Positions 1-64,000 of a stretch of DNA of 64,000 nucleotides are shown one piece after another. Source of the DNA: Geothrix sp. 21YS21S-2 (GTDB lineage Bacteria > Acidobacteriota > Holophagae > Holophagales > Holophagaceae). Position 1 is the stretch's first letter, and each line of letters starts with the position of its first letter. The stretch lies in contig NZ_CP132910.1 of the NCBI RefSeq assembly GCF_030846775.1, positions 1,336,001-1,400,000 on the forward strand, written 5' to 3'. Under the pieces are notes generated by a model. It was given only the letters and a program-made list of their open reading frames with translations, searched no databases and was not told the DNA's origin. The position numbers and the translations under genes are program-made.

Positions 1-1296
1 GAAGCCGGGCACCGCGTGCTGGGCATCGACACCGACGCGGGGAAGATCGCGAAGATCCGCCAGGGCGTCTCGCCCATCTACGAGCCCGGGCTGGACGAGC
101 TGCTGGCGAAGCACCAGGCCTCCGGGGCCCTGTCGTTCAGCCTCGACCTCAGGGACGGCATCGCCGCCGCCGACGCCGCCTTCATCTGCGTGGGCACGCC
201 CCAGAGCGAGGACGGCAGCGCCGACCTGCAATACGTCCTCTCCGTGGCCGGCGCCATCGGCTCCGCCATGGGCCTGCGGCCCGCGGACGCCCCGCCCCTG
301 GTCGTGGTGGACAAGAGCACCGTGCCCGTGGGCACCGCCGCCCGGGTCCACGCGGCCATCGCGGCCCGCACGGACCGCGCCTTCGAGGTGGTCTCCAACC
401 CCGAATTCCTTCGCGAGGGCTGCGCCATCGACGACTTCATCCGGCCCGACCGCGTCGTGGTGGGCTGCAGGACGGACCACGCCGCCGGGATCATGAAGGG
501 GCTCTACGCGAAGTTCCTCGAGGCGAGCTCCGGCCAGTGGCTCCGCATGGATCCGCCCAGCGCCGAGCTCACCAAGTACGCCGCCAACGCCATGCTCGCC
601 CTGCGCATCAGCTTCATCAACGAGATCGCCGGCCTGTGCGAGAAGGTGGGCGCCGACGTCGATTTCGTCAAGCAGGGCATCGGCAGCGACCACCGCATCG
701 GCAAGTACTTCCTGAATCCCGGGCCCGGTTTCGGCGGCAGCTGCTTCCCCAAGGACCTCCAGGCCCTGCTCAAGGTGGGCCGGGAGAACGCCCACCCCCT
801 GCGTGCCCTGGAGGCCACGGTGGAAGCCAACCGCCACCAGAAGCAGGTGCTGGCCCTGAAGGTGCGCGCCCACTTCGGGTGCGCCTCGGGCAGCCCCGCG
901 CCGCTGGCGGGCCGGAAATTCGCCCTGTGGGGCCTGGCCTTCAAGGCCCACACCGACGACATCCGGGAGGCCATGTCCATGGAGCTCATCGACAGCCTCA
1001 CGGCCCTGGGCGCCCGGGTCGTGGTGCACGACTTCGAGGCCATGGACAACGTGAGGGCGAAACTGGGGGACCGGGTGGAGTACGCCGCGGACTTCATGGA
1101 AGCCTGCGCCGGGGCCGACGCCCTCCTCATCGCCACCGAGTGGCCCCAGTACGCGGCGGCCGACCTCCCGAAGGTCGCGGGCCTCCTCAAGGGAAAGGTG
1201 ATGTTCGACGGACGCAACCTCTTCCGCCCGGAAGCCATGAAGGCCGCCGGCTGGACGTACCACTCCATCGGCCGGGTAACTGTCTACCCTGTATAA
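1..1296 (+). CDS. ugd: UDP-glucose 6-dehydrogenase, 5' end cut by window edge
   Basis: Oxidises UDP-glucose to UDP-glucuronate with NAD+, feeding exopolysaccharide or LPS sugar synthesis in the cytoplasm. The reading frame is open from base 1 and the first residues read EAGHRVLGID, the end of the first beta-alpha-beta of the Rossmann fold, so only about 20-25 N-terminal residues (the GxGxxG loop) lie outside the window. The visible part has the substrate-domain motif AELTKYAANAML and the catalytic-cysteine motif GFGGSCFPKD, then a C-terminal UDP-binding domain ending at TAA 1294-1296. Length (about 430 visible residues) fits the family. A GTG at 16 is internal, not the start. Family call is secure; the nucleotide sugar could in principle be a variant such as GDP-mannose, but the motifs favour Ugd. 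Confidence 0.93.
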   Translation, partial: EAGHRVLGIDTDAGKIAKIRQGVSPIYEPGLDELLAKHQASGALSFSLDLRDGIAAADAAFICVGTPQSEDGSADLQYVLSVAGAIGSAMGLRPADAPPLVVVDKSTVPVGTAARVHAAIAARTDRAFEVVSNPEFLREGCAIDDFIRPDRVVVGCRTDHAAGIMKGLYAKFLEASSGQWLRMDPPSAELTKYAANAMLALRISFINEIAGLCEKVGADVDFVKQGIGSDHRIGKYFLNPGPGFGGSCFPKDLQALLKVGRENAHPLRALEATVEANRHQKQVLALKVRAHFGCASGSPAPLAGRKFALWGLAFKAHTDDIREAMSMELIDSLTALGARVVVHDFEAMDNVRAKLGDRVEYAADFMEACAGADALLIATEWPQYAAADLPKVAGLLKGKVMFDGRNLFRPEAMKAAGWTYHSIGRVTVYPV

Positions 1297-1324
1297 ACTT
1301 ACCCCCACGGTTCCATTTCATGCC

Positions 1325-1346
1325 AACCTGACATCGGCGTCAGGTT
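1325..1346. terminator. hairpin between ugd and tatA
   Basis: A perfect 8-bp inverted repeat (AACCTGAC / GTCAGGTT) with a 6-nt loop sits 28 nt after the ugd stop and 46 nt before tatA. There is no T-run after it, so it may be a weak terminator or leader structure. Confidence 0.3.
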
Positions 1347-1392
1347 CCCGGTGGGGCCTCGAAGCCACTTACCAGACCAAGGAGAAGGAAGC

Positions 1393-1581
1393 ATGGGCAA
1401 TCTCGGTTTGACTGAAATGCTGCTGATCGGCATCCTGCTGCTGATATTTTTCGGCCCCTCCAAGCTCCCCGAACTCGGCAAGGCACTGGGCAAGGGCATC
1501 CAGGAATTCAAGAAGGCCAGCCGCGAGATCACCGACTCGGTCAAGGACGACGTGAACAGCAACACGTCCGAGAAGAAATAG
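1393..1581 (+). CDS. tatA: Sec-independent translocase component TatA
   Basis: 62-residue pore-forming subunit of the twin-arginine translocase, which exports folded proteins across the inner membrane. It has a short N-terminus (MGNLGLTEML), one membrane helix, the hinge motif [12 protein letters not shown], an amphipathic helix and a charged tail, as expected for TatA/E. The ATG at 1393 is preferred over an in-frame upstream start at 1351 because AAGGAGAAGGA lies just before it and the upstream extension has no TatA character. tatC follows 24 nt later, so the two form an operon. No TatB is visible, as in many minimal TatAC systems. A close paralogue lies at 47791-47949. Confidence 0.95.
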   Translation: MGNLGLTEMLLIGILLLIFFGPSKLPELGKALGKGIQEFKKASREITDSVKDDVNSNTSEKK

Positions 1582-1605
1582 GGCGGGGCGCCCGACCTCG
1601 CCTCC

Positions 1606-2433
1606 ATGACGACACCCGACACGCCTCCCAATCAGATGTCCTTCTGGGAGCACCTGCATGAACTGCGGGTGCGGCTCATCCGCAGCATTCTGATCGTCGC
1701 GGGGGCCTTCGCCCTCACCTACTTCTTCCGTTTCCGGCTGATGACCTGGGCCCAGAAGCCCTTCATGGAGACGTTCAAGAGCCACGCCATCGCCCAGGCC
1801 CAGGCCGCCCACCAGCCGATCCCCACGGTCTTCGACCCCTTCGCCTACACCAGCCTCACCGAGCCCTTCTTCTCCCTCATGAGGCTTTCCATCTGGGCGG
1901 CCATCTTCGTGGCGGCGCCCTTCCTCTTCGGCCAGCTCTGGGGCTTCATCAAGCCCGGGCTCTACAGCCGCGAGCGGCGCTTCGCCATCCCCTTCGTGCT
2001 GGTGACCACGGGCTGCTTCCTGGGCGGCGCCGCCTTCGCCTACTGGAACGCCTTCGCCTTCCTGGGCGACATCCTCTTCAAGGAGGCCATGCAGGCCGGG
2101 CTGCGCACCAACCTCCACCTGGAGGACTACCTGGACCTGTTCATCTACACGGTGGTGGGCACCGGCCTCATGTTCGAACTGCCCGTGCTGGTCTTCTTCC
2201 TGACCCGCTTCCGCCTGGTCACCGCCACCTGGCTGCTCAAGTTCTGGCGCCACGCCACGGTCGCCATCTTCACCATCAGCGCCTTCCTGACCCCCGGCGA
2301 CGTCATCGTCACGACCATCTTCTTCGGGGTCGTCCTGGAGGGGCTCTACTTCATCTCCGTCCTGGTCGCCTGGGCCGCGCGCCCCCGGAAACCGAGGTTG
2401 ATCGACATCGAGCCCGGGGAAACCGAGTCGTAG
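1606..2433 (+). CDS. tatC: Sec-independent translocase component TatC
   Basis: 275-residue polytopic membrane protein that recognises twin-arginine signal peptides. It has the family opening (MSFWEHLHELRVRLIRS, with the conserved E and LR residues), about six hydrophobic segments, the conserved FxPGL-type loop (GFIKPGLYSRERR) and the LTPGDVI-type motif (FLTPGDVIV) near the C-terminus. It lies 24 nt after tatA and is probably co-transcribed. A likely client, a flavoprotein with an RR signal, is encoded at 48736-50322. Confidence 0.96.
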   Translation: MTTPDTPPNQMSFWEHLHELRVRLIRSILIVAGAFALTYFFRFRLMTWAQKPFMETFKSHAIAQAQAAHQPIPTVFDPFAYTSLTEPFFSLMRLSIWAAIFVAAPFLFGQLWGFIKPGLYSRERRFAIPFVLVTTGCFLGGAAFAYWNAFAFLGDILFKEAMQAGLRTNLHLEDYLDLFIYTVVGTGLMFELPVLVFFLTRFRLVTATWLLKFWRHATVAIFTISAFLTPGDVIVTTIFFGVVLEGLYFISVLVAWAARPRKPRLIDIEPGETES

Positions 2434-2656
2434 CCATTCCCCGTCGGCAGTTCCCAGCCACTCGGCGCAACCCCGGAGCCCTTCCGGACAAGGATGAAAC
2501 GGGAACTCCCAGGTGAACCTATCCCCTTTTATCCCATATATCTGCGTTTATGAATTGGATTTTGGGGAAAAAGCAGGATAAGGAATGGCTGGTCAAAGCC
2601 TGAGCCGGATGGCAAGACTCGCGATCGCACCAGGCCATTATCTGAATCCCTGGGCA

Positions 2657-3046
2657 TCATCGCCTGAGTTCATGCATGCTCTTGTCCGAACGGAAAATAT
2701 AGGTTGGCATCGAGTCATGGTTCTTTATGACGGTCAACTTGATATACCTATCCAACAAATCATGTTCAATCTCCCGAAAGTCCACGGCGCCCCATCCCCC
2801 TCCCGGCTTGCGCACCCGGACTTCCCACTTGGGAAGTTCGGTTGCGAGGACTTGAACGGTGTGGCTCCTGTGCGGATTCTCCACGCCACTCAAATCACAC
2901 TCATTGAATTTGAACTCGATTCCCAGCTTCGGTAGGCCGGTCACGGATTTGATGCGGCCAAGGTAGTGAACCGGCGGAAGCGCCACCGCCGAGACCGCGC
3001 CCATGGACAGGATGAAAGAACAAATCACGGGTCTCAACACGTTCAT
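2657..3046 (-). CDS. small secreted protein of unknown function
   Basis: 129 residues starting with a typical Sec signal peptide (basic start, hydrophobic core, cleavage near AVSAVA-LP), so probably periplasmic. The mature part has no domain I recognise; it is moderately charged and contains a glycine-rich turn (RKPGGGW). ATG 3046 has a strong ribosome site (GGGAGGAATC) 6 nt upstream, and an AT-rich TTGACA-bearing stretch lies just beyond. These signals and the signal peptide make this strand more credible than a plus-strand frame at 2585-2935. It is convergent with tatC. Base composition is less GC-rich than its neighbours. Confidence 0.6.
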   Translation of the reverse strand: MNVLRPVICSFILSMGAVSAVALPPVHYLGRIKSVTGLPKLGIEFKFNECDLSGVENPHRSHTVQVLATELPKWEVRVRKPGGGWGAVDFREIEHDLLDRYIKLTVIKNHDSMPTYIFRSDKSMHELRR

Positions 3047-3071
3047 GGCCGATTCCTCCCTGCGCGGGGTC

Positions 3072-3110
3072 CGGACATAAACATGTATAATTTATATTTC
3101 TTGTCAAGGC
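3072..3110 (-). promoter_or_regulatory. probable promoter of the small secreted protein gene
   Basis: On the minus strand TTGACA (3107-3102) is followed by a very AT-rich run containing TATACA and then the GGGAGG ribosome site. The -35 match is exact but no -10 hexamer sits at the ideal 17-nt spacing, so assignment is tentative. Confidence 0.35.
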
Positions 3111-3123
3111 TATGGGTGCCTGC

Positions 3124-4284
3124 CTACTGCGGTTCCTGGCCGCGTTCCAGCGGCGTCGGGGGCAACGGATTGGGCTGCCGTGAGAAGTCCGGGACGACCA
3201 TGTGGGGATCCAGGGTGATGCCCAGGGATTCCGCCAGCTTCCTGCCGCCGTCGGCGGGGGAGGCCATGCGGAAGGCCCAGACCTGCCGCGCCATGGTGGC
3301 GGGGTCCGTGGAGACCTGCACGTCGGCGCGCTGGAGGCTCGCGAGACCCTGGTTGGCGGAGGCCCTGGAATGGGGCACGTAGAAGGCCAGCGGGAACGCC
3401 AGGAAGACGGCGACGGCGGGCCAGAAGAGCCAGGACGGGCCCTGCGGAGGGGCGGCCTCCCTGCCCATCATGGCGGGGGGGAGGACCCACACGGAGGGCT
3501 TGCGCTCCTCGGCCTCGGTGGAGACCTCCAGGACGCCGGCCTCCAGGAGCTGGGCGATGATCTTGCAGGTGTCCAGTTCGTCATAGCGGCTGATCTGGAG
3601 CACGTTCTGGATGCTGGTGGAGCTGGAGAAGTAGGTGAGGACCGTCTCCTGCTCGTGGGTGAGGCCGGAGCCCTCCACGTTCATGGAGCCGCCGTCCAGG
3701 ACCGTCGACAGGTCCTTGTCGATGTCCAGGTTCAGCGCCGCGCCGTAGGGGGTCTTGCGCAGGGGGAGGCCGTTGTCCGGGAGGCGCCGCTGCACCTCGG
3801 GCCACTCGTCCATGATCCGCGCCGCCTCCATGAGGACGGTGTCCACGGGGATGGCCGGGAAGTTCTCGCGGTCCAGCTCCTGGGGCAGGATGGAGTCGAA
3901 GCGGTAGTCCCCCTCCACCCACCGGAAGGTACGGTAGATGATCGACATGGCCTGGTTGAACAGGGCGTCCTGGAGGTCCTGGGGCGAGACCCGGCCCGAT
4001 TCCAGGAGCAGGGTGCCCATGCGCTTGAGGGTCTGGCGCTGGCGGTGGATCATGCCCATGAGCTCTTCGCCCGAGAGCCTGCCCAGGCGCACCAGCATGG
4101 CGCCGACGCGGTCCTCCATGCGCACCTGGTTGGAGTCGCAGCCGACGATCTCCCCCTGGTCGAAGAAGATCTTCACGAACTCCTGGGCGCGGGAGAGCAC
4201 GAGGGTCCCGCTCTTCCCCTGGGTCTTGATCATGTTGAACAGGGAGAAGAGATCGAAATCTCGGAGGGAGCCTTCCAGAGCCAT
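3124..4284 (-). CDS. DUF4388 (PATAN-type) domain membrane-tethered protein
   Basis: 386 residues. Residues 1-100 match the DUF4388 pattern (MALEGSLRDFDLFSLFNMI, a short linker, then SGTLVL and FFDQGEIVGC), a module found in delta-proteobacterial and acidobacterial regulators of motility and development. Residues about 60-240 form a helical region that may hold further DUF4388/winged-helix-like repeats. A single membrane segment (SWLFWPAVAVFLAFPLAFYV) lies near residue 290, followed by a proline-rich tail. It starts 4 nt after the TPR/zinc-ribbon gene upstream on the same strand, so the two are probably one transcript and may act together. No catalytic motif is seen; a scaffold or signalling role is inferred. 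Confidence 0.75.
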   Translation of the reverse strand: MALEGSLRDFDLFSLFNMIKTQGKSGTLVLSRAQEFVKIFFDQGEIVGCDSNQVRMEDRVGAMLVRLGRLSGEELMGMIHRQRQTLKRMGTLLLESGRVSPQDLQDALFNQAMSIIYRTFRWVEGDYRFDSILPQELDRENFPAIPVDTVLMEAARIMDEWPEVQRRLPDNGLPLRKTPYGAALNLDIDKDLSTVLDGGSMNVEGSGLTHEQETVLTYFSSSTSIQNVLQISRYDELDTCKIIAQLLEAGVLEVSTEAEERKPSVWVLPPAMMGREAAPPQGPSWLFWPAVAVFLAFPLAFYVPHSRASANQGLASLQRADVQVSTDPATMARQVWAFRMASPADGGRKLAESLGITLDPHMVVPDFSRQPNPLPPTPLERGQEPQ

Positions 4285-4288
4285 TCGC

Positions 4289-6133
4289 CTATCCCCTTCT
4301 CGGCAGGAGCTTCAACCAGGAACGAAGAAAGAGCACCGCCAGCAGCATAAGCCCGAGGGGCATCCAGATGGAAGCCGGATCCGGAAGCACTTCCCCGGGG
4401 TAGCGCACGGAGCGGCCCGTGGCGAGCACGATCCCCAGGGCGAAGCAGAAGAAGGAATACTCCAGCAGACCTTCCCGCGTCTCCCCGATGAGCACCAGGT
4501 CGGCTCCCGGCAGCAGCACGATGAGGCAGCGGTGGAGCCAGCGCTGGGCGGACTGGAAGGCCCCCACCTCCTCCACCTTCTTCTTCCGGCTCTCCCCGTG
4601 GAGGCCGTCCTTGAGCACGAAGAGGTGGTGGCACTTGGAGCACACGAACGAATCCGGGCTGTCGGTGGTGTGGAAGGGATCCCCGCAGCGCGTGCACTGG
4701 GACGGGTGCGCCTCGCTGATGCTCTTCTTGAGCCGGAAGTAGAAGGCCACCGCCGCCGCGAGCGGGAGGAGGAAGTTGAAAATCAGCAGCAGGTTCTTGG
4801 TGCGGCCGGGACCGTGCTCCGCGGGCGTCTCCTGGAACCTGGCCAGCGCCGCCACCCGTTCCGGACTGTCCGGCAGGGGGAGCGCGAAGGTTCGCTGGTC
4901 GTTCCGGGCCTGGTTGGCGGCCAGGATCCGGTTGAAGGTGTCCGGCGCGACCCGCCTGGCGTCCTCCTGCTTGGAGAAGCCCAGGGGGCCGTCCATCTGG
5001 CGGAAGGCCACCACGCTCTGGTTGAGGAGGATCTCGCCCCGGTCGGGGCCGAGGAGGGCCGCCTCGTCGAAGCAGGCCTGGGCCCCGGCGAGATCGCCCA
5101 GCTGGTACCGGGCCACGCCCAGGTTGTTGAGGACCTCCGCGCGGTCGGGGTGGTTCCTGCGCAGGGACTCGAAGGTGGCCAGGGCCTTGGACCATTCCTG
5201 GAATTCGAGCTGCCGCCAGCCCTCCAGGAAGGTGCGGTCACCCTGGGGCAGCATGGCCAGGGAACGCTCCATCCCCGCCAGGGGCTGGGGGCGCAGCTGG
5301 AGGGTCACGATGCTGGGGCTGGGCCTCACGGCGGCCATGGGCTCCAGGAGGGAGAGCGCCGGATGGACCAGCTGCAGGAGGAGGATGAAGAGGGTCGCCC
5401 GGATCTCCAGGGGCAGGAGGAAGGGGGCCAGGAGCCAGAGCCAGACCATGGCCACGATGCCGGGATCCAGGCCGAAGATCACCGGCAGGGTGATCAGGAA
5501 CGCCCCCAGGAGGGCCATCACATGGGGATTCATGGCGCCGCGGCGCAGCGGCTCCTCCCAGATGTTGCGGAACACGCGGCGGTAGCGGATGCCGAGGGTG
5601 AGCGCGAATCCCCAGAGGAGCAGCGTGGCCAGGAGGCGGAGCCACGCCATGTGCTGGACGGTCCACAGCCACCGGTGGTAGGGGTTGGCCAGCCGCAGGC
5701 GGGTGAGTTCCAGGACCTCCCCGATGCTCCAGAGGTACCCCTGGGGGCCCTGCTGGCGCATGAGGATCACCCGGGCGCCCATGAGCGTCGGGTTCCGGGG
5801 GGCCCAGCGTTCCACGGTGTCGATGACCTTCAGCCCCAGGGCCGGTTCGCCCTGGGCGCCCAGGTCCCTGGCGTAGATGGCCATGGACTCCACCAGGGGC
5901 AGCACGTCCAGGGTGCCGTAGGTCCTGCGGAGCAGTTCCACATCCTGGACCGCGGCCTGGATGGCCCCGGGATCGCCGGAGCGGAAGGCCGGCTTGAGCC
6001 GCTCGGCGCAGTGGCTCATGGCCACGGCCGGCATCAGGTCCTGATGGGCGCGGGACGAAGGATCGGGCGGAGCCGCGCCCAGACTGCCGGCAAGCACGAG
6101 GAGGAGCGCCCCAAGCAGCAGACTAAACCTCAT
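4289..6133 (-). CDS. TPR-repeat membrane protein with C-terminal zinc ribbon
   Basis: About 614 residues from ATG 6133, which begins a clean signal peptide (MRFSLLLGALLLVLAGSLGAA). An in-frame ATG at 6220 has a better ribosome site (GGAG) and would add 29 residues, so the start is uncertain. The protein has several membrane segments (residues about 150-280), a TPR-like block (EVLNNLGVARYQLGDLAGAQ is the clearest repeat), another membrane segment, then a zinc-ribbon pattern CTRCG...CSKCHHLF, and two more hydrophobic stretches at the end. Role unknown. It is the first gene of a pair with the DUF4388 protein and is divergent from the TPR gene at 6319. Confidence 0.75.
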   Translation of the reverse strand: MRFSLLLGALLLVLAGSLGAAPPDPSSRAHQDLMPAVAMSHCAERLKPAFRSGDPGAIQAAVQDVELLRRTYGTLDVLPLVESMAIYARDLGAQGEPALGLKVIDTVERWAPRNPTLMGARVILMRQQGPQGYLWSIGEVLELTRLRLANPYHRWLWTVQHMAWLRLLATLLLWGFALTLGIRYRRVFRNIWEEPLRRGAMNPHVMALLGAFLITLPVIFGLDPGIVAMVWLWLLAPFLLPLEIRATLFILLLQLVHPALSLLEPMAAVRPSPSIVTLQLRPQPLAGMERSLAMLPQGDRTFLEGWRQLEFQEWSKALATFESLRRNHPDRAEVLNNLGVARYQLGDLAGAQACFDEAALLGPDRGEILLNQSVVAFRQMDGPLGFSKQEDARRVAPDTFNRILAANQARNDQRTFALPLPDSPERVAALARFQETPAEHGPGRTKNLLLIFNFLLPLAAAVAFYFRLKKSISEAHPSQCTRCGDPFHTTDSPDSFVCSKCHHLFVLKDGLHGESRKKKVEEVGAFQSAQRWLHRCLIVLLPGADLVLIGETREGLLEYSFFCFALGIVLATGRSVRYPGEVLPDPASIWMPLGLMLLAVLFLRSWLKLLPRRG

Positions 6134-6318
6134 TTTTGAAGCGTTTATCACTGCGTTGACGAATCTGGCGGTCACGGATTCCAACTCAGGGATGGACGAC
6201 CGTGTAACCGTTGCAATCATGGTCACTCCGTGGGTTGAAGGCAGCGTATCACAGTTCACCTCCAGGCCACTTCTCAAACCCTTGCATAAATGGGACCATG
6301 GGGTTATTCGGAGGCAAT

Positions 6319-7338
6319 ATGCGAAACCTCATTACGGCCATCATGATCCCTGCGGTCTGCCTGACGCTGGCGGCCGAAAGCACCGGTCGGATCGGCGGCA
6401 AGATCACCAACAAGGAAGGCAAGCCCGTGGCCGGGGCCGTCATCACGCTCAGCCGTTCCGACATCAACTGGACCAAGGAACTCAAGGCCGACGAAAAGGG
6501 CAGCTACCTGCAGGTGGGCCTCGAGCCCAAGGACTTCACCTTCTCCGTTTCCGCCCCCGGGTACCAGACCCAGAAGCAGACCCTCAAGGTCAAGCTCGCC
6601 GACATCACCACCGTCAACGTCGTCCTGCTCACCCCCCAGCAGGCCTCGGAGGAGGCCCTCAAGGCCAACCTCGCGAACCTGCCCGCCGGCGAAGGCAAGT
6701 CCATGTCCGCATCCGCCTCCTTCAACGCGGCCGTCGAGCTCTACAACGCCCAGAAGTTCGCCGAGGCCGTGCCCCTGGTCACGTCCGCCCTGGCCGACTT
6801 CAAGGAGGCCATGACGGCCCTGAAGGACGAGGAAGCCCGAGCCGGGATCGAGAAGAACCTCCCCACCGTCGAGCGCGTGCTGGGCATCTCCCTCTACGAG
6901 GCCGGCAAGGCCGACCCCGCCCAGAAGGACCAGATGCTCAAGGCCGAGCCCTACCTCGCCAACGCCTACAAGCGCAACCCCAAGGATCAGCGCGTGCTCG
7001 TGGCCCTCCTCGAGATCGCCAAGGTCAAGAACGACGCCGAGGGCATCAAGACCTACCAGGCCGCCATCGACGCCGTCATGGGCCCCCGGCCCGAGCTGGC
7101 CTACAACGACGGCGTCGCCGCCTTCAACGCCGGCAAGTTCAAGGAAGCCAAGACCTTCGTCACCAAGGCCATCTCCCTGGACCCCAAGTTCGCCGACAGC
7201 TACTGGCTGCTGGGCGTGGTCGAGTTCAGCCTCGAGAACGTCAAGGGCGCCAAGGAGGCCTTCAAGAAGTACATGGAGATCGCCCCCACCGGGAAGAAGG
7301 CCGGCGAGGTCAAGGAATTCCTCAAGGAACTCAAGTAG
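6319..7338 (+). CDS. secreted carboxypeptidase-regulatory-like plus TPR protein
   Basis: 339 residues with a signal peptide (MRNLITAIMIPAVCLTLAAE). Residues about 20-100 form a carboxypeptidase-regulatory-like/CnaB-type beta domain (GRIGGKITNKEGKPVAGAVI). The rest is helical with TPR-like repeats (AYNDGVAAFNAGKFKEAK and SYWLLGVVEFSLENVKGAK). It is probably periplasmic and protein-binding; this architecture is frequent in Acidobacteria. ATG 6319 is chosen because CGGAGG lies 5 nt upstream and it starts the signal peptide; a longer frame from 6211 lacks both. It faces the minus-strand kinase operon across a strong hairpin. Confidence 0.8.
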   Translation: MRNLITAIMIPAVCLTLAAESTGRIGGKITNKEGKPVAGAVITLSRSDINWTKELKADEKGSYLQVGLEPKDFTFSVSAPGYQTQKQTLKVKLADITTVNVVLLTPQQASEEALKANLANLPAGEGKSMSASASFNAAVELYNAQKFAEAVPLVTSALADFKEAMTALKDEEARAGIEKNLPTVERVLGISLYEAGKADPAQKDQMLKAEPYLANAYKRNPKDQRVLVALLEIAKVKNDAEGIKTYQAAIDAVMGPRPELAYNDGVAAFNAGKFKEAKTFVTKAISLDPKFADSYWLLGVVEFSLENVKGAKEAFKKYMEIAPTGKKAGEVKEFLKELK

Positions 7339-7348
7339 TACCGGCGCC

Positions 7349-7382
7349 GGCCCCGGCCTCCCCCCCGGGGGGAGCCGGGGCC
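7349..7382. terminator. bidirectional GC-rich terminator hairpin
   Basis: Arms GGCCCCGG...CCCCCC and GGGGGG...CCGGGGCC pair over about 16 bp with one bulged base. It lies between the stops of two convergent genes (7338 and 7388). No U-run follows in either direction. Confidence 0.6.
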
Positions 7383-7387
7383 GTCCC

Positions 7388-9196
7388 CTATCTGAGCGGG
7401 ACCTTCAGGGTGAGGGACGTGCCGTCGCCCAGGTTGACCAGGTCCACTTCGCCTTCGTAGGCGGCCAGGAGCTGCCTGCACACGGCCAGGCCCTCGCCGG
7501 GGCTCCTCACGCCCATCACGACCTGCTGGTGCAGGCCCGAGAAGGGCTCGAAGGCCGTGTCCAGCTCCATGGGGGGGATGGCCCCGCCCTCGTCGGTGAC
7601 CTGGAGGAGGAAGGCGTCCTCCGTGCGGGTGGAACGGATGGCCAGCGAGGGCGACGGCGTCGGCCCGCCCAGGGCGTGGTGCACCACGTTGAGCAGGGTG
7701 GTGGCGAAGTCCCCGTAGACGCCGTAGATCAGGGGCACCCGGGCCTTCAGCTCCTGGGTGACCGCCACCTCGGCGGGAATGACGCCCTCGGCCTGGAGCA
7801 GTTCCAGTTCCTGCTGGATGAGGTCGTGGAGGTCCAGCCACTCCGGCTTACTGGGAGCCTCCCGGCCCACCCGCCGCAGCAGGGCCTTCAGGAGGCCGTC
7901 GATCTTCGAGACGGCCTCGCGGATCTCGGCCAGGGCCCGGGGGTGCGCCTCGGGCAGGCCGTTGCCGTCCGGGGCGGGCATGTGGTCCAGCACCTGGCTC
8001 TGCTGGTGCAGGCTCTGCACGGGGGCTTCCAGGCGCTGGGCGATCTTGGTGAACAGGTCGCCCAGGAGGGCCTGCCGGTCCCGGCGGTTCAGGTCGGCCC
8101 GCGCGTTCTGGAGGTCCTGGTAGGCGCCCTCGATGCGCTCGTAGCTCGAGGCAAGCGCGCGGGTGCTGTTGTTGAGGTCCTCGATGAGCTCGGCGTTCTC
8201 CAGGCTGACCAGGGCGATGCTGGCGTGGAGGGTGGCCATCTCCAGCTCCTGGGCCAGGAAGGGCCGCTCCGCGGGGCGGCTGAGGATCCAGAAGCCGGCG
8301 ATCTCCTCACCCTCCTGGTGGGTGCGGAGCACCACCACGGCCACGTTGCCCATGGGCGGCCAGAGGCCCAGGTCCAGCCCCTCCTCCCAGAGGCGGCTGC
8401 TCCGGAGGGCCTCGCCGTGGAGGACCCCGGAGGCACCCATGGACCAGGCCCGGGCCACGAAGCTGTGGCCCAGGGGCAGGACCGGCATGCCGTCGAAGGT
8501 GGCCCCGTTCCAGCGCACGCCGTCGTAGTAGCTGCCGCTGCCGTGCAGGCGGTAGGCGGTGAGGCCCGTGGCCCCCACCTCCACCCGCACCTCGGAGAGG
8601 ATGCGCAGGAGCAGCGTCCTGGGATCGTGCTCGGTGAGGATCTCCCGGCTCAGGGCCAGGAGGCGCGCCAGGCTGCCGCTGCGCTGCTCCAGGGCGGCCT
8701 GGGCCTCCATGAGCTTGCGGTTGGCCTCCTGCGCCTCCTTGAGCTGGATCTCCAGGTGCTCGAGCATCTGGACGTTGAACTGGCGCAGGGCCGGGGCTTC
8801 CAGGGCCTTTTCCAGCTCCTCCCGGCGGCCCAGGAGGAAGGCCCCCACCTGGTCCACGAAGGTGAAGGGGTCCAGGGGCTTGGGAATGAAGCCGTCGCAG
8901 CCCGCCACCAGCGCCGTCTCGCGCTCGGCCTTCTGGGTCTTGGCGGTCAGGGCCACCAGGGGCGTGGCCTTGAGTTCGGGGTCGTGCTTGAACTTGGTGG
9001 CCACCTCGAAGCCCGACAGGCCCGGAAGGTTGATGTCCAGGAGCACGAGGGCGGGCTTGAGCTGGAGGGCCATCTCGTAGCCCTTGAGGCCCTCCTCGGC
9101 CCAGTGCATGTCGTAGCCGGCCTGGGAAAGCAGGCGCTGCACGAGCCTCCAGTTCACGAAATTGTCCTCGATGCAGAGGATCTTCGGCGCAGTCAT
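7388..9196 (-). CDS. REC-GAF-kinase-like two-component protein, kinase core degenerate
   Basis: 602 residues. A receiver domain occupies residues 4-120 with the acidic pocket (IEDN), phosphoacceptor Asp54 (LVLLDINLPG) and the conserved Lys (PKPLDP). A coiled-coil leads to a GAF-like domain (about 180-330), a second coiled-coil and a HATPase-like C-terminus. The H-box lacks its histidine (QRLEAPVQSL in place of SHELRTPL) and the G1 box is altered (DEGGAIPP), so autophosphorylation is unlikely; it probably receives phosphate and acts by output or scaffold. Its ATG overlaps the stop of the histidine kinase gene upstream by 4 nt (ATGA), which makes that kinase the natural partner. Confidence 0.85.
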   Translation of the reverse strand: MTAPKILCIEDNFVNWRLVQRLLSQAGYDMHWAEEGLKGYEMALQLKPALVLLDINLPGLSGFEVATKFKHDPELKATPLVALTAKTQKAERETALVAGCDGFIPKPLDPFTFVDQVGAFLLGRREELEKALEAPALRQFNVQMLEHLEIQLKEAQEANRKLMEAQAALEQRSGSLARLLALSREILTEHDPRTLLLRILSEVRVEVGATGLTAYRLHGSGSYYDGVRWNGATFDGMPVLPLGHSFVARAWSMGASGVLHGEALRSSRLWEEGLDLGLWPPMGNVAVVVLRTHQEGEEIAGFWILSRPAERPFLAQELEMATLHASIALVSLENAELIEDLNNSTRALASSYERIEGAYQDLQNARADLNRRDRQALLGDLFTKIAQRLEAPVQSLHQQSQVLDHMPAPDGNGLPEAHPRALAEIREAVSKIDGLLKALLRRVGREAPSKPEWLDLHDLIQQELELLQAEGVIPAEVAVTQELKARVPLIYGVYGDFATTLLNVVHHALGGPTPSPSLAIRSTRTEDAFLLQVTDEGGAIPPMELDTAFEPFSGLHQQVVMGVRSPGEGLAVCRQLLAAYEGEVDLVNLGDGTSLTLKVPLR

Positions 9197-10863
9197 GATT
9201 CGGCCTCCGGCAGGAGCGGGAGGTCCACCGTGAAGGTGCTCCCCCTGCCCTTCTCGCTTTCAACGGTGATCTTCCCGTCCATGGCCATCACCAGGCGCTG
9301 GGAGAGGGCCAGGCCCAGCCCGGTGCCGCCGAAGCGGCGCGTGATGCTGCCGTCGACCTGCTGGAAGGGCCTGAAGAGCCTCTGCATCTCGTTCCCGCTC
9401 ATGCCGATGCCGGTGTCCCTGATGGCGATGCGCAGGCGATCCCCGGCGCGCTCCATGCGCACGGAGACGCTGCCCTGCTCGGTGAACTTGATGGCGTTGC
9501 CCACCAGGTTGGTGAGCACCTGCCTGAAGCGCACGGTGTCCCCCAGGATCCGGCACGGCCCGCCCAGGACCTCGACGGTGAAGCGGATGGGGCGGTTCGC
9601 GATGAGGCCCGTGGCCAGGGCGGCCACCTCCTCCAGGGCGGGCCCGGGGTCCATGGGGACCAGGTCCAGCTCGAACCGGCCCGCCTCGATCTTGGAGAGG
9701 TCCAGGATGGAGTCGATCATGCCCAGGAGGTTCCGGCCGTTCTGGTGGATGATGGACAGGTCCATCTTCACGTCGGAGGGGACCCGCCCCTCCCGCTCCT
9801 GCATGAGCAGGCCCGAAAATCCGATGACGGCGTTAAGCGGCGTGCGCAGTTCGTGGCTCATGTTGGCGAGGAACTCGCTCTTGATGCGGTCCAGCTCCTG
9901 CAGCCTCTGGAGGCTCATCAGCAGGCTGTCGTTGACCTCCGTGAGCTCCTGCGTCTTCTCCTGGACCTTCTCCTCCAGGGTGCCGGCCCAGGCCTTGAGC
10001 TCGGCCCGGGACTGCTCCAGGCCCCGGGTGCGCTCCTGCACGAGCTTTTCCAGGTTGGCCCGGATCTCCTCCAGCTCCCAGATGGTCTCAAGCAGCTGCC
10101 CGGTGCGCTCGTGGACCCGGGACTCCAGGAGCTTGTTCTGGAGCTCGATCTCGTCCCGGGAAATCCTCAGCTTGTTGGTCATCACCTCGAAGCTCCGGCC
10201 AAGCACCCCGAGCTCGTCGTGCGAGGTCGCGCCCACCGCCATGCCCTGGAGGTTGCCGCTGGCCACCTGCTGCACGGCCTCGGTCAGCGTCACCAGGGGC
10301 CGGATGTAGAGCCTGGCCAGGTAGATGCCCAGGAGCAGGGCGACGGCCACGGCGGTGCCGCCCACCCAGAGGGCCTGCCGGATGTTCACGCGCACCACCT
10401 GCCGGATCTCGTCGGTGGTGAAGCCCAGCACCAGGGTCCCCACGTGGTCCCCGGACGCGTTGCGGAAGAAGATGGGCGCCGTGGCCACCAGGATCTCGTC
10501 CGAGGGGCGCAGGAACGTGCTGGTCCTGCCGTCGGTGCGCCCATAGGCGCCCACCCAGCCGGGAGCGGCGGGGGACTCGTCCACCGCCTTCCCGTTCTCG
10601 TCGAAGACCACCGAGAAGCTGAAGGAGGGGATGTTCTTGACGCCCTCCAGGATCCGGGCGACCTCCCGGCGGTCCCGGTCCTCCATGGCCGACGCCAGGG
10701 CGTAACTGGCGGTCTCGGCCACCTGGTGCATGCTGGCTTCCGCCTGGGCCTGGAACTGGCGCTTTACGGTCAGGGGGAAGAACACCAGGTTGAACAGCCC
10801 GAAGGCCAGCACCAGGATGCTGATGACGGCGCTCAGCTTGGTCTTGATGGAAAACCGTGGCAT
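9193..10863 (-). CDS. membrane sensor histidine kinase with HAMP domain
   Basis: 556 residues. TM1 (about 10-32), a periplasmic sensor of about 130 residues, TM2 (about 168-188), HAMP (about 188-240), a long coiled-coil (240-325), HisKA with NMSHELRTPLNAV and a HATPase domain with N (LVGNAIKF), G1 (DTGIGM) and G2 (GGTGLGLAL) boxes all intact. It should autophosphorylate on the H-box histidine. It lies 20 nt after rsmD and overlaps the REC-GAF gene by 4 nt, so it is likely the third gene of fabH-rsmD-kinase-REC. The signal sensed is unknown. Confidence 0.92.
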   Translation of the reverse strand: MPRFSIKTKLSAVISILVLAFGLFNLVFFPLTVKRQFQAQAEASMHQVAETASYALASAMEDRDRREVARILEGVKNIPSFSFSVVFDENGKAVDESPAAPGWVGAYGRTDGRTSTFLRPSDEILVATAPIFFRNASGDHVGTLVLGFTTDEIRQVVRVNIRQALWVGGTAVAVALLLGIYLARLYIRPLVTLTEAVQQVASGNLQGMAVGATSHDELGVLGRSFEVMTNKLRISRDEIELQNKLLESRVHERTGQLLETIWELEEIRANLEKLVQERTRGLEQSRAELKAWAGTLEEKVQEKTQELTEVNDSLLMSLQRLQELDRIKSEFLANMSHELRTPLNAVIGFSGLLMQEREGRVPSDVKMDLSIIHQNGRNLLGMIDSILDLSKIEAGRFELDLVPMDPGPALEEVAALATGLIANRPIRFTVEVLGGPCRILGDTVRFRQVLTNLVGNAIKFTEQGSVSVRMERAGDRLRIAIRDTGIGMSGNEMQRLFRPFQQVDGSITRRFGGTGLGLALSQRLVMAMDGKITVESEKGRGSTFTVDLPLLPEAES

Positions 10864-10883
10864 CCGAGAAGTTTAACCAGACC

Positions 10884-11414
10884 TCAGACTGCCGAGCGGA
10901 AGATATGGAACTCCGCGGCCCCGTACCGTCGGGTCTCCACCTCCTCCAGGCCCGCCACCGGCGGGAGCGCCGTGCCCGCGGCGGCCTCGAAGACCAGGAT
11001 GCCGCCCTGCCCCAGCCACCCCGCCACCCGGGGTCCCAGGCCGGCCCAGGCCTCCAGGGAGGCCTCGTAGGGCGGATCGGCGAAGGCCACCGCAAGATCC
11101 CGGAAGGCGTCCGGGGCCAGGCGCCTGACATCCTGGGCCAGGACCCGCACCTCGGCCCCCCGTGCGTTGGTGCGCAGGCAGGCGAGGGCCTCGGGGGCCT
11201 TCTCCACCAGGGTCACGGGGGCGTAGCCCCGGGAGAGGGCCTCCAGGCCCACCGCGCCGGTGCCGGCGTAGAGGTCCAGGAAGGGGCCCGCGGGCCACTT
11301 CTGGAGGATGGAGAAGAGGGCCTCCCGGGCCCGGTCGGCAGTCGGACGAACCGCCAGGGACCCCTCCGGGGCCGCGAGGCGGCGGCCCTTGAGGGTGCCG
11401 GCGATGATCCTCAC
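10884..11414 (-). CDS. rsmD: 16S rRNA (guanine966-N2)-methyltransferase RsmD
   Basis: 176 residues from GTG 11414, whose bases overlap the fabH stop (GTGA). Starts with VRIIAGTLKGRRL, has the SAM-binding motif FLDLYAGTGAVGLEALSRG and the catalytic DPPY motif (FADPPYE), all as in RsmD, which methylates G966 of 16S rRNA on the assembled 30S. Length fits the family (about 180-200). Translational coupling to fabH is unusual company for this enzyme but RsmD neighbours vary widely. Confidence 0.93.
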   Translation of the reverse strand: MRIIAGTLKGRRLAAPEGSLAVRPTADRAREALFSILQKWPAGPFLDLYAGTGAVGLEALSRGYAPVTLVEKAPEALACLRTNARGAEVRVLAQDVRRLAPDAFRDLAVAFADPPYEASLEAWAGLGPRVAGWLGQGGILVFEAAAGTALPPVAGLEEVETRRYGAAEFHIFRSAV

Positions 11415-12412
11415 ACGGCCCAGCGCATGAGTGAACCGCCCCAGGTGAACCCGGCGCCGAAGGCGGCGAACACGATCAGGTCGCCCTTCTTGACCTTTCC
11501 GGCTTCCAGGGACTGGTGCAGCGCGGTGGGCAGGGTGGCCGAGGTCGTGTTGGCGTACTCGGCGATGTTGTTGGCCATGCGCTCGTAGGGGAGCTCCAGG
11601 CGCTTGGCGGCGGCGTCCATGATGCGCAGGTTGGCCTGGTGGGGCACGAACAGGGCCAGGTCCGCGGGGCTGATCTGGTTGCGGTCCAGCATGAGGCGGC
11701 TCACCTCGGCCATCTCGCGCACGGCGTTCTTGTAGACCTCCTTGCCGTTCTGGTAGATGAAGTGCTCGCGGTTGGCCACGGTCTCGGCGGTGGCCGGGCG
11801 CAGGGACCCGCCGGCCTTCATGCAGAGGAAGGGGGCGCCGAAGCCGGCGATCTTGTGCTCGTAGTCCAGGAGGCCGTAGCCCTCCTCGACCTGCTCCAGG
11901 ATGACCGCCCCGGCGCCGTCCCCGAAGAGCACGGCGGTGTTGCGGTCCGTGGGGTCCATGATCGAGGTCATCACGTCGCAGCCCACCACGGCGACCTTCT
12001 TCACCGTGCCGCCCGCGATGAGGCTGGCGCCGGTGGTCATGCCGAACAGGAAGCTCGAGCAGGCCGCGTTCATGTCGAACCCGAAGCAGTTGGAGGCCCC
12101 GATCTTGTCCTGGATTAGGGCGGCGGTGCACGGGAAGAACATGTCGGGCGTCACCGTGCAGCAGATGATCGCGTCCAGCTCGTCGGCACGCATGCCGCGG
12201 CGCTCCAGGGCCATGCGCAGCGCGCCCACGCCGAGGTCGGACGAGCCGGTGCCGGGCTCCACCCAGCGGCGGTGCCGGATGCCCGTGCGGGACATGATCC
12301 ACTCGTTGCTGGTGTCGACCATCTGGGAGAGCTCATCGTTGGTGACGATGCGATCCGGGTAGTGCTGACCCGTCGCCGTGATGCCTACGGGGATGGCGAA
12401 CCTTCGTGTCAA
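11411..12412 (-). CDS. fabH: 3-oxoacyl-ACP synthase III (KAS III)
   Basis: 333 residues. Condenses acetyl-CoA (or another acyl-CoA) with malonyl-ACP to start fatty acid synthesis. The catalytic triad is visible: Cys in NAACSSFLFG, His in VPHQANLRI and Asn in NIAEYANTTSA; the C-terminal GFGAGFTWG-type motif is AAFGAGFTWG. The start is TTG 12412, supported by GGAGG 5 nt upstream; no ATG fits the N-terminus (RRFAIPVGITATG). It heads a minus-strand operon with rsmD and the two signalling genes, and is divergent from kdsB. Confidence 0.95.
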   Translation of the reverse strand: MTRRFAIPVGITATGQHYPDRIVTNDELSQMVDTSNEWIMSRTGIRHRRWVEPGTGSSDLGVGALRMALERRGMRADELDAIICCTVTPDMFFPCTAALIQDKIGASNCFGFDMNAACSSFLFGMTTGASLIAGGTVKKVAVVGCDVMTSIMDPTDRNTAVLFGDGAGAVILEQVEEGYGLLDYEHKIAGFGAPFLCMKAGGSLRPATAETVANREHFIYQNGKEVYKNAVREMAEVSRLMLDRNQISPADLALFVPHQANLRIMDAAAKRLELPYERMANNIAEYANTTSATLPTALHQSLEAGKVKKGDLIVFAAFGAGFTWGGSLMRWAV

Positions 12413-12571
12413 TGGAACCTCCGGTGTTGAATCCTGAAAGCCAAACCCTTGATTGTGCGTGATCGGCCTTCATATTTCCACGCAGGAGTTCATGGGTTCC
12501 GGCCCCTGCCCCCGGGAGGCCCATGGGGCCTCGGCCTTGCTATGATCAAACCGTCAATGAAAGGCTCTCCC

Positions 12572-13351
12572 ATGCGCACCCTCGCCGTACTCCCGTCCAG
12601 ATTCCAGGCCTCCCGGTTCCCCGGCAAGCCCCTGGCCCCCATTTCCGGGCGGCCCATGATCCAGTGGGTGTGGGAGGCGGCCCGGGACGCCCCGGGCGTG
12701 GACGAGGTGGTGGTGGCCACCGACGACGCGCGCATCGCCGCGGCCGTGGAAGGCTTCGGGGGCCGGGTGGTCATGACGGACCCCGGCCTGCCCTCGGGCA
12801 CGGACCGGGTGGCCGCGGCCTATGCCGCGCTGGGGGAATCCTTCGACGTGGTGCTCAACATCCAGGGAGATGAACCGGCAATGCATCCCGACACCATCGC
12901 TGGAGTCGTGAGCCTCCTGGAGCACAACCCGCGCCTGCCCATGGCCACGGCCGCCTGCCCCTTCACCAATGCGGAGGAGCTCTTCAACCCCAACAACGTC
13001 AAGGTCGTGCTGGACGATTCCTGCCGCGCGCTGTACTTCAGCCGCAGCCCCATCCCCTACCTCCGCAACAGCACCCTGTTCCTGGCGGACTTCCGCCCCT
13101 GGCTGAGCCCCCAGCACCTGGAGGTGTACCTTCGCCACCTGGGCATCTACGGCTACCGGCCCGAGGCCCTGCGCGCCTTCACCGCCCTGCCCCCCCACCC
13201 CCTGGAGAAGCTCGAGATGCTCGAGCAGCTGCGGGCCCTGGCCGCAGGCATGGCCATCGGAGTGGCCCGCACGCCGCACCTGAGCCTGGGCGTGGACGTG
13301 CCCGCGGACATCCCCGCCGTGGAAGGCCTCCTGCTCATGCGATCCCGGTGA
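12572..13351 (+). CDS. kdsB: 3-deoxy-manno-octulosonate cytidylyltransferase
   Basis: 259 residues. Activates KDO as CMP-KDO for lipid A inner-core assembly, in the cytoplasm. Diagnostic motifs: PSRFQASRFPGKPL at the N-terminus (nucleotide loop), VLNIQGDEP (metal/CTP), YFSRSPIPY and HLGIYGYR. Start ATG 12572 is at the family N-terminus with AAAGG upstream; the longer frame from 12449 is not supported. The gene marks the organism as an LPS producer. Its stop overlaps the EamA transporter start (GTGA). Confidence 0.95.
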   Translation: MRTLAVLPSRFQASRFPGKPLAPISGRPMIQWVWEAARDAPGVDEVVVATDDARIAAAVEGFGGRVVMTDPGLPSGTDRVAAAYAALGESFDVVLNIQGDEPAMHPDTIAGVVSLLEHNPRLPMATAACPFTNAEELFNPNNVKVVLDDSCRALYFSRSPIPYLRNSTLFLADFRPWLSPQHLEVYLRHLGIYGYRPEALRAFTALPPHPLEKLEMLEQLRALAAGMAIGVARTPHLSLGVDVPADIPAVEGLLLMRSR

Positions 13352-14223
13352 CGGACACCGCCGGCAAACGCACGGGCGGCATCCTCCTGGTCGTCCTGGC
13401 GGGGTGCAGTTTCGCATCCATCGGCATCTTCAATCGCCTGGCCGCGGCCCGGGGCGTCGGCGTCCCCACCGCCCTGGCGCTGCGCTTCGCCCTGGCGGCC
13501 CTGCTCCTGTGGGCCCTGGTGCCCAGGCGCAACAGCGTCCGTCTTCCGCGGGCCCGGCTCGGGGGCCTGGCGCTCATGGGGGCCCTGTTCGTGCTGGAGG
13601 CGGGGCTGTTCTTCGTGTCCAGCCGCCGGATCCCCGTGGCGCTGACCGCGCTGCTCCTCTACCTCTACCCGGCGCACGTGATGATCCTGAGCTGGGCCTT
13701 CCGGGGGGAGCGCCCGGGCCGGGGCGGCCTCCTGGCCCTGGCGCTCGCCCTCGCCGGGATCACCCTGGCCATCGGCTTTCCCGCCCAGCGCCTGGATCTC
13801 CTGGGCGTCGTCCTGGGCCTGGCCAGCTCCCTGGGCTACGCGGCGTACATGTTCCTGGGCGCCCGCATGCAGCGGGGGGTGCCCGCCCTGGTGGCCACGC
13901 TCTGGATCAGCACCTTCGCCGCCCTGATCTTCCTGGCGCTGGCGCCCTTCCTGGGCGGGATCCATCCGTGGATGCCCCCGGGCGCCTGGGCCAGCGTGGC
14001 CGGCCTGGCGATCCTGGGCACGGTCCTGCCCACGGTGCTGGTCATGGAGGGCCTGTCGCGCATCACCGCGACCCAGGCCTCCATCGCCTGCACCGTCGAA
14101 CCCGTGGCCACGGCCCTGATGGGCGCGCTGCTCCTGGGCGAGCGCCTCCAGGCGCTCCAGCTCGCCGGCGGCGCGCTGGTCATCGCCGCCGTGCTGGTGC
14201 TTTCCCTTGGGGACAGGAGCTGA
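13348..14223 (+). CDS. EamA/DMT-family transporter
   Basis: 291 residues starting at GTG 13348, coupled to kdsB by a 4-nt overlap. About ten hydrophobic helices arranged as two EamA repeats (the second begins near LGVVLGLASSLGYAAYM). The C-terminal motif TVEPVATALMGALLLGERL is typical of the drug/metabolite transporter superfamily (10-TMS). Substrate unknown; candidates are amino acids, nucleotide sugars or other small metabolites, and coupling to kdsB does not settle it. Confidence 0.85.
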   Translation: MTDTAGKRTGGILLVVLAGCSFASIGIFNRLAAARGVGVPTALALRFALAALLLWALVPRRNSVRLPRARLGGLALMGALFVLEAGLFFVSSRRIPVALTALLLYLYPAHVMILSWAFRGERPGRGGLLALALALAGITLAIGFPAQRLDLLGVVLGLASSLGYAAYMFLGARMQRGVPALVATLWISTFAALIFLALAPFLGGIHPWMPPGAWASVAGLAILGTVLPTVLVMEGLSRITATQASIACTVEPVATALMGALLLGERLQALQLAGGALVIAAVLVLSLGDRS

Positions 14224-14437
14224 AGGCCGCGGCAGGCGCGCAGTCCCAGGCGTCCCCCGAGCCGTCCCGGCCCCGGCCCTTCACCAGAGGCGGATCCGGC
14301 GGATCAGGAATGGTCCAGCCGGGCGCCACCTGGGGTTCGGGGGCCCGTTCCACGCGGAAATCGACGAGGCTGCGGGGGGAACCGGGAGGGCAGGGGGACA
14401 GGAGAAGGAGGGCGGGGAGGCAGAGGGTCAGGATCAT
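14180..14437 (-). CDS. possible small secreted protein
   Basis: 85 residues starting at ATG 14437 with a hydrophobic signal-like start (MILTLCLPALLLLSP) and a proline-rich remainder. It overlaps the 3' end of the EamA gene by 44 nt on the other strand, has no clear ribosome site and matches no family I know. It may be spurious; the AT-rich sequence upstream (14440-14560) could as well serve only the plus-strand kinase. Confidence 0.25.
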   Translation of the reverse strand: MILTLCLPALLLLSPCPPGSPRSLVDFRVERAPEPQVAPGWTIPDPPDPPLVKGRGRDGSGDAWDCAPAAAFSSCPQGKAPARRR

Positions 14438-14589
14438 GGCAGAAACGATAAATAAATTATTTAATGTGGCAAGACTGGCAAAATGAATCAAGGTGCATAG
14501 AGTTAATTCGTTGTGTCAGGTTCCACCAATTATCAATTAAGATCTACCGACCAACCCCTCCCCGCGCCACGTGCTGAAAGAATCCCGGC

Positions 14590-17208
14590 ATGCCTCCGCC
14601 CAACCCTCCCCTGACCCGGGAACCCTTCCCCCCCTCCCTTCTCGGAGCGGGCCTCGACCTTGCCCCGGACGCCGTGCTGGTCGCGGCCCCCGACGGCCGG
14701 ATCCGCTACGCCAACGCCTCGGCCTGCGCGATGCTGGGGTACGGCGCGGAGGAGATCCTCGCCCTGGACCTTCGGGCCCTGACGGCGGACACGACCCTGG
14801 ACCTCGACAAGACGACGGCCGTGGAAACGGTGCTTTCGGGCCGGGACGGCGCCCGGATCCACGTGGAGATGACGCGGGCCCGGGTCTCCCACCAGGGGGC
14901 CGAGGTCCTGTTCCTCTACATCCGCGACATCACGTCCCGCAAGGCCGCCGAGGCCGCCCTGCGCAAGAGCGAGGCCCGCTTCGCCCTGGCCTTCAACGCC
15001 AGCCCCGACGCGATCAACATCACGCGCCTCGACGACGGCACCTACATCGAAGTGAGCACGGGCTTCGAGCGCCTCACGGGGTGGAAGCGGGACGAAGTGC
15101 TGGGCCGGACCGCGGTGGAGCTCGACATCTGGGGCGACCCCGCCGATCGCCAGAAGATGGTGGCCCTGCTCAAGGAGAAGGGCGAGTTCGACGCCAGCCT
15201 GTTCACCTTCCGCCGCAAGAACGGAACCTTCATCAAGGGGCTCATGTCGGGCCGGCTGGTCTCCCTGGACGGCCTCCCCTGCCTCCTGACCATCACCCGG
15301 GACGTGACCCTCCAGGAGGACGCCCAGAAGGCCCTGGGCAACCTCACGGACCTCATCGCGGCCATCACCGCCAACGTTCCCGCCTTCATCACCCTCCTGG
15401 ACCGGGACGGGCGCATCCGGTACCTCAACAAGCTCGCCCCCGGCTTCAGCATGGCCGACGTCATCGGCATGGATTTCCTGGACGGCATGGCCGGGGACGC
15501 CAAGACCCTGGGCGCCCGGGCCCTGGCGCGCATCCTGGAAGGATCCGGGCACGAGGTCTTCGAGGGCCAGGGTTGGGGGCCGAACCAGGAGCTCCGCTGG
15601 TACCGCAGCATCATGGGGCCGATGACCGAGAAGGGCCAGGTGGTCGGCGCCGTCCTCATCGCCATGGACGAGACCGGGCGCCGGCTCCAGGAGGAGCGCC
15701 TGCGCGAAAGCGAGGATCGCTTCCAGGCCCTGCAGAGCCACACCCCCGACGCGCTCTTCTGGTTCAAGGCCGGCGATGCGGGCGAACTGCTCCTGGAGGG
15801 CATGAACCCGGCCGCGGAAGCCCTCCTGGGGCGGCAGTCCCAGGAGGTCGCGGGCCTGCCCCTGGAGGCCTTCTGCCCACCCCGGATCGCGGAATTCTTC
15901 ATCTCCCACAACCGGGAGTGCATCGCCGCCCGCAGGCCGGTGACCTTCGAGGAGGAGGTCCCGGGCTCCGCCGGCGCCCGCTTCCTCTCCACGACCCTCG
16001 TGCCCATCGGGGACGACACGGGCCGCATCCACCGCATCGTGGGCAGCTCCAGGGACATCACCCAGGAGCGCCACATGGAGGAGGCCCTGCGGCAGTCCCA
16101 GAAGCTGGAGAGCCTGGGCGTCCTGGCGGGAGGCATCGCCCACGACTTCAACAACCTCCTCACCGCCATCATGGGCAACCTCAACCTGGCCCAGCTCAAG
16201 CTGCCGGAGGTCTCCCCCGCCCTCGGGCACCTGGAGGCCGTGGAGAACACCGTCCTCAAGGCCTCGGAGCTGACCCGGCAGATGCTGGCGTATTCGGGCA
16301 AGGGGCGGTTCTCGGTCAAACCCCAGGACCTGGATTCCGTGGTGAACGAGATGGTCCACCTCCTCAAGGTGACGGTCACCAAGAGGGCCTCCCTCAACAT
16401 CCACCTGGCCGGGAACCTCCCCGCCATCGAAGGGGACGCGGCCCAGATCCAGCAGGTGATCATGAACCTGGTGACCAACGCCTCGGACGCCCTGGGCGAC
16501 CGGGAGGGCGTCATCCGCGTGGGCACCCGGTCCGAGGACCTGGACCAGGCGCGGATCCGCGCGGACTTCCCCGCCCAGGCCCTGGAACCCGGCCCCTTCG
16601 TGGTGCTGGAGGTGGAGGACACCGGCTGCGGAATGAGCCCCGGCGTGCTGGCGCGGATCTTCGACCCCTTCTTCACCACCAAGGTCAAGGGCCGGGGCCT
16701 GGGCCTCTCGGCCATGCTGGGGATCCTGAGGGGCCACAAGGCCGGCATCCGCATCCGGAGCCGCGAGGGTGCCGGGTCCCTGTTCCAGATCTTTTTCCCC
16801 GCCTCCCCCAGGACAGCCGCGCCCCGGCCCGCCGCCCCCGCCGAGCACGTGGGCGAGTTCTCCGGGAAGCTCCTGCTGGTGGACGACGAGGTCATCATCC
16901 TGGATTCCATCGGCCTTGCCCTGGAAACCCTTGGCTTCGAGGTGATCCAGGCCCGGGACGGCGTCGAGGCCCTGGAGCGCTTCGAAGCGGAGAAGCCCGG
17001 CCTGGTGCTCATGGACCTGACCATGCCCCGCATGGACGGCGCCACCGCCTTCGCGAGGATGCAGGCCTCGAGGCCGGAGGTGCCGGTGATCCTGAGTTCG
17101 GGCTACGACCGGCAGGCGCTGGAGGGGGTCAAGCCCGCGGCGTTCGTTCAGAAGCCGTACCGGCTGAAGGAGCTGAAGAAACTCCTGGCGGAGGTGCTGG
17201 GGCACTAG
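14590..17208 (+). CDS. soluble hybrid sensor kinase, four PAS domains and a receiver
   Basis: 872 residues with no membrane segment. PAS-like domains at about 20-120, 125-245, 250-370 and 380-505 (second and fourth begin EARFALAFNASPDA and EDRFQALQSHTPDA), a HisKA core with H-box GGIAHDFNNLL, a HATPase with N box (VTNASDAL), G1 (DTGCGM) and G2 (GRGLGLS), then a receiver domain (about 757-870) with LVLMDLTMPRMDG. This is a cytoplasmic phosphorelay sensor of the NtrB/hybrid class; ligand unknown. No output regulator is adjacent. Its TAG stop lies inside the CTAG target duplication of the IS element, which leaves the reading frame complete. Confidence 0.92.
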   Translation: MPPPNPPLTREPFPPSLLGAGLDLAPDAVLVAAPDGRIRYANASACAMLGYGAEEILALDLRALTADTTLDLDKTTAVETVLSGRDGARIHVEMTRARVSHQGAEVLFLYIRDITSRKAAEAALRKSEARFALAFNASPDAINITRLDDGTYIEVSTGFERLTGWKRDEVLGRTAVELDIWGDPADRQKMVALLKEKGEFDASLFTFRRKNGTFIKGLMSGRLVSLDGLPCLLTITRDVTLQEDAQKALGNLTDLIAAITANVPAFITLLDRDGRIRYLNKLAPGFSMADVIGMDFLDGMAGDAKTLGARALARILEGSGHEVFEGQGWGPNQELRWYRSIMGPMTEKGQVVGAVLIAMDETGRRLQEERLRESEDRFQALQSHTPDALFWFKAGDAGELLLEGMNPAAEALLGRQSQEVAGLPLEAFCPPRIAEFFISHNRECIAARRPVTFEEEVPGSAGARFLSTTLVPIGDDTGRIHRIVGSSRDITQERHMEEALRQSQKLESLGVLAGGIAHDFNNLLTAIMGNLNLAQLKLPEVSPALGHLEAVENTVLKASELTRQMLAYSGKGRFSVKPQDLDSVVNEMVHLLKVTVTKRASLNIHLAGNLPAIEGDAAQIQQVIMNLVTNASDALGDREGVIRVGTRSEDLDQARIRADFPAQALEPGPFVVLEVEDTGCGMSPGVLARIFDPFFTTKVKGRGLGLSAMLGILRGHKAGIRIRSREGAGSLFQIFFPASPRTAAPRPAAPAEHVGEFSGKLLLVDDEVIILDSIGLALETLGFEVIQARDGVEALERFEAEKPGLVLMDLTMPRMDGATAFARMQASRPEVPVILSSGYDRQALEGVKPAAFVQKPYRLKELKKLLAEVLGH
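17205..17208. repeat. target-site duplication CTAG, left copy
   Basis: CTAG here and at 18698-18701 flank the IS element. The IS701 family is known to duplicate 4 bp of the form YTAR, which CTAG fits. This copy carries the stop codon of the hybrid kinase. Confidence 0.85.
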
Positions 17209-18697
17209 CACTACTGTGTCATAACATTGGCGCCTTGGTTTTTCCCACATGTCGGACAGTAGGCGAGAGAACCCACGAGAATCCGCTCCAGCCTTCGACG
17301 TAGCGTCGTTATGGAATAGGGCGAATGCCGCTCAGGGCGGAAGGGCGCGGTGTCCTCTGGGAAGGGGGGCGGGCTGGGGTGGTGCGTGAATGAAGCCAAA
17401 GATGGATTGGATCGTAGGGGGGGAAAGGCGGCTTCGTTCCGCCACAATGAAGGCATACGTGGCGGCGCATAGACTCAAGTGATGGTGGAATCCCCGCCAT
17501 CCACGGCCCTCATAGTGGTCCAGGCCGAGTTCGTCTTTCATCTCCTGGTAGTCCCGCTCGATCCGCCAGCGCAGTTTCGTGACCCGGACCAATTGCCGGA
17601 GTGGCGTGGCCTCTGGCAGGGTCGAAAACCAATACTTGGTGGGCTCCTGCTCGGATTCGGGCCACTCAATCAACAACCACTCCTCCGGGTGCATTTCCGC
17701 TCGAGTGTTGTCTCGATGAGCGGGACGAACGCGCAGCGCCGCGAACCGGGATTCCATGATGCCCCGGGTTCCCTCTCCCCACGGCACCTTCGCCCAGGCG
17801 GCCTTGGGCAGGGCCTCCGCCAGGGCTTTGACCGTCTCGGGCTGATGCTCATCATCCCTCCTCAGTCTCTTGGCCGGATGTCCCTTTCCGCCGGGTTTTC
17901 TGGGGGGCAGCGGCCCATTGCCGTTCGCCCAGACGGTCGTGGTTTTGCTGACCCCCACTGCGTAGACGAGGTGCCGTTCCGTCAACCCTTCCCTGAAACC
18001 GAAAATGTCGCCGTAGCCCGCATCAGCCAGCACGGGCAGGTCAGGTTCCTTGTCCGTGCGCTGACCATCAATGAGGGCGAGCGCAATTTGCCATTTGGGC
18101 TGAAAGACAACCGCCTCGGGAACACCGGCCTCGGCACGGCGTTCCATGTCCTTGGCCCAGGCCTCCGGAAGATACAACCGGAACGCCACGGGCACACTGC
18201 TCCAGCGGGAGGCCATGGACAAGCTCACGGCGCATTGGCAATTGGAGGTCTTTCCGAATGGCCCGCAATACTGATGGGCCACGCCAACCGAGTGCGTCCC
18301 CTTTTTGGGGAAACCTGTGTCATCGACAATCCAGGCTTCAATCGGCCCCTGGATCTCCATGGCTTCGCGAGCATAGTCCCGGGCCACCCGGAGAACCGCG
18401 TCATCACTCCAACCCGCTTGAGCCACCAGGTGGTGCAAGGATTGGTGCCGGGCCTGGACGTGCACCGGGTCCAACCGCGCTGCCATCGGCTCAACGCTTT
18501 TTCGATCCCCGGGCAGGATCAAACCCTGGCAATAGAGCGCCATTGGCTCACGGCGATCGGCATGGCCGGCCGCCTTCGCCAGTAATCCGGCGTAGGCATC
18601 GAAACGCGCACGGCTTTCGGCAGTCTCAACCATAGGTAGCCCTAGCCTATAGGATAGGCAGGGCGGGGAGGCTGTCAATACTTATGACACAGTAGTG
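17209..18697 (-). mobile_element. complete IS701-family insertion sequence, 1489 bp
   Basis: Bounded by perfect 16-bp terminal inverted repeats CACTACTGTGTCATAA (17209-17224) and its complement (18682-18697), flanked by direct CTAG repeats. It contains one intact transposase gene on the minus strand. Perfect ends, perfect duplication and an undisrupted transposase point to a recent insertion that may still be mobile. It sits between the hybrid kinase and the YkuD-Mur fusion gene without breaking either. Confidence 0.93.
17332..18633 (-). CDS. IS701-family DDE transposase
   Basis: 433 residues from ATG 18633 (MVETAESRARFDAY); an in-frame extension to 18678 would run into the terminal repeat. 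Catalytic candidates are the first Asp in WIVDDTGFPKKGTHS, the second in PVLADAGYGDIF, and the Glu in RWRIERDYQEMKDELGLDHYEGR, the arrangement of the IS701/DDE_5 group. The C-terminus is a proline-rich tail. The frame is complete and the gene is less GC-extreme than its neighbours, as expected of an acquired element. Confidence 0.93.
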   Translation of the reverse strand: MVETAESRARFDAYAGLLAKAAGHADRREPMALYCQGLILPGDRKSVEPMAARLDPVHVQARHQSLHHLVAQAGWSDDAVLRVARDYAREAMEIQGPIEAWIVDDTGFPKKGTHSVGVAHQYCGPFGKTSNCQCAVSLSMASRWSSVPVAFRLYLPEAWAKDMERRAEAGVPEAVVFQPKWQIALALIDGQRTDKEPDLPVLADAGYGDIFGFREGLTERHLVYAVGVSKTTTVWANGNGPLPPRKPGGKGHPAKRLRRDDEHQPETVKALAEALPKAAWAKVPWGEGTRGIMESRFAALRVRPAHRDNTRAEMHPEEWLLIEWPESEQEPTKYWFSTLPEATPLRQLVRVTKLRWRIERDYQEMKDELGLDHYEGRGWRGFHHHLSLCAATYAFIVAERSRLSPPTIQSIFGFIHAPPQPAPLPRGHRALPP

Positions 18698-18701
18698 CTA
18701 G
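18698..18701. repeat. target-site duplication CTAG, right copy
   Basis: Second copy of the IS target. On the minus strand it supplies the TAG stop of the YkuD-Mur fusion gene. Confidence 0.85.
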
Positions 18702-20566
18702 AGCCGCGCAAGGATGGCCTTGGCCAGGTCCGTGAGCGAGGGGTCCCTTGCGCCCATGACGAGCACCAGGTCGCCAGGCCGGGCCGTGGCGGCGAGGGTC
18801 TCCACCAGCCACTCCCTCGAAGGCGCGTGGAAGGCCCGGGCACCCTGCGCGCTGATCTCGGCCACCACTTCCGCGGAGGAGATGTCCCGGTTCACGGTGC
18901 CGCCGGCGTAGAAGACGTCCAGCATCCAGAGGCAGTCTCCGGGCCGGAGGCCGGCGGCGAAGGCCTGGACGAACTCCCGGCGAAGGAAGCGAAGGGGGCC
19001 GAAGCCGTGGGGCTGGAACACGGCCAGCACCCGCCCGGCGCGGTTCCGGGCGGTGCGCAGGGAGGCGCCGATCTTGGCGGGGTTGTGCCCGAAGTCGTCC
19101 ACCACCTCCACGCCCCGGGCCGAGCCCAGGCTCTGGAAGCGCCGGGCGACGCCCAGGAAGCCCGCCAGGGGCTCCGCCATCGCCTCCAGCGGCACGCCCA
19201 GGGAGAGGCACCCGGCGATGGCGGCCATGGCGTTCTCGACGTTGTGGACCCCGGGCACGGGCAGGCGGAACCGCAGGCCCCGCACCGTGAAGGCGCAGCC
19301 GTCGGGGCCCTCCTCCACGTCCTCGCACCGCAGCTCCGCCAGGGGGCCCGCGCCGAAGACCAGGGCCCCGGGGGCGAACTCCGCCAGGTTCGGGGCGTCC
19401 CCCACGCAGAAGGCCTCGCGGGTCCGGTCGCGGAAGGTGCGGAACATCTCCGCCACCTCCTCCATGGCCTTGTGGTCCTTCTGGAGGTTCAGCACGACGC
19501 CCACGGCGGGGCTGTAGCGCACCAGGGAACCGTCACTCTCGTCGGCCTCGATCACCAGGAGGTCCGACCCCCCGGCCCAGGCGTTGCCCCAGAGGCCCTC
19601 GGCCTGCAGGGCGCGCAGGTCGCCGCCGGTGATGACCGAGGGATCCCGGCCCGCCCCGCGCAGGATCTCGAAGGCCATGGCCACGGACGTGGACTTGCCG
19701 CTGGTGCCGGTGAAGGCCAGGGTCCGGCCTTCCCCGACGTAGTGGGCCAGCAGCTCGGACCGGTGCAGGAGGGGGATCCCCAGGCGGCGCGCCTCCCGGA
19801 TGTCGGGCACGTCGTCCTCCACGGCGGTGGAGTAGACCACGGCCGCGGCGCCCGGGACCCCGGAGCCGTCCTGGGGGACCACGCGCACCCCGGCCTTCTC
19901 CAGCAGGGCCCGGCCTCCGGGATTGCGCCCCTGGTCGAAGCCGCGGTCGCTGCCGCTCACGGCCCCTTCGCGCACGGCGAACTGGGCGAGGGCGCTCATG
20001 CCGCTGCCGCCGGCCCCGGTGAAGTGGAGCCGGCCCATGGGCCCCTGCGCGATCATCACGCGGTCCCCCTCCCGCACCCGGTCGAAGAGGTCCAGGACGT
20101 CCCGGCAGGCCATGCGCACGCAGCCGTGGGAGGCCGGCGTCCCCAGGAGGCCGGGCTGGTTGGTGCCGTGGATGTAGATGTACCGGTCCAGGGAATCCAC
20201 GCCGGGCCCGGCGTTCACCCCCGGCTCCAGGCCGTCCAGGGTGAGGATGCGGCCGAGGATGAGGTCCTCCTCGCGGGGTTCGCCCTCCCAGAGCTCGCCC
20301 GTGGGGACGCGCCCCTTGAAGACGGTCCCCGCCGGGGCCCCCGCCCCGATGCGGGCGTGGATGCGGTGCCAGCCCGGAGGGGTGCGGAAGGAGCCCTCCT
20401 CGCCGCCGATCCCCGCCGAGGCGGTGGAGACGGGGTACTCGGCGAGCACCCGCCCGTCCTCCAGGAGCGCGAGGCGCTGGCGGCCGGCGTCGACCACGAG
20501 GATCCGCCCGGGGTGCGGGCCGGGGCCCGCCAGGGAGAGGTACCGGATCGCGGCGAGGGGGTCCAT
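18698..20566 (-). CDS. fusion of YkuD L,D-transpeptidase-fold domain and MurC/Mpl-like ligase
   Basis: 622 residues in one frame. Residues 20-175 are a YkuD domain with the catalytic pattern HGTNQPG...ASHGCVRM (His133, Cys149). From Met177 (MGRLHFTGAGGSGMS) a full Mur ligase follows: P-loop GTSGKST (287-293), EADESDGS, LNLQKDH, HNVENAMAAI, ARRFQSLG and DDFGHNPAKI. No signal peptide or membrane segment is present, so both halves should be cytoplasmic, the place for a ligase but not for a wall cross-linker. Cytosolic YkuD proteins such as Acinetobacter ElsL act as L,D-carboxypeptidases in peptidoglycan recycling, and Mpl reattaches the resulting tripeptide to UDP-MurNAc, so a two-step recycling enzyme is a good hypothesis. 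MurC function cannot be excluded. The start lies 1 nt after the murD stop. Confidence 0.85.
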   Translation of the reverse strand: MDPLAAIRYLSLAGPGPHPGRILVVDAGRQRLALLEDGRVLAEYPVSTASAGIGGEEGSFRTPPGWHRIHARIGAGAPAGTVFKGRVPTGELWEGEPREEDLILGRILTLDGLEPGVNAGPGVDSLDRYIYIHGTNQPGLLGTPASHGCVRMACRDVLDLFDRVREGDRVMIAQGPMGRLHFTGAGGSGMSALAQFAVREGAVSGSDRGFDQGRNPGGRALLEKAGVRVVPQDGSGVPGAAAVVYSTAVEDDVPDIREARRLGIPLLHRSELLAHYVGEGRTLAFTGTSGKSTSVAMAFEILRGAGRDPSVITGGDLRALQAEGLWGNAWAGGSDLLVIEADESDGSLVRYSPAVGVVLNLQKDHKAMEEVAEMFRTFRDRTREAFCVGDAPNLAEFAPGALVFGAGPLAELRCEDVEEGPDGCAFTVRGLRFRLPVPGVHNVENAMAAIAGCLSLGVPLEAMAEPLAGFLGVARRFQSLGSARGVEVVDDFGHNPAKIGASLRTARNRAGRVLAVFQPHGFGPLRFLRREFVQAFAAGLRPGDCLWMLDVFYAGGTVNRDISSAEVVAEISAQGARAFHAPSREWLVETLAATARPGDLVLVMGARDPSLTDLAKAILARL

Positions 20567-20567
20567 G

Positions 20568-21920
20568 CTAGCCCCGGGCCCAGTCCCGGATGAGGGCCTC
20601 GAAGTGCTCGCCCCGCTCCTCGAAGTTCCGGAACTGGTCGAAGCTCGCGCAGGCGGGGCTCAGGAGCACCTGGTCGCCCTCCCGGGCCAGGCCCAGGGCC
20701 GCGGCCACGGCGTCGTCGAAGGGCTGGACGGCGATGTGGGGGAGGTCCCCCAGGTCCCGCTCCAGCTGGGGGATGGCCTCGCCCAGGAAGACGAGGCTGC
20801 TCAGCTTGCCCGCGAGCGCCTCGCGCAGGGGGGCGTAGCTGGTCCCCTTGTCCTGGCCCCCCAGGAGGAGCACGAGGGGCCCCGGCAGCGCCCGCACGGC
20901 GATGAGGGTGGCGTCCACGTTGGTGCCCTTGGAGTCGTTGTAGGCCTTGATGCCGCAGTGCTCCCCGCAGAGGGCGATGCGGTGGGCGAGGCCGGGGTAG
21001 GTGCGCAGCCCCTCCCGGATGGCGTCCAGGTCCGCGCCGCCGTGGCCCGCCAGCACCGACGCGGCCAGGGCGTTCTCCACGTTGTGGTCGCCGGGGATCA
21101 GCAGGCGCGTCCGGTGCACCAGGGGGTGCTCGCCGTGGTCGTCGATGAGCCAGAGGGTGCCGTGCTCGTCGCACCAGGCGCCGGGGCCTTCCGGGGCCTC
21201 CCAGCCGAACCGCGCGGCCTGCCCCCGGCCCGGGGCCAGCGCCTCGAAGGCCGGGTCGGCCAGGGGCGTCAGGCGCAGGTCCAGGGGGGTCTGGTGGGAG
21301 AAGATCCGCACCTTGGCCGCGCGGTAGGCCTCCATGGTGCCGTGGCGCGCCAGGTGGTCCGGGGTCAGGTTGAGGGCGGCGGCGGCCTCGGCGTGGAAGT
21401 CCCGGACGGTCTCCAGCTGGTAGCTGGAGCACTCCAGGGCGAAGCGGGTGCCCTCCTCGGCGCCCTCCAGCGCCTCCACCAGGGGCGTGCCCAGGTTGCC
21501 GCAGGCCCGGGAGGGGAGGCCGGCCTGCCGCAGGAGGTGGGCCGTGAGGTCGGTGGTGGTGCTCTTGCCGTTGGTGCCGGTGACGGCCAGGATCATGGAA
21601 CCGTCGCCGCGGGCCCGCAGGGCCCGGTGGGCCAGTTCCAGCTCGCCGATGACCGGGATCCCGCGCCGGGCGGCCTCGGCGGCGAAGGGGATGGCCGGGC
21701 TGACCCCCGGGCTCAGCACCACCTCCTCGCAGTCGTCCAGCAGCGTCAGGGGATGGGAGCCCCAGACGGCGGGAATCCCCTGGGCCGACAGCCTCGCGGC
21801 CGCGGCCGCGTCGGGCCCGGGCCTCCCTTCGGTCACCACGACGTCCCTGCCCGCCTTCGCCAGGTGCTCAGCCGCCCCCATCCCCGAACGTCCCGCGCCC
21901 ACCACCACGACCCTTCCCAT
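20568..21920 (-). CDS. murD: UDP-N-acetylmuramoylalanine--D-glutamate ligase
   Basis: 450 residues. Adds D-Glu to UDP-MurNAc-L-Ala in the cytoplasm. N-terminal Rossmann motif VVVVGAGRSGMGAAE, P-loop VTGTNGKSTTTDL, ECSSYQLE, NLTPDHLARHG, and the C-terminal YNDSKGTNVDAT motif typical of MurD are all present. ATG 21920 has AAAGGAG upstream, and the longer frame to 22001 is not needed. It is divergent from the EAL gene across 72 nt and directly precedes the YkuD-Mur fusion, so these two form a detached tail of the dcw cluster. Confidence 0.95.
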   Translation of the reverse strand: MGRVVVVGAGRSGMGAAEHLAKAGRDVVVTEGRPGPDAAAAARLSAQGIPAVWGSHPLTLLDDCEEVVLSPGVSPAIPFAAEAARRGIPVIGELELAHRALRARGDGSMILAVTGTNGKSTTTDLTAHLLRQAGLPSRACGNLGTPLVEALEGAEEGTRFALECSSYQLETVRDFHAEAAAALNLTPDHLARHGTMEAYRAAKVRIFSHQTPLDLRLTPLADPAFEALAPGRGQAARFGWEAPEGPGAWCDEHGTLWLIDDHGEHPLVHRTRLLIPGDHNVENALAASVLAGHGGADLDAIREGLRTYPGLAHRIALCGEHCGIKAYNDSKGTNVDATLIAVRALPGPLVLLLGGQDKGTSYAPLREALAGKLSSLVFLGEAIPQLERDLGDLPHIAVQPFDDAVAAALGLAREGDQVLLSPACASFDQFRNFEERGEHFEALIRDWARG

Positions 21921-21992
21921 GCCCGCTCCTTTCTTCCAGTTTGGCACCAGCGGCAAAAGAAGTGAAAATGGAGGTTGGCAAGGCGGAGCTGG

Positions 21993-22724
21993 ATGAACCA
22001 ATCCCTACTCGAGAGCATTCTGGATTTCCGTCGCCCCGCGGTCACCTATACGCATTCCATCGTCAACCTCAAGGACGGGACGACGGTGGCGCGGGAAGTG
22101 CTCACCCGTTTCGAGACCCAGCCCGGCCTGATGCGCACGGTGGGCGATCTCCTGGTGGACGTGTCCCTCTCCGCCGAATCCCGGGTGCGCCTGGATCTCC
22201 TCTGCCTCGGGGCCATCTTCACCACCCTGGAGATGCACCCCATCACCGAGCACCTCCTGTTCGTGAACCTGGACCCCCTGACGCTGGAGCACCCCGAGTT
22301 CTGGTACCAGATCGAGCCCTGGCTCTGGAACCTCTCCATCCCGCCCCACCGCATCGTCTTCGAGATCACCGAAAGCTATTCCCGCCACAGCCTCGACCAG
22401 CTCGAGTTCTTCTCCAAGCGGCTCCGGGCCCTGGGGGTGCGCATCGCCGTGGACGACCTGGGCTCGGGCATCGCCTCCCTGGCCCACATGGGCCGGCTCT
22501 CCCCGGACTTCTTCAAGGTGGACAAGAGCCTCGTCCGCGGCGTCCAGCGGCGCCCCTACCAGGCCGCCCTGCTCAACGCCCTGTCCGTGTTCGCCGAACG
22601 CATGCGCGTGGGCTACATCGTCGAGGGCATCGAGACCACCGAGGAGCTCCAGGCCGTCATCGATGCCGATGTGCCGTGGGGACAAGGATTCATCTTCGGG
22701 GAGCCGGAACCCCTGGTCTTCTAG
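21993..22724 (+). CDS. EAL-domain protein (cyclic-di-GMP phosphodiesterase-like)
   Basis: 243 residues made of an EAL domain alone. The signature is EVLTRFE instead of EAL, with FVNLDP, FEITES, DDLGSGIAS (for DDFGTGYSS), DFFKVDKSL and YIVEGIETTEE retained, so the main metal ligands and the catalytic Lys and Glu appear present and activity is possible, but the altered EAL and loop-6 residues make a binding-only role conceivable. ATG 21993 has GGAG 5 nt upstream; a TTG at 21975 is less likely. No sensor or GGDEF domain is attached. It lies inside the cell-wall gene cluster on the opposite strand. Confidence 0.88.
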   Translation: MNQSLLESILDFRRPAVTYTHSIVNLKDGTTVAREVLTRFETQPGLMRTVGDLLVDVSLSAESRVRLDLLCLGAIFTTLEMHPITEHLLFVNLDPLTLEHPEFWYQIEPWLWNLSIPPHRIVFEITESYSRHSLDQLEFFSKRLRALGVRIAVDDLGSGIASLAHMGRLSPDFFKVDKSLVRGVQRRPYQAALLNALSVFAERMRVGYIVEGIETTEELQAVIDADVPWGQGFIFGEPEPLVF

Positions 22725-22748
22725 ATTCCAATCAAAATGCAATCTTTT

Positions 22749-22880
22749 CTCGGCGAACCTCGGCCCCTCGGCCGCCTCGGCGATGCCATTCTGTTTCAAG
22801 ACGCTGCGGCGCGTTGAATCCATGCGCCGAAAGGTTCAAGAACAGAAAGGCATCGCCGAGGGGCCGAGGTTCGCCGGGAA
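22749..22880. repeat. long imperfect inverted repeat
   Basis: Left arm 22751-22795 (CGGCGAACCTCGGCCCC then TCGGCGATGCC and CTGTT) pairs with right arm 22841-22877 (AACAG, GGCATCGCCGA, GGGGCCGAGGTTCGCCG). The left arm has a 6-nt insertion. The 45-nt middle contains a smaller GCGGCGCG/TGCGCCG hairpin. It lies between the convergent EAL gene and 22918-23481 and could terminate both; it may also be a dispersed palindromic element. Confidence 0.75.
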
Positions 22881-22917
22881 GAGATCAAGGAGAGGCTTTC
22901 CACTCTCCCTGTCGGGA

Positions 22918-23481
22918 TCACCGCCTGGCCGCCAGCACCCGCACCTCGGCCGTCCCGGGGAACCGCAGGCCGCTGGTCCTGCGCCCCCAGACGACTCCGT
23001 TCGGCAGGCTGACGCCCACGGTCCCGATGAGGGTATCCGTGACCAGCAGCTGCCCGCCGGTGCCTTCGCCCATGGCGAAGGCGGCGCCCTGCACCAGGGC
23101 CGCGCGGGTGGTGCCCAGGCTGGGAACGCCCTCGAACGCGACCCTGCGCACCACCTGCGTGCCCGTCACGCCGCCGTCGCGCACCAGGGGGTCGTGCAGG
23201 AGCAGCACCAGGCAGTCCACCTTCAGGTCCCGCACGTTCCTCGCGGTGGCCAGCGCCTCGCCCGGATTACGGACGTCCACCACCGTGATCGTCCGGTCGG
23301 CCCCCGCGGAGGCGGCCAGCACCGCCACCTCCCCGGCGCTGAAGCGGTAGTCGCAGATCACGCCCAGGTGGTTCCTGTCGGGCCAGGCCGACCTCGTCGC
23401 CTCCATGAGGCCGGCGTAATCCTCCCCGTGCAGGGCGGCGGCGAGGAGCAGCGCGATCGTGGTTGCGATTCCTTTGTGCAT
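22918..23481 (-). CDS. secreted protein, weakly like ABC-type substrate-binding proteins
   Basis: 187 residues with a signal peptide (MHKGIATTIALLLAAALHGE). The mature part alternates beta and alpha (VICDYRFSAGEVAVLAASAG, VDCLVLLLHDPLV, FEGVPSLGTTRAALVQGAAF), in the manner of the second half of PF04392-type periplasmic binding proteins, but it is short and I am not sure. ATG 23481 has GGAGA 6 nt upstream. It stands between mraY and murD on the same strand yet has its own AT-rich leader, so it may be transcribed alone. Function unknown. Confidence 0.6.
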   Translation of the reverse strand: MHKGIATTIALLLAAALHGEDYAGLMEATRSAWPDRNHLGVICDYRFSAGEVAVLAASAGADRTITVVDVRNPGEALATARNVRDLKVDCLVLLLHDPLVRDGGVTGTQVVRRVAFEGVPSLGTTRAALVQGAAFAMGEGTGGQLLVTDTLIGTVGVSLPNGVVWGRRTSGLRFPGTAEVRVLAARR

Positions 23482-23635
23482 GGGATTCTCCGGGGAAGCT
23501 GAGGCACGGGAACCCCCCGCCGTCCAAAACGGACGACCCAAGAGACGGGTGGCTTGGAGACCCACCTGCATCCGAGGAAAACCCCGCAGGGCAGACGGAA
23601 GGGTGACGGTCGAAAAGTTACGCATTCAGTTTCGA

Positions 23636-23651
23636 TTGTCAACATTGACAA
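23636..23651. promoter_or_regulatory. perfect dyad TTGTCAA-CA-TTGACAA upstream of 22918-23481
   Basis: Seven-bp arms with a 2-nt spacer in the AT-rich gap between mraY (ends 23689) and the secreted protein gene. The minus-strand arm reads TTGACA and could be a -35 box, so this may be an operator overlapping a promoter. The half-site equals that of the palindrome at 36941-36970. Confidence 0.45.
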
Positions 23652-23688
23652 ACGAAAACGATCCCCTATCGTGCCGCTTTTCCCCGGG

Positions 23689-24777
23689 CTACCGCAGCTT
23701 CAGCGAGCTCAGCGCCAGCATGCAGCAGACGATGGCCGTGATCCAGAGCCGGATCACCACCTTGGTCTCCTTCAGCCCGCCCAGCTCCATGTGGTGGTGG
23801 AAGGGGGCCATGCGGAAGATGCGCTTGCCGCCGCGCAACTTGAAGCTGCCCACCTGGAGGATCACGCTGAAGGCCTCCAGCACGAACAGGCCGCCGGCGA
23901 TGACCAGGAGCAGCTCCTGCTTGATCATGATCGCCACGGTGCCCAGCGCCCCGCCCAGGGCCAGGGAGCCGGTGTCGCCCATGAAGACCTCGGCCGGGTG
24001 CGCGTTGAACCACAGGAAGCCCAGGGAGGCGCCGCTCATGGCCCCCAGGAACACCGCCAGCTCGCCGCCGCCGGGGACGAAGGGGACGATGAGGTACTGG
24101 GCCATCTTCGCGTTTCCGGCCACGTAGGCGAGGATCGCGAAGGTCGCGGCGACGATGAGGGTGCCGCCGATGGCCAGCCCGTCCAGGCCGTCCGTGAGGT
24201 TCACCGCATTGCTCGTGCCCACCACCACCAGGCAGATCCAGGGCACCAGGAACATGCCCACGTCGGGCCGGAACTTCTTGAAGAACGGCACGGAGAGCTG
24301 GCTGGTGTTGGTGCCCCGGAGGTTGAAGTGAAGGATGAGCCAGGACACCACGAGGGTGATGGCCACCAGCAGCAGCATCTTCTGCCAGCTGCGCAGGCCC
24401 AGGTTCTGCTTGCGCAGGAGCTTCTTCGTGTCGTCGATGGCGCCCACCGCGCAGAAGCCGACCAGGGACACCAGGGCCACCCAGATGACCCCGCTGCGCA
24501 ATTCGCACCACAGGAGCGTCGACACCAGGATGGCGCCCACGATGAGCAGGCCGCCCATGGTGGGCGTGCCGGCCTTGGCCTGGTGCGTGTCCGGGCTGTC
24601 CTCGAGAATGTGCTGGCCCATCTTCAGGCGGGTCAGGGTGCGGATCACCCAGGGGCCGACGAGGATGGAGAGGAGCATGGCCGTGCCCGCGGCCATGGCG
24701 GCCCGGAACGTGATGTAGCGGAAGACGGAGAAGCCGGGGACGGCGTCGCGGAAGGGGAAGAGGAGCCAGTGGATCAT
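23689..24777 (-). CDS. mraY: phospho-N-acetylmuramoyl-pentapeptide transferase
   Basis: 362 residues, about ten membrane helices. Transfers phospho-MurNAc-pentapeptide from UDP to undecaprenyl phosphate, giving lipid I. Diagnostic motifs: GTPTMGGLLI, the Mg-binding IDDTKKL, NAVNLTDGLDGLA, FMGDTGSLALGG and the C-terminal APFHHHMELGG loop. ATG 24777 overlaps the murF stop (ATGA). It is the last gene of the contiguous dcw block. Confidence 0.97.
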   Translation of the reverse strand: MIHWLLFPFRDAVPGFSVFRYITFRAAMAAGTAMLLSILVGPWVIRTLTRLKMGQHILEDSPDTHQAKAGTPTMGGLLIVGAILVSTLLWCELRSGVIWVALVSLVGFCAVGAIDDTKKLLRKQNLGLRSWQKMLLLVAITLVVSWLILHFNLRGTNTSQLSVPFFKKFRPDVGMFLVPWICLVVVGTSNAVNLTDGLDGLAIGGTLIVAATFAILAYVAGNAKMAQYLIVPFVPGGGELAVFLGAMSGASLGFLWFNAHPAEVFMGDTGSLALGGALGTVAIMIKQELLLVIAGGLFVLEAFSVILQVGSFKLRGGKRIFRMAPFHHHMELGGLKETKVVIRLWITAIVCCMLALSSLKLR

Positions 24778-26141
24778 GGTTTTCCGGGAGAGAAGGTTTC
24801 GAGAAGCCAGTCGACGGCCCGTTCCGAACGCCAGAACCGGCTGCCTTTGACGAGGATGCGCGCGCCTGCCGGGATGGAGGCGAGGCCTCCGGCGTCGTCG
24901 CGCAGGGTTTCGAAGTCGGGGAAGGCCCGCGCGCCGGGCCCGAAGCCCGCGGCCAGGGCCGCGGCGTGGTCGCCGTAGACGAGCACCCGGCTGAAGCCCA
25001 GGGCCCGCAGGCCCTCGCCGGTGTCCCGGTGCACGGCCGCGGCCCCCTGCCCCAGCTCGCGCATGCAGCCCAGCACCGCGACGGCGTCCCCCCCGTCCAG
25101 GGTCAGTAGGGCCTCGCCGCAGGCAAGGACGGATTCCTGGATGGCGTTGTAGCTCTCGTCGAGAAGCCAGCCGCCGCCCTTCAGGGCGTGGAGCCGGCCC
25201 CGGCCGGGACCCGCGTCCACCTCGCCCATGGCCGAGGCCACGGCCTCGGGAGCGTACCCTGCCAGGATGGCCAGGGACCCGGCCAGAGCTGCGTTGCGCA
25301 CGTGATGGGAGCCCCGCAGGCGCAGGCGCACCGGCACGGTCCCCCCGGGGAAGCGCAGCACGAACCGTTCCCCCTGGAGGCCCAGCGACGCCTCGTCCTG
25401 CCACCCGAAGGCGCTGCCGCGGCCCACGGGCACGGCCTTGGCGCGGGCCCAGGGCTGCATGGCCACCCAGCGGCACCAGCTGTCGCCGGCCAGGTGCACC
25501 CACTGGCCGCCGGGCCTGAGCCCCGCCACCAGCTCGCCCTTGGCGCGGGCGATGCCCTCCTGGCCGTCCACGAAGTTCTCCATGTGCACCTGGCCGATGT
25601 TGGTGACCAGCCCCAGGTCGGGGGGCGCGATCTCGGTGAGGCGGCGGATCTCGCCGGGCGTGCTCATGCCCATCTCCAGGACCACGGCGGAGGTGTCCTC
25701 GGGCAGGGTGGCCAGGGCCTCGGGCAGGCCCAGGGTGTTGTTGCGGTTGCCGGGGGTCTTCCAGGCGCCGGTGGCCGCGGCCAGGAGCTCCTTGGTGCCG
25801 GTCTTGCCCACGGAGCCGGTGATGCCGAACACGTGCGGGGGGCGGAAGGCCTCGAGGCGCGCCTGGCCCCACCGCTGCAGGGCGGCCAGGGTGTCGGTTA
25901 CCAGGAGCTGGGGCACGTCGACAGCCAGCTCGTGGTCGGCCATGACCGAGCCCGCCCCCGCTTCCACGGCCTGCTGGGCGAAATCGTGGCCGTCCCGCTG
26001 GCCCCGGATGGCCACGAAGCAGCTGCCGGGCGCGAGGGTGCGGGTGTCCATGGAGAGGGCCACGGGCGTGGCCTCCCCGTCGCCCAGGAGGGTGCCGCCC
26101 ACGCGGGCGCTCACTTCGGAGAGGTTCCAGAGGCCGCTCAT
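24774..26141 (-). CDS. murF: UDP-MurNAc-tripeptide--D-Ala-D-Ala ligase
   Basis: 455 residues. Adds D-Ala-D-Ala to complete the UDP-MurNAc-pentapeptide. Shows the N-terminal MurF fold, P-loop GITGSVGKTGTKEL, the PGNRNNTLGLP loop, EMGMSTPGEI (the EMG motif typical of MurF) and DESYNAIQES in the C-terminal domain. Overlaps murE and mraY by 4 nt each (ATGA both times), indicating tight translational coupling. Confidence 0.96.
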   Translation of the reverse strand: MSGLWNLSEVSARVGGTLLGDGEATPVALSMDTRTLAPGSCFVAIRGQRDGHDFAQQAVEAGAGSVMADHELAVDVPQLLVTDTLAALQRWGQARLEAFRPPHVFGITGSVGKTGTKELLAAATGAWKTPGNRNNTLGLPEALATLPEDTSAVVLEMGMSTPGEIRRLTEIAPPDLGLVTNIGQVHMENFVDGQEGIARAKGELVAGLRPGGQWVHLAGDSWCRWVAMQPWARAKAVPVGRGSAFGWQDEASLGLQGERFVLRFPGGTVPVRLRLRGSHHVRNAALAGSLAILAGYAPEAVASAMGEVDAGPGRGRLHALKGGGWLLDESYNAIQESVLACGEALLTLDGGDAVAVLGCMRELGQGAAAVHRDTGEGLRALGFSRVLVYGDHAAALAAGFGPGARAFPDFETLRDDAGGLASIPAGARILVKGSRFWRSERAVDWLLETFSPGKP

Positions 26142-27616
26142 GCCGTCACCGCCCAGGGGCGGGGCACCGTCCCGCCGCGGAGGACGGTCTCGACGGCGCC
26201 GCGGTCGCTGTAGGGGTGCTTGGTGCCGCGGATGTCCTGGTAGGGCTCGTGGCCCTTGCCGGCCAGGAGCAGCAGGTCCCCGGGGCGGCAGGCCGCGAGG
26301 GCCTGGGTGACCGCCAGGGCCCGGTCCGCCACGCGGTGGTAGCGTTCGGGGTTGGCGCGAAGCGCCTCGGGGATGCCCAGGGCCGCGTCGTCCAGGATCC
26401 GCTCGGGGTCCTCCCCGCGGGTGTTGTCGGAGGTGTGCCACAGGACGTCGGCGACCCCCGCCACGGCCGCGGCCATAAGGGGGCGCTTGGTGCGGTCCCG
26501 GTCCCCGCCGCAGCCGAAGAGCACGTGGAGGCGGCCGCCTTCGGGCAGGAGCCGGCGGCCTTCCGTGAGGAGCTTTTCCAGCGCGTCGGGCGTGTGGGCG
26601 TAGTCCACCATGACCCCGAAGGGCTGGCCGCAGTCCACCCGGTCCAGGCGCCCGGGGGCGCCGGTGAGGCCGGCCACCGCGGGCAGCAGGGCCCCGGGGG
26701 CGAAGCCCGCCTCCGCCAGCGCCGCCAGGGCCGCCAGCAGGTTGTAGGCGTTGAACCGCCCCAGGAGCGGGCTGCGCACGTCGAAGGCGCCCCGGGGGGT
26801 GGCGAGCCGGAACGAGGTGCCCGTTGGGGTGAGGACGAGGTCCTCGGCGCGGTAGCTGCCGGGACCCTCGATGGCGTAGCCCAGGACCCCGGGCCGCTCC
26901 AGGAGCCGCCTTCCGTAGGGGTCGTCGGCGTTGGCCAGGCCGGCGCCGCACTGCGCGAAGAGCCGGGCCTTGGCCTCGAAGTAGGTCTCCATGTCCCCGT
27001 GGAAGTCCAGGTGGTCCTGGGTGAGGTTGGTGAACAGGCCCACCTTGAACCGCGCGCCCTCCACCCGGTCCAGCATGAGGCTGTGGCTGGAGACCTCCAC
27101 CGCCGACGCGGCGTCCCCGGCCTCCACGGAGCGCCGCAGCCACCGGTAGAAGGCGGGGCTCTCGGGCGTGGTGCGGGTGGCCTCCTCCTCCAGGGCGCCG
27201 GCGGCGTTGAGCACCGTTCCCACCAGGCCGCAGCCCAGGCCCGAGCCCAGGAGCAGCTGGCGGATGAGGGTGGTGGTGGTGGTCTTGCCGTTGGTGCCGG
27301 TGACGCCGATGAGGGCCAGGGCCAGGTCGGGCCGGCCGTAGAGGCGCCGGGCCAGGTGGGCCATGGTGCGCCGGCCCTGCCCGAGGCGCGCGAAGGGCAC
27401 GGGAACGTCCAGGTCACGGTCCGCGAGGATGGCGCAGGCGCCCTGGGCGAGGGCCGCGGGCACGAAGTCCGCGCCGTCCCGCACGCCGCCCTTCAGGGCG
27501 ACGAAGGCCCACCCCGGGGCGGCCTCGCGGCTGTCGCAGGTGACGTGGGCCACCTCGGCGTCGAGCGCACCGCTTGCGAATACGTCCTGGTCCCGCATCC
27601 AATCGCTGAACTTCAT
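26138..27616 (-). CDS. murE: UDP-MurNAc-L-Ala-D-Glu--2,6-diaminopimelate ligase
   Basis: 492 residues. Adds the third stem residue. Motifs: VTGTNGKTTTTTL (P-loop), TTPESPAFYRWL, SHSLMLDRV, LTQDHLDFHG, DYAHTPDALEKLL and GKGHEPYQ. The amino-acid specificity loop reads SDNTRGEDP where DNPR is usual for meso-DAP enzymes; the arginine is kept, so DAP is the likely substrate. ATG 27616 has GAGGAG upstream and overlaps the ftsI stop. Confidence 0.95.
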   Translation of the reverse strand: MKFSDWMRDQDVFASGALDAEVAHVTCDSREAAPGWAFVALKGGVRDGADFVPAALAQGACAILADRDLDVPVPFARLGQGRRTMAHLARRLYGRPDLALALIGVTGTNGKTTTTTLIRQLLLGSGLGCGLVGTVLNAAGALEEEATRTTPESPAFYRWLRRSVEAGDAASAVEVSSHSLMLDRVEGARFKVGLFTNLTQDHLDFHGDMETYFEAKARLFAQCGAGLANADDPYGRRLLERPGVLGYAIEGPGSYRAEDLVLTPTGTSFRLATPRGAFDVRSPLLGRFNAYNLLAALAALAEAGFAPGALLPAVAGLTGAPGRLDRVDCGQPFGVMVDYAHTPDALEKLLTEGRRLLPEGGRLHVLFGCGGDRDRTKRPLMAAAVAGVADVLWHTSDNTRGEDPERILDDAALGIPEALRANPERYHRVADRALAVTQALAACRPGDLLLLAGKGHEPYQDIRGTKHPYSDRGAVETVLRGGTVPRPWAVTA

Positions 27617-29760
27617 GGGCTCCTCGGCTTGATCTTCACTGCGCCGCCGGGTTCCAGGGCCGTCCCCGGGGCGGGATCCTGGCCCTCCACGCGGAAGGCC
27701 CTGCCGCCGCTGTCGCCCAGGCCTTCCAGTTTCGGAACGCCCCCGGCCATGACCACCCGGTGGATGGCGGACTTGAGGGTGAGGCCCTTGAGGTCGGGCA
27801 CCTTGCCGATCTCCACGTGGACCACCGCCTCGTCGTTCTCGCTCACGGGCCAGTCCCGCAGGCCCAGCTTGAGGTCGGCCTCCTGCCCCGAGTCGGGCAG
27901 GGAGAGGCGGTAGCGCATCACGGCGTCGCCGATCTTCTTGAAGAGCGGCGCGGCCACGTCGCCGCCGGTGGTGTCCCCGGCGGGGTCGTCCAGCATGAAG
28001 AGCATGCCGTACTGGGGCTTGTCGGCCGGGAAGAACCCCAGGAAGGACGCGTAGTGGCGGCGCATGTCGTACTGCCCGTTGACGAGCTTGCGGGAGGTGC
28101 CGGTCTTGCCGAAGGCCTCGACGTTCCCGTCGAGCCGGGCCAGCTTGCCGGTGCCGCTGGTGATGACGCCCTTGAGGGCCTCGCGCATCATCGCCGAGGT
28201 CTCCTCGCTGAGCACCTGCTCCTTGACCTTGGGCTTGAACTCCTGGAGGAGGTTGCCCTGGTCGTTGAAGATCTTCTGGATGAGGAACGGCTGCATGAGC
28301 TTGCCGCCGTTGGCCAGCACGCACCCCGCCATGAGCACCTGGAGGGGCGAGGCCGACAGGCCGTAGCCGTAGCTCATGGTGAGCTGGGTGGTGCGGCTCC
28401 AGCGGTCAGGGGCCTGGAGGCGCCCGGCGGTCTCCCCCGGGAAGTTGAGGCCGGTGGTCTCGCCGAAGCCGAACTTGCGGAGGTACTGGAAGTGGACGGT
28501 GGGGTCCAGGCGCAGGCCGATCTTGGCCGCGCCGATGTTGGAGCTCTGCCAGAGCACCGCCTCGAAGGGGATGGTGCCGTGGCTGTGGGTGTCGGTGACG
28601 ACCTTGTCGGCGTACTTCCACTTCCCCGCCTCGCAGGCGATCATCTCGCCCAGGTGCACCTTGTGCTCCTCCAGGGCCATGGCCGCGGTGAAGATCTTCA
28701 TGGTGGAGCCGGGCTCGTAGCTGTCCTCCACCGGGTGCACCTTGCGCGCGGCCTTCTGGCGGTCCATCTCGCGCCGGTACTCCTCCTTCTCCGCCGCGCT
28801 CCACTCCGATTCGGAGCGGTTCAGGAACCTCTTGGGCATGATGTGGTTGGGATCGAAGGTGGGCGTGCCGGCCATGGCCAGGATCTCGCCGGTCTGGGGG
28901 TCCACCACCACGGCGTAGGCGGTGGCGGGGTGGCTGCGCCTGACGCCCTCCTCCAGGGCCTCCTCCACGATGTGCTGGATGGTGGAGTCGATGGTGAGCT
29001 GGAGGGTGGACCCGTTCACGGGGATCTTGGCGTAGTTCTCCTGCATGATGAGGAGCCGGCCCTTGGCGTCCCTGGGCGCGATGAGCTCGCCGGGCTTGCC
29101 CGCGAGCTGCTCGTCGAAGGTGCGCTCGATGCCCAGCTGGCCCACGCCGTCGATGTTGATGAACCCGACGATCTGGCACGCCAGGCTCCCCCGGGGGTAG
29201 TGGCGCTTGCTCTCGGGGAGGAAATCCACGCCGTCGATCTTCAGGGCCTTGATGGCCGCGACCTTGCCCGCGGGAAGCTGGCGCTCGATCCACACGAAGG
29301 GCTTCTTGCGCAGGAGCCGCTCCAGGACGGCGGCGCGGGACATCTCCAGGATGGGCGCCAGCTGGGCGGCGGCCTTCTGGGCGCTCTGCCGGTCAGGTTC
29401 CCCCCAGTTCCGCTCGGTGTCCCCCTTCCCGGCCCGGAAGTCGGGGTAGAACGATGGCGGGTTGGCGAAAAGGCTCTCCACCTTCAGGGAGATGGCCAGG
29501 GACCCGCCCCGGCGGTCCCGCAGTTCGCCCCGGATGGGCGCGATGGGCACCACCGTGGTGTGCTGGCGCTCGGCCCGGAGCCGGTAGTAGGTGTGCTGGA
29601 CGGCCTGCAGCCAGATGAGGCGCAGGGTGATCATCACGATCCACAGGAGGGACCCCCCCAGGATCCAGGGCAGCCTGGCGGCCACGAGATCCGAGGCCTC
29701 GGGCCTCCCCAGGAGGCGCCGGGGCGAGGGAGAGCCGCTGAGGATGCCGCCGATCGCCAA
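27613..29760 (-). CDS. ftsI: division transpeptidase (class B PBP, FtsI) with C-terminal PASTA domain
   Basis: 715 residues. One N-terminal membrane helix (about 33-54), a PBP dimerisation/pedestal domain, then the transpeptidase with SxxK (EPGSTMKIF), SxN (WQSSNIGA) and KTG (FGKTGTSRK). A PASTA domain follows (about 650-715, VPDLKGLTLKSAIHRVVMAGG), found in Spo/PbpX-type and some gram-negative FtsI. The start is taken as TTG 29760 because an in-frame stop lies 12 nt further up and no ATG precedes the membrane helix; it has only a weak ribosome site, so this is uncertain. It sits between ftsL and murE in the dcw order. Confidence 0.93.
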   Translation of the reverse strand: MAIGGILSGSPSPRRLLGRPEASDLVAARLPWILGGSLLWIVMITLRLIWLQAVQHTYYRLRAERQHTTVVPIAPIRGELRDRRGGSLAISLKVESLFANPPSFYPDFRAGKGDTERNWGEPDRQSAQKAAAQLAPILEMSRAAVLERLLRKKPFVWIERQLPAGKVAAIKALKIDGVDFLPESKRHYPRGSLACQIVGFINIDGVGQLGIERTFDEQLAGKPGELIAPRDAKGRLLIMQENYAKIPVNGSTLQLTIDSTIQHIVEEALEEGVRRSHPATAYAVVVDPQTGEILAMAGTPTFDPNHIMPKRFLNRSESEWSAAEKEEYRREMDRQKAARKVHPVEDSYEPGSTMKIFTAAMALEEHKVHLGEMIACEAGKWKYADKVVTDTHSHGTIPFEAVLWQSSNIGAAKIGLRLDPTVHFQYLRKFGFGETTGLNFPGETAGRLQAPDRWSRTTQLTMSYGYGLSASPLQVLMAGCVLANGGKLMQPFLIQKIFNDQGNLLQEFKPKVKEQVLSEETSAMMREALKGVITSGTGKLARLDGNVEAFGKTGTSRKLVNGQYDMRRHYASFLGFFPADKPQYGMLFMLDDPAGDTTGGDVAAPLFKKIGDAVMRYRLSLPDSGQEADLKLGLRDWPVSENDEAVVHVEIGKVPDLKGLTLKSAIHRVVMAGGVPKLEGLGDSGGRAFRVEGQDPAPGTALEPGGAVKIKPRSP

Positions 29761-29803
29761 TGAGAACCACTTTCACGCCCCGGATGGGCGAATTCCAATC
29801 TTA

Positions 29804-30181
29804 CTAGAGTCCAACCTGCCCCGGTGGCAGCAGCTTGGCCAGCCTCTGGTCCTCCTTGGTGAAGACCGTGGGGATCAGGTGGCTCTGTTTGTGGGGCACG
29901 AGGCCGGTCTTGGCGGCGAAGGCCTGGACCTCCTCGTCCCGCTGGAAGCGGCTCCGCTCCAGGAGCAGGGTCCGCCGGGCCTCCTCCTCCCTGTGGATCT
30001 TCTCCCGGATCTCGCTCATCTCGTAGCTCATGCGGGTGTGCTGGATCTTGAGGTAGGCCATGGACGCCAGGGGCATGGCCAGGGCGAACACCAGGAGGAG
30101 CATGCGGAGCACGCCCTCGCCCTCCACCTGGCGGGGGGCATGGGAAAGGGTCTGGCGCGGGTCGAACCGTTTTCCGTTCAT
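29804..30181 (-). CDS. ftsL: cell division protein FtsL-like
   Basis: 125-residue bitopic membrane protein: a cytoplasmic lead, one hydrophobic helix (VLRMLLLVFALAMPLASMAYL, about 24-44), then a charged coiled-coil (YEMSEIREKIHREEEARR). Sequence similarity in this family is low, so the call rests on size, topology and position between rsmH and ftsI. The ATG overlaps the rsmH stop by 4 nt. It would partner FtsB/FtsQ in activating FtsWI. Confidence 0.8.
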   Translation of the reverse strand: MNGKRFDPRQTLSHAPRQVEGEGVLRMLLLVFALAMPLASMAYLKIQHTRMSYEMSEIREKIHREEEARRTLLLERSRFQRDEEVQAFAAKTGLVPHKQSHLIPTVFTKEDQRLAKLLPPGQVGL

Positions 30182-31161
30182 CGCGGGTTCCTCGTGGATT
30201 CGGAATCGGAGAGCCGTTCCCCGATCCGCAGGCGCGCGGAGCGGGAAGGTGGGTTGGCGGCGCATTCGGCCTCGGTGGGCTTGAGGCCGCCGGCGTGCAC
30301 CAGCTTGATGAGCCTGGGGAGGACGACGGGGGAGGTGCGCCCCGGGCCGTCGTAGACGCCCGCGAGGCGCCGCAGGGTCTGCTTGGCGATGCGGTCCTCG
30401 AGGCTGTGGAAGGAGATGACGCCGATGCGGCCCCCGGGCTTCAGGAAGGACACGGCCTTCTCGAGCGTCGCCGCCAGGCGCCCCAGCTCGCCGTTGACGG
30501 CGATGCGGATGGCCTGGAAGGTGCGGGTGGCGGGGTCGATCTGCTTCTTCTTGCGGGCCACGTCCCGGGGCAGGACCTTGTAGATGGCCTGGGCCAGGTC
30601 GAAGGTCGAGTGGAGCCGGCCGTCGTGGAAGGCCCGGAGGATGTTCCGGGCGATGGGCCGCGAGGCCCGCTCCTCGCCGTAGGTGTAGAGCGCGTCGGCC
30701 AGGGACTCGTCCGTCTGCTCGGCGAGCCACTGGAGGGCGGTCTCCCCGGATTCCGGGTCCATGCGCATGTCCAGGGGGCCTTCCTCCATGAAGCTGAAGC
30801 CCCGCCGGGGGTCCCGCAGCTGGAGGGTGGACACGCCCAGGTCCAGGAGGACGGCGTCGAGGCCGCCGGGGGCCTGGAGGTGCTGCCAGGCCTGGAAGGA
30901 CGGGTGGTCCCACACGTCCTCGTGGGTGTCGGCGAGGATGGTGAGCCGGGCGTCGGAACCCAGGCGGGCCCTGGCCCGCTCCCGGGCCTCGGGGTCGCGG
31001 TCCACGCCCAGGTAGCGGGTGTCGGCGTCGCACCTGGCCAGGATGGCCTCGGCGTGGCCGCCCAGGCCCAGGGTGAGGTCGAGCACGCGGCCGCCGGCCG
31101 GGACCGGGAGGTTCTCCAGCACTTCGGCAAGCAGGACGGGGACGTGGACGACGGGTTCCAT
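30178..31161 (-). CDS. rsmH: 16S rRNA (cytosine1402-N4)-methyltransferase
   Basis: 327 residues (MraW). SAM-binding motif VLDLTLGLGGHAEAIL, DLGVSTLQLRDPRRGFSF, RARNIL-type region and the C-terminal FHSLEDRIAKQ motif are diagnostic. Methylates C1402 of 16S rRNA. ATG 31161 lies 2 nt after the mraZ stop; the 3' end overlaps ftsL. Confidence 0.96.
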   Translation of the reverse strand: MEPVVHVPVLLAEVLENLPVPAGGRVLDLTLGLGGHAEAILARCDADTRYLGVDRDPEARERARARLGSDARLTILADTHEDVWDHPSFQAWQHLQAPGGLDAVLLDLGVSTLQLRDPRRGFSFMEEGPLDMRMDPESGETALQWLAEQTDESLADALYTYGEERASRPIARNILRAFHDGRLHSTFDLAQAIYKVLPRDVARKKKQIDPATRTFQAIRIAVNGELGRLAATLEKAVSFLKPGGRIGVISFHSLEDRIAKQTLRRLAGVYDGPGRTSPVVLPRLIKLVHAGGLKPTEAECAANPPSRSARLRIGERLSDSESTRNPR

Positions 31162-31163
31162 GG

Positions 31164-31628
31164 TCAGATCCCCAGGTCCGCGAGGGCCGCGAGGTCCTCG
31201 GTGGTGAGGGGGTCGGCCACGAGCCGGCCGGCAAAGGCCTCCTTGTTCCAGATGGCCAGGTGGTCCATCTGGCCGAGGATGGCCACTTCGCCCACGAGGC
31301 TCGCGGCCTCGCGGAGGGTGGGCGGGATGACGAAGCGCCCCTGGGCGTCGGGCTCCACTTCGGAGCCGTAGTACGCCGTCACTTCCAGGAACCGCCGCTT
31401 GGCGGGGTTGGTGCCGGGCACCGACGCCAGCCTGGCTTCGATGGCCTCCCACACGGGCAGGGGGTAGAGCCGGGCCCCCTTGCCGTCCAGGGAGGTGAGG
31501 TACGCGCGCAGGCCGGGCTCGCCTTCGCTCTTGGCGAAGACGTCCAGGTCGGCCTTGAAGGTGGTGGGCAGCTTGAGACGGCCCTTTTCGTCCACGGTGG
31601 CCGGTGCATTTCCGCGAAGTCGCAGCAC
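31164..31628 (-). CDS. mraZ: transcriptional regulator MraZ
   Basis: 154 residues with two MraZ/AbrB-like repeats, each carrying the signature (DEKGRLKLP and DAQGRFVIPP). MraZ binds repeats upstream of its own gene and controls the dcw operon. Start is GTG 31628, with AAAGGCG upstream. A matching set of 10-bp-spaced boxes lies 50-100 nt upstream. Confidence 0.95.
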   Translation of the reverse strand: MLRLRGNAPATVDEKGRLKLPTTFKADLDVFAKSEGEPGLRAYLTSLDGKGARLYPLPVWEAIEARLASVPGTNPAKRRFLEVTAYYGSEVEPDAQGRFVIPPTLREAASLVGEVAILGQMDHLAIWNKEAFAGRLVADPLTTEDLAALADLGI

Positions 31629-31680
31629 CGGTGTCGCCTTTCAACAACATTCAAAGATTGCAGGGGAGAGGGATGGAATG

Positions 31681-31724
31681 CCACAAATTGCCACTTCAAC
31701 CCAATTTGTTCCGTTTAATTCCAC
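31681..31724 (-). promoter_or_regulatory. MraZ-box array upstream of mraZ
   Basis: On the minus strand GTGG occurs at 31724, 31694 and 31684, with related ACGG and TTGG at the two intervening 10-bp steps (31714, 31704). Five boxes at an exact 10-bp period match the known MraZ operator pattern of short GG-bearing repeats one helical turn apart. Confidence 0.65.
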
Positions 31725-31739
31725 TCCCAAGTTTAGAAA

Positions 31740-32381
31740 TGGTTTGTTATGGAACAAGCCGGAAGTAAAACGAAAATACCGGGGCGACTCTCGTGGAATC
31801 CGAAAGAAACCCCCTGTTTATTACGCTTTTTGGGCAAAGGGCCCCAGGCCCCGGCGAAAATTCGGCGAGCAGACCTAGCCTGGCCCTGAATAATTTCCTT
31901 CGGGAATGCGAAATGCGGCTCGAAAAACAGACGGTCGCTCTGCCAAGCGACCATGGACCTCCGGGTCCTCCGGCAGACCGGGAGGGAGGCGCCTGAAGGA
32001 GGAAGCCCTCAGGCGCGGCCCACCCTGCCACGGCCCGACCCATTGGGTTGCCGGGGCGCGGCCCCTCCGCCTGGATCGCTCCTTGAGAGGGGTGACGCCT
32101 TCGACGAGTCTGCCGGGTCGAGGTGCGGGGATGCTGTGACCCAGCGCCTCTGCGGGATCCCTGCGGCCCGGCGTCTGATCCATTCCCGAGAGGATTCCGG
32201 ACGGATGGGCAGTGGACCCCATTGCCGGATTCCCTTGAAAAAGCTGAAACGCTGGGGCGCTGAGGTCTCGCAGAGGCGCCGGGAACGGACAAGGAGGGGA
32301 GGTCGAGGCCGGGGGTTTTCCACAAGGGCCTGGCCTTCCTCCCCTTCGCATGGACGGAGGGTCACCGCGCAGGGGGCCGGT
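31740..32381. other. intergenic stretch between mraZ and cysE
   Basis: About 640 nt without a convincing gene. It holds an AT-rich promoter-like part next to the MraZ boxes and, at about 32130-32300, a GC-rich part with an inverted repeat (GCGCCTCTGCG near 32142, CGCAGAGGCGC near 32268). The second part reads SQRRRERTRRGG on the plus strand, which resembles a widespread class of intergenic palindromes that give spurious QRRRER-type peptides. Confidence 0.5.
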
Positions 32382-32957
32382 TCAAACGATGCGCGCGGGC
32401 GCCCCCACCGCCGTCCTGCCCGGGGGCACGGAGGTGAGGACCACGGCCTGGGCCCCGATCCGGGCCCCGTCACCGAGGGTCACGGGGCCGAGCACCTTCG
32501 CCCCCGCCCCCACCATGACCCCATTCCCCAGCCGGGGATGGCGGCGGCCGGGCCTGGCATCCACACCTCCCAGGGTCACGCCGTGGTACAGCAGGACATC
32601 CTCTCCGACGATGGCCGTCTCGCCGATGACGACGCCCATGCCGTGGTCGATGAACAGCCCGCGCCCGATCACGGCGCCGGGGTGGATCTCGATGCCCGTC
32701 AGGAAGCGCGCCGCCTGGCTCAGGAGCCGGGGCACGAAGGGCAGTCCCAGCCGGTGCAGGGGGTGGGCGACGCGGTGGAGCAGCATGGCCCAGAAGGAGG
32801 CGTAGAGGACGATCTCCAGGGCCTTCAGGGCGCCGCCCCGCAGCGCGGGGTCCCGGCGCCAGATGGCCGCGGCGTCGGAGAAGAAGTACGGCAGCCTGCG
32901 CAGGGCCGTTGCTTCGGCCCGGGACGGGAGTTCACAGCATGCGGCGGCGTGGGTCAT
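32382..32957 (-). CDS. cysE: serine O-acetyltransferase
   Basis: 191 residues. Makes O-acetylserine, the carbon precursor of cysteine. The hexapeptide-repeat left-handed beta-helix holds the active-site pattern (IDHGMGVVIGETAIVGEDV) and GVTLGGV, with a helical N-terminal part shorter than in E. coli CysE. ATG 32957 has AAGGAG upstream. It is the last gene of the glutathione/ABC operon, 10 nt after the permease, consistent with raising cysteine supply for thiol synthesis. Confidence 0.93.
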   Translation of the reverse strand: MTHAAACCELPSRAEATALRRLPYFFSDAAAIWRRDPALRGGALKALEIVLYASFWAMLLHRVAHPLHRLGLPFVPRLLSQAARFLTGIEIHPGAVIGRGLFIDHGMGVVIGETAIVGEDVLLYHGVTLGGVDARPGRRHPRLGNGVMVGAGAKVLGPVTLGDGARIGAQAVVLTSVPPGRTAVGAPARIV

Positions 32958-32967
32958 GGCAAGCTCC

Positions 32968-33732
32968 TTATTCGATTTTCATTCCCTTGCGGGCCCCCAC
33001 GGCCCAGATGGCCAGAGCGACGGACGCCGTGGAGAAGGCCGCGCCCAGCAGCAAGGTGACGGGCTCCGGCCCGCCGGTCCCCAGGAAGAGCCCCCTGCCC
33101 TGCCCCACCAGGGCGGCCAGCGGGTTGTACCGGGCGATAAGGTCCAGCCAGGGGGAGGTGCCGGCGGCCTGGAACACGCCCGCCAGGAACATGGCCGGCG
33201 TCAGGACGAGGGCAACGAGGAAGTTGGTCTTCTCGAAGGAATCCAGGAAAAGGCCTGCCACGATGCCGCCGGAGGCGGCCACGAAGGCGGTGGAGGCCAG
33301 GAAGGCCCAGAAGAGGGCCGCGTGCTGCAGGTGGTAGCCCGCGAACAGGCCCGCCGCGGCGAAGGTCATGACGCCCACCAGGAAGCCCCGCAGGGCTCCG
33401 GCCAGGGCGAAGGAGGCGAACTTCGAAGCGGTGGAAAGCGGGTACTGGCTCAGGTCCTGGAGGGTGTTCTGGTACTTCATGGCCACCAGGGAGAACAGGG
33501 GATTCTGGAAGGCCGACAGGAAGGTCCCCATGAGCACGAGCCCCGGCACCAGGAACCGGAGGTAGGGCCCGCCCCCGGGGCCGCTGCTCCGCGAGGCCAT
33601 GAGTCCGCCGAAGATGCTGAGGAACAGCAGGTTGGAAAGGAACGGGGCGAAAAGGGTCTGCACGGCCAGCTTCAGGTAGCGCATCACCTCCCGCAGGAAG
33701 AGGGTCCGGAACGCGATCCAGGGGCTAAACAA
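32968..33732 (-). CDS. ABC-2 type transporter permease
   Basis: 254 residues with about six membrane helices and the ABC-2 signature region (FLVPGLVLMGTFLSAFQNP, then a conserved loop and helices). It overlaps the ATPase gene upstream by 8 nt, forming an exporter of the NodJ/DrrB class. The substrate is unknown. Its place between the ATP-grasp ligase and cysE suggests export of a thiol or a thiol conjugate, which is inference only. Confidence 0.85.
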   Translation of the reverse strand: MFSPWIAFRTLFLREVMRYLKLAVQTLFAPFLSNLLFLSIFGGLMASRSSGPGGGPYLRFLVPGLVLMGTFLSAFQNPLFSLVAMKYQNTLQDLSQYPLSTASKFASFALAGALRGFLVGVMTFAAAGLFAGYHLQHAALFWAFLASTAFVAASGGIVAGLFLDSFEKTNFLVALVLTPAMFLAGVFQAAGTSPWLDLIARYNPLAALVGQGRGLFLGTGGPEPVTLLLGAAFSTASVALAIWAVGARKGMKIE

Positions 33733-34639
33733 GGGCGGCCTCCTTCCGGGTGAGCTTCATGAAGACGTCCTCCAGCCGGGGCCGCAGGATCTGGAAGGAG
33801 TCCACCAGCGGCGAGGCCTCCGCGAGGGCCGCCAGCACCGGCTCCCGGGCGGACCTGGGGAACACCACCCGCAGGCCGGCGCCGGCCTCGGCCGCCATGC
33901 CCCGGCCTTCGAACAGGCTCCGGACCTGGGACTCCGCCTCCGTGCGCATGTCGAGGGTGAGGAAGTCACCGGCCATGCCCAGGAAGGCCTCCCGGGCCTC
34001 GTCGGCCACGATCCGGCCCTCGTCCAGCACCACGATCCGGCCGCAGAGCTCCTCGGCCTCCTCCAGGTAGTGGGTGGTGAGCAGGATGGTCAGGCCTTCC
34101 GCGTTCAGTTCGCGCAGGAAGCCGTACAGGTCGTGCCGGAGGTTCAGGTCCACCCCGGCGGTGGGCTCGTCCAGGAGGAGGAGGCGCGGACGGTGCACCA
34201 GGGCCCGGGCGATCATGAGGCGCCGCTGCATGCCCCCCGAGAGGCTCCGCACCTTTTCCTTGCGTTTGGATGCCAGGGAAAGGCGCTCCAGCAGGAAATC
34301 CAGCCGGGCCGGGTCGGCCCGCAGGCCGTAGAAGCCCATTTCCATGCGCAGGATCTCCTCGACCGTGAAGACGTAGTCGAAGCGGATCTCCTGGGGCACG
34401 ATGCCGATGAGGGTGCGCAGCGCGGGGTCGGAGGCGGCCAGGAGCCTGCCCGCGACCCGGACGGTGCCGCGGTCCTGCTCGCAGCGCCCGGAGAGGATGT
34501 TGATGAGCGTCGATTTGCCCGCGCCGTTGGGCCCCAGGAGGGCCAGGAAGGCGCCGGGCTCCACGCCCAGGTCCACGGCGTCCAGGGCAGGCCTGGGGGC
34601 GCCGCGGTAGGTCTTGGTGAGGCCTTCGAGGGTCAGCAT
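33725..34639 (-). CDS. ABC transporter ATP-binding protein (ABC-2 exporter)
   Basis: 304 residues. Walker A GPNGAGKST, Q-loop (IVPQEIRFD), signature LSGGMQRRLMIARAL, Walker B LLLLDEPTAGVD and H-loop (LLTTHYLEEAEEL). The DrrA/NodI-like C-terminal extension of about 80 residues is present. It starts 2 nt after the ATP-grasp gene stop and overlaps the permease, so one complete half-size exporter is encoded. Confidence 0.92.
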   Translation of the reverse strand: MLTLEGLTKTYRGAPRPALDAVDLGVEPGAFLALLGPNGAGKSTLINILSGRCEQDRGTVRVAGRLLAASDPALRTLIGIVPQEIRFDYVFTVEEILRMEMGFYGLRADPARLDFLLERLSLASKRKEKVRSLSGGMQRRLMIARALVHRPRLLLLDEPTAGVDLNLRHDLYGFLRELNAEGLTILLTTHYLEEAEELCGRIVVLDEGRIVADEAREAFLGMAGDFLTLDMRTEAESQVRSLFEGRGMAAEAGAGLRVVFPRSAREPVLAALAEASPLVDSFQILRPRLEDVFMKLTRKEAALV

Positions 34640-34641
34640 GG

Positions 34642-35637
34642 TCACAGCTCCAGGAGGTCCAGGACGTGCCGCTCCACGCGGCGGTTCTCGCCCTCGAACG
34701 GGAAGTCGTGGATGTGCAGGGCCGGGTTGAAGTTCAGCTCGATGACGCCGTAGGTGGCGGCGGAAGGTTCGCGCTCCACGTCCTCGATCAGCATGTCCAC
34801 CCCGCAGATGCGGGCCCCCACGGCCGCGGCCGCGGCCACGGCCAGTTCTGAGTAGCCGGGATGGATCCGGTCCGTGAAGTCCAGGCTGTCGCCGCCGGTG
34901 CTGATGTTGGAATTGGGCCGGAGCTCGACTTCGCGTCCCGCTTCCGGCACGGACGCGAACGTGAGCCCGGCGAGGCGCAGGTGCGCCGCCTCCTCGGGGC
35001 CCGTGCGGAGCTTCTCCAGGGGACTCCGGTAGCCCTTGCCGCGCAGGGGGTCCTCGTTCTTTTCCGCGATCAGTTCCGCGACGGAATGCCGGCCGTCGCC
35101 CAGGACCCGCGCCGGCACGCGGTGCAGGATGGCCCGCACCGCGTCCCCGATCACCAGGAAGCGGAATTCCCGCCCCGGGATCAGCTCCTCCACGAGGATC
35201 GTGCCGTCGGCCGCCAGGGCCGTCTCCACCGCCTTCAGGTATTCGGCTTCGGACACGGGCGCCGGCAGCATGGAGACGCCGATCCCGAAGTTGGTGGTGT
35301 TGGGCTTCACCACCGTGCCCCGGGACCGCCACCGCGGGAAGTCGGCCCCGGCGGCCTCCAGGCTGGCGTAGTCCCCGCCTTCCGGAACCCGGATCCCCGC
35401 CTCGGCGAGAAGGAGCTTGGTGACCTTCTTGTTCTCCATGATCAGCGGACTCACGTAGGTGTCCGCCGAGGTGCGGGTGGCCTGGCGGAGGTACTCCACC
35501 CGCCCCGCGCCCCGGATGCGGATGAAATTGGACGGCGCGTCCAGCACCTCCACCGCGTGGCCCCGCGCCTGGGCCTCCCTGATCACGAGCTGGGTGGAGA
35601 GTTCCAGTTCCTCATACCCCGGCGTAGTCCAGTGCAT
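34642..35637 (-). CDS. GshF-type ATP-grasp glutathione synthetase domain protein
   Basis: 331 residues corresponding to the C-terminal half of bifunctional GshF: LELSTQLVIREAQARGH, NFIRIRG, TSADTYVSPLIMENKKVTK, ATP-grasp GTVVKPNTTNFGIGVS, ILVEELIPGREFRFLVIG and the metal-binding end VIELNFNPALHIHDFP. It should join glycine (or another amino acid) to gamma-Glu-Cys. In GshF this domain is fused to glutamate-cysteine ligase; here it is a separate gene that overlaps the gshA 3' end by 26 nt. The exact acceptor amino acid cannot be told from sequence. Confidence 0.87.
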   Translation of the reverse strand: MHWTTPGYEELELSTQLVIREAQARGHAVEVLDAPSNFIRIRGAGRVEYLRQATRTSADTYVSPLIMENKKVTKLLLAEAGIRVPEGGDYASLEAAGADFPRWRSRGTVVKPNTTNFGIGVSMLPAPVSEAEYLKAVETALAADGTILVEELIPGREFRFLVIGDAVRAILHRVPARVLGDGRHSVAELIAEKNEDPLRGKGYRSPLEKLRTGPEEAAHLRLAGLTFASVPEAGREVELRPNSNISTGGDSLDFTDRIHPGYSELAVAAAAAVGARICGVDMLIEDVEREPSAATYGVIELNFNPALHIHDFPFEGENRRVERHVLDLLEL

Positions 35638-36913
35638 GGCTCACTCCTTTCGGAAATTGATTCGCGATGTGCAGGCCGAAGGCCGTCCAGTCCATCCCCG
35701 AGGCCTCGAACAGCGCCGCGAGCCGGGCCGAGGGCAGAAGGGAGGGCCTGGCCACCCGGGCCCGGTAGCCGTCCAGGGCCCGGAGGTGGCGGCCCCCGGG
35801 CTCCAGGCCGTCCAGCGCCAGGGCCCAGCGTTCGAGTTCATCCAGGCGGGTTCCCAGGCCCCCCGCGAGGGCCGGGTCCAGGGCGCGGGGATCCATGCGC
35901 GCAGCCCGGGCGGCCCGGTCCAGGTCCTCCCCCAGCACGGCCGTGGGCCGGGGCTCCGTGGGCCGCGCCAGGCCGTCCAGGATGAAGAGGTGCATCAGCC
36001 GGAGGCCGTCCTCCGAAACGCCCGTGGGCGTGAAGGGATCCACGTCCAGGAACCGCAGCTCCAGGTAGCCGGCCCCCCGGCGGGACAGGGCCTGGAGCCC
36101 CGACTCCCCGGCCCGGGCCGCCTGGCGCAGGCGGATGGGCGCGTAGAATTCCTTCTCCGTCTGGAAGACGTTGCCGTTGAGCTGCAGGACCCGCCCGTCC
36201 CGCACCAGGCCCAGGGCCGTGAATTCCGGGGAGACGGTCCCCAGGCCCCGGCGGATCCCGTCGAGGTAGGCCTTGGTGGACGTGAGGTCCAGGAACGGCA
36301 GGAACCCGGCCCGGGCGTAGCCGCGCGGTCCGTTGCGGTGGGAGACGGCCAGGGGTCCGCCCTCGGCCGTCACCGGGGAGGCCCCGAAGAGGATGGAGAA
36401 CCAGGCCAGGTCCCCGTACAGGTTCCGGGCCAGCCGGAGCTGGAAGCTGTCCTCGCCTGCGCCCAGCGGGGTGTGCCCGGCGAGCCAGCCTTCCATGGCC
36501 GGACCGAAGGACGTGTTGAGATGCACCCCGCTGATCATCTGCCGCGCCTTGCCGTGGCGCAGGGCCAGCCCTTGGCGATACAGGACGGCCCGCCGGCCCA
36601 GGGCGGCCACGGGGATGCCGGCGTCCTCCGGGAGCCGCGGTGGCATGCTGAAGGGCCAGAGGCGCTCTGGATGGACCGCCGCCCGGGCCTCCCGGGTCAG
36701 GCCTTCCAGCTCCCCCATCACCCGGCCGATGGACGGGAGCGGGTCCGTGACGATCTCCAGCATGGTTTCGGCGAAGTCCCGGGTGAACGGGCCCGGCCGG
36801 AGGGCCGCGGGGTGGGGCTCCGGGCTGAGCTGGCCATCGGGAAGCATGCGGTGGGTCTCCCGTTCCACACCCCAGCGGAAGTCCAGGAAGGGCATTTCCT
36901 CGTGTCGGGTCAT
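35612..36913 (-). CDS. gshA: glutamate--cysteine ligase
   Basis: 433 residues. Forms gamma-glutamylcysteine, the first step to glutathione. Recognisable by the N-terminal RWGVERETHRML and ETMLEIVTDP, MISGVHLNTSF, RNGPRGYA and YLELRFLDVDPF motifs of the type 1 (GshA/GshF N-terminal) family; length is a little under E. coli GshA. ATG 36913 is preferred over an upstream in-frame ATG at 36961, which lies in the operator. First gene of the five-gene operon and divergent from the ArsR regulator. Confidence 0.9.
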   Translation of the reverse strand: MTRHEEMPFLDFRWGVERETHRMLPDGQLSPEPHPAALRPGPFTRDFAETMLEIVTDPLPSIGRVMGELEGLTREARAAVHPERLWPFSMPPRLPEDAGIPVAALGRRAVLYRQGLALRHGKARQMISGVHLNTSFGPAMEGWLAGHTPLGAGEDSFQLRLARNLYGDLAWFSILFGASPVTAEGGPLAVSHRNGPRGYARAGFLPFLDLTSTKAYLDGIRRGLGTVSPEFTALGLVRDGRVLQLNGNVFQTEKEFYAPIRLRQAARAGESGLQALSRRGAGYLELRFLDVDPFTPTGVSEDGLRLMHLFILDGLARPTEPRPTAVLGEDLDRAARAARMDPRALDPALAGGLGTRLDELERWALALDGLEPGGRHLRALDGYRARVARPSLLPSARLAALFEASGMDWTAFGLHIANQFPKGVSHALDYAGV

Positions 36914-36940
36914 GGCGAAGGTCTCCACGGACAAATATGT

Positions 36941-36970
36941 CAACTTTTTTTGACATGTCAAGAAAAGTTG
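36941..36970. promoter_or_regulatory. 30-bp palindromic operator between gshA and arsR
   Basis: CAACTTTT and AAAAGTTG flank a central TTGACATGTCAA; the whole 30 bp is palindromic except one mismatched pair. It lies in the 89-nt gap between divergent gshA and the ArsR-family gene, where an ArsR dimer site controlling both would be expected. Confidence 0.75.
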
Positions 36971-37002
36971 AAATGACCCCGTTCCGACCTATGATTCTAG
37001 GC

Positions 37003-37389
37003 ATGGACGAACTCGTCACCATCGCGGCTGCCCTGGGGGACCCCCTCCGGCTCAAGGTCCTGGACCTGCTGGCCGCGGGCCGCTCCAGGCCCTGCTGCTC
37101 ACCCGAGCACCCGGACGCCCCCGTGTGGGTGTGCGCCTGCGACCTCGCGGCCGAACTGGGCGGGCTGGCGCATTCCAAGCTGGCGTACCATCTCGGCCAG
37201 CTCCGGGCCGCCGGCCTTGTCCGGGAGCAGCGCAAGGGCAAGTGGGTCTATTACGCCATCAACGAGGACGCGCTCGCGGCCTTCACCCGGAACCTGTTCA
37301 CCCGGTGGGGCGCGGACCGGGCCAAGGCCGGTCCGGGCGGGGAAGAAGGATGTCCGGCCGCGGGTTGCCGTCCGGCTCTGGAAACCTGA
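37003..37389 (+). CDS. ArsR-family regulator, cysteine-rich
   Basis: 128 residues. Winged-helix core (LGDPLRLKVLDLLAAG, SKLAYHLGQLRAAGLVREQRKGKWVYYAI). Cysteines 31, 32, 44 and 46 (RPCCSPEH...WVCACDL) lie before and in the recognition region and two more near the C-terminus (EGCPAAGC), suiting a thiolate metal, metalloid or redox sensor. It is divergent from the glutathione operon across the 30-bp palindrome and probably represses it. ATG 37003 begins at the usual ArsR start; ATGs at 36973 and 36991 are possible. Confidence 0.88.
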   Translation: MDELVTIAAALGDPLRLKVLDLLAAGRSRPCCSPEHPDAPVWVCACDLAAELGGLAHSKLAYHLGQLRAAGLVREQRKGKWVYYAINEDALAAFTRNLFTRWGADRAKAGPGGEEGCPAAGCRPALET

Positions 37390-37439
37390 TCAGGAACCTG
37401 TCGACACTGCCCAATTAAGCCGGGAAGACCCCGAGCGCA

Positions 37440-37972
37440 TTAGTAATGGCCTAACCTGAATGAGTAATTGGGTTGTACAAATATTGGCAAGGTCGAAAAC
37501 CAGAGTTTGCATCCTGGAGCAACCATACCGAGACGTTTCCTGACCGACACCATGTTGGAGAAACTCCCATCATCAGGATACGTACCGAAATATTCTGAAA
37601 TACTTCCGTCACGACGAATGGTCGGGAACGGTAGGATCCAAAGGCGTTGTTCCAGGATAGTGCGCCAAAACCGTTCGATGCGGCGGTTTCCAGGGAACTT
37701 AAATGGGCTAGGTTGGCGGGCGGCTTGAACCCTTGCCCACAACCCACCATGCAATGGGTGTTTGTTGTCGTTATTTGTGAAAATACTAAACGCAAGGCGC
37801 AGATAAGCAGAAGGGCAGCCAACCCAGTCCACCTAATGCAAGGTTTGCGCTCGGGTCCGACTGGTAGTATTGGGATTCCTCTCCCTTGGGGTGGACCGTC
37901 AGGCAAGTGGAACCTTTCAAACAACTTATCAAACTCATCCAAGATGGCCCCGGGATCAAAGAGGGGGATCAA
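37440..37972 (-). pseudogene. decayed or frameshifted hypothetical membrane protein gene
   Basis: A minus-strand frame from TTG 37972 (GGAGG about 9 nt upstream) encodes a soluble start (DPGAILDEFDKLFERFHLPDG), one membrane helix (WTGLAALLLICALRLVFSQI) and a tail to 37451. From about 37700 a second minus frame, ending 37440, looks more protein-like (RRIERFWRTILEQRLW, YFGTYPDDGSFSNMVSVRK). I infer a gene broken by a frameshift, or one of the frames is chance. Base composition is clearly lower in GC than the rest of the window. No family recognised. Confidence 0.35.
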
Positions 37973-38045
37973 TTACCCAAGCCTCCAGAGAGCCCAGTAG
38001 CATTCGGACATAAGGGATTCCAACAGAGCCGGCCAAGTGCCCACG

Positions 38046-38117
38046 GGGATCAATCGGGATCAATTGGGATCAATCGGGATCAATTGGGATCAATTGGGAT
38101 CAATCGGGATCAATCGG
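38046..38117. repeat. 10-bp tandem repeat, unit CAATYGGGAT
   Basis: Six full units from 38051 to 38110 with C or T at the fifth base, a half unit before and a partial unit after. The 10-bp period is one helical turn. It lies between the stop of the AlbA_2 protein gene (38154) and the decayed gene upstream end (37972). Confidence 0.9.
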
Positions 38118-38153
38118 AACCCCTTGGGGAGCATCCGCCTTGTACCTACGCCA

Positions 38154-39806
38154 TCACCTAGGGCCGGCAAGCTGATAAGTGGCGCCCCGGGTTTTCCCAT
38201 CCCTCTGCAGGCGGCCCGATTCAACCAGGCGCGCCAAAAGCTTTCGGGCTTGGTTCGGGCTGAGACCACATAGCTCCATCACATCGGCACGGCGAAGGAT
38301 GCCCTGGGTCTCCACCAGCTTTAGTACCATCTCCTCATGCCGGATTGGCTCGATCCCCGACTGACGGACGTAGGCGGCGCTCTGCCCGGAATTCCTGTAG
38401 AGCCGCGAGCTCAGTGTGTAGATCCGGTGGGTGGTGCCATGGGCCTCGACCAGGCCGTTCTCCACCAGGCGCTCCAAAACCGGTCTGGCGCTCGCTTCTG
38501 CCCGCTGCATGGCCCTGGCCAAATCCGCCGTTCCACGCCTCCGGTCCCGTTTCAGGGTGGCCAGGACGATCAGCGCCTCCAGGGGCAGGAGCGCGCCCAG
38601 GCGCTTCTCCTCCGTCAAGACGTTCTCCAGGAAAGCCAGATCCGCCTTTCCGCCGAACAGTTTCACGACGACGGCTGTGGCCCCAGTGGCTGAGTAGTCC
38701 GGCGCCGGCCGCCCGAAGCGGAGCAGCCCCTCGAAGATCAGGTCCACCCCCCGGCCTGTCCGCTCAGCAATACCGATCCGCTTGATGGCATCAGCTAAGC
38801 AGGGGTTGCGCGGGGTGGGGCGGACGGTGAGGATGTTGTCCGGGTTCACACCCGCAGGAAACCCGCCCGGGTTGCTGATGGTGATGCCGTCGTTTTCCCA
38901 GACGAAATGGACGGTACCGAGGCGGGTGAAATCACGATGGATCAAGGCATTCACCAGGGCTTCCCGGAAGCCGCGCCGGTCGAAGTTGGGCACGGGCACC
39001 CGGAACAGGCCGGAATTCAATTCCTGCTCCTCATAGCGCAGGGCGAATTGTTCGTCCAGGTATTGGAAGGTCTTAAGTAGGGGCCAGCGCATGAATGCGT
39101 TCACCCGAACGTCGGTTCCATCGAGGACCTGGAAGGCCGCCTCATGGGTGGACAGGTGGGCCTTGAGGGCCCTCTCCCGGCCCAGGATCAGGAGGCCGGC
39201 CACCGTAGGGACCTGCCTTCCTCCTTGGGCCACCGTCAGGTTCAAGGCCTCGTCCAGGGCCTGGTCGTCCAGGTTGAGCAAGGCTGCGTCCCCCCGGAAC
39301 AGCTCGATCATGTTGCGCAGGCGCACCCGTTCGAGGGGATCAAGGTCGTCCGCGGAGGCGGTCTCCACCGGCAGGGCGGAGAAGTCCAGGATCCCCAGGT
39401 CGCCCTGGCGGGTGAGGTAGTCGCCGGGGTACATAGGCGCATTCTCTGGCTTGCCGTCCGACCGGAGTTGCCGGCGAACGACGAGCCCGCCAGCGGTGGC
39501 GACGATGCGCATGGCCTTCGAGACGGTGATCCTGGCGACCTTCACCGGCCCCTGCTCGATAAGCTCGGTCTGGACCGCCAGTGGCGGCCGGGTCAGGCTG
39601 GCCACCATGCCTGGAAGTCCACCAAGCCCGAGGTGATTGGCGTGGAGGCCGGTGGGCGACCCGTCGTCCTCGACCCCCAGGAACACCTCGCCACCCTCGG
39701 CATTGGCCATGCCGACCAGGGCCTCCACCAGCTCGTGGTCGGGCAAACCCTTCCGGTCGGACTTGAACTCGACGGTCAGGGTTTCACTGGAGGGAATCAG
39801 GGTCAC
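38154..39806 (-). CDS. AlbA_2 (Schlafen-type) and HATPase_c_4 domain putative regulator
   Basis: About 550 residues. N-terminal AlbA_2 domain (TVEFKSDRKGLPDHELVEALVGMANAEGGEVFLGVEDDG), a central HATPase_c_4 fold (FREALVNALIHRDFTRLGTVHF, ISNPGGFPAGV, GIAERTGRGVDLIFEG) and winged-helix segments at the C-terminus (LRRADVMELCGLSPNQARKLLARLVESGRL). The family is annotated as ATP-dependent DNA-binding or RecG-like regulators and is common near mobile and defence islands. GTG 39806 is favoured by TGAGG upstream; TTG 39842 is an alternative. Composition is a little less GC-rich than the core genes. Confidence 0.8.
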   Translation of the reverse strand: MTLIPSSETLTVEFKSDRKGLPDHELVEALVGMANAEGGEVFLGVEDDGSPTGLHANHLGLGGLPGMVASLTRPPLAVQTELIEQGPVKVARITVSKAMRIVATAGGLVVRRQLRSDGKPENAPMYPGDYLTRQGDLGILDFSALPVETASADDLDPLERVRLRNMIELFRGDAALLNLDDQALDEALNLTVAQGGRQVPTVAGLLILGRERALKAHLSTHEAAFQVLDGTDVRVNAFMRWPLLKTFQYLDEQFALRYEEQELNSGLFRVPVPNFDRRGFREALVNALIHRDFTRLGTVHFVWENDGITISNPGGFPAGVNPDNILTVRPTPRNPCLADAIKRIGIAERTGRGVDLIFEGLLRFGRPAPDYSATGATAVVVKLFGGKADLAFLENVLTEEKRLGALLPLEALIVLATLKRDRRRGTADLARAMQRAEASARPVLERLVENGLVEAHGTTHRIYTLSSRLYRNSGQSAAYVRQSGIEPIRHEEMVLKLVETQGILRRADVMELCGLSPNQARKLLARLVESGRLQRDGKTRGATYQLAGPR

Positions 39807-39842
39807 GGAATGCCTCAGTCCATTGTAGCCATTTGCACCCAA

Positions 39843-40241
39843 ATGGTTCTGGGCCCCCGGAGAGATTCACCCCTTCAGAATTGTGGTAAAAACTGTCCGT
39901 TTATAATGTGCGCACGGAATAACTTCCGCCTGAGCGCGGCGGAATAGGTCGACCGAGGCTCTCACACCGCCTCAAGCAGCCAACTGGTTTTACAACCCGC
40001 TTTGAGAAAACGGCACGCAGCTTGGCGGCCAGGTTGCCATGGCCTGCATCTTGGTCTGGTTGAAGGTCTGATCGGCCTGTCCAGGGTGGGTCGGGCGACC
40101 CCTCGGAAGGAAGGAACAGAACGTTGGGCTTGCCCGGTGCCTCGGGGCCGCTCGCGGCCAGTCCCATAATTGAACCGAACAGCCTTGTCCTGACGGCACG
40201 GATTGGAAAGGCCCCGACCGCATAAACATGACAAACGCGTT
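39843..40241. other. intergenic stretch, no gene seen
   Basis: About 400 nt of reduced GC between the AlbA_2 gene and the rhodanese gene. Short minus-strand frames exist but have no start signals or domain character. I see no RNA or repeat I can name. Confidence 0.5.
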
Positions 40242-40661
40242 CTAGTTCCGCGGCTTCAAGACACAGGGGCAGGCCCCGTAGAGGAGGGCCGCGGGATCGG
40301 TGGCCAGGGGCAGCCCCGCATCATCCCAGGCGAGCATGCCCCCGTTGAGGCAGGCGATGCGCTCGATCCCGGCCGCCCGCAGGGTGGCCGCCGCGGCCTT
40401 GGTGTAGACGCCCGAGGAATCCGCCAGGATCAGCAGGCGGTCCCGGGGGATCCCGGCGAGGTGGCCGGCCAGGTCGGAATGGCAGATGTGAATCTGCTCG
40501 GGGACGTCGAAGGCCTTCATGGCCACCAGCTCATCCATGCGCAGGTCCACCAGGAGGGCCCCCCGCCGGAGTGCCTCCAGGGCTTCCCCGGGCGCCAGGA
40601 ACCGAAGGCCCTGGATGACCCTTCCCGCCTGGGCGGCTTCCTTCGGATCCGGGGTTTCCAT
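40242..40661 (-). CDS. rhodanese-fold protein lacking the active-site cysteine
   Basis: 139 residues with the rhodanese outline: ALLVDLRMDEL (CH2A-like), the central strand and loop LLILADSSGVYTKAAAATLRAAG, and the end ACLNGGMLAWDDAGLPL. The active-site loop normally reads CxxGxR; here ADSSGVYT has no cysteine, so sulfur transfer by the usual route is not possible. A C-terminal CPC pair (YGACPCVLKPRN) may be a metal or redox site. It is divergent from modA by 52 nt. Role unknown. Confidence 0.75.
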   Translation of the reverse strand: METPDPKEAAQAGRVIQGLRFLAPGEALEALRRGALLVDLRMDELVAMKAFDVPEQIHICHSDLAGHLAGIPRDRLLILADSSGVYTKAAAATLRAAGIERIACLNGGMLAWDDAGLPLATDPAALLYGACPCVLKPRN

Positions 40662-40713
40662 ACCTCGATTCTACCGTTACCCGATTCCGGCCACCCTACC
40701 CTATCCTGGGTCC

Positions 40714-41523
40714 ATGCGCGAAGTTCCATCCTGGACGTGCCGGCGGGCTTTCAACGGCGCCCTGCTGCTGTTGACCCTGCTGTTCGCCGGGTGTCACCGC
40801 TCCAGGCCCGAGGAGCCCCCCACCATCGCCGCGGCGGCGGACCTCCAGTTCGCCCTGGAGGAGATCGCGGACCGGTTCCGGCGCGACACCGGGCGGACCG
40901 TCCGCTTGTCCTTCGGGAGCTCAGGCAATGCCGCCCGGCAGATCGAACAGGGAGCCCCGTTCCAGCTTTTCCTCTCCGCGGACGAGGCCTTCGTCCGGCT
41001 TCTGGCCCAGTCCGGCCGGACGCTCGACGAGGGCACGCTCTATGCGACCGGGCGGATCGGGATCTTCGTGCCGGCGGGCTCGCCCCTCAAGGCGGACGGG
41101 ACCCTCCAGGACCTGCGGGCCGCGCTGGAGGGGGCCCGGGTTCAATCCTTCGCCATCGCCAATCCCCAGCACGCCCCCTACGGGAAACGGGCCCAGGAGG
41201 CGCTGGAGAAGGCCGGGCTCTGGACCGCCATCCGGCCCAGGCTCGTCCTGGGCGAGAATGTCGTCCAGGCGGCCCAGTTCGCCGTGTCCGGCAACGCCCA
41301 GGGCAGCATCATCGCGTACTCCCTGGCCAGCTCCCCGGCCTTCGCCGGCAAGGGCCGGTTCGACCTCATCCCTGAATCCTTCCACCAGCCCCTGCGACAG
41401 CGCATGGTGCTCCTCCGGGGGGCGGGGGCCACCGCGCGCGCCTTCCATGCGTACCTCCAGCAACCGGGGGCCCGCGCCATCCTGCGGCGCTACGGCTTCC
41501 TGCTGCCCGGCGAGCGGGGTTGA
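40714..41523 (+). CDS. modA: molybdate ABC transporter substrate-binding lipoprotein
   Basis: 269 residues. Lipoprotein signal with lipobox LFAGC (Cys about residue 27), then the ModA pattern: TIAAAADLQFALEEIADRF, SFGSSGNAARQIEQGAPFQLFLSAD, and GENVVQAAQFAVSGNAQ. Captures molybdate or tungstate in the periplasm. ATG 40714 is chosen at the signal peptide. First gene of modABC. Confidence 0.93.
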   Translation: MREVPSWTCRRAFNGALLLLTLLFAGCHRSRPEEPPTIAAAADLQFALEEIADRFRRDTGRTVRLSFGSSGNAARQIEQGAPFQLFLSADEAFVRLLAQSGRTLDEGTLYATGRIGIFVPAGSPLKADGTLQDLRAALEGARVQSFAIANPQHAPYGKRAQEALEKAGLWTAIRPRLVLGENVVQAAQFAVSGNAQGSIIAYSLASSPAFAGKGRFDLIPESFHQPLRQRMVLLRGAGATARAFHAYLQQPGARAILRRYGFLLPGERG

Positions 41524-41525
41524 CC

Positions 41526-42191
41526 ATGGACTGGACCGCCCTGGGGCTCTCTCTGCGACTGGCGGCCTGGACCGTGGCCCTCCTGCTGCCCGTGGGCGTG
41601 CTCCTGGGGCGGTTCCTCGCCCGGGCCCGCTTCCGCGGCAGGAGCCTCGTGGAGGCGGCCGTGGCCCTGCCCCTGGTGCTGCCACCGACGGTGCTGGGCT
41701 ACTACCTGCTGGTGTCCTTCGGCGCCAGGAGCCCCCTGGGCTCGCTCTACGCCTCGCTGGCCGGCAGGACCCTGGCGTTCTCCTTCGAGGGCCTCCTGCT
41801 GGCTTCGGTGCTCTTCAACCTGCCTTTCGCGATCCAGCCCATGCAGCGGGCCTTCGCGGCCATTCCAAGGTCGGTGTTGGAGGCCGCCGACTGCTGCGGC
41901 CTCTCGCCCTGGCGCAGGTTCCGGCGCATCGAACTGCCGCTGGCCTGGCCGGGGATCCTGAGCGCCCTGGTGGTGACCTTCGCCCACACCCTGGGCGAAT
42001 TCGGGGTCGTGCTCATGGTCGGCGGCAACATCCCCGGGGAGACCCGGACCGTCGCGATCGCCATCTACGACCGTACGCAGGCCTTCGACCCGGCCGGCGC
42101 GGGGGCGATGGCGCTGGCGCTCCTGCTGATCTCCATGGGCGCCATCGCCCTCTCGTACGCCACCACCCGCGGCCGGGACACCCATGTCTGA
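41526..42191 (+). CDS. modB: molybdate ABC transporter permease
   Basis: 221 residues, about five membrane helices. The EAA-loop (EAADCCGLSPWRRFRRIELPLAWPGI) that contacts ModC and the FAHTLGEFGVVLMVGGNIPGETRT motif typical of ModB are present. Starts 2 nt after modA and overlaps modC by 8 nt. Confidence 0.95.
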   Translation: MDWTALGLSLRLAAWTVALLLPVGVLLGRFLARARFRGRSLVEAAVALPLVLPPTVLGYYLLVSFGARSPLGSLYASLAGRTLAFSFEGLLLASVLFNLPFAIQPMQRAFAAIPRSVLEAADCCGLSPWRRFRRIELPLAWPGILSALVVTFAHTLGEFGVVLMVGGNIPGETRTVAIAIYDRTQAFDPAGAGAMALALLLISMGAIALSYATTRGRDTHV

Positions 42192-43296
42192 TCCGGGGCT
42201 GCACGTCCGGGCCGAGCAGGCCGGCCCCATCCCGCTGGCGGCGGAGTTCCATTGCGCCCCGGGTGAGATCCTCGCCCTGGTCGGGCCGTCCGGGGCGGGC
42301 AAGTCGACCCTGCTGCGTGCCGTGGCGGGCCTGGTCCGGCCGGCCCGCGGCCGCGTCTCGGTGGGCGCGGAGACCTGGTTCGACAGCGCCGAAGGTATCT
42401 GGGTGCCCACCCGCCGCCGGCGCGTGGGGTTCGTGTTCCAGGACTACGCGCTCTTTCCCCACCTCACGGCCCTGGAGAACGTCCTGGAGGCCACGGGCGG
42501 GGCCGACCGCGAGGCCCAGGCGCGGCACTGGCTGGACCGGGTCCATCTCCAGGGGCTGGAAGCCCGCAGGCCCAGCCGCATGTCCGGGGGCCAGCAGCAG
42601 CGGGTCGCCATGGCCCGGGCCCTGGCCCGGCAACCGGAAGTTCTCCTCATGGATGAGCCCTTCTCGGCGGTGGACCGCGTCACCCGCGAGAAGCTCTACC
42701 TGGAACTGGCCACCCTCCTGCGGGGCCTCGCCATTCCCATGGTCCTGGTGACCCACGACCTGGATGAGGCGGCGATGCTGGCCTCCCGCATGGTGGTGCT
42801 TTCCAAGGGGCGGACCCTGCAGGCAGGCGCCCCGGAGCAGATCATGGGAGCGCCCCGCTCCGTGGAGGTGGCCCGCCTGCTGGGCAACCGGAACATCCTG
42901 CCGGCGGTCGTGAAGGCGGTCAACCTTGAAAAGGGCAGCCTGGTCCTGGACTGGAACGGACTCGACCTGATGGCCGCGGCCGGACCCGGGTTTGTCGTGG
43001 GGCAGCCCGTCACGTGGGTCATCACCCCCGGGGACGTGGTGTTCCGCCGTCCCGGCTACCCGGAGGACCGCCCCGCCCATACCTATGTCAATGGCCGCAT
43101 CGCCTCGCTGCTGCGCCATGGCGACCTGGTCCGGGCCGTCCTGGAGGTCCAGGCCCCCGCCGCCGGCCACCTGGAGTTCTCCACCTCCCGCCATCTGGCC
43201 GAACGGGGCGGCCTCGCGCCCGGAGCCGAGGCCCGGATTGCGCTCCCCGCCGGGCGAATCCGGGTATTTCCCGAGGACCCCGGTCCTATGCCTTGA
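42184..43296 (+). CDS. modC: molybdate ABC transporter ATP-binding protein
   Basis: 370 residues. Walker [11 protein letters not shown]-loop [12 protein letters not shown], signature [15 protein letters not shown], Walker [14 protein letters not shown]-loop LVTHDLDEA. The C-terminal 80 residues form a TOBE/MOP domain for molybdate sensing ([20 protein letters not shown]). It ends 11 nt inside the small minus-strand ORF. Molybdenum supply would serve respiratory oxidoreductases. Confidence 0.94.
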
Positions 43297-43432
43297 CCTT
43301 GGCCGCAACGGCCTCGTCGATGAGGGTGCTGCCCTTTTCGACCCCGAACCGGGTCAGCTCCAGGGGCGTGCAGGGAAGGTCGAACCGCTTGAACGGCTTT
43401 CGTCCGCAGGCGGCGGGCCAGCCGTCCAGCAT
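43286..43432 (-). CDS. possible 48-residue protein coupled to CcdA
   Basis: Its ATG (43432) shares a base with the ccdA stop in a TGATG arrangement, the usual sign of translational coupling. The peptide has two cysteines (AACGRKPF and DLPCTPLEL) and ends [20 protein letters not shown]. No family recognised. It overlaps the modC 3' end by 11 nt on the other strand, so it could be chance. Confidence 0.4.
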   Translation of the reverse strand: MLDGWPAACGRKPFKRFDLPCTPLELTRFGVEKGSTLIDEAVAAKVKA

Positions 43433-44142
43433 CAGCCGGCGGCCTTCGCCTGCCAGGCCAGGACCAGGACCCAGACGGCGCAGCCCACCAGCAGGAGCCC
43501 CATGACCCTCGGGAGCCATCGCCCCATTACCTTGGAGAAATGGCTCTCGGCATACGTGCTGGCCCAGCCGGAGGATGCCCCGGCCAGGAAGAGCAGGAGC
43601 ACGTGGCCCACCGCGTACACGAAGAGCAGGACGCCCCCCCACAGGATCCTCTTCTGGAGGGCGACGATGGTGAGCACCGCGGCGAGGGCGGGCGTGGCGC
43701 AGGGGGCGGAAAGGGTCCCGGTCAGGGCGCCCATGATGAAGGCTCCGACAAGCCCGGCCCCCTGGAAGCGGACCAGGAAGCCATGGGAGGGGGTGGGCAG
43801 GCTGAAGGCGCCCAGCAGGTGAAGGCCCACGACCAGGAGGATCAGGCCGAGTAAGGCTTTCCATCCCCATCCGATGTCGCCCAGGAGCGAGCCGGTCAGG
43901 GCCGCGACCAGGCCCAGGGCGGTGAAGGCCGCCGCCAGGCCGAGCACGAAGGCCCCTGAGAGGATCATGGGATGGTGCCGCCCCTCCTTCGTTCCTCCCG
44001 TGAAGCCCACCACGAGGGGGGCCGCCACGAGCACGCAGGGATTCATGGAGGTGAGCAACCCGCCGAGGAAGACGATCCCGAGCTGCTTGGCCGCAGAGGC
44101 CTGGGCCATCATCCCGGCGAGGTTCTGGAGCCACTCGGTCAT
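43432..44142 (-). CDS. CcdA/DsbD-type thiol-disulfide membrane transporter
   Basis: 236 residues, six predicted helices. The paired cysteines sit in SMNPCVLVAAPLV and SAPCATPALAAVL, the CcdA arrangement that passes electrons from cytoplasmic thioredoxin to the periplasm. It overlaps the thioredoxin-like gene upstream by 4 nt (ATGA), so the periplasmic partner is that protein. Could serve cytochrome c maturation or repair of periplasmic thiols under metal stress. Confidence 0.88.
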   Translation of the reverse strand: MTEWLQNLAGMMAQASAAKQLGIVFLGGLLTSMNPCVLVAAPLVVGFTGGTKEGRHHPMILSGAFVLGLAAAFTALGLVAALTGSLLGDIGWGWKALLGLILLVVGLHLLGAFSLPTPSHGFLVRFQGAGLVGAFIMGALTGTLSAPCATPALAAVLTIVALQKRILWGGVLLFVYAVGHVLLLFLAGASSGWASTYAESHFSKVMGRWLPRVMGLLLVGCAVWVLVLAWQAKAAG

Positions 44143-44519
44143 TTCAGGCCGGCCTTGGCGAGCGCAGCCTGGAATTCGCCCTTCTCCCAGAAGCCGACGT
44201 GCCTGGCCACCTCCCGGCCCGAGGCATCGAAGATGACCTGGGTGGGCATGGCCATGATCTGGAAGGCCCGGGCTTCCTTGATGTGCTCGGTCACGTAGAA
44301 GTTCCGGATCTGGGCGCGGTTTCCATAGTGCTGCTGGAGCTCGGCGAGGATGGGCTGCATCTTCTTGCAGGGGATGCAGGTGGGCCCGCCGAACTCGACG
44401 ACGGTCCAGGTGCCGGATTTGAGGACCTGGGTGAGGCCGGCCGGGTCCAGGGCGGGAACCTGGGCCGAAAGGGCTGCGGAGGCAGCGAAAACGAAGGCGC
44501 CGAGGCGCGAAAGGGACAT
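44139..44519 (-). CDS. periplasmic thioredoxin-like protein
   Basis: 126 residues with a signal peptide (MSLSRLGAFVFAASAALSAQ) and a thioredoxin fold: VVEFGGPTCIPCKKMQPIL (CxxC active site CIPC), and cis-proline strand AMPTQVIF. Reduced by the adjacent CcdA. The ATG overlaps nothing upstream; a 32-nt gap separates it from the small thioredoxin gene. Confidence 0.88.
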   Translation of the reverse strand: MSLSRLGAFVFAASAALSAQVPALDPAGLTQVLKSGTWTVVEFGGPTCIPCKKMQPILAELQQHYGNRAQIRNFYVTEHIKEARAFQIMAMPTQVIFDASGREVARHVGFWEKGEFQAALAKAGLK

Positions 44520-44551
44520 GGTACCTCCAGTTGTCGGATCGTCAGGGGCGG

Positions 44552-44785
44552 TCAGACCTTGATCAGGTCAAGGATTTCATTTGAGCTGGCCACCTTGCCC
44601 TGGAACTTGAGCTGCCCGTCGATGGCCAGGGCAGGCGTGCTGAGGATGCCCCGGGCGGCCATGACCGCGTAGTCGGAGACCTTCACCACGGCGTGGTCCC
44701 CGCCGGACCGCTCCACGGCGGCCTTGGTGTTCTTGAGCAGGGTCTCGCACTTGGCGCAGCCGGGCCCGAAGACTTCGATGAGCAT
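44552..44785 (-). CDS. small thioredoxin-family protein (redox-active disulfide type)
   Basis: 77 residues from ATG 44785 with AAGGAGA upstream. Glutaredoxin-like fold with VFGPGCAKCETLLKN (CAKC) and cis-proline STPALAI, as in the MTH895/TM0996 group. Cytoplasmic. In many bacteria this small protein is found next to arsR and a DUF318 permease, as here. Confidence 0.87.
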   Translation of the reverse strand: MLIEVFGPGCAKCETLLKNTKAAVERSGGDHAVVKVSDYAVMAARGILSTPALAIDGQLKFQGKVASSNEILDLIKV

Positions 44786-44795
44786 GGGATCTCCT

Positions 44796-45860
44796 TCAGA
44801 GAATGGCGTTGAACAGATAACCGACCAGGAGGATGCCCGCCGCGACCACCCCCACGAACGCACCGATGAGGCGGGGCCGCATGACCCGGCGCAGGATGAC
44901 CGTTTCGGGCAGGGAAAGGCCGATGACGGCCATCATGAAGGCCAGGGTGGACCCCAGGGCCGCGCCCTTGCCCAGCAGGGCCTCCACGATGGGCATCACG
45001 CCCGCCGCGTTGGAATAGAGCGGCACCCCGATGGCCACGGCCAGGGGCACGCTGTACCACGACTTCCGCCCCAGGAGGCTCGCCATGAAGGCCTCGGGCA
45101 CGAAGCCGTGGATGAAGGCCCCCACCAGGATGCCCACCAGGATGTACAGCCAGACCTTGCCGACGATGTCCTTGACGCCCTGCACGGCCTGGCCGATGCG
45201 CGCGGCAAGGGAGGGCCGCTCCTCCCCGGCATCCGCCAGGGCCGGCGCCTTGAGGGCTTCCTGCACCCACCCTTCCAGGTGGCGCTCCATGTTCATGCGC
45301 CCCAGCACGAGGCCCGCGAAGAAGGCGATGGCCACCCCCGTGCCGGCGTAGAGCAGGGCGATCTTCCAGCCGAACATCGCGAAGAGCATCCCCAGGGCCA
45401 CCTCGTTGACCATGGGCGCGGCCACCAGGAAGCTGAACGTCACGCCCAGCGGGACGCCCGCCTTGAGGAAGCCGATGAACAGGGGCACCGCAGAGCAGGA
45501 GCAGAACGGGGTGACGATGCCGAACAGGGAGGCCATGGCGTTGCCGAGGCCCGGATTCCGCCGGGACAGCGCGTCGCGCACCCTCCCCGGGCTGATGAAC
45601 GTCTGCAGGAAGGTGACGATGAAGACGATCAGGGTGAGCAGCAGCAGGACCTTCGGCGTGTCGTAGAAGAAGAACGCCACCGCCTCGCCCAGGTGGGACC
45701 TGGGCGCCAGGCCAAGCAGGGAGAAGGCGATCACCTCCGAAAGCCGGTGGATGACCGCGTAGAGCAGGATCCAGGCCGGAAGGGCCAGCAGGATCCAGCC
45801 TCCCCTGCGCAGGAACGACGGCGCCGGTTCCGGCCTGGCGCCCCCACAGCATTCAGACAT
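44796..45860 (-). CDS. DUF318-family permease (ArsP / SO_0444-like metal or metalloid efflux)
   Basis: 354 residues, about eight helices. Starts MSECCGG (possible metal ligand) and has the family motif TPFCSCSAVPLFIGF and VAAPMVNEVALGM. Family members export organoarsenicals or metals such as Cu/Zn. It overlaps the ArsR gene by 8 nt and is followed 10 nt later by the small thioredoxin gene. Substrate cannot be assigned from sequence. Confidence 0.87.
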   Translation of the reverse strand: MSECCGGARPEPAPSFLRRGGWILLALPAWILLYAVIHRLSEVIAFSLLGLAPRSHLGEAVAFFFYDTPKVLLLLTLIVFIVTFLQTFISPGRVRDALSRRNPGLGNAMASLFGIVTPFCSCSAVPLFIGFLKAGVPLGVTFSFLVAAPMVNEVALGMLFAMFGWKIALLYAGTGVAIAFFAGLVLGRMNMERHLEGWVQEALKAPALADAGEERPSLAARIGQAVQGVKDIVGKVWLYILVGILVGAFIHGFVPEAFMASLLGRKSWYSVPLAVAIGVPLYSNAAGVMPIVEALLGKGAALGSTLAFMMAVIGLSLPETVILRRVMRPRLIGAFVGVVAAGILLVGYLFNAIL

Positions 45861-46236
45861 GGGTCGCCTCGTCCATCCCGGCCAGCTGCTTGCGGCAGAC
45901 GTCCTGGACCGGGATCCCCTTCACGGCCGCGACGCGGGCGCGGTCCAGGTTCGCCTCGGGCAACGACGACGCTTCACGAAGGAGGATTTCAAGAAGAGGT
46001 GGGGCCGGTTCCGGGCACGAGACGAAAACCCACCGCCCTTCCTTCCGCTCCGTCACGAACCCGGCCCTGCGCAGCTCCCGCAAGGCCTCGGAAACCGAGG
46101 ACGCGGGCACCGAAAGCGTCTCCGCCACCTGGCACACGCACAACTCCCCCGCGCCCACCAGGGCCAGAACCCGCAGGCGCAAAGGGTGGGAAACGGCCTT
46201 CAGCCTGTCCACCAGCGAACGGAGATCCTCTGCCAT
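45853..46236 (-). CDS. ArsR-family metalloregulator with ELCVC motif
   Basis: 127 residues from ATG 46236 (AAGGAAG upstream). Helix-turn-helix core HPLRLRVLALVGAGELCVCQVAETL and SSVSEALRELRRAGFVTERKEGRWVF. Cys33 and Cys35 in ELCVC match the As(III)/Sb(III) site of classic ArsR. It heads the permease-thioredoxin-CcdA operon and likely represses it until metalloid binds. Confidence 0.92.
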   Translation of the reverse strand: MAEDLRSLVDRLKAVSHPLRLRVLALVGAGELCVCQVAETLSVPASSVSEALRELRRAGFVTERKEGRWVFVSCPEPAPPLLEILLREASSLPEANLDRARVAAVKGIPVQDVCRKQLAGMDEATHV

Positions 46237-46287
46237 GCCTTGCTTCCTTTCCGATGCCGCCCCTCCCGTCCGTCCGAAGGGGATGGG

Positions 46288-46329
46288 GTTAATATACACA
46301 CATCGGAAATTATCGAAATATATATTTGC
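46288..46329 (-). promoter_or_regulatory. AT-rich promoter/operator of the arsR-permease operon
   Basis: A 40-nt AT-rich island in the 93-nt gap before arsR. It contains TCGGAAATTATCGA, a weak dyad, and on the minus strand TATATT boxes suited to a -10. Candidate ArsR binding and promoter region. Confidence 0.4.
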
Positions 46330-47481
46330 CTAGAAGGCGACCGTGGCCGCCGTCGTGGCGCCTGCCGTCACGGTGGCGGCGACGGGCACGGCGACGGCAA
46401 CCGTCGTGGAACCGTCCCCGGCCGTGGTCGTCCGGTTACCCACCAGGCTGTAGGTGCCCGCCGGCAGGGACCCGAAGGTGAAAGTCTCGGTCGCACCCAC
46501 GACGGCCATGTCCCGGTCCAGGATGAACGTGTGGGTGGCGCCGCCGGGGGTCGAGGCTAAGGTGGCCAGCAGGTCGATGCCGTCCGACTGGCTCGCGGTG
46601 GCCAGGGGCGTCACGGTGCCGTTCAGGGTGCCCACGCCGGCCGTGGCCGTGAAGGCGGCGCTGAAGGTGAAGGTGGGCGTGGCGCTGGTGAGGCTGAAGC
46701 CGTCGCTGGCCTTGGGCCCGTAGAACGTCCCGGGGGCGGGCAGGCTGACCACGTAGTAGGTGCCGCCCACCGGCAGGAGATCGAGGGTGTAGGCGCCGGT
46801 GGCGCCGGTCGTGGCGCTCCGGACGATGGACGGCTTCCCGGCTCCATCCAGGACCTCGGCGAAAACGGGCACGCCGGCCAGGGCCGACCCGTCCGCCTGG
46901 TCCGTGAGGATTCCGGTGATGGAACCCGTGACGGCCTTCTCGTAGGCGAAGCAGGTGGGGCGCAGCAGGTACTTGCCGGACGCCCCCGCGCCCACGACCT
47001 GGACGGAGTGGGCGGCGTCGAAATCGATCCAGATGTCGGCGGTGGTTCCGGCCTGGACGACGAACGGCCCGATCAGTTTGATGCCCGTCTGGGCACCGGA
47101 GGGGACGGTGAGGGCGTGGGTCGTGCCGTCCTTGAGCACTACCGAGTTCCCGGTGGAACCCAGGATGAGCCGCATCTGGCCGTAGGAGCCGGGGTCCAGG
47201 GCCACGCCCCTCAGCAGGCTCCGGCTCACCCCGCCCGTGAGGGTGAGGAGGTCGACCGGGGTGCCTCCCACCGTGCCCAGGGTCATCCAGGACCCGCCGT
47301 CCCGGCTGATCTCGACGGACTGGATGCTGAGGAGGATGGAGGTGTAGGCCGTTGTTGGGCCGTCGACCAGGGTGACGTTCATGGCGGAGGACCGGGGGGC
47401 CGGGGTGCCCGAACCGGACCCCCCGCAACCGAGCAGGCCTGCGAGGCCCAGGACGACGGGGAGAACATGGATGGATCGCAT
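46330..47481 (-). CDS. DUF4382 lipoprotein with CnaB-like domain
   Basis: 383 residues. Lipoprotein signal (lipobox LLGC, Cys19). Residues about 33-185 are a DUF4382-type beta domain (MNVTLVDGPTTAYTSILLSIQSVEI, VDLLTLTGG, GSYGQMRLIL). Residues about 190-250 are carboxypeptidase-regulatory/CnaB-like (SITGILTDQADGSALAGVPV) and the remainder is threonine- and alanine-rich. Probably on the outer membrane or periplasmic. No enzymatic motif. It ends just before the arsR promoter region. Confidence 0.8.
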   Translation of the reverse strand: MRSIHVLPVVLGLAGLLGCGGSGSGTPAPRSSAMNVTLVDGPTTAYTSILLSIQSVEISRDGGSWMTLGTVGGTPVDLLTLTGGVSRSLLRGVALDPGSYGQMRLILGSTGNSVVLKDGTTHALTVPSGAQTGIKLIGPFVVQAGTTADIWIDFDAAHSVQVVGAGASGKYLLRPTCFAYEKAVTGSITGILTDQADGSALAGVPVFAEVLDGAGKPSIVRSATTGATGAYTLDLLPVGGTYYVVSLPAPGTFYGPKASDGFSLTSATPTFTFSAAFTATAGVGTLNGTVTPLATASQSDGIDLLATLASTPGGATHTFILDRDMAVVGATETFTFGSLPAGTYSLVGNRTTTAGDGSTTVAVAVPVAATVTAGATTAATVAF

Positions 47482-47589
47482 CGTGGATCTCCTGAAAAGC
47501 GCGTGGATTGGAAAGGAAACGCCAGGGGCGGCGGACGGGGTCCCCGGAGCCGATCCTCCGGGACCCGTTCGGCCCTCAAGATCCGTACC

Positions 47590-47620
47590 AATGCGTCCTT
47601 CGGGACTTTACGAAGGCATT
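47590..47620 (-). other. hairpin in the DUF4382 gene leader
   Basis: AATGC...CTTCG pairs with CGAAG...GCATT around a short loop, about 110 nt upstream of the start at 47481. It may be a structured 5' leader; I could not match it to a known riboswitch. Confidence 0.35.
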
Positions 47621-47740
47621 CGCGTCATTTCGACCCGGCCGGACGAGCGCCGCGGGCCTGAATGGGCCCAGGGCCGAACAAGCCGGGAGGGGGCCGGGAA
47701 CCCGGCATCCACACCGGGAGGTCGACCCGATCGGGCAAAG

Positions 47741-47766
47741 CCACGGCCACCTTGCGGTGGCCGTGG
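47741..47766 (-). terminator. terminator hairpin of the flavoprotein-cytochrome-tatA operon
   Basis: Perfect 11-bp stem CCACGGCCACC / GGTGGCCGTGG closed on the minus strand by a GCAA tetraloop, followed by CTTTG. It starts 24 nt after the stop of the second tatA. Confidence 0.65.
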
Positions 47767-47790
47767 CGATGAATAGGTAGGTTCGAAAGG

Positions 47791-47949
47791 TCAGTCCTTC
47801 AGCCCAGCCGTCAGTTCCTTGCTGGCCTTCTTGAACTCCTGGATCCCCTTGCCCAGGGACTTGCCCAGTTCGGGCAGCTTGCTGGGCCCGAAGAAGATCA
47901 GCAGACAGGCGCCGATCAGGAGGATTTCAGTCATTCCGAGATTGCCCAT
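47791..47949 (-). CDS. tatA: second TatA, in the flavoprotein operon
   Basis: 52 residues: [20 protein letters not shown], then [20 protein letters not shown] and a short tail ending LKD. By hand alignment 42 of its 52 residues equal the TatA at 1393-1581; the C-terminal acidic tail of that copy is missing. It has one membrane helix, hinge and amphipathic helix, so should be functional. ATG 47949 has GGAGTG upstream. It is the last gene after the Tat-dependent flavoprotein and the cytochrome, 34 nt after the latter, suggesting extra TatA made together with its client. Confidence 0.92.
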
Positions 47950-47983
47950 GGTTCACTCCAGTCTGTTCGGATGGTCGTGCCAC

Positions 47984-48673
47984 TCACTTGTCGAAAGGGA
48001 TGACGAGGGTGGTCTTGGGGTGGCAGTCCTTGCAGAGGACCACCGATTTCTGGTGCCCGAAATGGCACGCGGTGCAGGAGATCTCCCCGTAGTGGGATTT
48101 GTGGGGATTCAGGCCGTGGGCTTCCCTGGGCTTGGTCTTCTCCGCAAGGGCCTCGTAGGAGCCGTGGCAGGCCAGGCACCGGTCGTTCGCAACTTCGTCC
48201 CCCTTGAGGGGGAAGGCAGGACCGTGGCACCCCGAGCAGGAGACCAGCTTGGCGGCATGCTGGCCCGAAAGGAACGCCGCGGCGCCCGGGACCGGCATGA
48301 GCTCCCGGGTCCGTGCGAAATCGCCCGCGTTCGGCTTGCCCAGGTTCCGCTTGCCGCCCTTGACGGTGAAGGACCGGCCCGGCTTGAAGTCGTGGCAGGC
48401 GGAACACGGCACGCCGCTTTCCGGGGCCGCGTGTCCGCGGTGGATCCTGACGCCGAACGCGTTCTTTCCCGCGGCCGGGGCGGGCTTGCCGTGACAGGGG
48501 AGGCACTCGGCGATCGCCTTGCCCTTGACGGCCGGGTGCGCCTCCCCCAGCAGGCTCTTGAAATCGGGGTGGCAGGCGGTGCAACCCGCAGGAGCCTTCG
48601 CCGGGGCCGCGCCCAGCCCCCCGGCGAACGCCAGGAGCAGGGCCATCACCCCGTATTCGAAAAATCGTCTCAT
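47984..48673 (-). CDS. periplasmic seven-heme cytochrome c
   Basis: 229 residues with a signal peptide (MALLLAFAGGLGA) and seven CXXCH motifs: CTACH, CLPCH, CSACH, CSGCH, CLACH, CTACH and CKDCH. Heme spacing and size resemble cytochrome c7/c3-like and NapC-partner electron carriers. ATG 48673 has GGAGG 9 nt upstream. It lies 62 nt after the flavoprotein gene and should deliver electrons to it in the periplasm. Confidence 0.93.
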   Translation of the reverse strand: MRRFFEYGVMALLLAFAGGLGAAPAKAPAGCTACHPDFKSLLGEAHPAVKGKAIAECLPCHGKPAPAAGKNAFGVRIHRGHAAPESGVPCSACHDFKPGRSFTVKGGKRNLGKPNAGDFARTRELMPVPGAAAFLSGQHAAKLVSCSGCHGPAFPLKGDEVANDRCLACHGSYEALAEKTKPREAHGLNPHKSHYGEISCTACHFGHQKSVVLCKDCHPKTTLVIPFDK

Positions 48674-48735
48674 CGGGTGGTTCCTCCGGGGCCGCGGCCC
48701 CCGGTTGAACGGGGACCGCGGCGGTGGCGTATCCG

Positions 48736-50322
48736 TCAGATCTTCTCGGCCGCGGCCTTGAGGCCCGCGATGCGTCCGAACACCGTCGCGTCGGGCGTCG
48801 CATTGCCGCCCAGCCGGTTGGCGCCGTGCAGGCCGCCGGTGATCTCGCCGGCCGCATAGAGATGCGGGATCGGCTTGCCCCAGATATCGAGCACCTGGGT
48901 CTCCTTGTTGACGCGCAGGCCGCCCATGGTGTGGTGGACGGCGGGCCACTGCGCGATCGCGTAGTACGGGCCCTGCTCCTGGGAGACCATCACGCTGGTG
49001 ATGTTCTTGCCGAACTCGGGGTCCTTCTTGTCCTTGAGGTAGGAGTCGTGCTTGCGCATGGTCTCGGTGAGCACGGCCGGGTCGAGCCCGATCTTGGTTG
49101 CCAGCTCGGCGATGGTGGCGGCCCGGACGAAGCGGCCCGCGGCGACGGCCTTGTTGGCCTCCTCCATCGTGCCCATCTTGGGGATCATCGCCTCGTTGAA
49201 GATGGAGAAGGTCTTCTTGCCGCCGGTGGCCATCTCCGCCCGGGCGACCACGTCGCGGCGCTCCTGCTCGTTGACGAAGCGCACGCCCTTCTCGTTCACG
49301 TAGACGATGCCGTAGCCGGGCCCGCGGAAGGGGTACACGGCGGGGGCGTCCAGGATGCCCGTTTCGGGATCGGCGAAGGGATAGAGCTGGATGAAGGCCA
49401 TGTGGAGGGTGTCGGCCCCGACGGCCTGGGCGTAGCGGATCATCTCGCCGGTGGCGCCCTTGTGGTTGGTGCAGTTGTACCCTGCGGTCAGGGTCGGGTT
49501 GTAGATCGTGCGCATCGGGACGTCGTGGCCGAAGCCGCCCGAGGCGAGCACCACGGCCTTGCGCGCGCGGATGTTGACGGGGCCGCGGCCGGTCTCGAGC
49601 TCGACGCCCAGCACGGGGCTGTCGACGTCCTTGCGCCAGAGCCAGCTCACCTTCGCCTTCAGGCGCATCTTGGCGCCGCGCTTCTCGGCGATCTTGCGCA
49701 GCGCCTCGGTGAAGCCCTTGCCGACGCCTTCGATGCAGGTGTGGGTGCGGTACTGGCTATGGCCACCGGTGCGGTTGAGGATCTGGCGGAGCTGCAGGCC
49801 GCCCTCGTCGATCATCCAGTCCAGGGCCTTGGGGGCCTCGGCCGCGAGGATCTCGACCAGCTCGGGGCTGCCGAAGAAGTCGCCGCCCTTGAGGGTGTCG
49901 GCCTTGTGGATCTCCTGGCTGTCGACGCCGAGCTTGAAGTTCTCCCGCATCTTCAGCTTGTCGGTCCAGGCGTTGTATTCGCCGCCGTTGATGATGGAGT
50001 TGCCCCCGTAGACGGGCATCTTCTCCAGGATGATGACGGTGCTGCCCTTGCCGGCGGCTTCGGCCGCGGCGGCGAGGCCCGCGAATCCGGAGCCGATGAC
50101 GACCACGTCGTAGCTCTCGTCCCACTTGGTGGGCAGCTTCTTCTTGGCGGGGGGCGCGTCGGGCGCGGGCGCGGCGCCGAGGTTGAGCGCGAAGGTCCCC
50201 GCCGTGGCCGCCAGGCCCACCGCGAGCGAAGTCCTGAGGAAGCCTCTGCGATCGGAGCCCTGGGCTTCGCCCAGGCCGTCGTCCTGGTTCCCCCTGGCCT
50301 CGAGGTTGTCTGGGTTCTTCAT
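48736..50322 (-). CDS. Tat-exported FAD-dependent reductase (flavocytochrome c/fumarate reductase-like)
   Basis: 528 residues. Twin-arginine signal SDRRGFLRTSLAVGLAATAG. FAD-binding VVVIGSGFAGLAAAAEA, substrate region RFVNEQERRDV, HHTMGGLRVN and the C-terminal AGEITGGLHGANRLGGNA are those of soluble fumarate reductases, urocanate reductase and related enoate reductases (PF00890). No heme motif is in the protein itself; the heme partner is the next gene. The His of HHTMGG and the Arg of GANRLGG are substrate-binding positions in Shewanella FccA. The natural acceptor (fumarate, urocanate, cinnamate-type or other) cannot be told. Confidence 0.92.
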   Translation of the reverse strand: MKNPDNLEARGNQDDGLGEAQGSDRRGFLRTSLAVGLAATAGTFALNLGAAPAPDAPPAKKKLPTKWDESYDVVVIGSGFAGLAAAAEAAGKGSTVIILEKMPVYGGNSIINGGEYNAWTDKLKMRENFKLGVDSQEIHKADTLKGGDFFGSPELVEILAAEAPKALDWMIDEGGLQLRQILNRTGGHSQYRTHTCIEGVGKGFTEALRKIAEKRGAKMRLKAKVSWLWRKDVDSPVLGVELETGRGPVNIRARKAVVLASGGFGHDVPMRTIYNPTLTAGYNCTNHKGATGEMIRYAQAVGADTLHMAFIQLYPFADPETGILDAPAVYPFRGPGYGIVYVNEKGVRFVNEQERRDVVARAEMATGGKKTFSIFNEAMIPKMGTMEEANKAVAAGRFVRAATIAELATKIGLDPAVLTETMRKHDSYLKDKKDPEFGKNITSVMVSQEQGPYYAIAQWPAVHHTMGGLRVNKETQVLDIWGKPIPHLYAAGEITGGLHGANRLGGNATPDATVFGRIAGLKAAAEKI

Positions 50323-50478
50323 GTCGTTCCCCTTTCCTGGTTATGGTGTTTGCCGTGCAGGGCGAGGCCCATGCGGCCAGGCCCCGCGGCAACCTCAGTG
50401 GTAGATGAATACCCTATGGATTAATTCCACAGTAGGCCCCCCGCACGAAACCCTCAAAGGTGAGAAAGCGGGGCAATT

Positions 50479-50500
50479 TCGGGTAGGGCCGCCTACCCGA
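50479..50500. promoter_or_regulatory. 22-bp perfect dyad, half-site TCGGGTAGG
   Basis: Nine-bp arms TCGGGTAGG / CCTACCCGA with a 4-nt spacer in the gap between the divergent flavoprotein operon (start 50322) and the LuxR regulator. Candidate operator. Confidence 0.6.
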
Positions 50501-50559
50501 TTGGCAACGGAAAACCAAATCCGCATTGGCTTTACCTTCGCCCCGGAACCGTCCTGGAG

Positions 50560-50571
50560 CGGGTATACCCG
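50560..50571. promoter_or_regulatory. 12-bp palindrome CGGGTATACCCG
   Basis: Shares the CGGGTA half-site with the dyad 70 nt away, with no spacer. Two related dyads in one 358-nt divergent gap suggest a shared binding protein, most simply the adjacent LuxR-type regulator. Confidence 0.5.
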
Positions 50572-50680
50572 ACTCGCCGTTGACAAGACCTTGGCACAGG
50601 ACAATGATCGGATCATCCCGAAACGAGAACGGCCGGCCCTTCCGGCCAAGCCATTCGAAGCGCCGCGGATGGGGGTTGCC

Positions 50681-51895
50681 ATGGAGCAGCGATGGGCGTC
50701 CTTCGACGCCTCCATAGGTCAGGAGCTGTTCGAGGCGACGTCGGACCTGATCCTGGTGACCGATCCCCAGGGCGTCATCCTCCGGACCAACCGCAAGGCC
50801 GGGCGGGTCCTCGCCGACGCGCCCACCCTGGGGCTGCCCTTCTGGGTCAGGCTGGGCCTGCCCTGCGACACCCTGCAGGGGGCCCTGGAGGTCTGCTCCG
50901 CCCAGGTGCCGAAGTACGCCAGCACCGCCCTCCAGGCCGCCTTCGCCGTCCGGCTCGTCGCGCTGGGGGACGGCAGCGCCCCGGGCTTCCTGGTCCTGCT
51001 CAGCGAGATGACCGGCCCCTTCCTCCAGCGGGCGGAGCTCGAACGCCAGGTCCAGGAACGGGCCCAGGCCCTGGCCCGGTCCCAGAAGATGCTGCAGACC
51101 GTCTTCCAGGGGGTGGGCAAGGGCATCATCCTCGTCGACGAGGACCTGGAGGTCATCGGTTCGAACCAGAAGGCCTGCGAGACCTTCGGCATCCACCCCG
51201 AGAACATCCAGGGCGCCCACATCCGCTCGCTCTGCGACGAGCCGGGGCAGGCCGCCGTCCTGAGGATGCTGGACACCATCATCGAGAACCAGGTGCTGAG
51301 CGTCGAGGTGGGCGCCCTCTACTTCGACAAGCGCCGCTTCCCGGCCGTCTTCACCGTGAGCCTGATCACCGTCGAGGGGAGCAGGCTCTGGATCATCATC
51401 ACCGAGGACATCTCCAGGCAGAAGGCGATGGAACAGGAGCTCAAGACCGGCAGGGTCCTCACGGAGGAGGCCAACATCGCCCTGCGCAGCGTCCTGAAGA
51501 GCATCCAGCTCGAGCAGGAGGAGCTCTCGGCCAAGCTCTCCCGCAGGATCACCAGCGACCTGATGCCGATCCTGCACAAGATCCGGTCCGCGCCCTCCGA
51601 CGAGGTGCGCAACGGCTACATCGACTTCCTGGGCGAGCTCCTGGCCTCGCTGACCCGGAACACGGGGCCGCAGATGGATTTCGCGCTCCACCGGCTCAGC
51701 AAGACGGAGATGAAGATCTGCAATTTCATCCTGGCGGGGTTCAGCACCAAGGAGATCTGCGCCACGATGAACCTGGCCTTCGACACCGTCCAGACCCACC
51801 GGAAGAACATCCGGAGAAAGCTCGGCCTTTCGGGATCCGCCGGGATCAGCCTGCACGGGTACCTCAACAGCAAGAAGGCGGCGGTGCCCGCATGA
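50681..51895 (+). CDS. PAS-containing LuxR-type transcriptional regulator
   Basis: 404 residues from ATG 50681 (MEQRWASFDASIG), with GGGGGT upstream; ATG 50669 is equally possible. Two PAS domains (about 15-125 and 145-260; VFQGVGKGIILVDEDLEVIGSN), a coiled-coil (about 265-335), and a C-terminal LuxR/GerE helix-turn-helix (LSKTEMKICNFILAGFSTKE, TVQTHRKNIRRKLGL). No membrane segment. Divergent from the flavoprotein operon and co-transcribed with the second flavoprotein (ATGA overlap if that starts at 51892), so it probably controls both. Confidence 0.87.
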   Translation: MEQRWASFDASIGQELFEATSDLILVTDPQGVILRTNRKAGRVLADAPTLGLPFWVRLGLPCDTLQGALEVCSAQVPKYASTALQAAFAVRLVALGDGSAPGFLVLLSEMTGPFLQRAELERQVQERAQALARSQKMLQTVFQGVGKGIILVDEDLEVIGSNQKACETFGIHPENIQGAHIRSLCDEPGQAAVLRMLDTIIENQVLSVEVGALYFDKRRFPAVFTVSLITVEGSRLWIIITEDISRQKAMEQELKTGRVLTEEANIALRSVLKSIQLEQEELSAKLSRRITSDLMPILHKIRSAPSDEVRNGYIDFLGELLASLTRNTGPQMDFALHRLSKTEMKICNFILAGFSTKEICATMNLAFDTVQTHRKNIRRKLGLSGSAGISLHGYLNSKKAAVPA

Positions 51896-51930
51896 CCGCA
51901 GCCCGCACCGCAAGACTCCAGGGAGTTCCG

Positions 51931-53322
51931 ATGTTCGACGAGACCTTTGACGTCCTGGTCGTCGGTTCCGGCTACGCCGGGCTCTCGGCGGCGATCGAGG
52001 CCAGGCTCGCGGGCCGGTCCGTGCTGGTCATCGAGAAGATGAAGCTGCCCGGAGGCAATTCCGCGCTCAGCGGCGGCCTGTTCGCGGTGGCCAACGCCCC
52101 CCTCCAGGCCGCTGAGGGGATCGAGGACTCGCCGGCCCTGCTGGCCGGGGACATGTTCAAGGCCGGCCACGGGCTGAACCACCCCGAGCTCGTGCGCACC
52201 GTGGCCGCCGGTTCCCTGGAGGCCTTCCTCTGGTGCCGGGACTACCTCGGCGTGGCCTTCGCCGACAGCCTGCACCATGGGGGCGGCCACTCCGTTCCGC
52301 GCACCTACAGTCCCGCCAACTGTTCCGGCTCCGTGATCCTGCAGGCCCTCCTGGTGAAGTGCCGGGAGCTGGGGATCCCCATCCGGCTGCAGACCGCGCT
52401 GGAGGGGTTCATCCTCGACGGGGACGGCCGGGTCACCGGGGCCGCCGTCCGCGCGGACTACATCTTCCCCCAGGAGGACAGCGGCGCCCCCCGCAGGATC
52501 GGGGCCGCCCAGGGCCTCGTCCTGGCCAGCGGCGGCTGGTGCCAGGACGTGGAATTCCGGAGGGTGCAGGACCCCGGCCTGGACGGCGCGCTGGAGACCA
52601 CCAACCACCCCGGGGCCACGGCCGAGGGCCTGGTGAGCGCCCTCCGGATCGGCGCTACGCCCCTCCACCTCTCCTGGATCCAGCTGGGGCCCTGGACCTC
52701 CCGGGACGAGGAGGGCTGGGGGGTCAGCACCATGTTCTCGGTGCTGGTGGGCCTGCGCCACGGGGTCATGGTCGACGCGTCCACCGGAAGGCGCTTCGTG
52801 AACGAGCTCGCGGACCGGCTCTCCCGCGCCCGCGAAATGGTCGCCGCCGGGCGGGACCCCATGCTGATCGTGGGCGGAAGGGCGGCGCGGCAGTACCCGA
52901 ACCTGGCGCAGTGCCTGAAGCGCGGAGCCGTGAAGCGCTACGGGACGCTCGAGGAGCTCGCCCAGGACCAGGCCATCGATCCGGCCGCGCTGTCGGAGAC
53001 CCTGGAGCACTTCAACCGGTCGCTGGACGAAGGCGTCGACCTGGAATTCGGCAGGCCCCTGGGAACCCAGGAGCGGTACCGCGTCGAACCGCCCTACCAC
53101 CTCGTGCGGCTCCGCCCCAAGCTCCACTACTGCAACGGCGGCATCCAGATCGACGCCGACGCCCGGGTCCTGGACCTCGGGCGCCACCAGCCGATCCCGG
53201 GCCTCCTGGCCGCCGGCGAGGTCACCGGCGGCGTGCACGGGGCCTGCAGGCTGGGCGGCATGGCCATCCCCGAGTGCATCGTGTTCGGCCGGATCGCGGG
53301 GAGGAACGCCTCCCGGGCCTGA
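51931..53322 (+). CDS. leaderless FAD-dependent reductase, paralogue of the Tat-exported one
   Basis: 463 residues. FAD motif FDVLVVGSGYAGLSAAIEA and C-terminus AGEVTGGVHGACRLGGMA follow the same family as 48736-50322, but HHTMGG is replaced by LHYCNGG and there is no signal peptide, so it is cytoplasmic and probably has a different substrate. ATG 51931 is preferred because AGGGAG lies 6 nt upstream; ATG 51892 overlaps the regulator stop and would add 13 residues. It is convergent, 6 nt from the three-module membrane protein gene. Confidence 0.88.
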   Translation: MFDETFDVLVVGSGYAGLSAAIEARLAGRSVLVIEKMKLPGGNSALSGGLFAVANAPLQAAEGIEDSPALLAGDMFKAGHGLNHPELVRTVAAGSLEAFLWCRDYLGVAFADSLHHGGGHSVPRTYSPANCSGSVILQALLVKCRELGIPIRLQTALEGFILDGDGRVTGAAVRADYIFPQEDSGAPRRIGAAQGLVLASGGWCQDVEFRRVQDPGLDGALETTNHPGATAEGLVSALRIGATPLHLSWIQLGPWTSRDEEGWGVSTMFSVLVGLRHGVMVDASTGRRFVNELADRLSRAREMVAAGRDPMLIVGGRAARQYPNLAQCLKRGAVKRYGTLEELAQDQAIDPAALSETLEHFNRSLDEGVDLEFGRPLGTQERYRVEPPYHLVRLRPKLHYCNGGIQIDADARVLDLGRHQPIPGLLAAGEVTGGVHGACRLGGMAIPECIVFGRIAGRNASRA

Positions 53323-53328
53323 AGGCGC

Positions 53329-55254
53329 TCACGCCAGCCGTGAGAACCTCCGGTTCGACTCCGGGAAGTCCGCCCCCAGGGCCAGCCACACGCAGAGCCC
53401 CGCGCCCAGGGCCGCGGCGAAGGCCGTCCCGTCCAGGCGCGCCCCGGGGGCCGGACCCGCGCCGCCCAGGCACGTGAGGAAGGCCCCCAGGGCCGCGACG
53501 GGGACCGCGACCCACTGGTAGAGCCGCAGCCCCCCGAGGACGGGGGTCTGGGGCTCGCCCCGGGTGCCTTCCTCCGCGAACCGGCCCAGGCTGTTGAGCA
53601 CCAGGTAGACGCCGGCGATGAAGGGGAGGCCCGCGCCCACTCGCCAGAGGCGAAGGAGGACCAGCCAGGTCACGCCGTTCCAGAGGATCGAATAGAGGGG
53701 GGAGGGATGGAGGGGGAGGCCCCGGAGCCCGGAGAGCCGGGACACCCGGGACCGGGGATGGACGTAGCGGATGCCCACGGACGCCGGCGCCACCCGGCCG
53801 TGGCAGCAGCCCTGGACGAGGCACCGCACCCGGCCCAGGCCCTGGATCACGGGCCCCGCCACCGCTGCGGCGCCCAGCAGCAGCCAGCCCTGGCCAGAGA
53901 GGAGGTGCCCGGCCAGGACGCCGGCGAAGGTGCCCAGCACGCCGCCGTAATAGCCGTAGGGCCGGAGCAGCTCCGGGCCCCCCTCGACGAGCTGGGCCCA
54001 CAGGCCCGCCCCGGCCAGGCCGCAGAGCACCACCAGCAGGATCTCCGGCGTGAGGGTTCCGCCCGTGAAGGCGCACATGAGGAGGACCCCCAGGCCCACC
54101 CCCAGGCCCGCCCAGAACCCGTGGTTGATGATGCGCAGGGGCCCCAGGCGCCACTCACGCCAGGAATTGGCCACCCTCTCGGCCCCGCGGCGCAGGAACT
54201 CCCATAGGGCGTCCGCGCGCAGGGCGCCCCAGCCCAGGAGGGCCCCGGCGGCCACGTCGGCCAGCGTGTGCATGCCCGTGGCCGCGCAGGCCCACACCAC
54301 CAGTGCCGCCCAGAGCCGGGCGGCAGGCTTCCACCGGGGGGAGGCCGCCCCGGCCGCCAGGATCGCCCAGGCGGCGTGGAAGGACGGGAAGGCGCACATG
54401 GGGGTGTCGTGGAGGCGCTCCCACTGCAGGAGGCGCCCCAGGGGCCCGGCCGCCTCGAAGGGCCGGGGGGGCGCCATCACGGGCAGGACCGCGAAGCAGA
54501 GGGTGCCCGCAAGGGTGGCCACGAGCCCCGCGGTGCAGAACCGGCGCAGGTCCCGGCCGGACCGCGCCAGCCAGGGCACGGCGAGGACCCACAGGTAGAG
54601 GCTGGCGTAGGGGAGCTCGGCCTCCTCCACCACCGGCCAGCCCCGCTCGAAGGGAAGGCCGAGGTCGAGGGCGTCCCGGGGCGTGCCCAGGGCCGCCGCG
54701 AGCCCGTAGAGCAGAAGCCAGGGCAGGAGCACCAGGACGTAGGCGGAGGCCCGGTCCGCCGGGGTGGGCGGACCGTCCTGGGCCGCGGGAAGGCGCAGCA
54801 GGGGCCCGCGCCTTTCCCGGCCGAACCGCGCGTCCAGGGCCGGGCCCTCGTAGCCCAGCACGAGGGCCGCGCAGCCCAGGACCACCGCCGGGCCCACCAG
54901 CCAGAACCCGCTGCCCGAGCCCGTGGCCATGGCCGCGCCCAGGCACAGGACGCAGAATCCCGCGTAGATGGGATGCGGGGTGAGGGCGTAGAGGCCGCGG
55001 ACCACGAGGCGCCGGGGCGGGTAGGCGTTCATGGGCAGGCCCTCCCCGTGGCGCGTGAGGGTCGCCATGGCCAGGAGCATCGCCAGGCCCCCCGCCGCCG
55101 CCAGGATCCGGCCGGCCCAGGCGGGGCCCGGCGGCGGGAGCCGGACCTGCCCGGCCGCGCCCCGCGCCCAGGCCCAGAGCAGGAGCGGCAGGAGGACCAC
55201 GAAGAGGAGGGCGTAGAGGAGCTTGCCGAGGCGGGGGGACATGGGGGGCCTCAT
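53329..55254 (-). CDS. three-module membrane protein: ICMT-like, PAP2-like and Lgt-like
   Basis: 641 residues, about 18 hydrophobic helices. Residues 1-165 resemble isoprenylcysteine carboxyl methyltransferase/PEMT proteins (LVVRGLYALTPHPIYAGF, YEGPALDARFG). Residues about 170-355 resemble PAP2/inositol-phosphoceramide synthase phosphatases (FPSFHAAWAIL, GMHTLADVAAGALLGWG). Residues about 370-620 resemble prolipoprotein diacylglyceryl transferase (LLRPYGYYGGVLG, GRVRCLVQGCCHGR, HPSPLYSILWNG, GRFAEEGTRGEP), with classical Lgt His and Asn positions altered. All three modules handle lipids. The ATG overlaps the upstream gene stop (ATGA). I know of no named protein with this order; function not assigned. 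Confidence 0.78.
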   Translation of the reverse strand: MRPPMSPRLGKLLYALLFVVLLPLLLWAWARGAAGQVRLPPPGPAWAGRILAAAGGLAMLLAMATLTRHGEGLPMNAYPPRRLVVRGLYALTPHPIYAGFCVLCLGAAMATGSGSGFWLVGPAVVLGCAALVLGYEGPALDARFGRERRGPLLRLPAAQDGPPTPADRASAYVLVLLPWLLLYGLAAALGTPRDALDLGLPFERGWPVVEEAELPYASLYLWVLAVPWLARSGRDLRRFCTAGLVATLAGTLCFAVLPVMAPPRPFEAAGPLGRLLQWERLHDTPMCAFPSFHAAWAILAAGAASPRWKPAARLWAALVVWACAATGMHTLADVAAGALLGWGALRADALWEFLRRGAERVANSWREWRLGPLRIINHGFWAGLGVGLGVLLMCAFTGGTLTPEILLVVLCGLAGAGLWAQLVEGGPELLRPYGYYGGVLGTFAGVLAGHLLSGQGWLLLGAAAVAGPVIQGLGRVRCLVQGCCHGRVAPASVGIRYVHPRSRVSRLSGLRGLPLHPSPLYSILWNGVTWLVLLRLWRVGAGLPFIAGVYLVLNSLGRFAEEGTRGEPQTPVLGGLRLYQWVAVPVAALGAFLTCLGGAGPAPGARLDGTAFAAALGAGLCVWLALGADFPESNRRFSRLA

Positions 55255-56048
55255 GGGGTGCCGACGGTTTCATGGATGACCCAGCCACGGACGTCCGGAG
55301 CGCCTTCCCTGTGCAGGACGCCGGAACTCCTCCATTTGCGCTCCCGCAGGGCGCCGAAGGAGGCCGGGACGAGGCCGGCGACGGCCGGGAACCGGAGGAG
55401 GCCCGGCGGCAGGACCGGCGCGTCCCGGATGACGAGGCGGTCCGGGACCTCGAGCTCCAAGGTGGCGCCGGGAAGGCTCACCCGGTCCTCCTCCACCCGC
55501 CCCCCGGCCACCTCCCGGCCGTCCAGGACGGTCCAGGTCCGCGGCGCGGCCCCGCGCCATCCGATCCACACCAGGGAGGCCCCCCCGCCCGCGAAGCGCC
55601 CCCAGCGCAGCTCCTCGAAGGGGAGGTGCCAGGGTCCGTACCCGAGGTCCAGGCGCTCGGCGTAGCCGTCGCCCCGGAGGCGCCGCCCGCCCAGGACGAG
55701 CTCCACCGCCGAGGCCGGCTGCAGGCAGGCCCAGGTGAGGTCCCGGCCCTGGCGCTCGTGCAGCCGCAGCGTGCATGGCGGGCAGCGCGCCTCCCACCGG
55801 CCCTCCAGGTCCAGGGGACGGCAGGACCAGCCGAGGTGGCCGTCCAGGACCCTGGGCTCGTCCGAAGGGCGGAAGGAGGACGCCGCCTCCCCTTCGGCCC
55901 CCAGGCGGCTGCAGTAGCTCAGGTCCAGCCCCCCCAGGCTCAGCCGGGCCCAATAGCCGATGAAGACCTCCCCGTGGGGGGTGACGCAGTCGAGGTACCA
56001 CTTGCGAAGGCGGAAGGCGTCCATGGGTCTCTGGGGGCTTTCGCCCAT
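55251..56048 (-). CDS. lipocalin/CrtC-AttH-like protein
   Basis: About 265 residues, no signal peptide. Beta-rich, with KWYLDCVTPHGEVFIGYWA, GDGYAERLDLGYGPW and LRWGRF, reminiscent of hydroxyneurosporene synthase/AttH lipocalin-like proteins that bind carotenoids or other hydrophobic molecules; similarity is weak and uncertain. ATG 56048 is favoured by AGGAG 4 nt upstream; ATG 56024 is an alternative. Translationally coupled to the three-module membrane protein, so a lipid or isoprenoid substrate is plausible. Confidence 0.6.
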   Translation of the reverse strand: MGESPQRPMDAFRLRKWYLDCVTPHGEVFIGYWARLSLGGLDLSYCSRLGAEGEAASSFRPSDEPRVLDGHLGWSCRPLDLEGRWEARCPPCTLRLHERQGRDLTWACLQPASAVELVLGGRRLRGDGYAERLDLGYGPWHLPFEELRWGRFAGGGASLVWIGWRGAAPRTWTVLDGREVAGGRVEEDRVSLPGATLELEVPDRLVIRDAPVLPPGLLRFPAVAGLVPASFGALRERKWRSSGVLHREGAPDVRGWVIHETVGTP

Positions 56049-56180
56049 CCTACTCCTGGATGGCGCGGAGGTCCTGGAGGTTCCAAAAAACAATCAATTC
56101 AACATATAGCCGGGAATTTCCGGAGAACCCTATCAGTCCCAGGGAATAGCCGGGACAATGGACCCAAGGAGCCCCAGACC

Positions 56181-57515
56181 ATGCCCAACGCTCATCCGGA
56201 CCTGTCGCAGCGGATGACCACGCCCCTCCTGCCCTGGGCCCTGGCCCTGGCGGGCGGCGCGCTCATGGCCAGCGACATCGAGCCGGTGCTGAGGGTCGCC
56301 GGGTTCCTGGCGGCGGCGGGGGGCGGGGCTTCCCTCCACCTGTCCATGAAGCGGCACCGGGAGACCATGGCCCGGCTCCTCGCGGCCATCCCCCTGCCGG
56401 AGAAGGGCGAGGAGCTGTTCCGCGCCCTGCCCCGGGCCTGGTCGGCCCTGGAGGCGGAGAACCACCGGCTGGCCAACGAGGTCGAGGCCGAGGACCAGGT
56501 GCGCCGCCAGATTCTCGCCAACCTGCGCACGGGGATCGTGCTCCTGGGCCTGGACCGCCAGATCCGGCTCTTCAACCCCAAGGCCCGGACCATCCTGGGC
56601 GCCTCCAGCCACCTGGGGGAGGGCGAGTCGCTGGTGTCGGCCTTCCGGGAGCCCGAGAGCCTGCGCAACCTCCAGGACGCCTACGGGGGCGCCTTCCGGG
56701 AGTGGACCCTCAAGCGCAACCCCAGGACCATCCGCCTGCGGGCCGTGCCCTTCCCCGCCCCCGCGGGGGAGGGGACCTGGGTGCTGGTCACCCTGGACGA
56801 CATCACCCACTTCGAGGCCCTGGAGACCACCCGCCAGAAGTTCATCTCCAACGCCAGCCACGAGCTGAAGACGCCGGTGACGGGCATCCGGGTGGCGGTG
56901 GAGAACCTCCAGGACGGGGCCCTCGTCCTCCCCGAGGGCGACACCAGCCTGAAGATCATCCTGCGCAGCCTGGACCGCATGGTCATGCTCCTGGACGACA
57001 TCTCGGAGCTGAGCCGCATCGAGACCGGCGCCCTGCGCCTGGATGCCAGGCCCCTGACGGTGGGGCCCTTCATGACCGAATTCCTGGAGAGCGTCCAGCC
57101 CCTGGCCCGGGTCCGGAACGTGCGCATCCTGTCCGACGTGGAACCCGGCGCCACGGGCCACGCCTTCCGGGCCGACCCCATGCGCCTGGGCCAGCTCCTG
57201 GAGAACCTGGTGTCCAACGCCGTGAAGTTCGGGCCCCCGGAATCCGAGGTGCGGGTCGCGGCGCGCCTGGAAGGCGACGCCCTGGCCTTTTCCGTGGCCG
57301 ACCAGGGCCCGGGCATCGGCTCGCAGGACCTGCCCCGGATCTTCGAGCGCTTCTTCCGGGCCCCGGCCACCCGGGGCGTGCCGGGCACCGGCCTGGGCCT
57401 CTCCATCGTCAAGCACCTGGCCGTGCTCATGGGCGGCGAGGTGGACGTGCAAAGCGAACCGGGCCGGGGCGCCATATTCACCTTCCGCCTCCCGGCGGCC
57501 GAAATGAAACCGTAG
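56181..57515 (+). CDS. membrane histidine kinase, PhoR-like
   Basis: 444 residues. Two N-terminal helices (about 17-32 and 35-57) with almost no periplasmic loop, a PAS domain (about 110-215), HisKA with ISNASHELKTPVTGI, and HATPase with LVSNAVKFG, DQGPGIG and GTGLGLSIV. All catalytic boxes are intact. AAGGAG precedes ATG 56181. No response regulator is adjacent; the gene is followed 13 nt later by the glycogen debranching enzyme, so it may be the first gene of that operon. Confidence 0.92.
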   Translation: MPNAHPDLSQRMTTPLLPWALALAGGALMASDIEPVLRVAGFLAAAGGGASLHLSMKRHRETMARLLAAIPLPEKGEELFRALPRAWSALEAENHRLANEVEAEDQVRRQILANLRTGIVLLGLDRQIRLFNPKARTILGASSHLGEGESLVSAFREPESLRNLQDAYGGAFREWTLKRNPRTIRLRAVPFPAPAGEGTWVLVTLDDITHFEALETTRQKFISNASHELKTPVTGIRVAVENLQDGALVLPEGDTSLKIILRSLDRMVMLLDDISELSRIETGALRLDARPLTVGPFMTEFLESVQPLARVRNVRILSDVEPGATGHAFRADPMRLGQLLENLVSNAVKFGPPESEVRVAARLEGDALAFSVADQGPGIGSQDLPRIFERFFRAPATRGVPGTGLGLSIVKHLAVLMGGEVDVQSEPGRGAIFTFRLPAAEMKP

Positions 57516-57528
57516 CCCCTTCCCCGAG

Positions 57529-60500
57529 GTGCCCTTGTCCCAGCCCGTCATGACCCCCGCACCCGGCAGCCGCATCGTGCGGTATGTGGGCGACCGCGTG
57601 CGCTTCACGCTCGAGGGGCAGGGCCCGGCCTTCCTGCGCACCAACCTCACCCGGGGCGCCCAGGCCCGGCAGGAGGTCATCGCCCTATCCGGGGCCGTCA
57701 CCAGCGGCACCCGCACCTTCGCCGGCGCCTCCTGGCGGGACATCCCCCTGACGCAGCGGGACGGCCTCTGGGAGCTGGACCTGCCGCTCACCGAGGTGGG
57801 CCACTTCCGGGCCAAGGCCTACCGCCTGGACGAGGCCGGCACCCAGCACTGGCCCGAGGGCGCCGACGTGGGCATCTCCGTCCACCCCGACCACCTGCGC
57901 ACCGGCAACACCATCTACTGCGCCTTCCCCCGAATGTTCGGCCCTTCCCGCACCGGCCGCAGCACCCGGGAGCCCGTGCTGGACGAGCAGCTCAACAGCC
58001 TGGACCAGCGCGGCTTCACCGTGATCCCCCCCTCGGGCAAGCTGCGCGAGCTCACCGCCTGCGTGCCCCACATTCTCGGGACCCTGGGCTGCCGCATCCT
58101 GCACCTGCTGCCCCTGGGCCCCACCCCCACGACCTTCGCGCGCTTCGGGCGCTTCGGCAGCCCCTACGCCCAGCAGGACCTCACCGCCATCGACCCCGCC
58201 CTGGTGGAGTTCGACGAGCGCACCACGGGCGTCGAGCAGTTCCAGGAGCTGGCCCACGCGGTGCACCTGCGCTCGGGCCTGGTCTTCCTGGACATCGTGG
58301 TCAACCACACCGGCTGGGGCTCCCGGCTCATGGAGGGCCGGCCCCAGTGGTTCCACCGGAACCCCGACGGCACTTTCCACAGCCCCGGCGCCTGGGGCAC
58401 CACCTGGGGCGACCTGGTGGAGCTGGACAACCGCGAGCCCCACCTCTGGGAAGTGGTGGCGGAATCCCTGCTCACCTGGTGCCGGCGCGGCGTGGACGGC
58501 TTCCGCTGCGACGCCGGGTACATGGTGCCGCTCCCGGCCTGGCAGTACATCGTGGCCCGGGTGCGCCAGGAGTTCCCCGACGCGGTCTTTCTCCTGGAGG
58601 GCCTGGGCGGCGCGTGGGAGCTCACGGAGACCCTGCTCACCGAGGGCGGCATGCAGTGGGCCTACTCGGAGCTCTTCCAGAACTACTCCCCCCGCGACGT
58701 GGCGGCCTACCTGGACCACGCCGCGCACCAGGGCGGCCGCATCGGCCCCCTGGTGCACTACAGCGAGACCCACGACAACGACCGCCTCGCCAAGCGCGGC
58801 GCCGACTGGTCCCTGCACCGGAACCGCCTGTGCGCCCTCACCAGCCTGTGCGGCGCCTTCGGCTTCACCGGCGGCGTGGAGTGGCTGGCCACCGAGAAGA
58901 TCGAGGTGCACCAGTCCCGGGGCATGGCCTGGGGCGCGGCCGAGAACCTCGTGGAGGAGCTGGCGGCCCTCAACCACCTGCTGGGCTCCCACCCCTGCTT
59001 TTTCGACGGGGCGCGCCTGGAGCGCCTGAGCTCCGGGGAATCCCCGGTGCTGGCCCTGCGCCGCGCGTCCTGGGACGGCCGCGACCAGGTCCTGGTGCTC
59101 GTGAACCTCACCATGGAGCCCCAGGAGTGGCTGCTCACCGCCCCCGCCTGGGAGGAGCTGGGGCGCCCCTCCCTGGACCTCCTGGGCCAGGCCTTCCCCC
59201 GCCTCCGCCAGAACCCCGGCGGCTCGGTGACCTTCGTCCTGCGGCCCTGGGCCGCCCACTGCCTGGCTGCCTCCGCCACCCCCCGGGGCCTGGCGGGCCC
59301 CGAGTACCGGGCGCGTCGCGCCCAGGCCGCCTGGGCCTACCAGGCCCTGGCCACGGTCCTGCCCGCCGAGACCCTGGGACCCGCCGCCTGGCAGGAGGTG
59401 GCCGCCCTGGCCGGCTCCGACCCCGCCGCCTTCCTGGCCTCCCTGTCCTACCTCGACCCCGCGGCGGTCCGGGCCGATCTCCCCGCCGCCATCCGCGCCG
59501 CCCGGAACGGCTACCCGCGGGTCATCCGCTGGGGCCTGCAGGATCTGGGCCGGGTGACGCCCCTGCCCCCGGAGCACTGGCTGCTGGTGGAGGACGCCGC
59601 CCCCTTCGCCGTGTCGCTGCGGGTCCCCGGCCTGGGACCCATCCACCTGCGCAGCATCCCCTCGGACGCCGGGCACGTGGCGGCGGTCCCCCCGTCCCTC
59701 CTGGCCCGGGCCCCGCGTCCCCTTGAGGCCGAGATCCAGTTGGAGCGGTTCAAGGAGGCCCGCACCCCGCCCGCCGGCAAGGTGCGGCTCCTGTCCCCGG
59801 ACCCCGCCTTCCCGCGCCACGCCAAGGAGGGCTCCTGCCTGCTCACCAACGGCCGGGGCGGCATGGCCCGCCTGCGGGCCGACCTGGGCACGGTGGCCTC
59901 CAAGTACGACTGCCTCCTGGGCGCCAACCTCCACCCCTCCGTCCCCTGCGACCGCCACGTCCTGGCCAAGCGCCTGCGGGCCTGGGTGAACGCCGACGGC
60001 TTCCTGACGCCCCTGGACAGCGGGAACCTGGTGCACTTCACGGCCGGGCCCCCGGCGCGCTGGGTCTTCGCGGCGCCCGCGGGCGACGGCCGCGTGGTGC
60101 AGGTGGAGCTGACCATCGACCTGCTGCCGGACCGCAACACCGTGGTGGCGAGGTTCCGCCGCCCCGACGGGCCCCCGCCCATCGGGACCGACCTGCCCGA
60201 GGGCCCCTCCGTGGTGCTCACCGTGCGCCTGGACCTGGAGGACCGCGGCTTCCACTCCGAGACCACCGCCAACGAAGGCGCCGACCACCACTTCCGCACG
60301 AGCACCAGGGACCGGGAGGGGGGCATGGGGTTCCTCTTCGAGCCCGGCCCGGACCGGCGCCTCGCGGCCTGGGCCGACCGCGGCCGCTGGCACGCGGATC
60401 CCGAGTGGTGCCTGGGGATCCCCCACCCCGTGGAGGCCTCCCGGGGCATGACCGCCCAGGGCGACGCCTGGAGCCCGGGCTGGTTCGAGCTGCCCCTGGA

Positions 60501-61779
60501 CCGCCCCGGGGCGGTGACCCTCGCCCTCTGCGCGGACCCGACCGAACCGGCCCCGGCCGAGCTGCACCGGTTCACCCAGCTGCGCGCCGAGGCCCTGGGC
60601 CGCTCCGCCCTGCCCAAGGACAGCTTCGGCCTCCAGCTGTGGCTGGCCTCCCGGGCCTTCCTGGCCCGCCGGGGCGAAGGCCTCACCGTCATCGCCGGCT
60701 ATCCCTGGTTCCTGGACTGGGGCCGGGACACCTTCATCGCCGCCCGGGGCCTCCTCGCCGGCGGAATGGCCGACGAGGTGCGCGGGATCCTGCGCACCTT
60801 CGCCGCCTTCGAGGACCGGGGCACCCTGCCCAACGCCCTCTCGGCGGACTCCACCTCCGACCGCGACACCTCGGACGCGCCGCTGTGGTTCGCCCTGGCC
60901 GCCGAGGAGGCCGGAGCCGAGGACCTCCTGCCCGTGCTGGAGGCCATCGCCCGGGGCTACCGCGACGGCACGCCCAACGGCATCAAGGTGGACCCGGACT
61001 CGGGCCTGGTGTGGAGCCCCTCCCACTTCACCTGGATGGACACCAACTACCCCGCCGGCACCCCCCGCCAGGGCTACCCGGTGGAGATCCAGGCCCTGTG
61101 GATCCGGCTCCTGCGCCGGCTGGGCCCCGACTGGGCCGGGCTGGAGGCGAGGGCCCGGGCCTCGCTGGACCTCTTCTGGGACGAGGAGCTGGGCTGGTTC
61201 CACGACCACCTGGAGGCCCGGGACGGCGTTCCCGCCGCCCTCGCCCGGGGCGACGGCCACCTGCGGCCCAACCAGCTCTTCCTGGTGAGCCTGGGCCTCG
61301 TGGAGGGCGCAAGGGCCCAGCGGGCCGTGGCGGCCTGCGCGAGGCACCTCCTCGTGCCCGGCGGCATGCGCACCCTGGCGCCCCTGCCGGTGCTCTCCCC
61401 CCTGCCCATCCTGGGCCCCTCGGGCCTCCTGAACGACCCCATGCACCCCTACTGGGGCCGCTACGAGGGGGACGAGGACACGCGGCGCAAGCCCGCCTAC
61501 CACAACGGCACCGCCTGGGCGTGGCTCCTGCCCACCTTCTGCGAGGCCCTGGCCGCGGCCTACGGCTTCCAGCCCCAGGCCGTGGAGGCCGCCCGGGCCT
61601 GCCTGGGCTCCCTGGACGGGCTGCTGGCCTCGGGCTGCCTGGGCCAGCTCCCGGAGATCCTGGACGGCGACGCCCCCCATGCCCAGCGGGGTTGCGACGC
61701 CCAGGCCTGGAGCGTCACCGAAGCGTTGCGGGTTTGGCTTACACTGGACGGACACCCCCCGAGGAAACCGAATGGCTGA
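57529..61779 (+). CDS. bifunctional glycogen debranching enzyme (GH13 plus GH133)
   Basis: 1416 residues, the size and order of the eukaryotic-type debrancher. The N-terminal half is a GH13 alpha-glucanotransferase: FLDIVVNHTGWGS (region I), GVDGFRCDAGY (nucleophile Asp), AVFLLEGLGG (acid Glu) and HYSETHDNDRL. A middle region is poorly conserved. The C-terminal 420 residues are a GH133 amylo-1,6-glucosidase (GYPWFLDWGRDTFIAARGLL, SPSHFTWMDTNYPAG). It removes branch stubs of glycogen. Start GTG 57529 is uncertain; TTG 57535 or ATG 57550 are possible. It overlaps glgB by 8 nt. Confidence 0.9.
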   Translation: MPLSQPVMTPAPGSRIVRYVGDRVRFTLEGQGPAFLRTNLTRGAQARQEVIALSGAVTSGTRTFAGASWRDIPLTQRDGLWELDLPLTEVGHFRAKAYRLDEAGTQHWPEGADVGISVHPDHLRTGNTIYCAFPRMFGPSRTGRSTREPVLDEQLNSLDQRGFTVIPPSGKLRELTACVPHILGTLGCRILHLLPLGPTPTTFARFGRFGSPYAQQDLTAIDPALVEFDERTTGVEQFQELAHAVHLRSGLVFLDIVVNHTGWGSRLMEGRPQWFHRNPDGTFHSPGAWGTTWGDLVELDNREPHLWEVVAESLLTWCRRGVDGFRCDAGYMVPLPAWQYIVARVRQEFPDAVFLLEGLGGAWELTETLLTEGGMQWAYSELFQNYSPRDVAAYLDHAAHQGGRIGPLVHYSETHDNDRLAKRGADWSLHRNRLCALTSLCGAFGFTGGVEWLATEKIEVHQSRGMAWGAAENLVEELAALNHLLGSHPCFFDGARLERLSSGESPVLALRRASWDGRDQVLVLVNLTMEPQEWLLTAPAWEELGRPSLDLLGQAFPRLRQNPGGSVTFVLRPWAAHCLAASATPRGLAGPEYRARRAQAAWAYQALATVLPAETLGPAAWQEVAALAGSDPAAFLASLSYLDPAAVRADLPAAIRAARNGYPRVIRWGLQDLGRVTPLPPEHWLLVEDAAPFAVSLRVPGLGPIHLRSIPSDAGHVAAVPPSLLARAPRPLEAEIQLERFKEARTPPAGKVRLLSPDPAFPRHAKEGSCLLTNGRGGMARLRADLGTVASKYDCLLGANLHPSVPCDRHVLAKRLRAWVNADGFLTPLDSGNLVHFTAGPPARWVFAAPAGDGRVVQVELTIDLLPDRNTVVARFRRPDGPPPIGTDLPEGPSVVLTVRLDLEDRGFHSETTANEGADHHFRTSTRDREGGMGFLFEPGPDRRLAAWADRGRWHADPEWCLGIPHPVEASRGMTAQGDAWSPGWFELPLDRPGAVTLALCADPTEPAPAELHRFTQLRAEALGRSALPKDSFGLQLWLASRAFLARRGEGLTVIAGYPWFLDWGRDTFIAARGLLAGGMADEVRGILRTFAAFEDRGTLPNALSADSTSDRDTSDAPLWFALAAEEAGAEDLLPVLEAIARGYRDGTPNGIKVDPDSGLVWSPSHFTWMDTNYPAGTPRQGYPVEIQALWIRLLRRLGPDWAGLEARARASLDLFWDEELGWFHDHLEARDGVPAALARGDGHLRPNQLFLVSLGLVEGARAQRAVAACARHLLVPGGMRTLAPLPVLSPLPILGPSGLLNDPMHPYWGRYEGDEDTRRKPAYHNGTAWAWLLPTFCEALAAAYGFQPQAVEAARACLGSLDGLLASGCLGQLPEILDGDAPHAQRGCDAQAWSVTEALRVWLTLDGHPPRKPNG

Positions 61780-63958
61780 TCAAGGTTTTGACCCGCAAGC
61801 CTTCCTGAACGGGGACTGCTCCAACCCCGCCTACGTCTTCGGGCTCCACCCCCTGCCCGGCTCGGGCCTGGAGGCGCGGGTCTTCGCACCCCGGGCCACC
61901 AGGGTCGAGCTGGTGAAGGAACCCGCCGGGGAGGTGGTGGCCGAGCTGCGCATGACGCACCCCGAGGGGATCTTCGAGACCGTGCTGCCGCGGCTGCGCA
62001 AGTGGTTCCCCTACCACTTCCGGGTCCACGGCTGGGGGCCGGAGCCCCTGGAGATGGACGACCCCTACCGGTTCAGCGCCGCCCTGGGCGACCTGGACGT
62101 CTACCTCATGGCCGAAGGCACCCACCTGCGCCTCTACGAGAAGCTGGGCGCCCACCCCTCGGAGCGCGACGGCGTGCCCGGCGTGGACTTCGCCGTGTGG
62201 GCCCCCAACGCCCGGCGCGTGAGCGTGGTGGGCACCTTCAACAACTGGGACGGGCGCCGGCACATCATGCGCCCCTTCGCGAGCTCCGGTGTCTGGGAGC
62301 TCTTCATCCCCGGCATGGCCCCCGGCGACCTCTACAAGTTCGAGATCAAGAGCGCGGCCGGCAAGGTCCTGCCCCTCAAGGCCGACCCCTTCGCCTTCCA
62401 GTGCGAGCACGCCCCCGGCACCGCCTCGGTGGTGCACGATCCCCGCGGCCACACGTGGCAGGACGGCGCGTTCATGGCCGAGCGCTGGAAGCGCAACCGC
62501 TTCGACGCCCCCATGAGCATCTACGAGGTGCACCTGGGCTCCTGGCGCCGCCGGGACGACGGCGGCTTCATGGGCTACCGGGAGCTGGCCGACACCCTCA
62601 TCCCCTACGCCAAGGAGATGGGCTTCACCCACATCCAGATGCTCCCCGTCAGCGAGCACCCCTTCTACGCGTCCTGGGGCTACCAGCCCCTGGGCATGTT
62701 CGCCCCCACCTGCCGCTACGGCTCGCCCCAGGACTTCCAGGCGTTCGTGGACCGCTGCCACCAGGAGGGCCTGGGCGTGCTGCTGGACTGGGTCCCGGCG
62801 CACTTCCCCGGGGACGCCCACGGGCTGGGCGAATTCGACGGCACCCACCTCTACGAGCACGCCGACCCCCGCAAGGGCCGGCACATGGACTGGGGCACCC
62901 TCATCTACAACTACGGGCGCACCGAGGTGCAGAACTTCCTCATCGCCAACGCGCTGTTCTGGCTGGACCGCTTCCACATCGACGGACTGCGGGTGGACGC
63001 GGTGGCGTCCATGCTCTACCTGGACTACAGCCGGGCCCAGGGCCAGTGGCTGCCCAACCGGTACGGCGGCCGGGAGAACCTGGAGGCCGTCGCCTTCCTG
63101 CGCAGGCTGAACGAGGTGGTCTACTCCCACTTCCCCGACACCTGCACCGTGGCCGAGGAATCCACCGCCTGGCCCATGGTCTCGCGGCCCACCAGCGTGG
63201 GGGGCCTGGGCTTCGGGTTCAAGTGGAACATGGGCTGGATGCACGACACCCTGGCCTACTTCGGCCGGAACATGCTGCACCGCAAGCACCACCACGGCGA
63301 GATCACCTTCAGCATGCTCTACAACGACACCGAGAACTTCATGCTGCCGCTGTCCCACGACGAGGTGGTGCACGGCAAGAAGTCCCTGCTCTGGCGCATG
63401 CCCGGCACCCGGTGGGAGCAGTTCGCCAACCTGCGCCTGCTCTTCGCCTACCAGTTCCTGCACCCCGGAAAGAAGCTCCTCTTCATGGGCTGCGAGTTCG
63501 GGCAGGACCACGAGTGGGACCACAACAAGGCGCTGGACTGGGGCCTGCTGGAATTCCAGGAGCACCAGGGCGTCCGGCGCCTGGTGCGCGACCTCAACAC
63601 CCTGTACCGGGGCCTGCCGGCCCTCTTCGACCGGGACTGCGCACCCGACGGCTTCCAGTGGATCGACTGCGAGGACCGCAGGAACAGCACCCTCGCCCTC
63701 ATCCGCAAGGCCAACGACGGCTCCTTCGCCGTGGCCGTCCTGAACTTCACGGCCATGCCCCACACCGGCTACCGCGTGGGGGTCCCCGCCCCCGGCAGGT
63801 ACCTGGAGGTCCTCAACTCCGATGCCTCTTTATACGGGGGCCAGAACTTCGGCAACGGCGGCGCCGTCGAAACGAAACCGCTGGCAGCGCATGGGTTCCC
63901 GCAGTCCGTGGAGCTCACCCTGCCCCCCCTGGGGGTGGTCGTGCTCAGACTCGGCTAA
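61772..63958 (+). CDS. glgB: 1,4-alpha-glucan branching enzyme
   Basis: 728 residues. N-terminal CBM48-type domains (RVFAPRATRVELV, FAVWAPNARRVSVVGTFNNWDG) and a GH13_9 catalytic domain: MSIYEVHLGSW, GVLLDWVPAHFP, FHIDGLRVDAVASML (nucleophile), VAEESTAWP (acid) and LPLSHDEVVHG. Forms alpha-1,6 branches in glycogen. ATG 61772 has GAGGA upstream and overlaps the debrancher stop, so synthesis and breakdown functions are co-translated. Nothing recognisable follows in the last 42 nt. Confidence 0.97.
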   Translation: MADQGFDPQAFLNGDCSNPAYVFGLHPLPGSGLEARVFAPRATRVELVKEPAGEVVAELRMTHPEGIFETVLPRLRKWFPYHFRVHGWGPEPLEMDDPYRFSAALGDLDVYLMAEGTHLRLYEKLGAHPSERDGVPGVDFAVWAPNARRVSVVGTFNNWDGRRHIMRPFASSGVWELFIPGMAPGDLYKFEIKSAAGKVLPLKADPFAFQCEHAPGTASVVHDPRGHTWQDGAFMAERWKRNRFDAPMSIYEVHLGSWRRRDDGGFMGYRELADTLIPYAKEMGFTHIQMLPVSEHPFYASWGYQPLGMFAPTCRYGSPQDFQAFVDRCHQEGLGVLLDWVPAHFPGDAHGLGEFDGTHLYEHADPRKGRHMDWGTLIYNYGRTEVQNFLIANALFWLDRFHIDGLRVDAVASMLYLDYSRAQGQWLPNRYGGRENLEAVAFLRRLNEVVYSHFPDTCTVAEESTAWPMVSRPTSVGGLGFGFKWNMGWMHDTLAYFGRNMLHRKHHHGEITFSMLYNDTENFMLPLSHDEVVHGKKSLLWRMPGTRWEQFANLRLLFAYQFLHPGKKLLFMGCEFGQDHEWDHNKALDWGLLEFQEHQGVRRLVRDLNTLYRGLPALFDRDCAPDGFQWIDCEDRRNSTLALIRKANDGSFAVAVLNFTAMPHTGYRVGVPAPGRYLEVLNSDASLYGGQNFGNGGAVETKPLAAHGFPQSVELTLPPLGVVVLRLG

Positions 63959-64000
63959 GATGGTCATTTCCTCAACCCGCCCCCCCCAGAAAGGCTTGAA

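Follow-up and report, generated by a model that had tools for sequence, protein, structure and literature searches.

A gene pair of Geothrix encoding a PEMT–PAP2–Lgt fusion protein and a calycin-like partner points to a candidate lipid-modifying pathway

Introduction

To our knowledge, Lgt is an enzyme that faces the periplasm and makes only lipoproteins. In the BtaA/BtaB betaine-lipid pathway, a diacylglyceryl group is joined to a small amino-acid-derived acceptor, which is then N-methylated. In E. coli Lgt, mutation is not tolerated at R143, R239, E243 or R246, and His103 is essential (H103Y fails to complement; PMC4728403). Lipidation of MYXO-CTERM cysteines by an Lgt-like enzyme has been proposed (PMC11980579), and the catalytic set of the calycin-type protein CrtC is His239, Trp241, Tyr266 and Asp268 (PMC4717167).

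Here we describe a gene pair from Geothrix sp. 21YS21S-2, found in a stretch of 64,000 nucleotides (contig NZ_CP132910.1, positions 1,336,001 to 1,400,000; hereafter the window), in which modules of the PEMT, PAP2 and Lgt families are joined in one membrane protein next to a calycin-like protein. All three modules are members of known families; their combination, the calycin-like partner and the predicted orientation were not found described in the open-licence papers searched.

The gene pair

The calycin-like gene lies upstream of the fusion gene on the same strand. The pair and its modules have the following window coordinates:

53329–55254, minus strand: fusion gene, 641 aa, PEMT + PAP2_3 + LGT, about 17 transmembrane helices (Pfam, AlphaFold model)
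55251–55254, minus strand: ATGA stop/start overlap between the calycin-like gene and the fusion gene
55251–56048, minus strand: calycin-like partner gene, 265 aa (ATG at 56048) or 257 aa (ATG at 56024)
54817–55116, minus strand: PEMT-family methyltransferase module, aa 47–146 (Pfam PEMT, E 9.2e-6)
54220–54597, minus strand: PAP2_3 module, aa 220–345, with PSFH and TGMHxxxD (Pfam, E 1.1e-13)
53473–54144, minus strand: Lgt-like module, aa 371–594 (Pfam LGT, E 3.6e-18; 5azb, Z 15.9)

An earlier note, made from the sequence alone, had read here a 641-residue protein with three lipid-enzyme modules, coupled to the upstream gene by an ATGA overlap. Both readings are borne out: the overlap is present, the PEMT, PAP2_3 and LGT domains all pass their Pfam gathering cut-offs, and the structure prediction agrees, with the three modules in series in the AlphaFold model (pLDDT 86.9, pTM 0.88). 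Foldseek ranked Lgt first for this model, followed by inositol phosphorylceramide (IPC) synthase, Aur1 and a sphingomyelin-synthase (SMS)-related protein; module structures were then compared by VIA-align (Z scores). A profile of the fusion retrieved Lgt 5azb from the PDB, a single fusion sequence gave no match there by phmmer, and a tblastn search of plasmid records with the fusion gave none either. Homologues with the same module order were found at 13 loci; their fusion proteins are 38–52% identical to that of the window, so the architecture is not a chance joining.

The earlier note had also raised the possibility of an undescribed lipid-modifying system. We searched open-licence papers and found no description of the architecture, the calycin partner or the orientation, which agrees with that suggestion. 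As judged from sequence and predicted structure, the pair points to a putative lipid-modifying pathway, none such having been found described in that literature.

Methyltransferase and PAP2 modules

The first module scores 26.5 bits against the PEMT cut-off of 25 bits in the window protein, and homologues reach 34.8 bits. ICMT (PF04140) gives 12.7 bits against a cut-off of 24 (E 0.18), and a single homologue is just over that cut-off (24.7 bits). Of the 'ICMT-like' label given earlier, the part that stands is a membrane methyltransferase of PEMT/ICMT type; the match to ICMT proper is weak and below cut-off. The module shares the HPxYxG and downstream Glu motifs with PEMT/ICMT-type methyltransferases (PF04191/PF04140), and its conserved residues are GLPMN...HPIYxG and E136, but it has a signature of its own (GxGLPMNAxPP) and no Tyr pair after FG. 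Residues 1–154 of the model match steroid 5-alpha-reductase weakly (Z 7.9).

The PAP2 module of the window protein (51.9 bits, cut-off 27) carries the catalytic histidine motifs PSFH and TGMHTLAD. PAP2 enzymes match the model over about residues 194–351, with LpxE at Z 11.8, the SMS-related protein at 11.4 and IPC synthase at 11.2. Fold and motifs (PSxH and HxxxD) are those of the PAP2_3 enzymes (IPC synthase/Aur1, the SMS-related protein and the phosphatase LpxE); unlike these, PAP2 here sits inside a fusion, and three homologues have lost its motifs (see below).

Lgt module

The Lgt module contains the following segments:

53941–53964, minus strand: RPYGYYGG, with Tyr where E. coli Lgt has His103
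53797–53835, minus strand: Lgt signature GRVRCLVQGCCHG, whose Arg corresponds to E. coli R143
53554–53583, minus strand: RFAEEGTRGE, with the equivalents of E. coli R239, E243 and R246

Membership in the LGT family (PF01790) is clear (66.2 bits against a gathering score of 24.9), and Lgt 5azb matches the model over residues 355–597. The module shares with Lgt the fold, the signature motif region, the donor-activating arginines and Glu243/Arg246; it differs in being joined to two extra enzymes, in an extra C-terminal helix, in the replaced Tyr235 and in a predicted inverted orientation. Scores for the NCBIfam lipoprotein equivalogs are far below the cut-offs (31 against 118.9 bits for TIGR00544, 44.6 against 334 for NF000778).

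The claim that the module is without standard catalytic residues fails on comparison. The equivalents of E. coli R143, R239, E243 and R246 are kept in the fusions (the homologue of L071 is without the E243/R246 stretch). At the His103 position the fusions have Tyr or Phe. Ordinary Lgts of these lineages usually carry Tyr there too, with Cys the norm at Asn146/Glu151, and the same Tyr/Cys pattern is seen in four genomes where just one Lgt was detected (G084, G086, G091 and G096). His103 is therefore a weak mark of membership in these phyla, and since H103Y was tested in E. coli (PMC4728403), a Tyr at 103 is informative only against the E. coli background. Where the earlier note saw Gln in place of Asn, Ala is the usual residue in these lineages. 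Residue loss was accordingly discarded as evidence for a new function of the Lgt module. What distinguishes the fusions is R-x-R-C ahead of the motif, Gln or Asn at position 149, and replacement of the Tyr235 equivalent in all of them.

The replaced Tyr235, together with Tyr or Phe at the His103 position, would suit a module that has become a dead lipid-binding scaffold. We consider this improbable, because Lgt is the most conserved of the three modules and R475, R477, CCHG and R558 are invariant across the fusions.

We note that in L071 (7091–8833) about 57 residues are absent from the Lgt module right after the Arg239 equivalent, reflecting either an assembly error or an inactive copy.

Membrane topology

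Three loops outside the Lgt head, which are cytoplasmic in E. coli Lgt, contain 11 Lys/Arg in the E. coli enzyme. The mean for these loops is 10.0 in 23 ordinary single-domain Lgts versus 1.15 in the 13 fusions. A second set of ordinary Lgts gave 7–13 against 0–3 in the fusions, after about a dozen wrong-frame ORFs were left out (the mean of 8.3 with them included is too low). The head shows the opposite trend, with 2.7 Lys+Arg in single Lgts versus 6.2 in fusions. In the 17-helix model of the whole protein, with helix ends assigned manually on the predicted structure, the 10 loops predicted to be inside have 0.97–2.37 Lys+Arg per 10 residues and the 9 predicted outside loops 0.17–0.66, without overlap; so perfect a separation has a probability of 1.1e-5 under random labelling. 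The loop order fits without any forced crossing: PEMT and PAP2 each begin and finish inside, with the PAP2 motifs outside, and an amphipathic, Arg-rich helix (347–362) leads into Lgt. Given these inside ends and the charge pattern, the Lgt head is placed inside as well, and the extra C-terminal helix returns an Arg-rich tail to the same side:

53332–53352, minus strand: Arg-rich C-terminal tail RRFSRLA, predicted to be cytoplasmic

The outer loops are also charge-poor (3 Lys/Arg) in the protein of L076, in which PEMT is joined straight to Lgt.

Judged by positive-inside analysis only, the Lgt head would not face the periplasm. The charge rule and the predicted model strongly suggest a topology in which the Lgt head would face the cytoplasm together with the SAM site of PEMT, and PAP2 would face the periplasm, with the Lgt fold inverted relative to E. 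coli Lgt. The proposal that Lgt acts on a different acceptor may still be right, then, with the charge pattern (head facing the cytoplasm) in place of the residue-based reason, which fails.

An accessory Lgt that carries extra domains, keeps the usual orientation and lipidates exported prolipoproteins would account for the clear LGT family membership and the retained arginines. It is an unlikely reading: the charge pattern is reversed in all fusions, the equivalog scores are far too low, and the fusion Lgt is never the sole Lgt of its genome. All 13 fusion genomes encode a further Lgt that scores higher than the fusion (two Lgts in the window genome, and at least one in each of the other 12). 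With these Lgts present and the equivalog models rejecting the fusion at the sequence level, we take the fusion not to be the housekeeping Lgt.

Calycin-like partner

The partner has a soluble-looking N-terminus with no obvious signal peptide by eye, no match in Pfam or NCBIfam, and a model of pLDDT 92.1. AttH, kievitone hydratase, CghA/Fsa2/Phm7 and 25-phosphosteroid lyase match this model over its full length (Z 16.5–21.6, 224–238 residues), and the next unrelated fold follows at Z 7.9. None of the 14 calycin members matches the CrtC or AttH Pfam families (the one trace is a sub-threshold AsqO_C hit, E 0.027), and the calycin profile found no match among PDB sequences. The earlier 'CrtC/AttH-like' description therefore holds at the level of fold, a two-domain calycin, without a Pfam match.

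Across its whole length the partner shares this fold with AttH, CrtC, kievitone hydratase, the fungal pericyclases and 25-phosphosteroid lyase; it is, however, short (257–265 aa versus about 320–380 aa) and only 9–13% identical to AttH/CrtC-type calycins. The GY..(H/E) region of the calycins aligns, but no clear counterparts of the CrtC catalytic residues could be recognised.

Distribution and co-inheritance

Searching genome contigs and whole genomes, we located the pair at 13 loci, scattered over at least three major bacterial groups (Acidobacteriota, Myxococcota and, with one record, the Boseaceae). These include the window genome, a genome of the same family (G034), one of another acidobacterial family (G115), the Boseaceae record (L004/G341), a deltaproteobacterial MAG (L005/G342) and eight genomes of the phylum of that MAG (G450, G353, G363, G370, G365, G493, G399 and G389), which is most likely Myxococcota, as inferred from its MYXO-CTERM proteins. 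The two genes overlap by 4–13 nt in the nine loci measured and also overlap in the MAG record, and the frames abut in G115. Calycin matches of any kind are infrequent: 7 of 297 Acidobacteriota, 3 of 398 Pseudomonadota and, in the phylum of the MAG, 12 of 195 genomes have one, some of them being fragments or lying in other contexts. Pairwise distances of the fusion and the calycin correlate (r 0.655, reached by 0 of 5000 permutations).

The motifs of all three modules are kept in 9 of 13 homologues, one further homologue having His replaced by Asp in PEMT. PEMT motifs are lost in one of the 13 and PAP2 motifs in three (L068, L073 and L005), and it is these three whose Lgt motif has Asn in place of Gln (ANGCC for VQGCC), an association that shared ancestry may explain. 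Mean pairwise identity is highest for Lgt (48%) and lowest for PAP2 (34%). This pattern bears on the possibility that head-group exchange is the main reaction, with PAP2 acting like an IPC or sphingomyelin synthase and Lgt and PEMT as helpers: the closest Foldseek matches of the PAP2 module are of this kind (IPC synthase, Aur1 and the SMS-related protein), yet the phosphatase LpxE scores as high in the VIA comparison, and PAP2 is the least conserved module and the one whose motifs are gone in three homologues, which makes such a role rather unlikely.

No other gene family recurs among the neighbours of the pair in the 13 loci. A lipidation of cytoplasmic proteins akin to eukaryotic CaaX processing, in which an inverted Lgt would add diacylglyceryl to a protein cysteine and a PEMT/ICMT-type module methylate its carboxylate, fits the predicted placement of both sites on one face; but no substrate gene is conserved beside the pair in the 13 loci, the window module scores as PEMT and not ICMT, and PAP2 and the calycin are left unexplained. 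We hold it to be very unlikely. Slighter by far is the chance that the fusion carries out the lipidation of MYXO-CTERM cysteines that PMC11980579 proposes for an Lgt-like enzyme: Myxococcota homologues do co-occur with MYXO-CTERM proteins, but none was found in four of the eight genomes tested (the window genome, G034, G115 and the Boseaceae genome), and those cysteines are on the periplasmic side. For the window genome this candidate was rejected, no MYXO-CTERM having been found there.

Other loci carry remnants or variants. Calycin fragments in L050 (7301–7784, where the C-terminal end of a fusion also remains) and L048 (7803–8561) look like decaying copies of the pair. L074 (1115–3889) has two calycin copies with the same profile score; a broken fusion gene comes after the first of them, and the duplication may be an assembly repeat. 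In L079 (9340–10137) a lone calycin homologue without fusion partner adjoins a menC-looking gene in a small Gammaproteobacteria-like genome. The pair in L043 (4436–8838) lies between kbl, which it overlaps by 4 nt, and a tdh-like gene; a sphingolipid link drawn from this context was rejected, as the pair looks inserted into a housekeeping gene pair.

Related gene clusters

Three side types surround related calycins. L049 combines the calycin with PEMT-PAP2, a PLP decarboxylase and an aldehyde dehydrogenase; L077 combines it with a radical SAM protein, a PLP decarboxylase, a PEMT-acyltransferase, an acyl carrier protein and a hydrolase; and L076 with a desaturase, a PALP enzyme, PEMT-Lgt, an ABC ATPase and an ABC-permease/PAP2 fusion. 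All three look like amino-lipid gene clusters, with a PLP enzyme nearby in each (Orn/DAP/Arg decarboxylase twice, PALP once); no PLP enzyme is common to the 13 main loci. Calycin and PEMT occur in all three side types, and what is fused to PEMT varies (PAP2, Lgt or an acyltransferase), so the first two form the constant core. From the PLP enzymes, together with the radical SAM and acyl carrier proteins of L077, an amino-acid-derived head group is a reasonable guess.

Proposed function

Our leading reading, put forward tentatively, is a self-contained two-gene lipid-tailoring system that would carry out cytoplasm-facing diacylglyceryl transfer and methylation on a non-lipoprotein acceptor; this grading covers the general scheme, and the particular product lies outside it. 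The three modules, the retained donor-activating residues of Lgt and the inheritance of the pair as a unit are computed, and the substrates are what we infer. The soluble calycin would bind or chemically prepare a hydrophobic acceptor. The Lgt module would move diacylglyceryl from a phosphatidylglycerol-type donor to a small acceptor with a thiol, hydroxyl or amine group at the inner leaflet, which would not be an exported lipoprotein. The PEMT module would methylate what results, for which a methylated head group, betaine-like or other, would be suitable, and PAP2, where intact, might remove or exchange a phospho-head group on the outer leaflet. With PAP2 motifs lost in three of 13 homologues and PEMT motifs in one, not every step would be essential. 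The scheme resembles the BtaA/BtaB pathway in concept only, as a hypothetical analogy between unrelated enzymes.

A more specific version, in which an inverted Lgt fused to a methyltransferase performs diacylglycerylation at the cytoplasmic face and yields a new class of methylated thioether/ether lipids or a lipidated small molecule, is doubtful, if worth keeping in view. Should the catalytic core indeed face the cytoplasm, it would show that inversion of the Lgt fold, and its re-use on a different acceptor, can occur; with only two genes, the pair is also a compact starting point in the search for a new membrane lipid.

Absence from congeners and genomic context

Two genomes of the same genus (G002 and G005), with flanks 80–90% identical to those of the window, have about 40 bp in place of about 2.8 kb, and the flanks are continuous. 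The absent DNA comprises the gene pair and little else:

53323–56090, strand not assigned: approximate block absent from congeners G002 and G005 (comparison of flanking DNA)

Terminal repeats are not evident by eye at this block, so that gain and loss are indistinguishable. A functional link to the neighbouring genes (flavoproteins, a histidine kinase and glycogen enzymes) was rejected, since none of them recurs beside the pair and the congeners keep them without it. We note that the region next to the pair (47984–53322 of the window), which the congeners retain although they lack the pair, encodes a respiratory reductase set: a multihaem cytochrome and two flavoproteins that bind FAD, of which one has a Tat-like signal.
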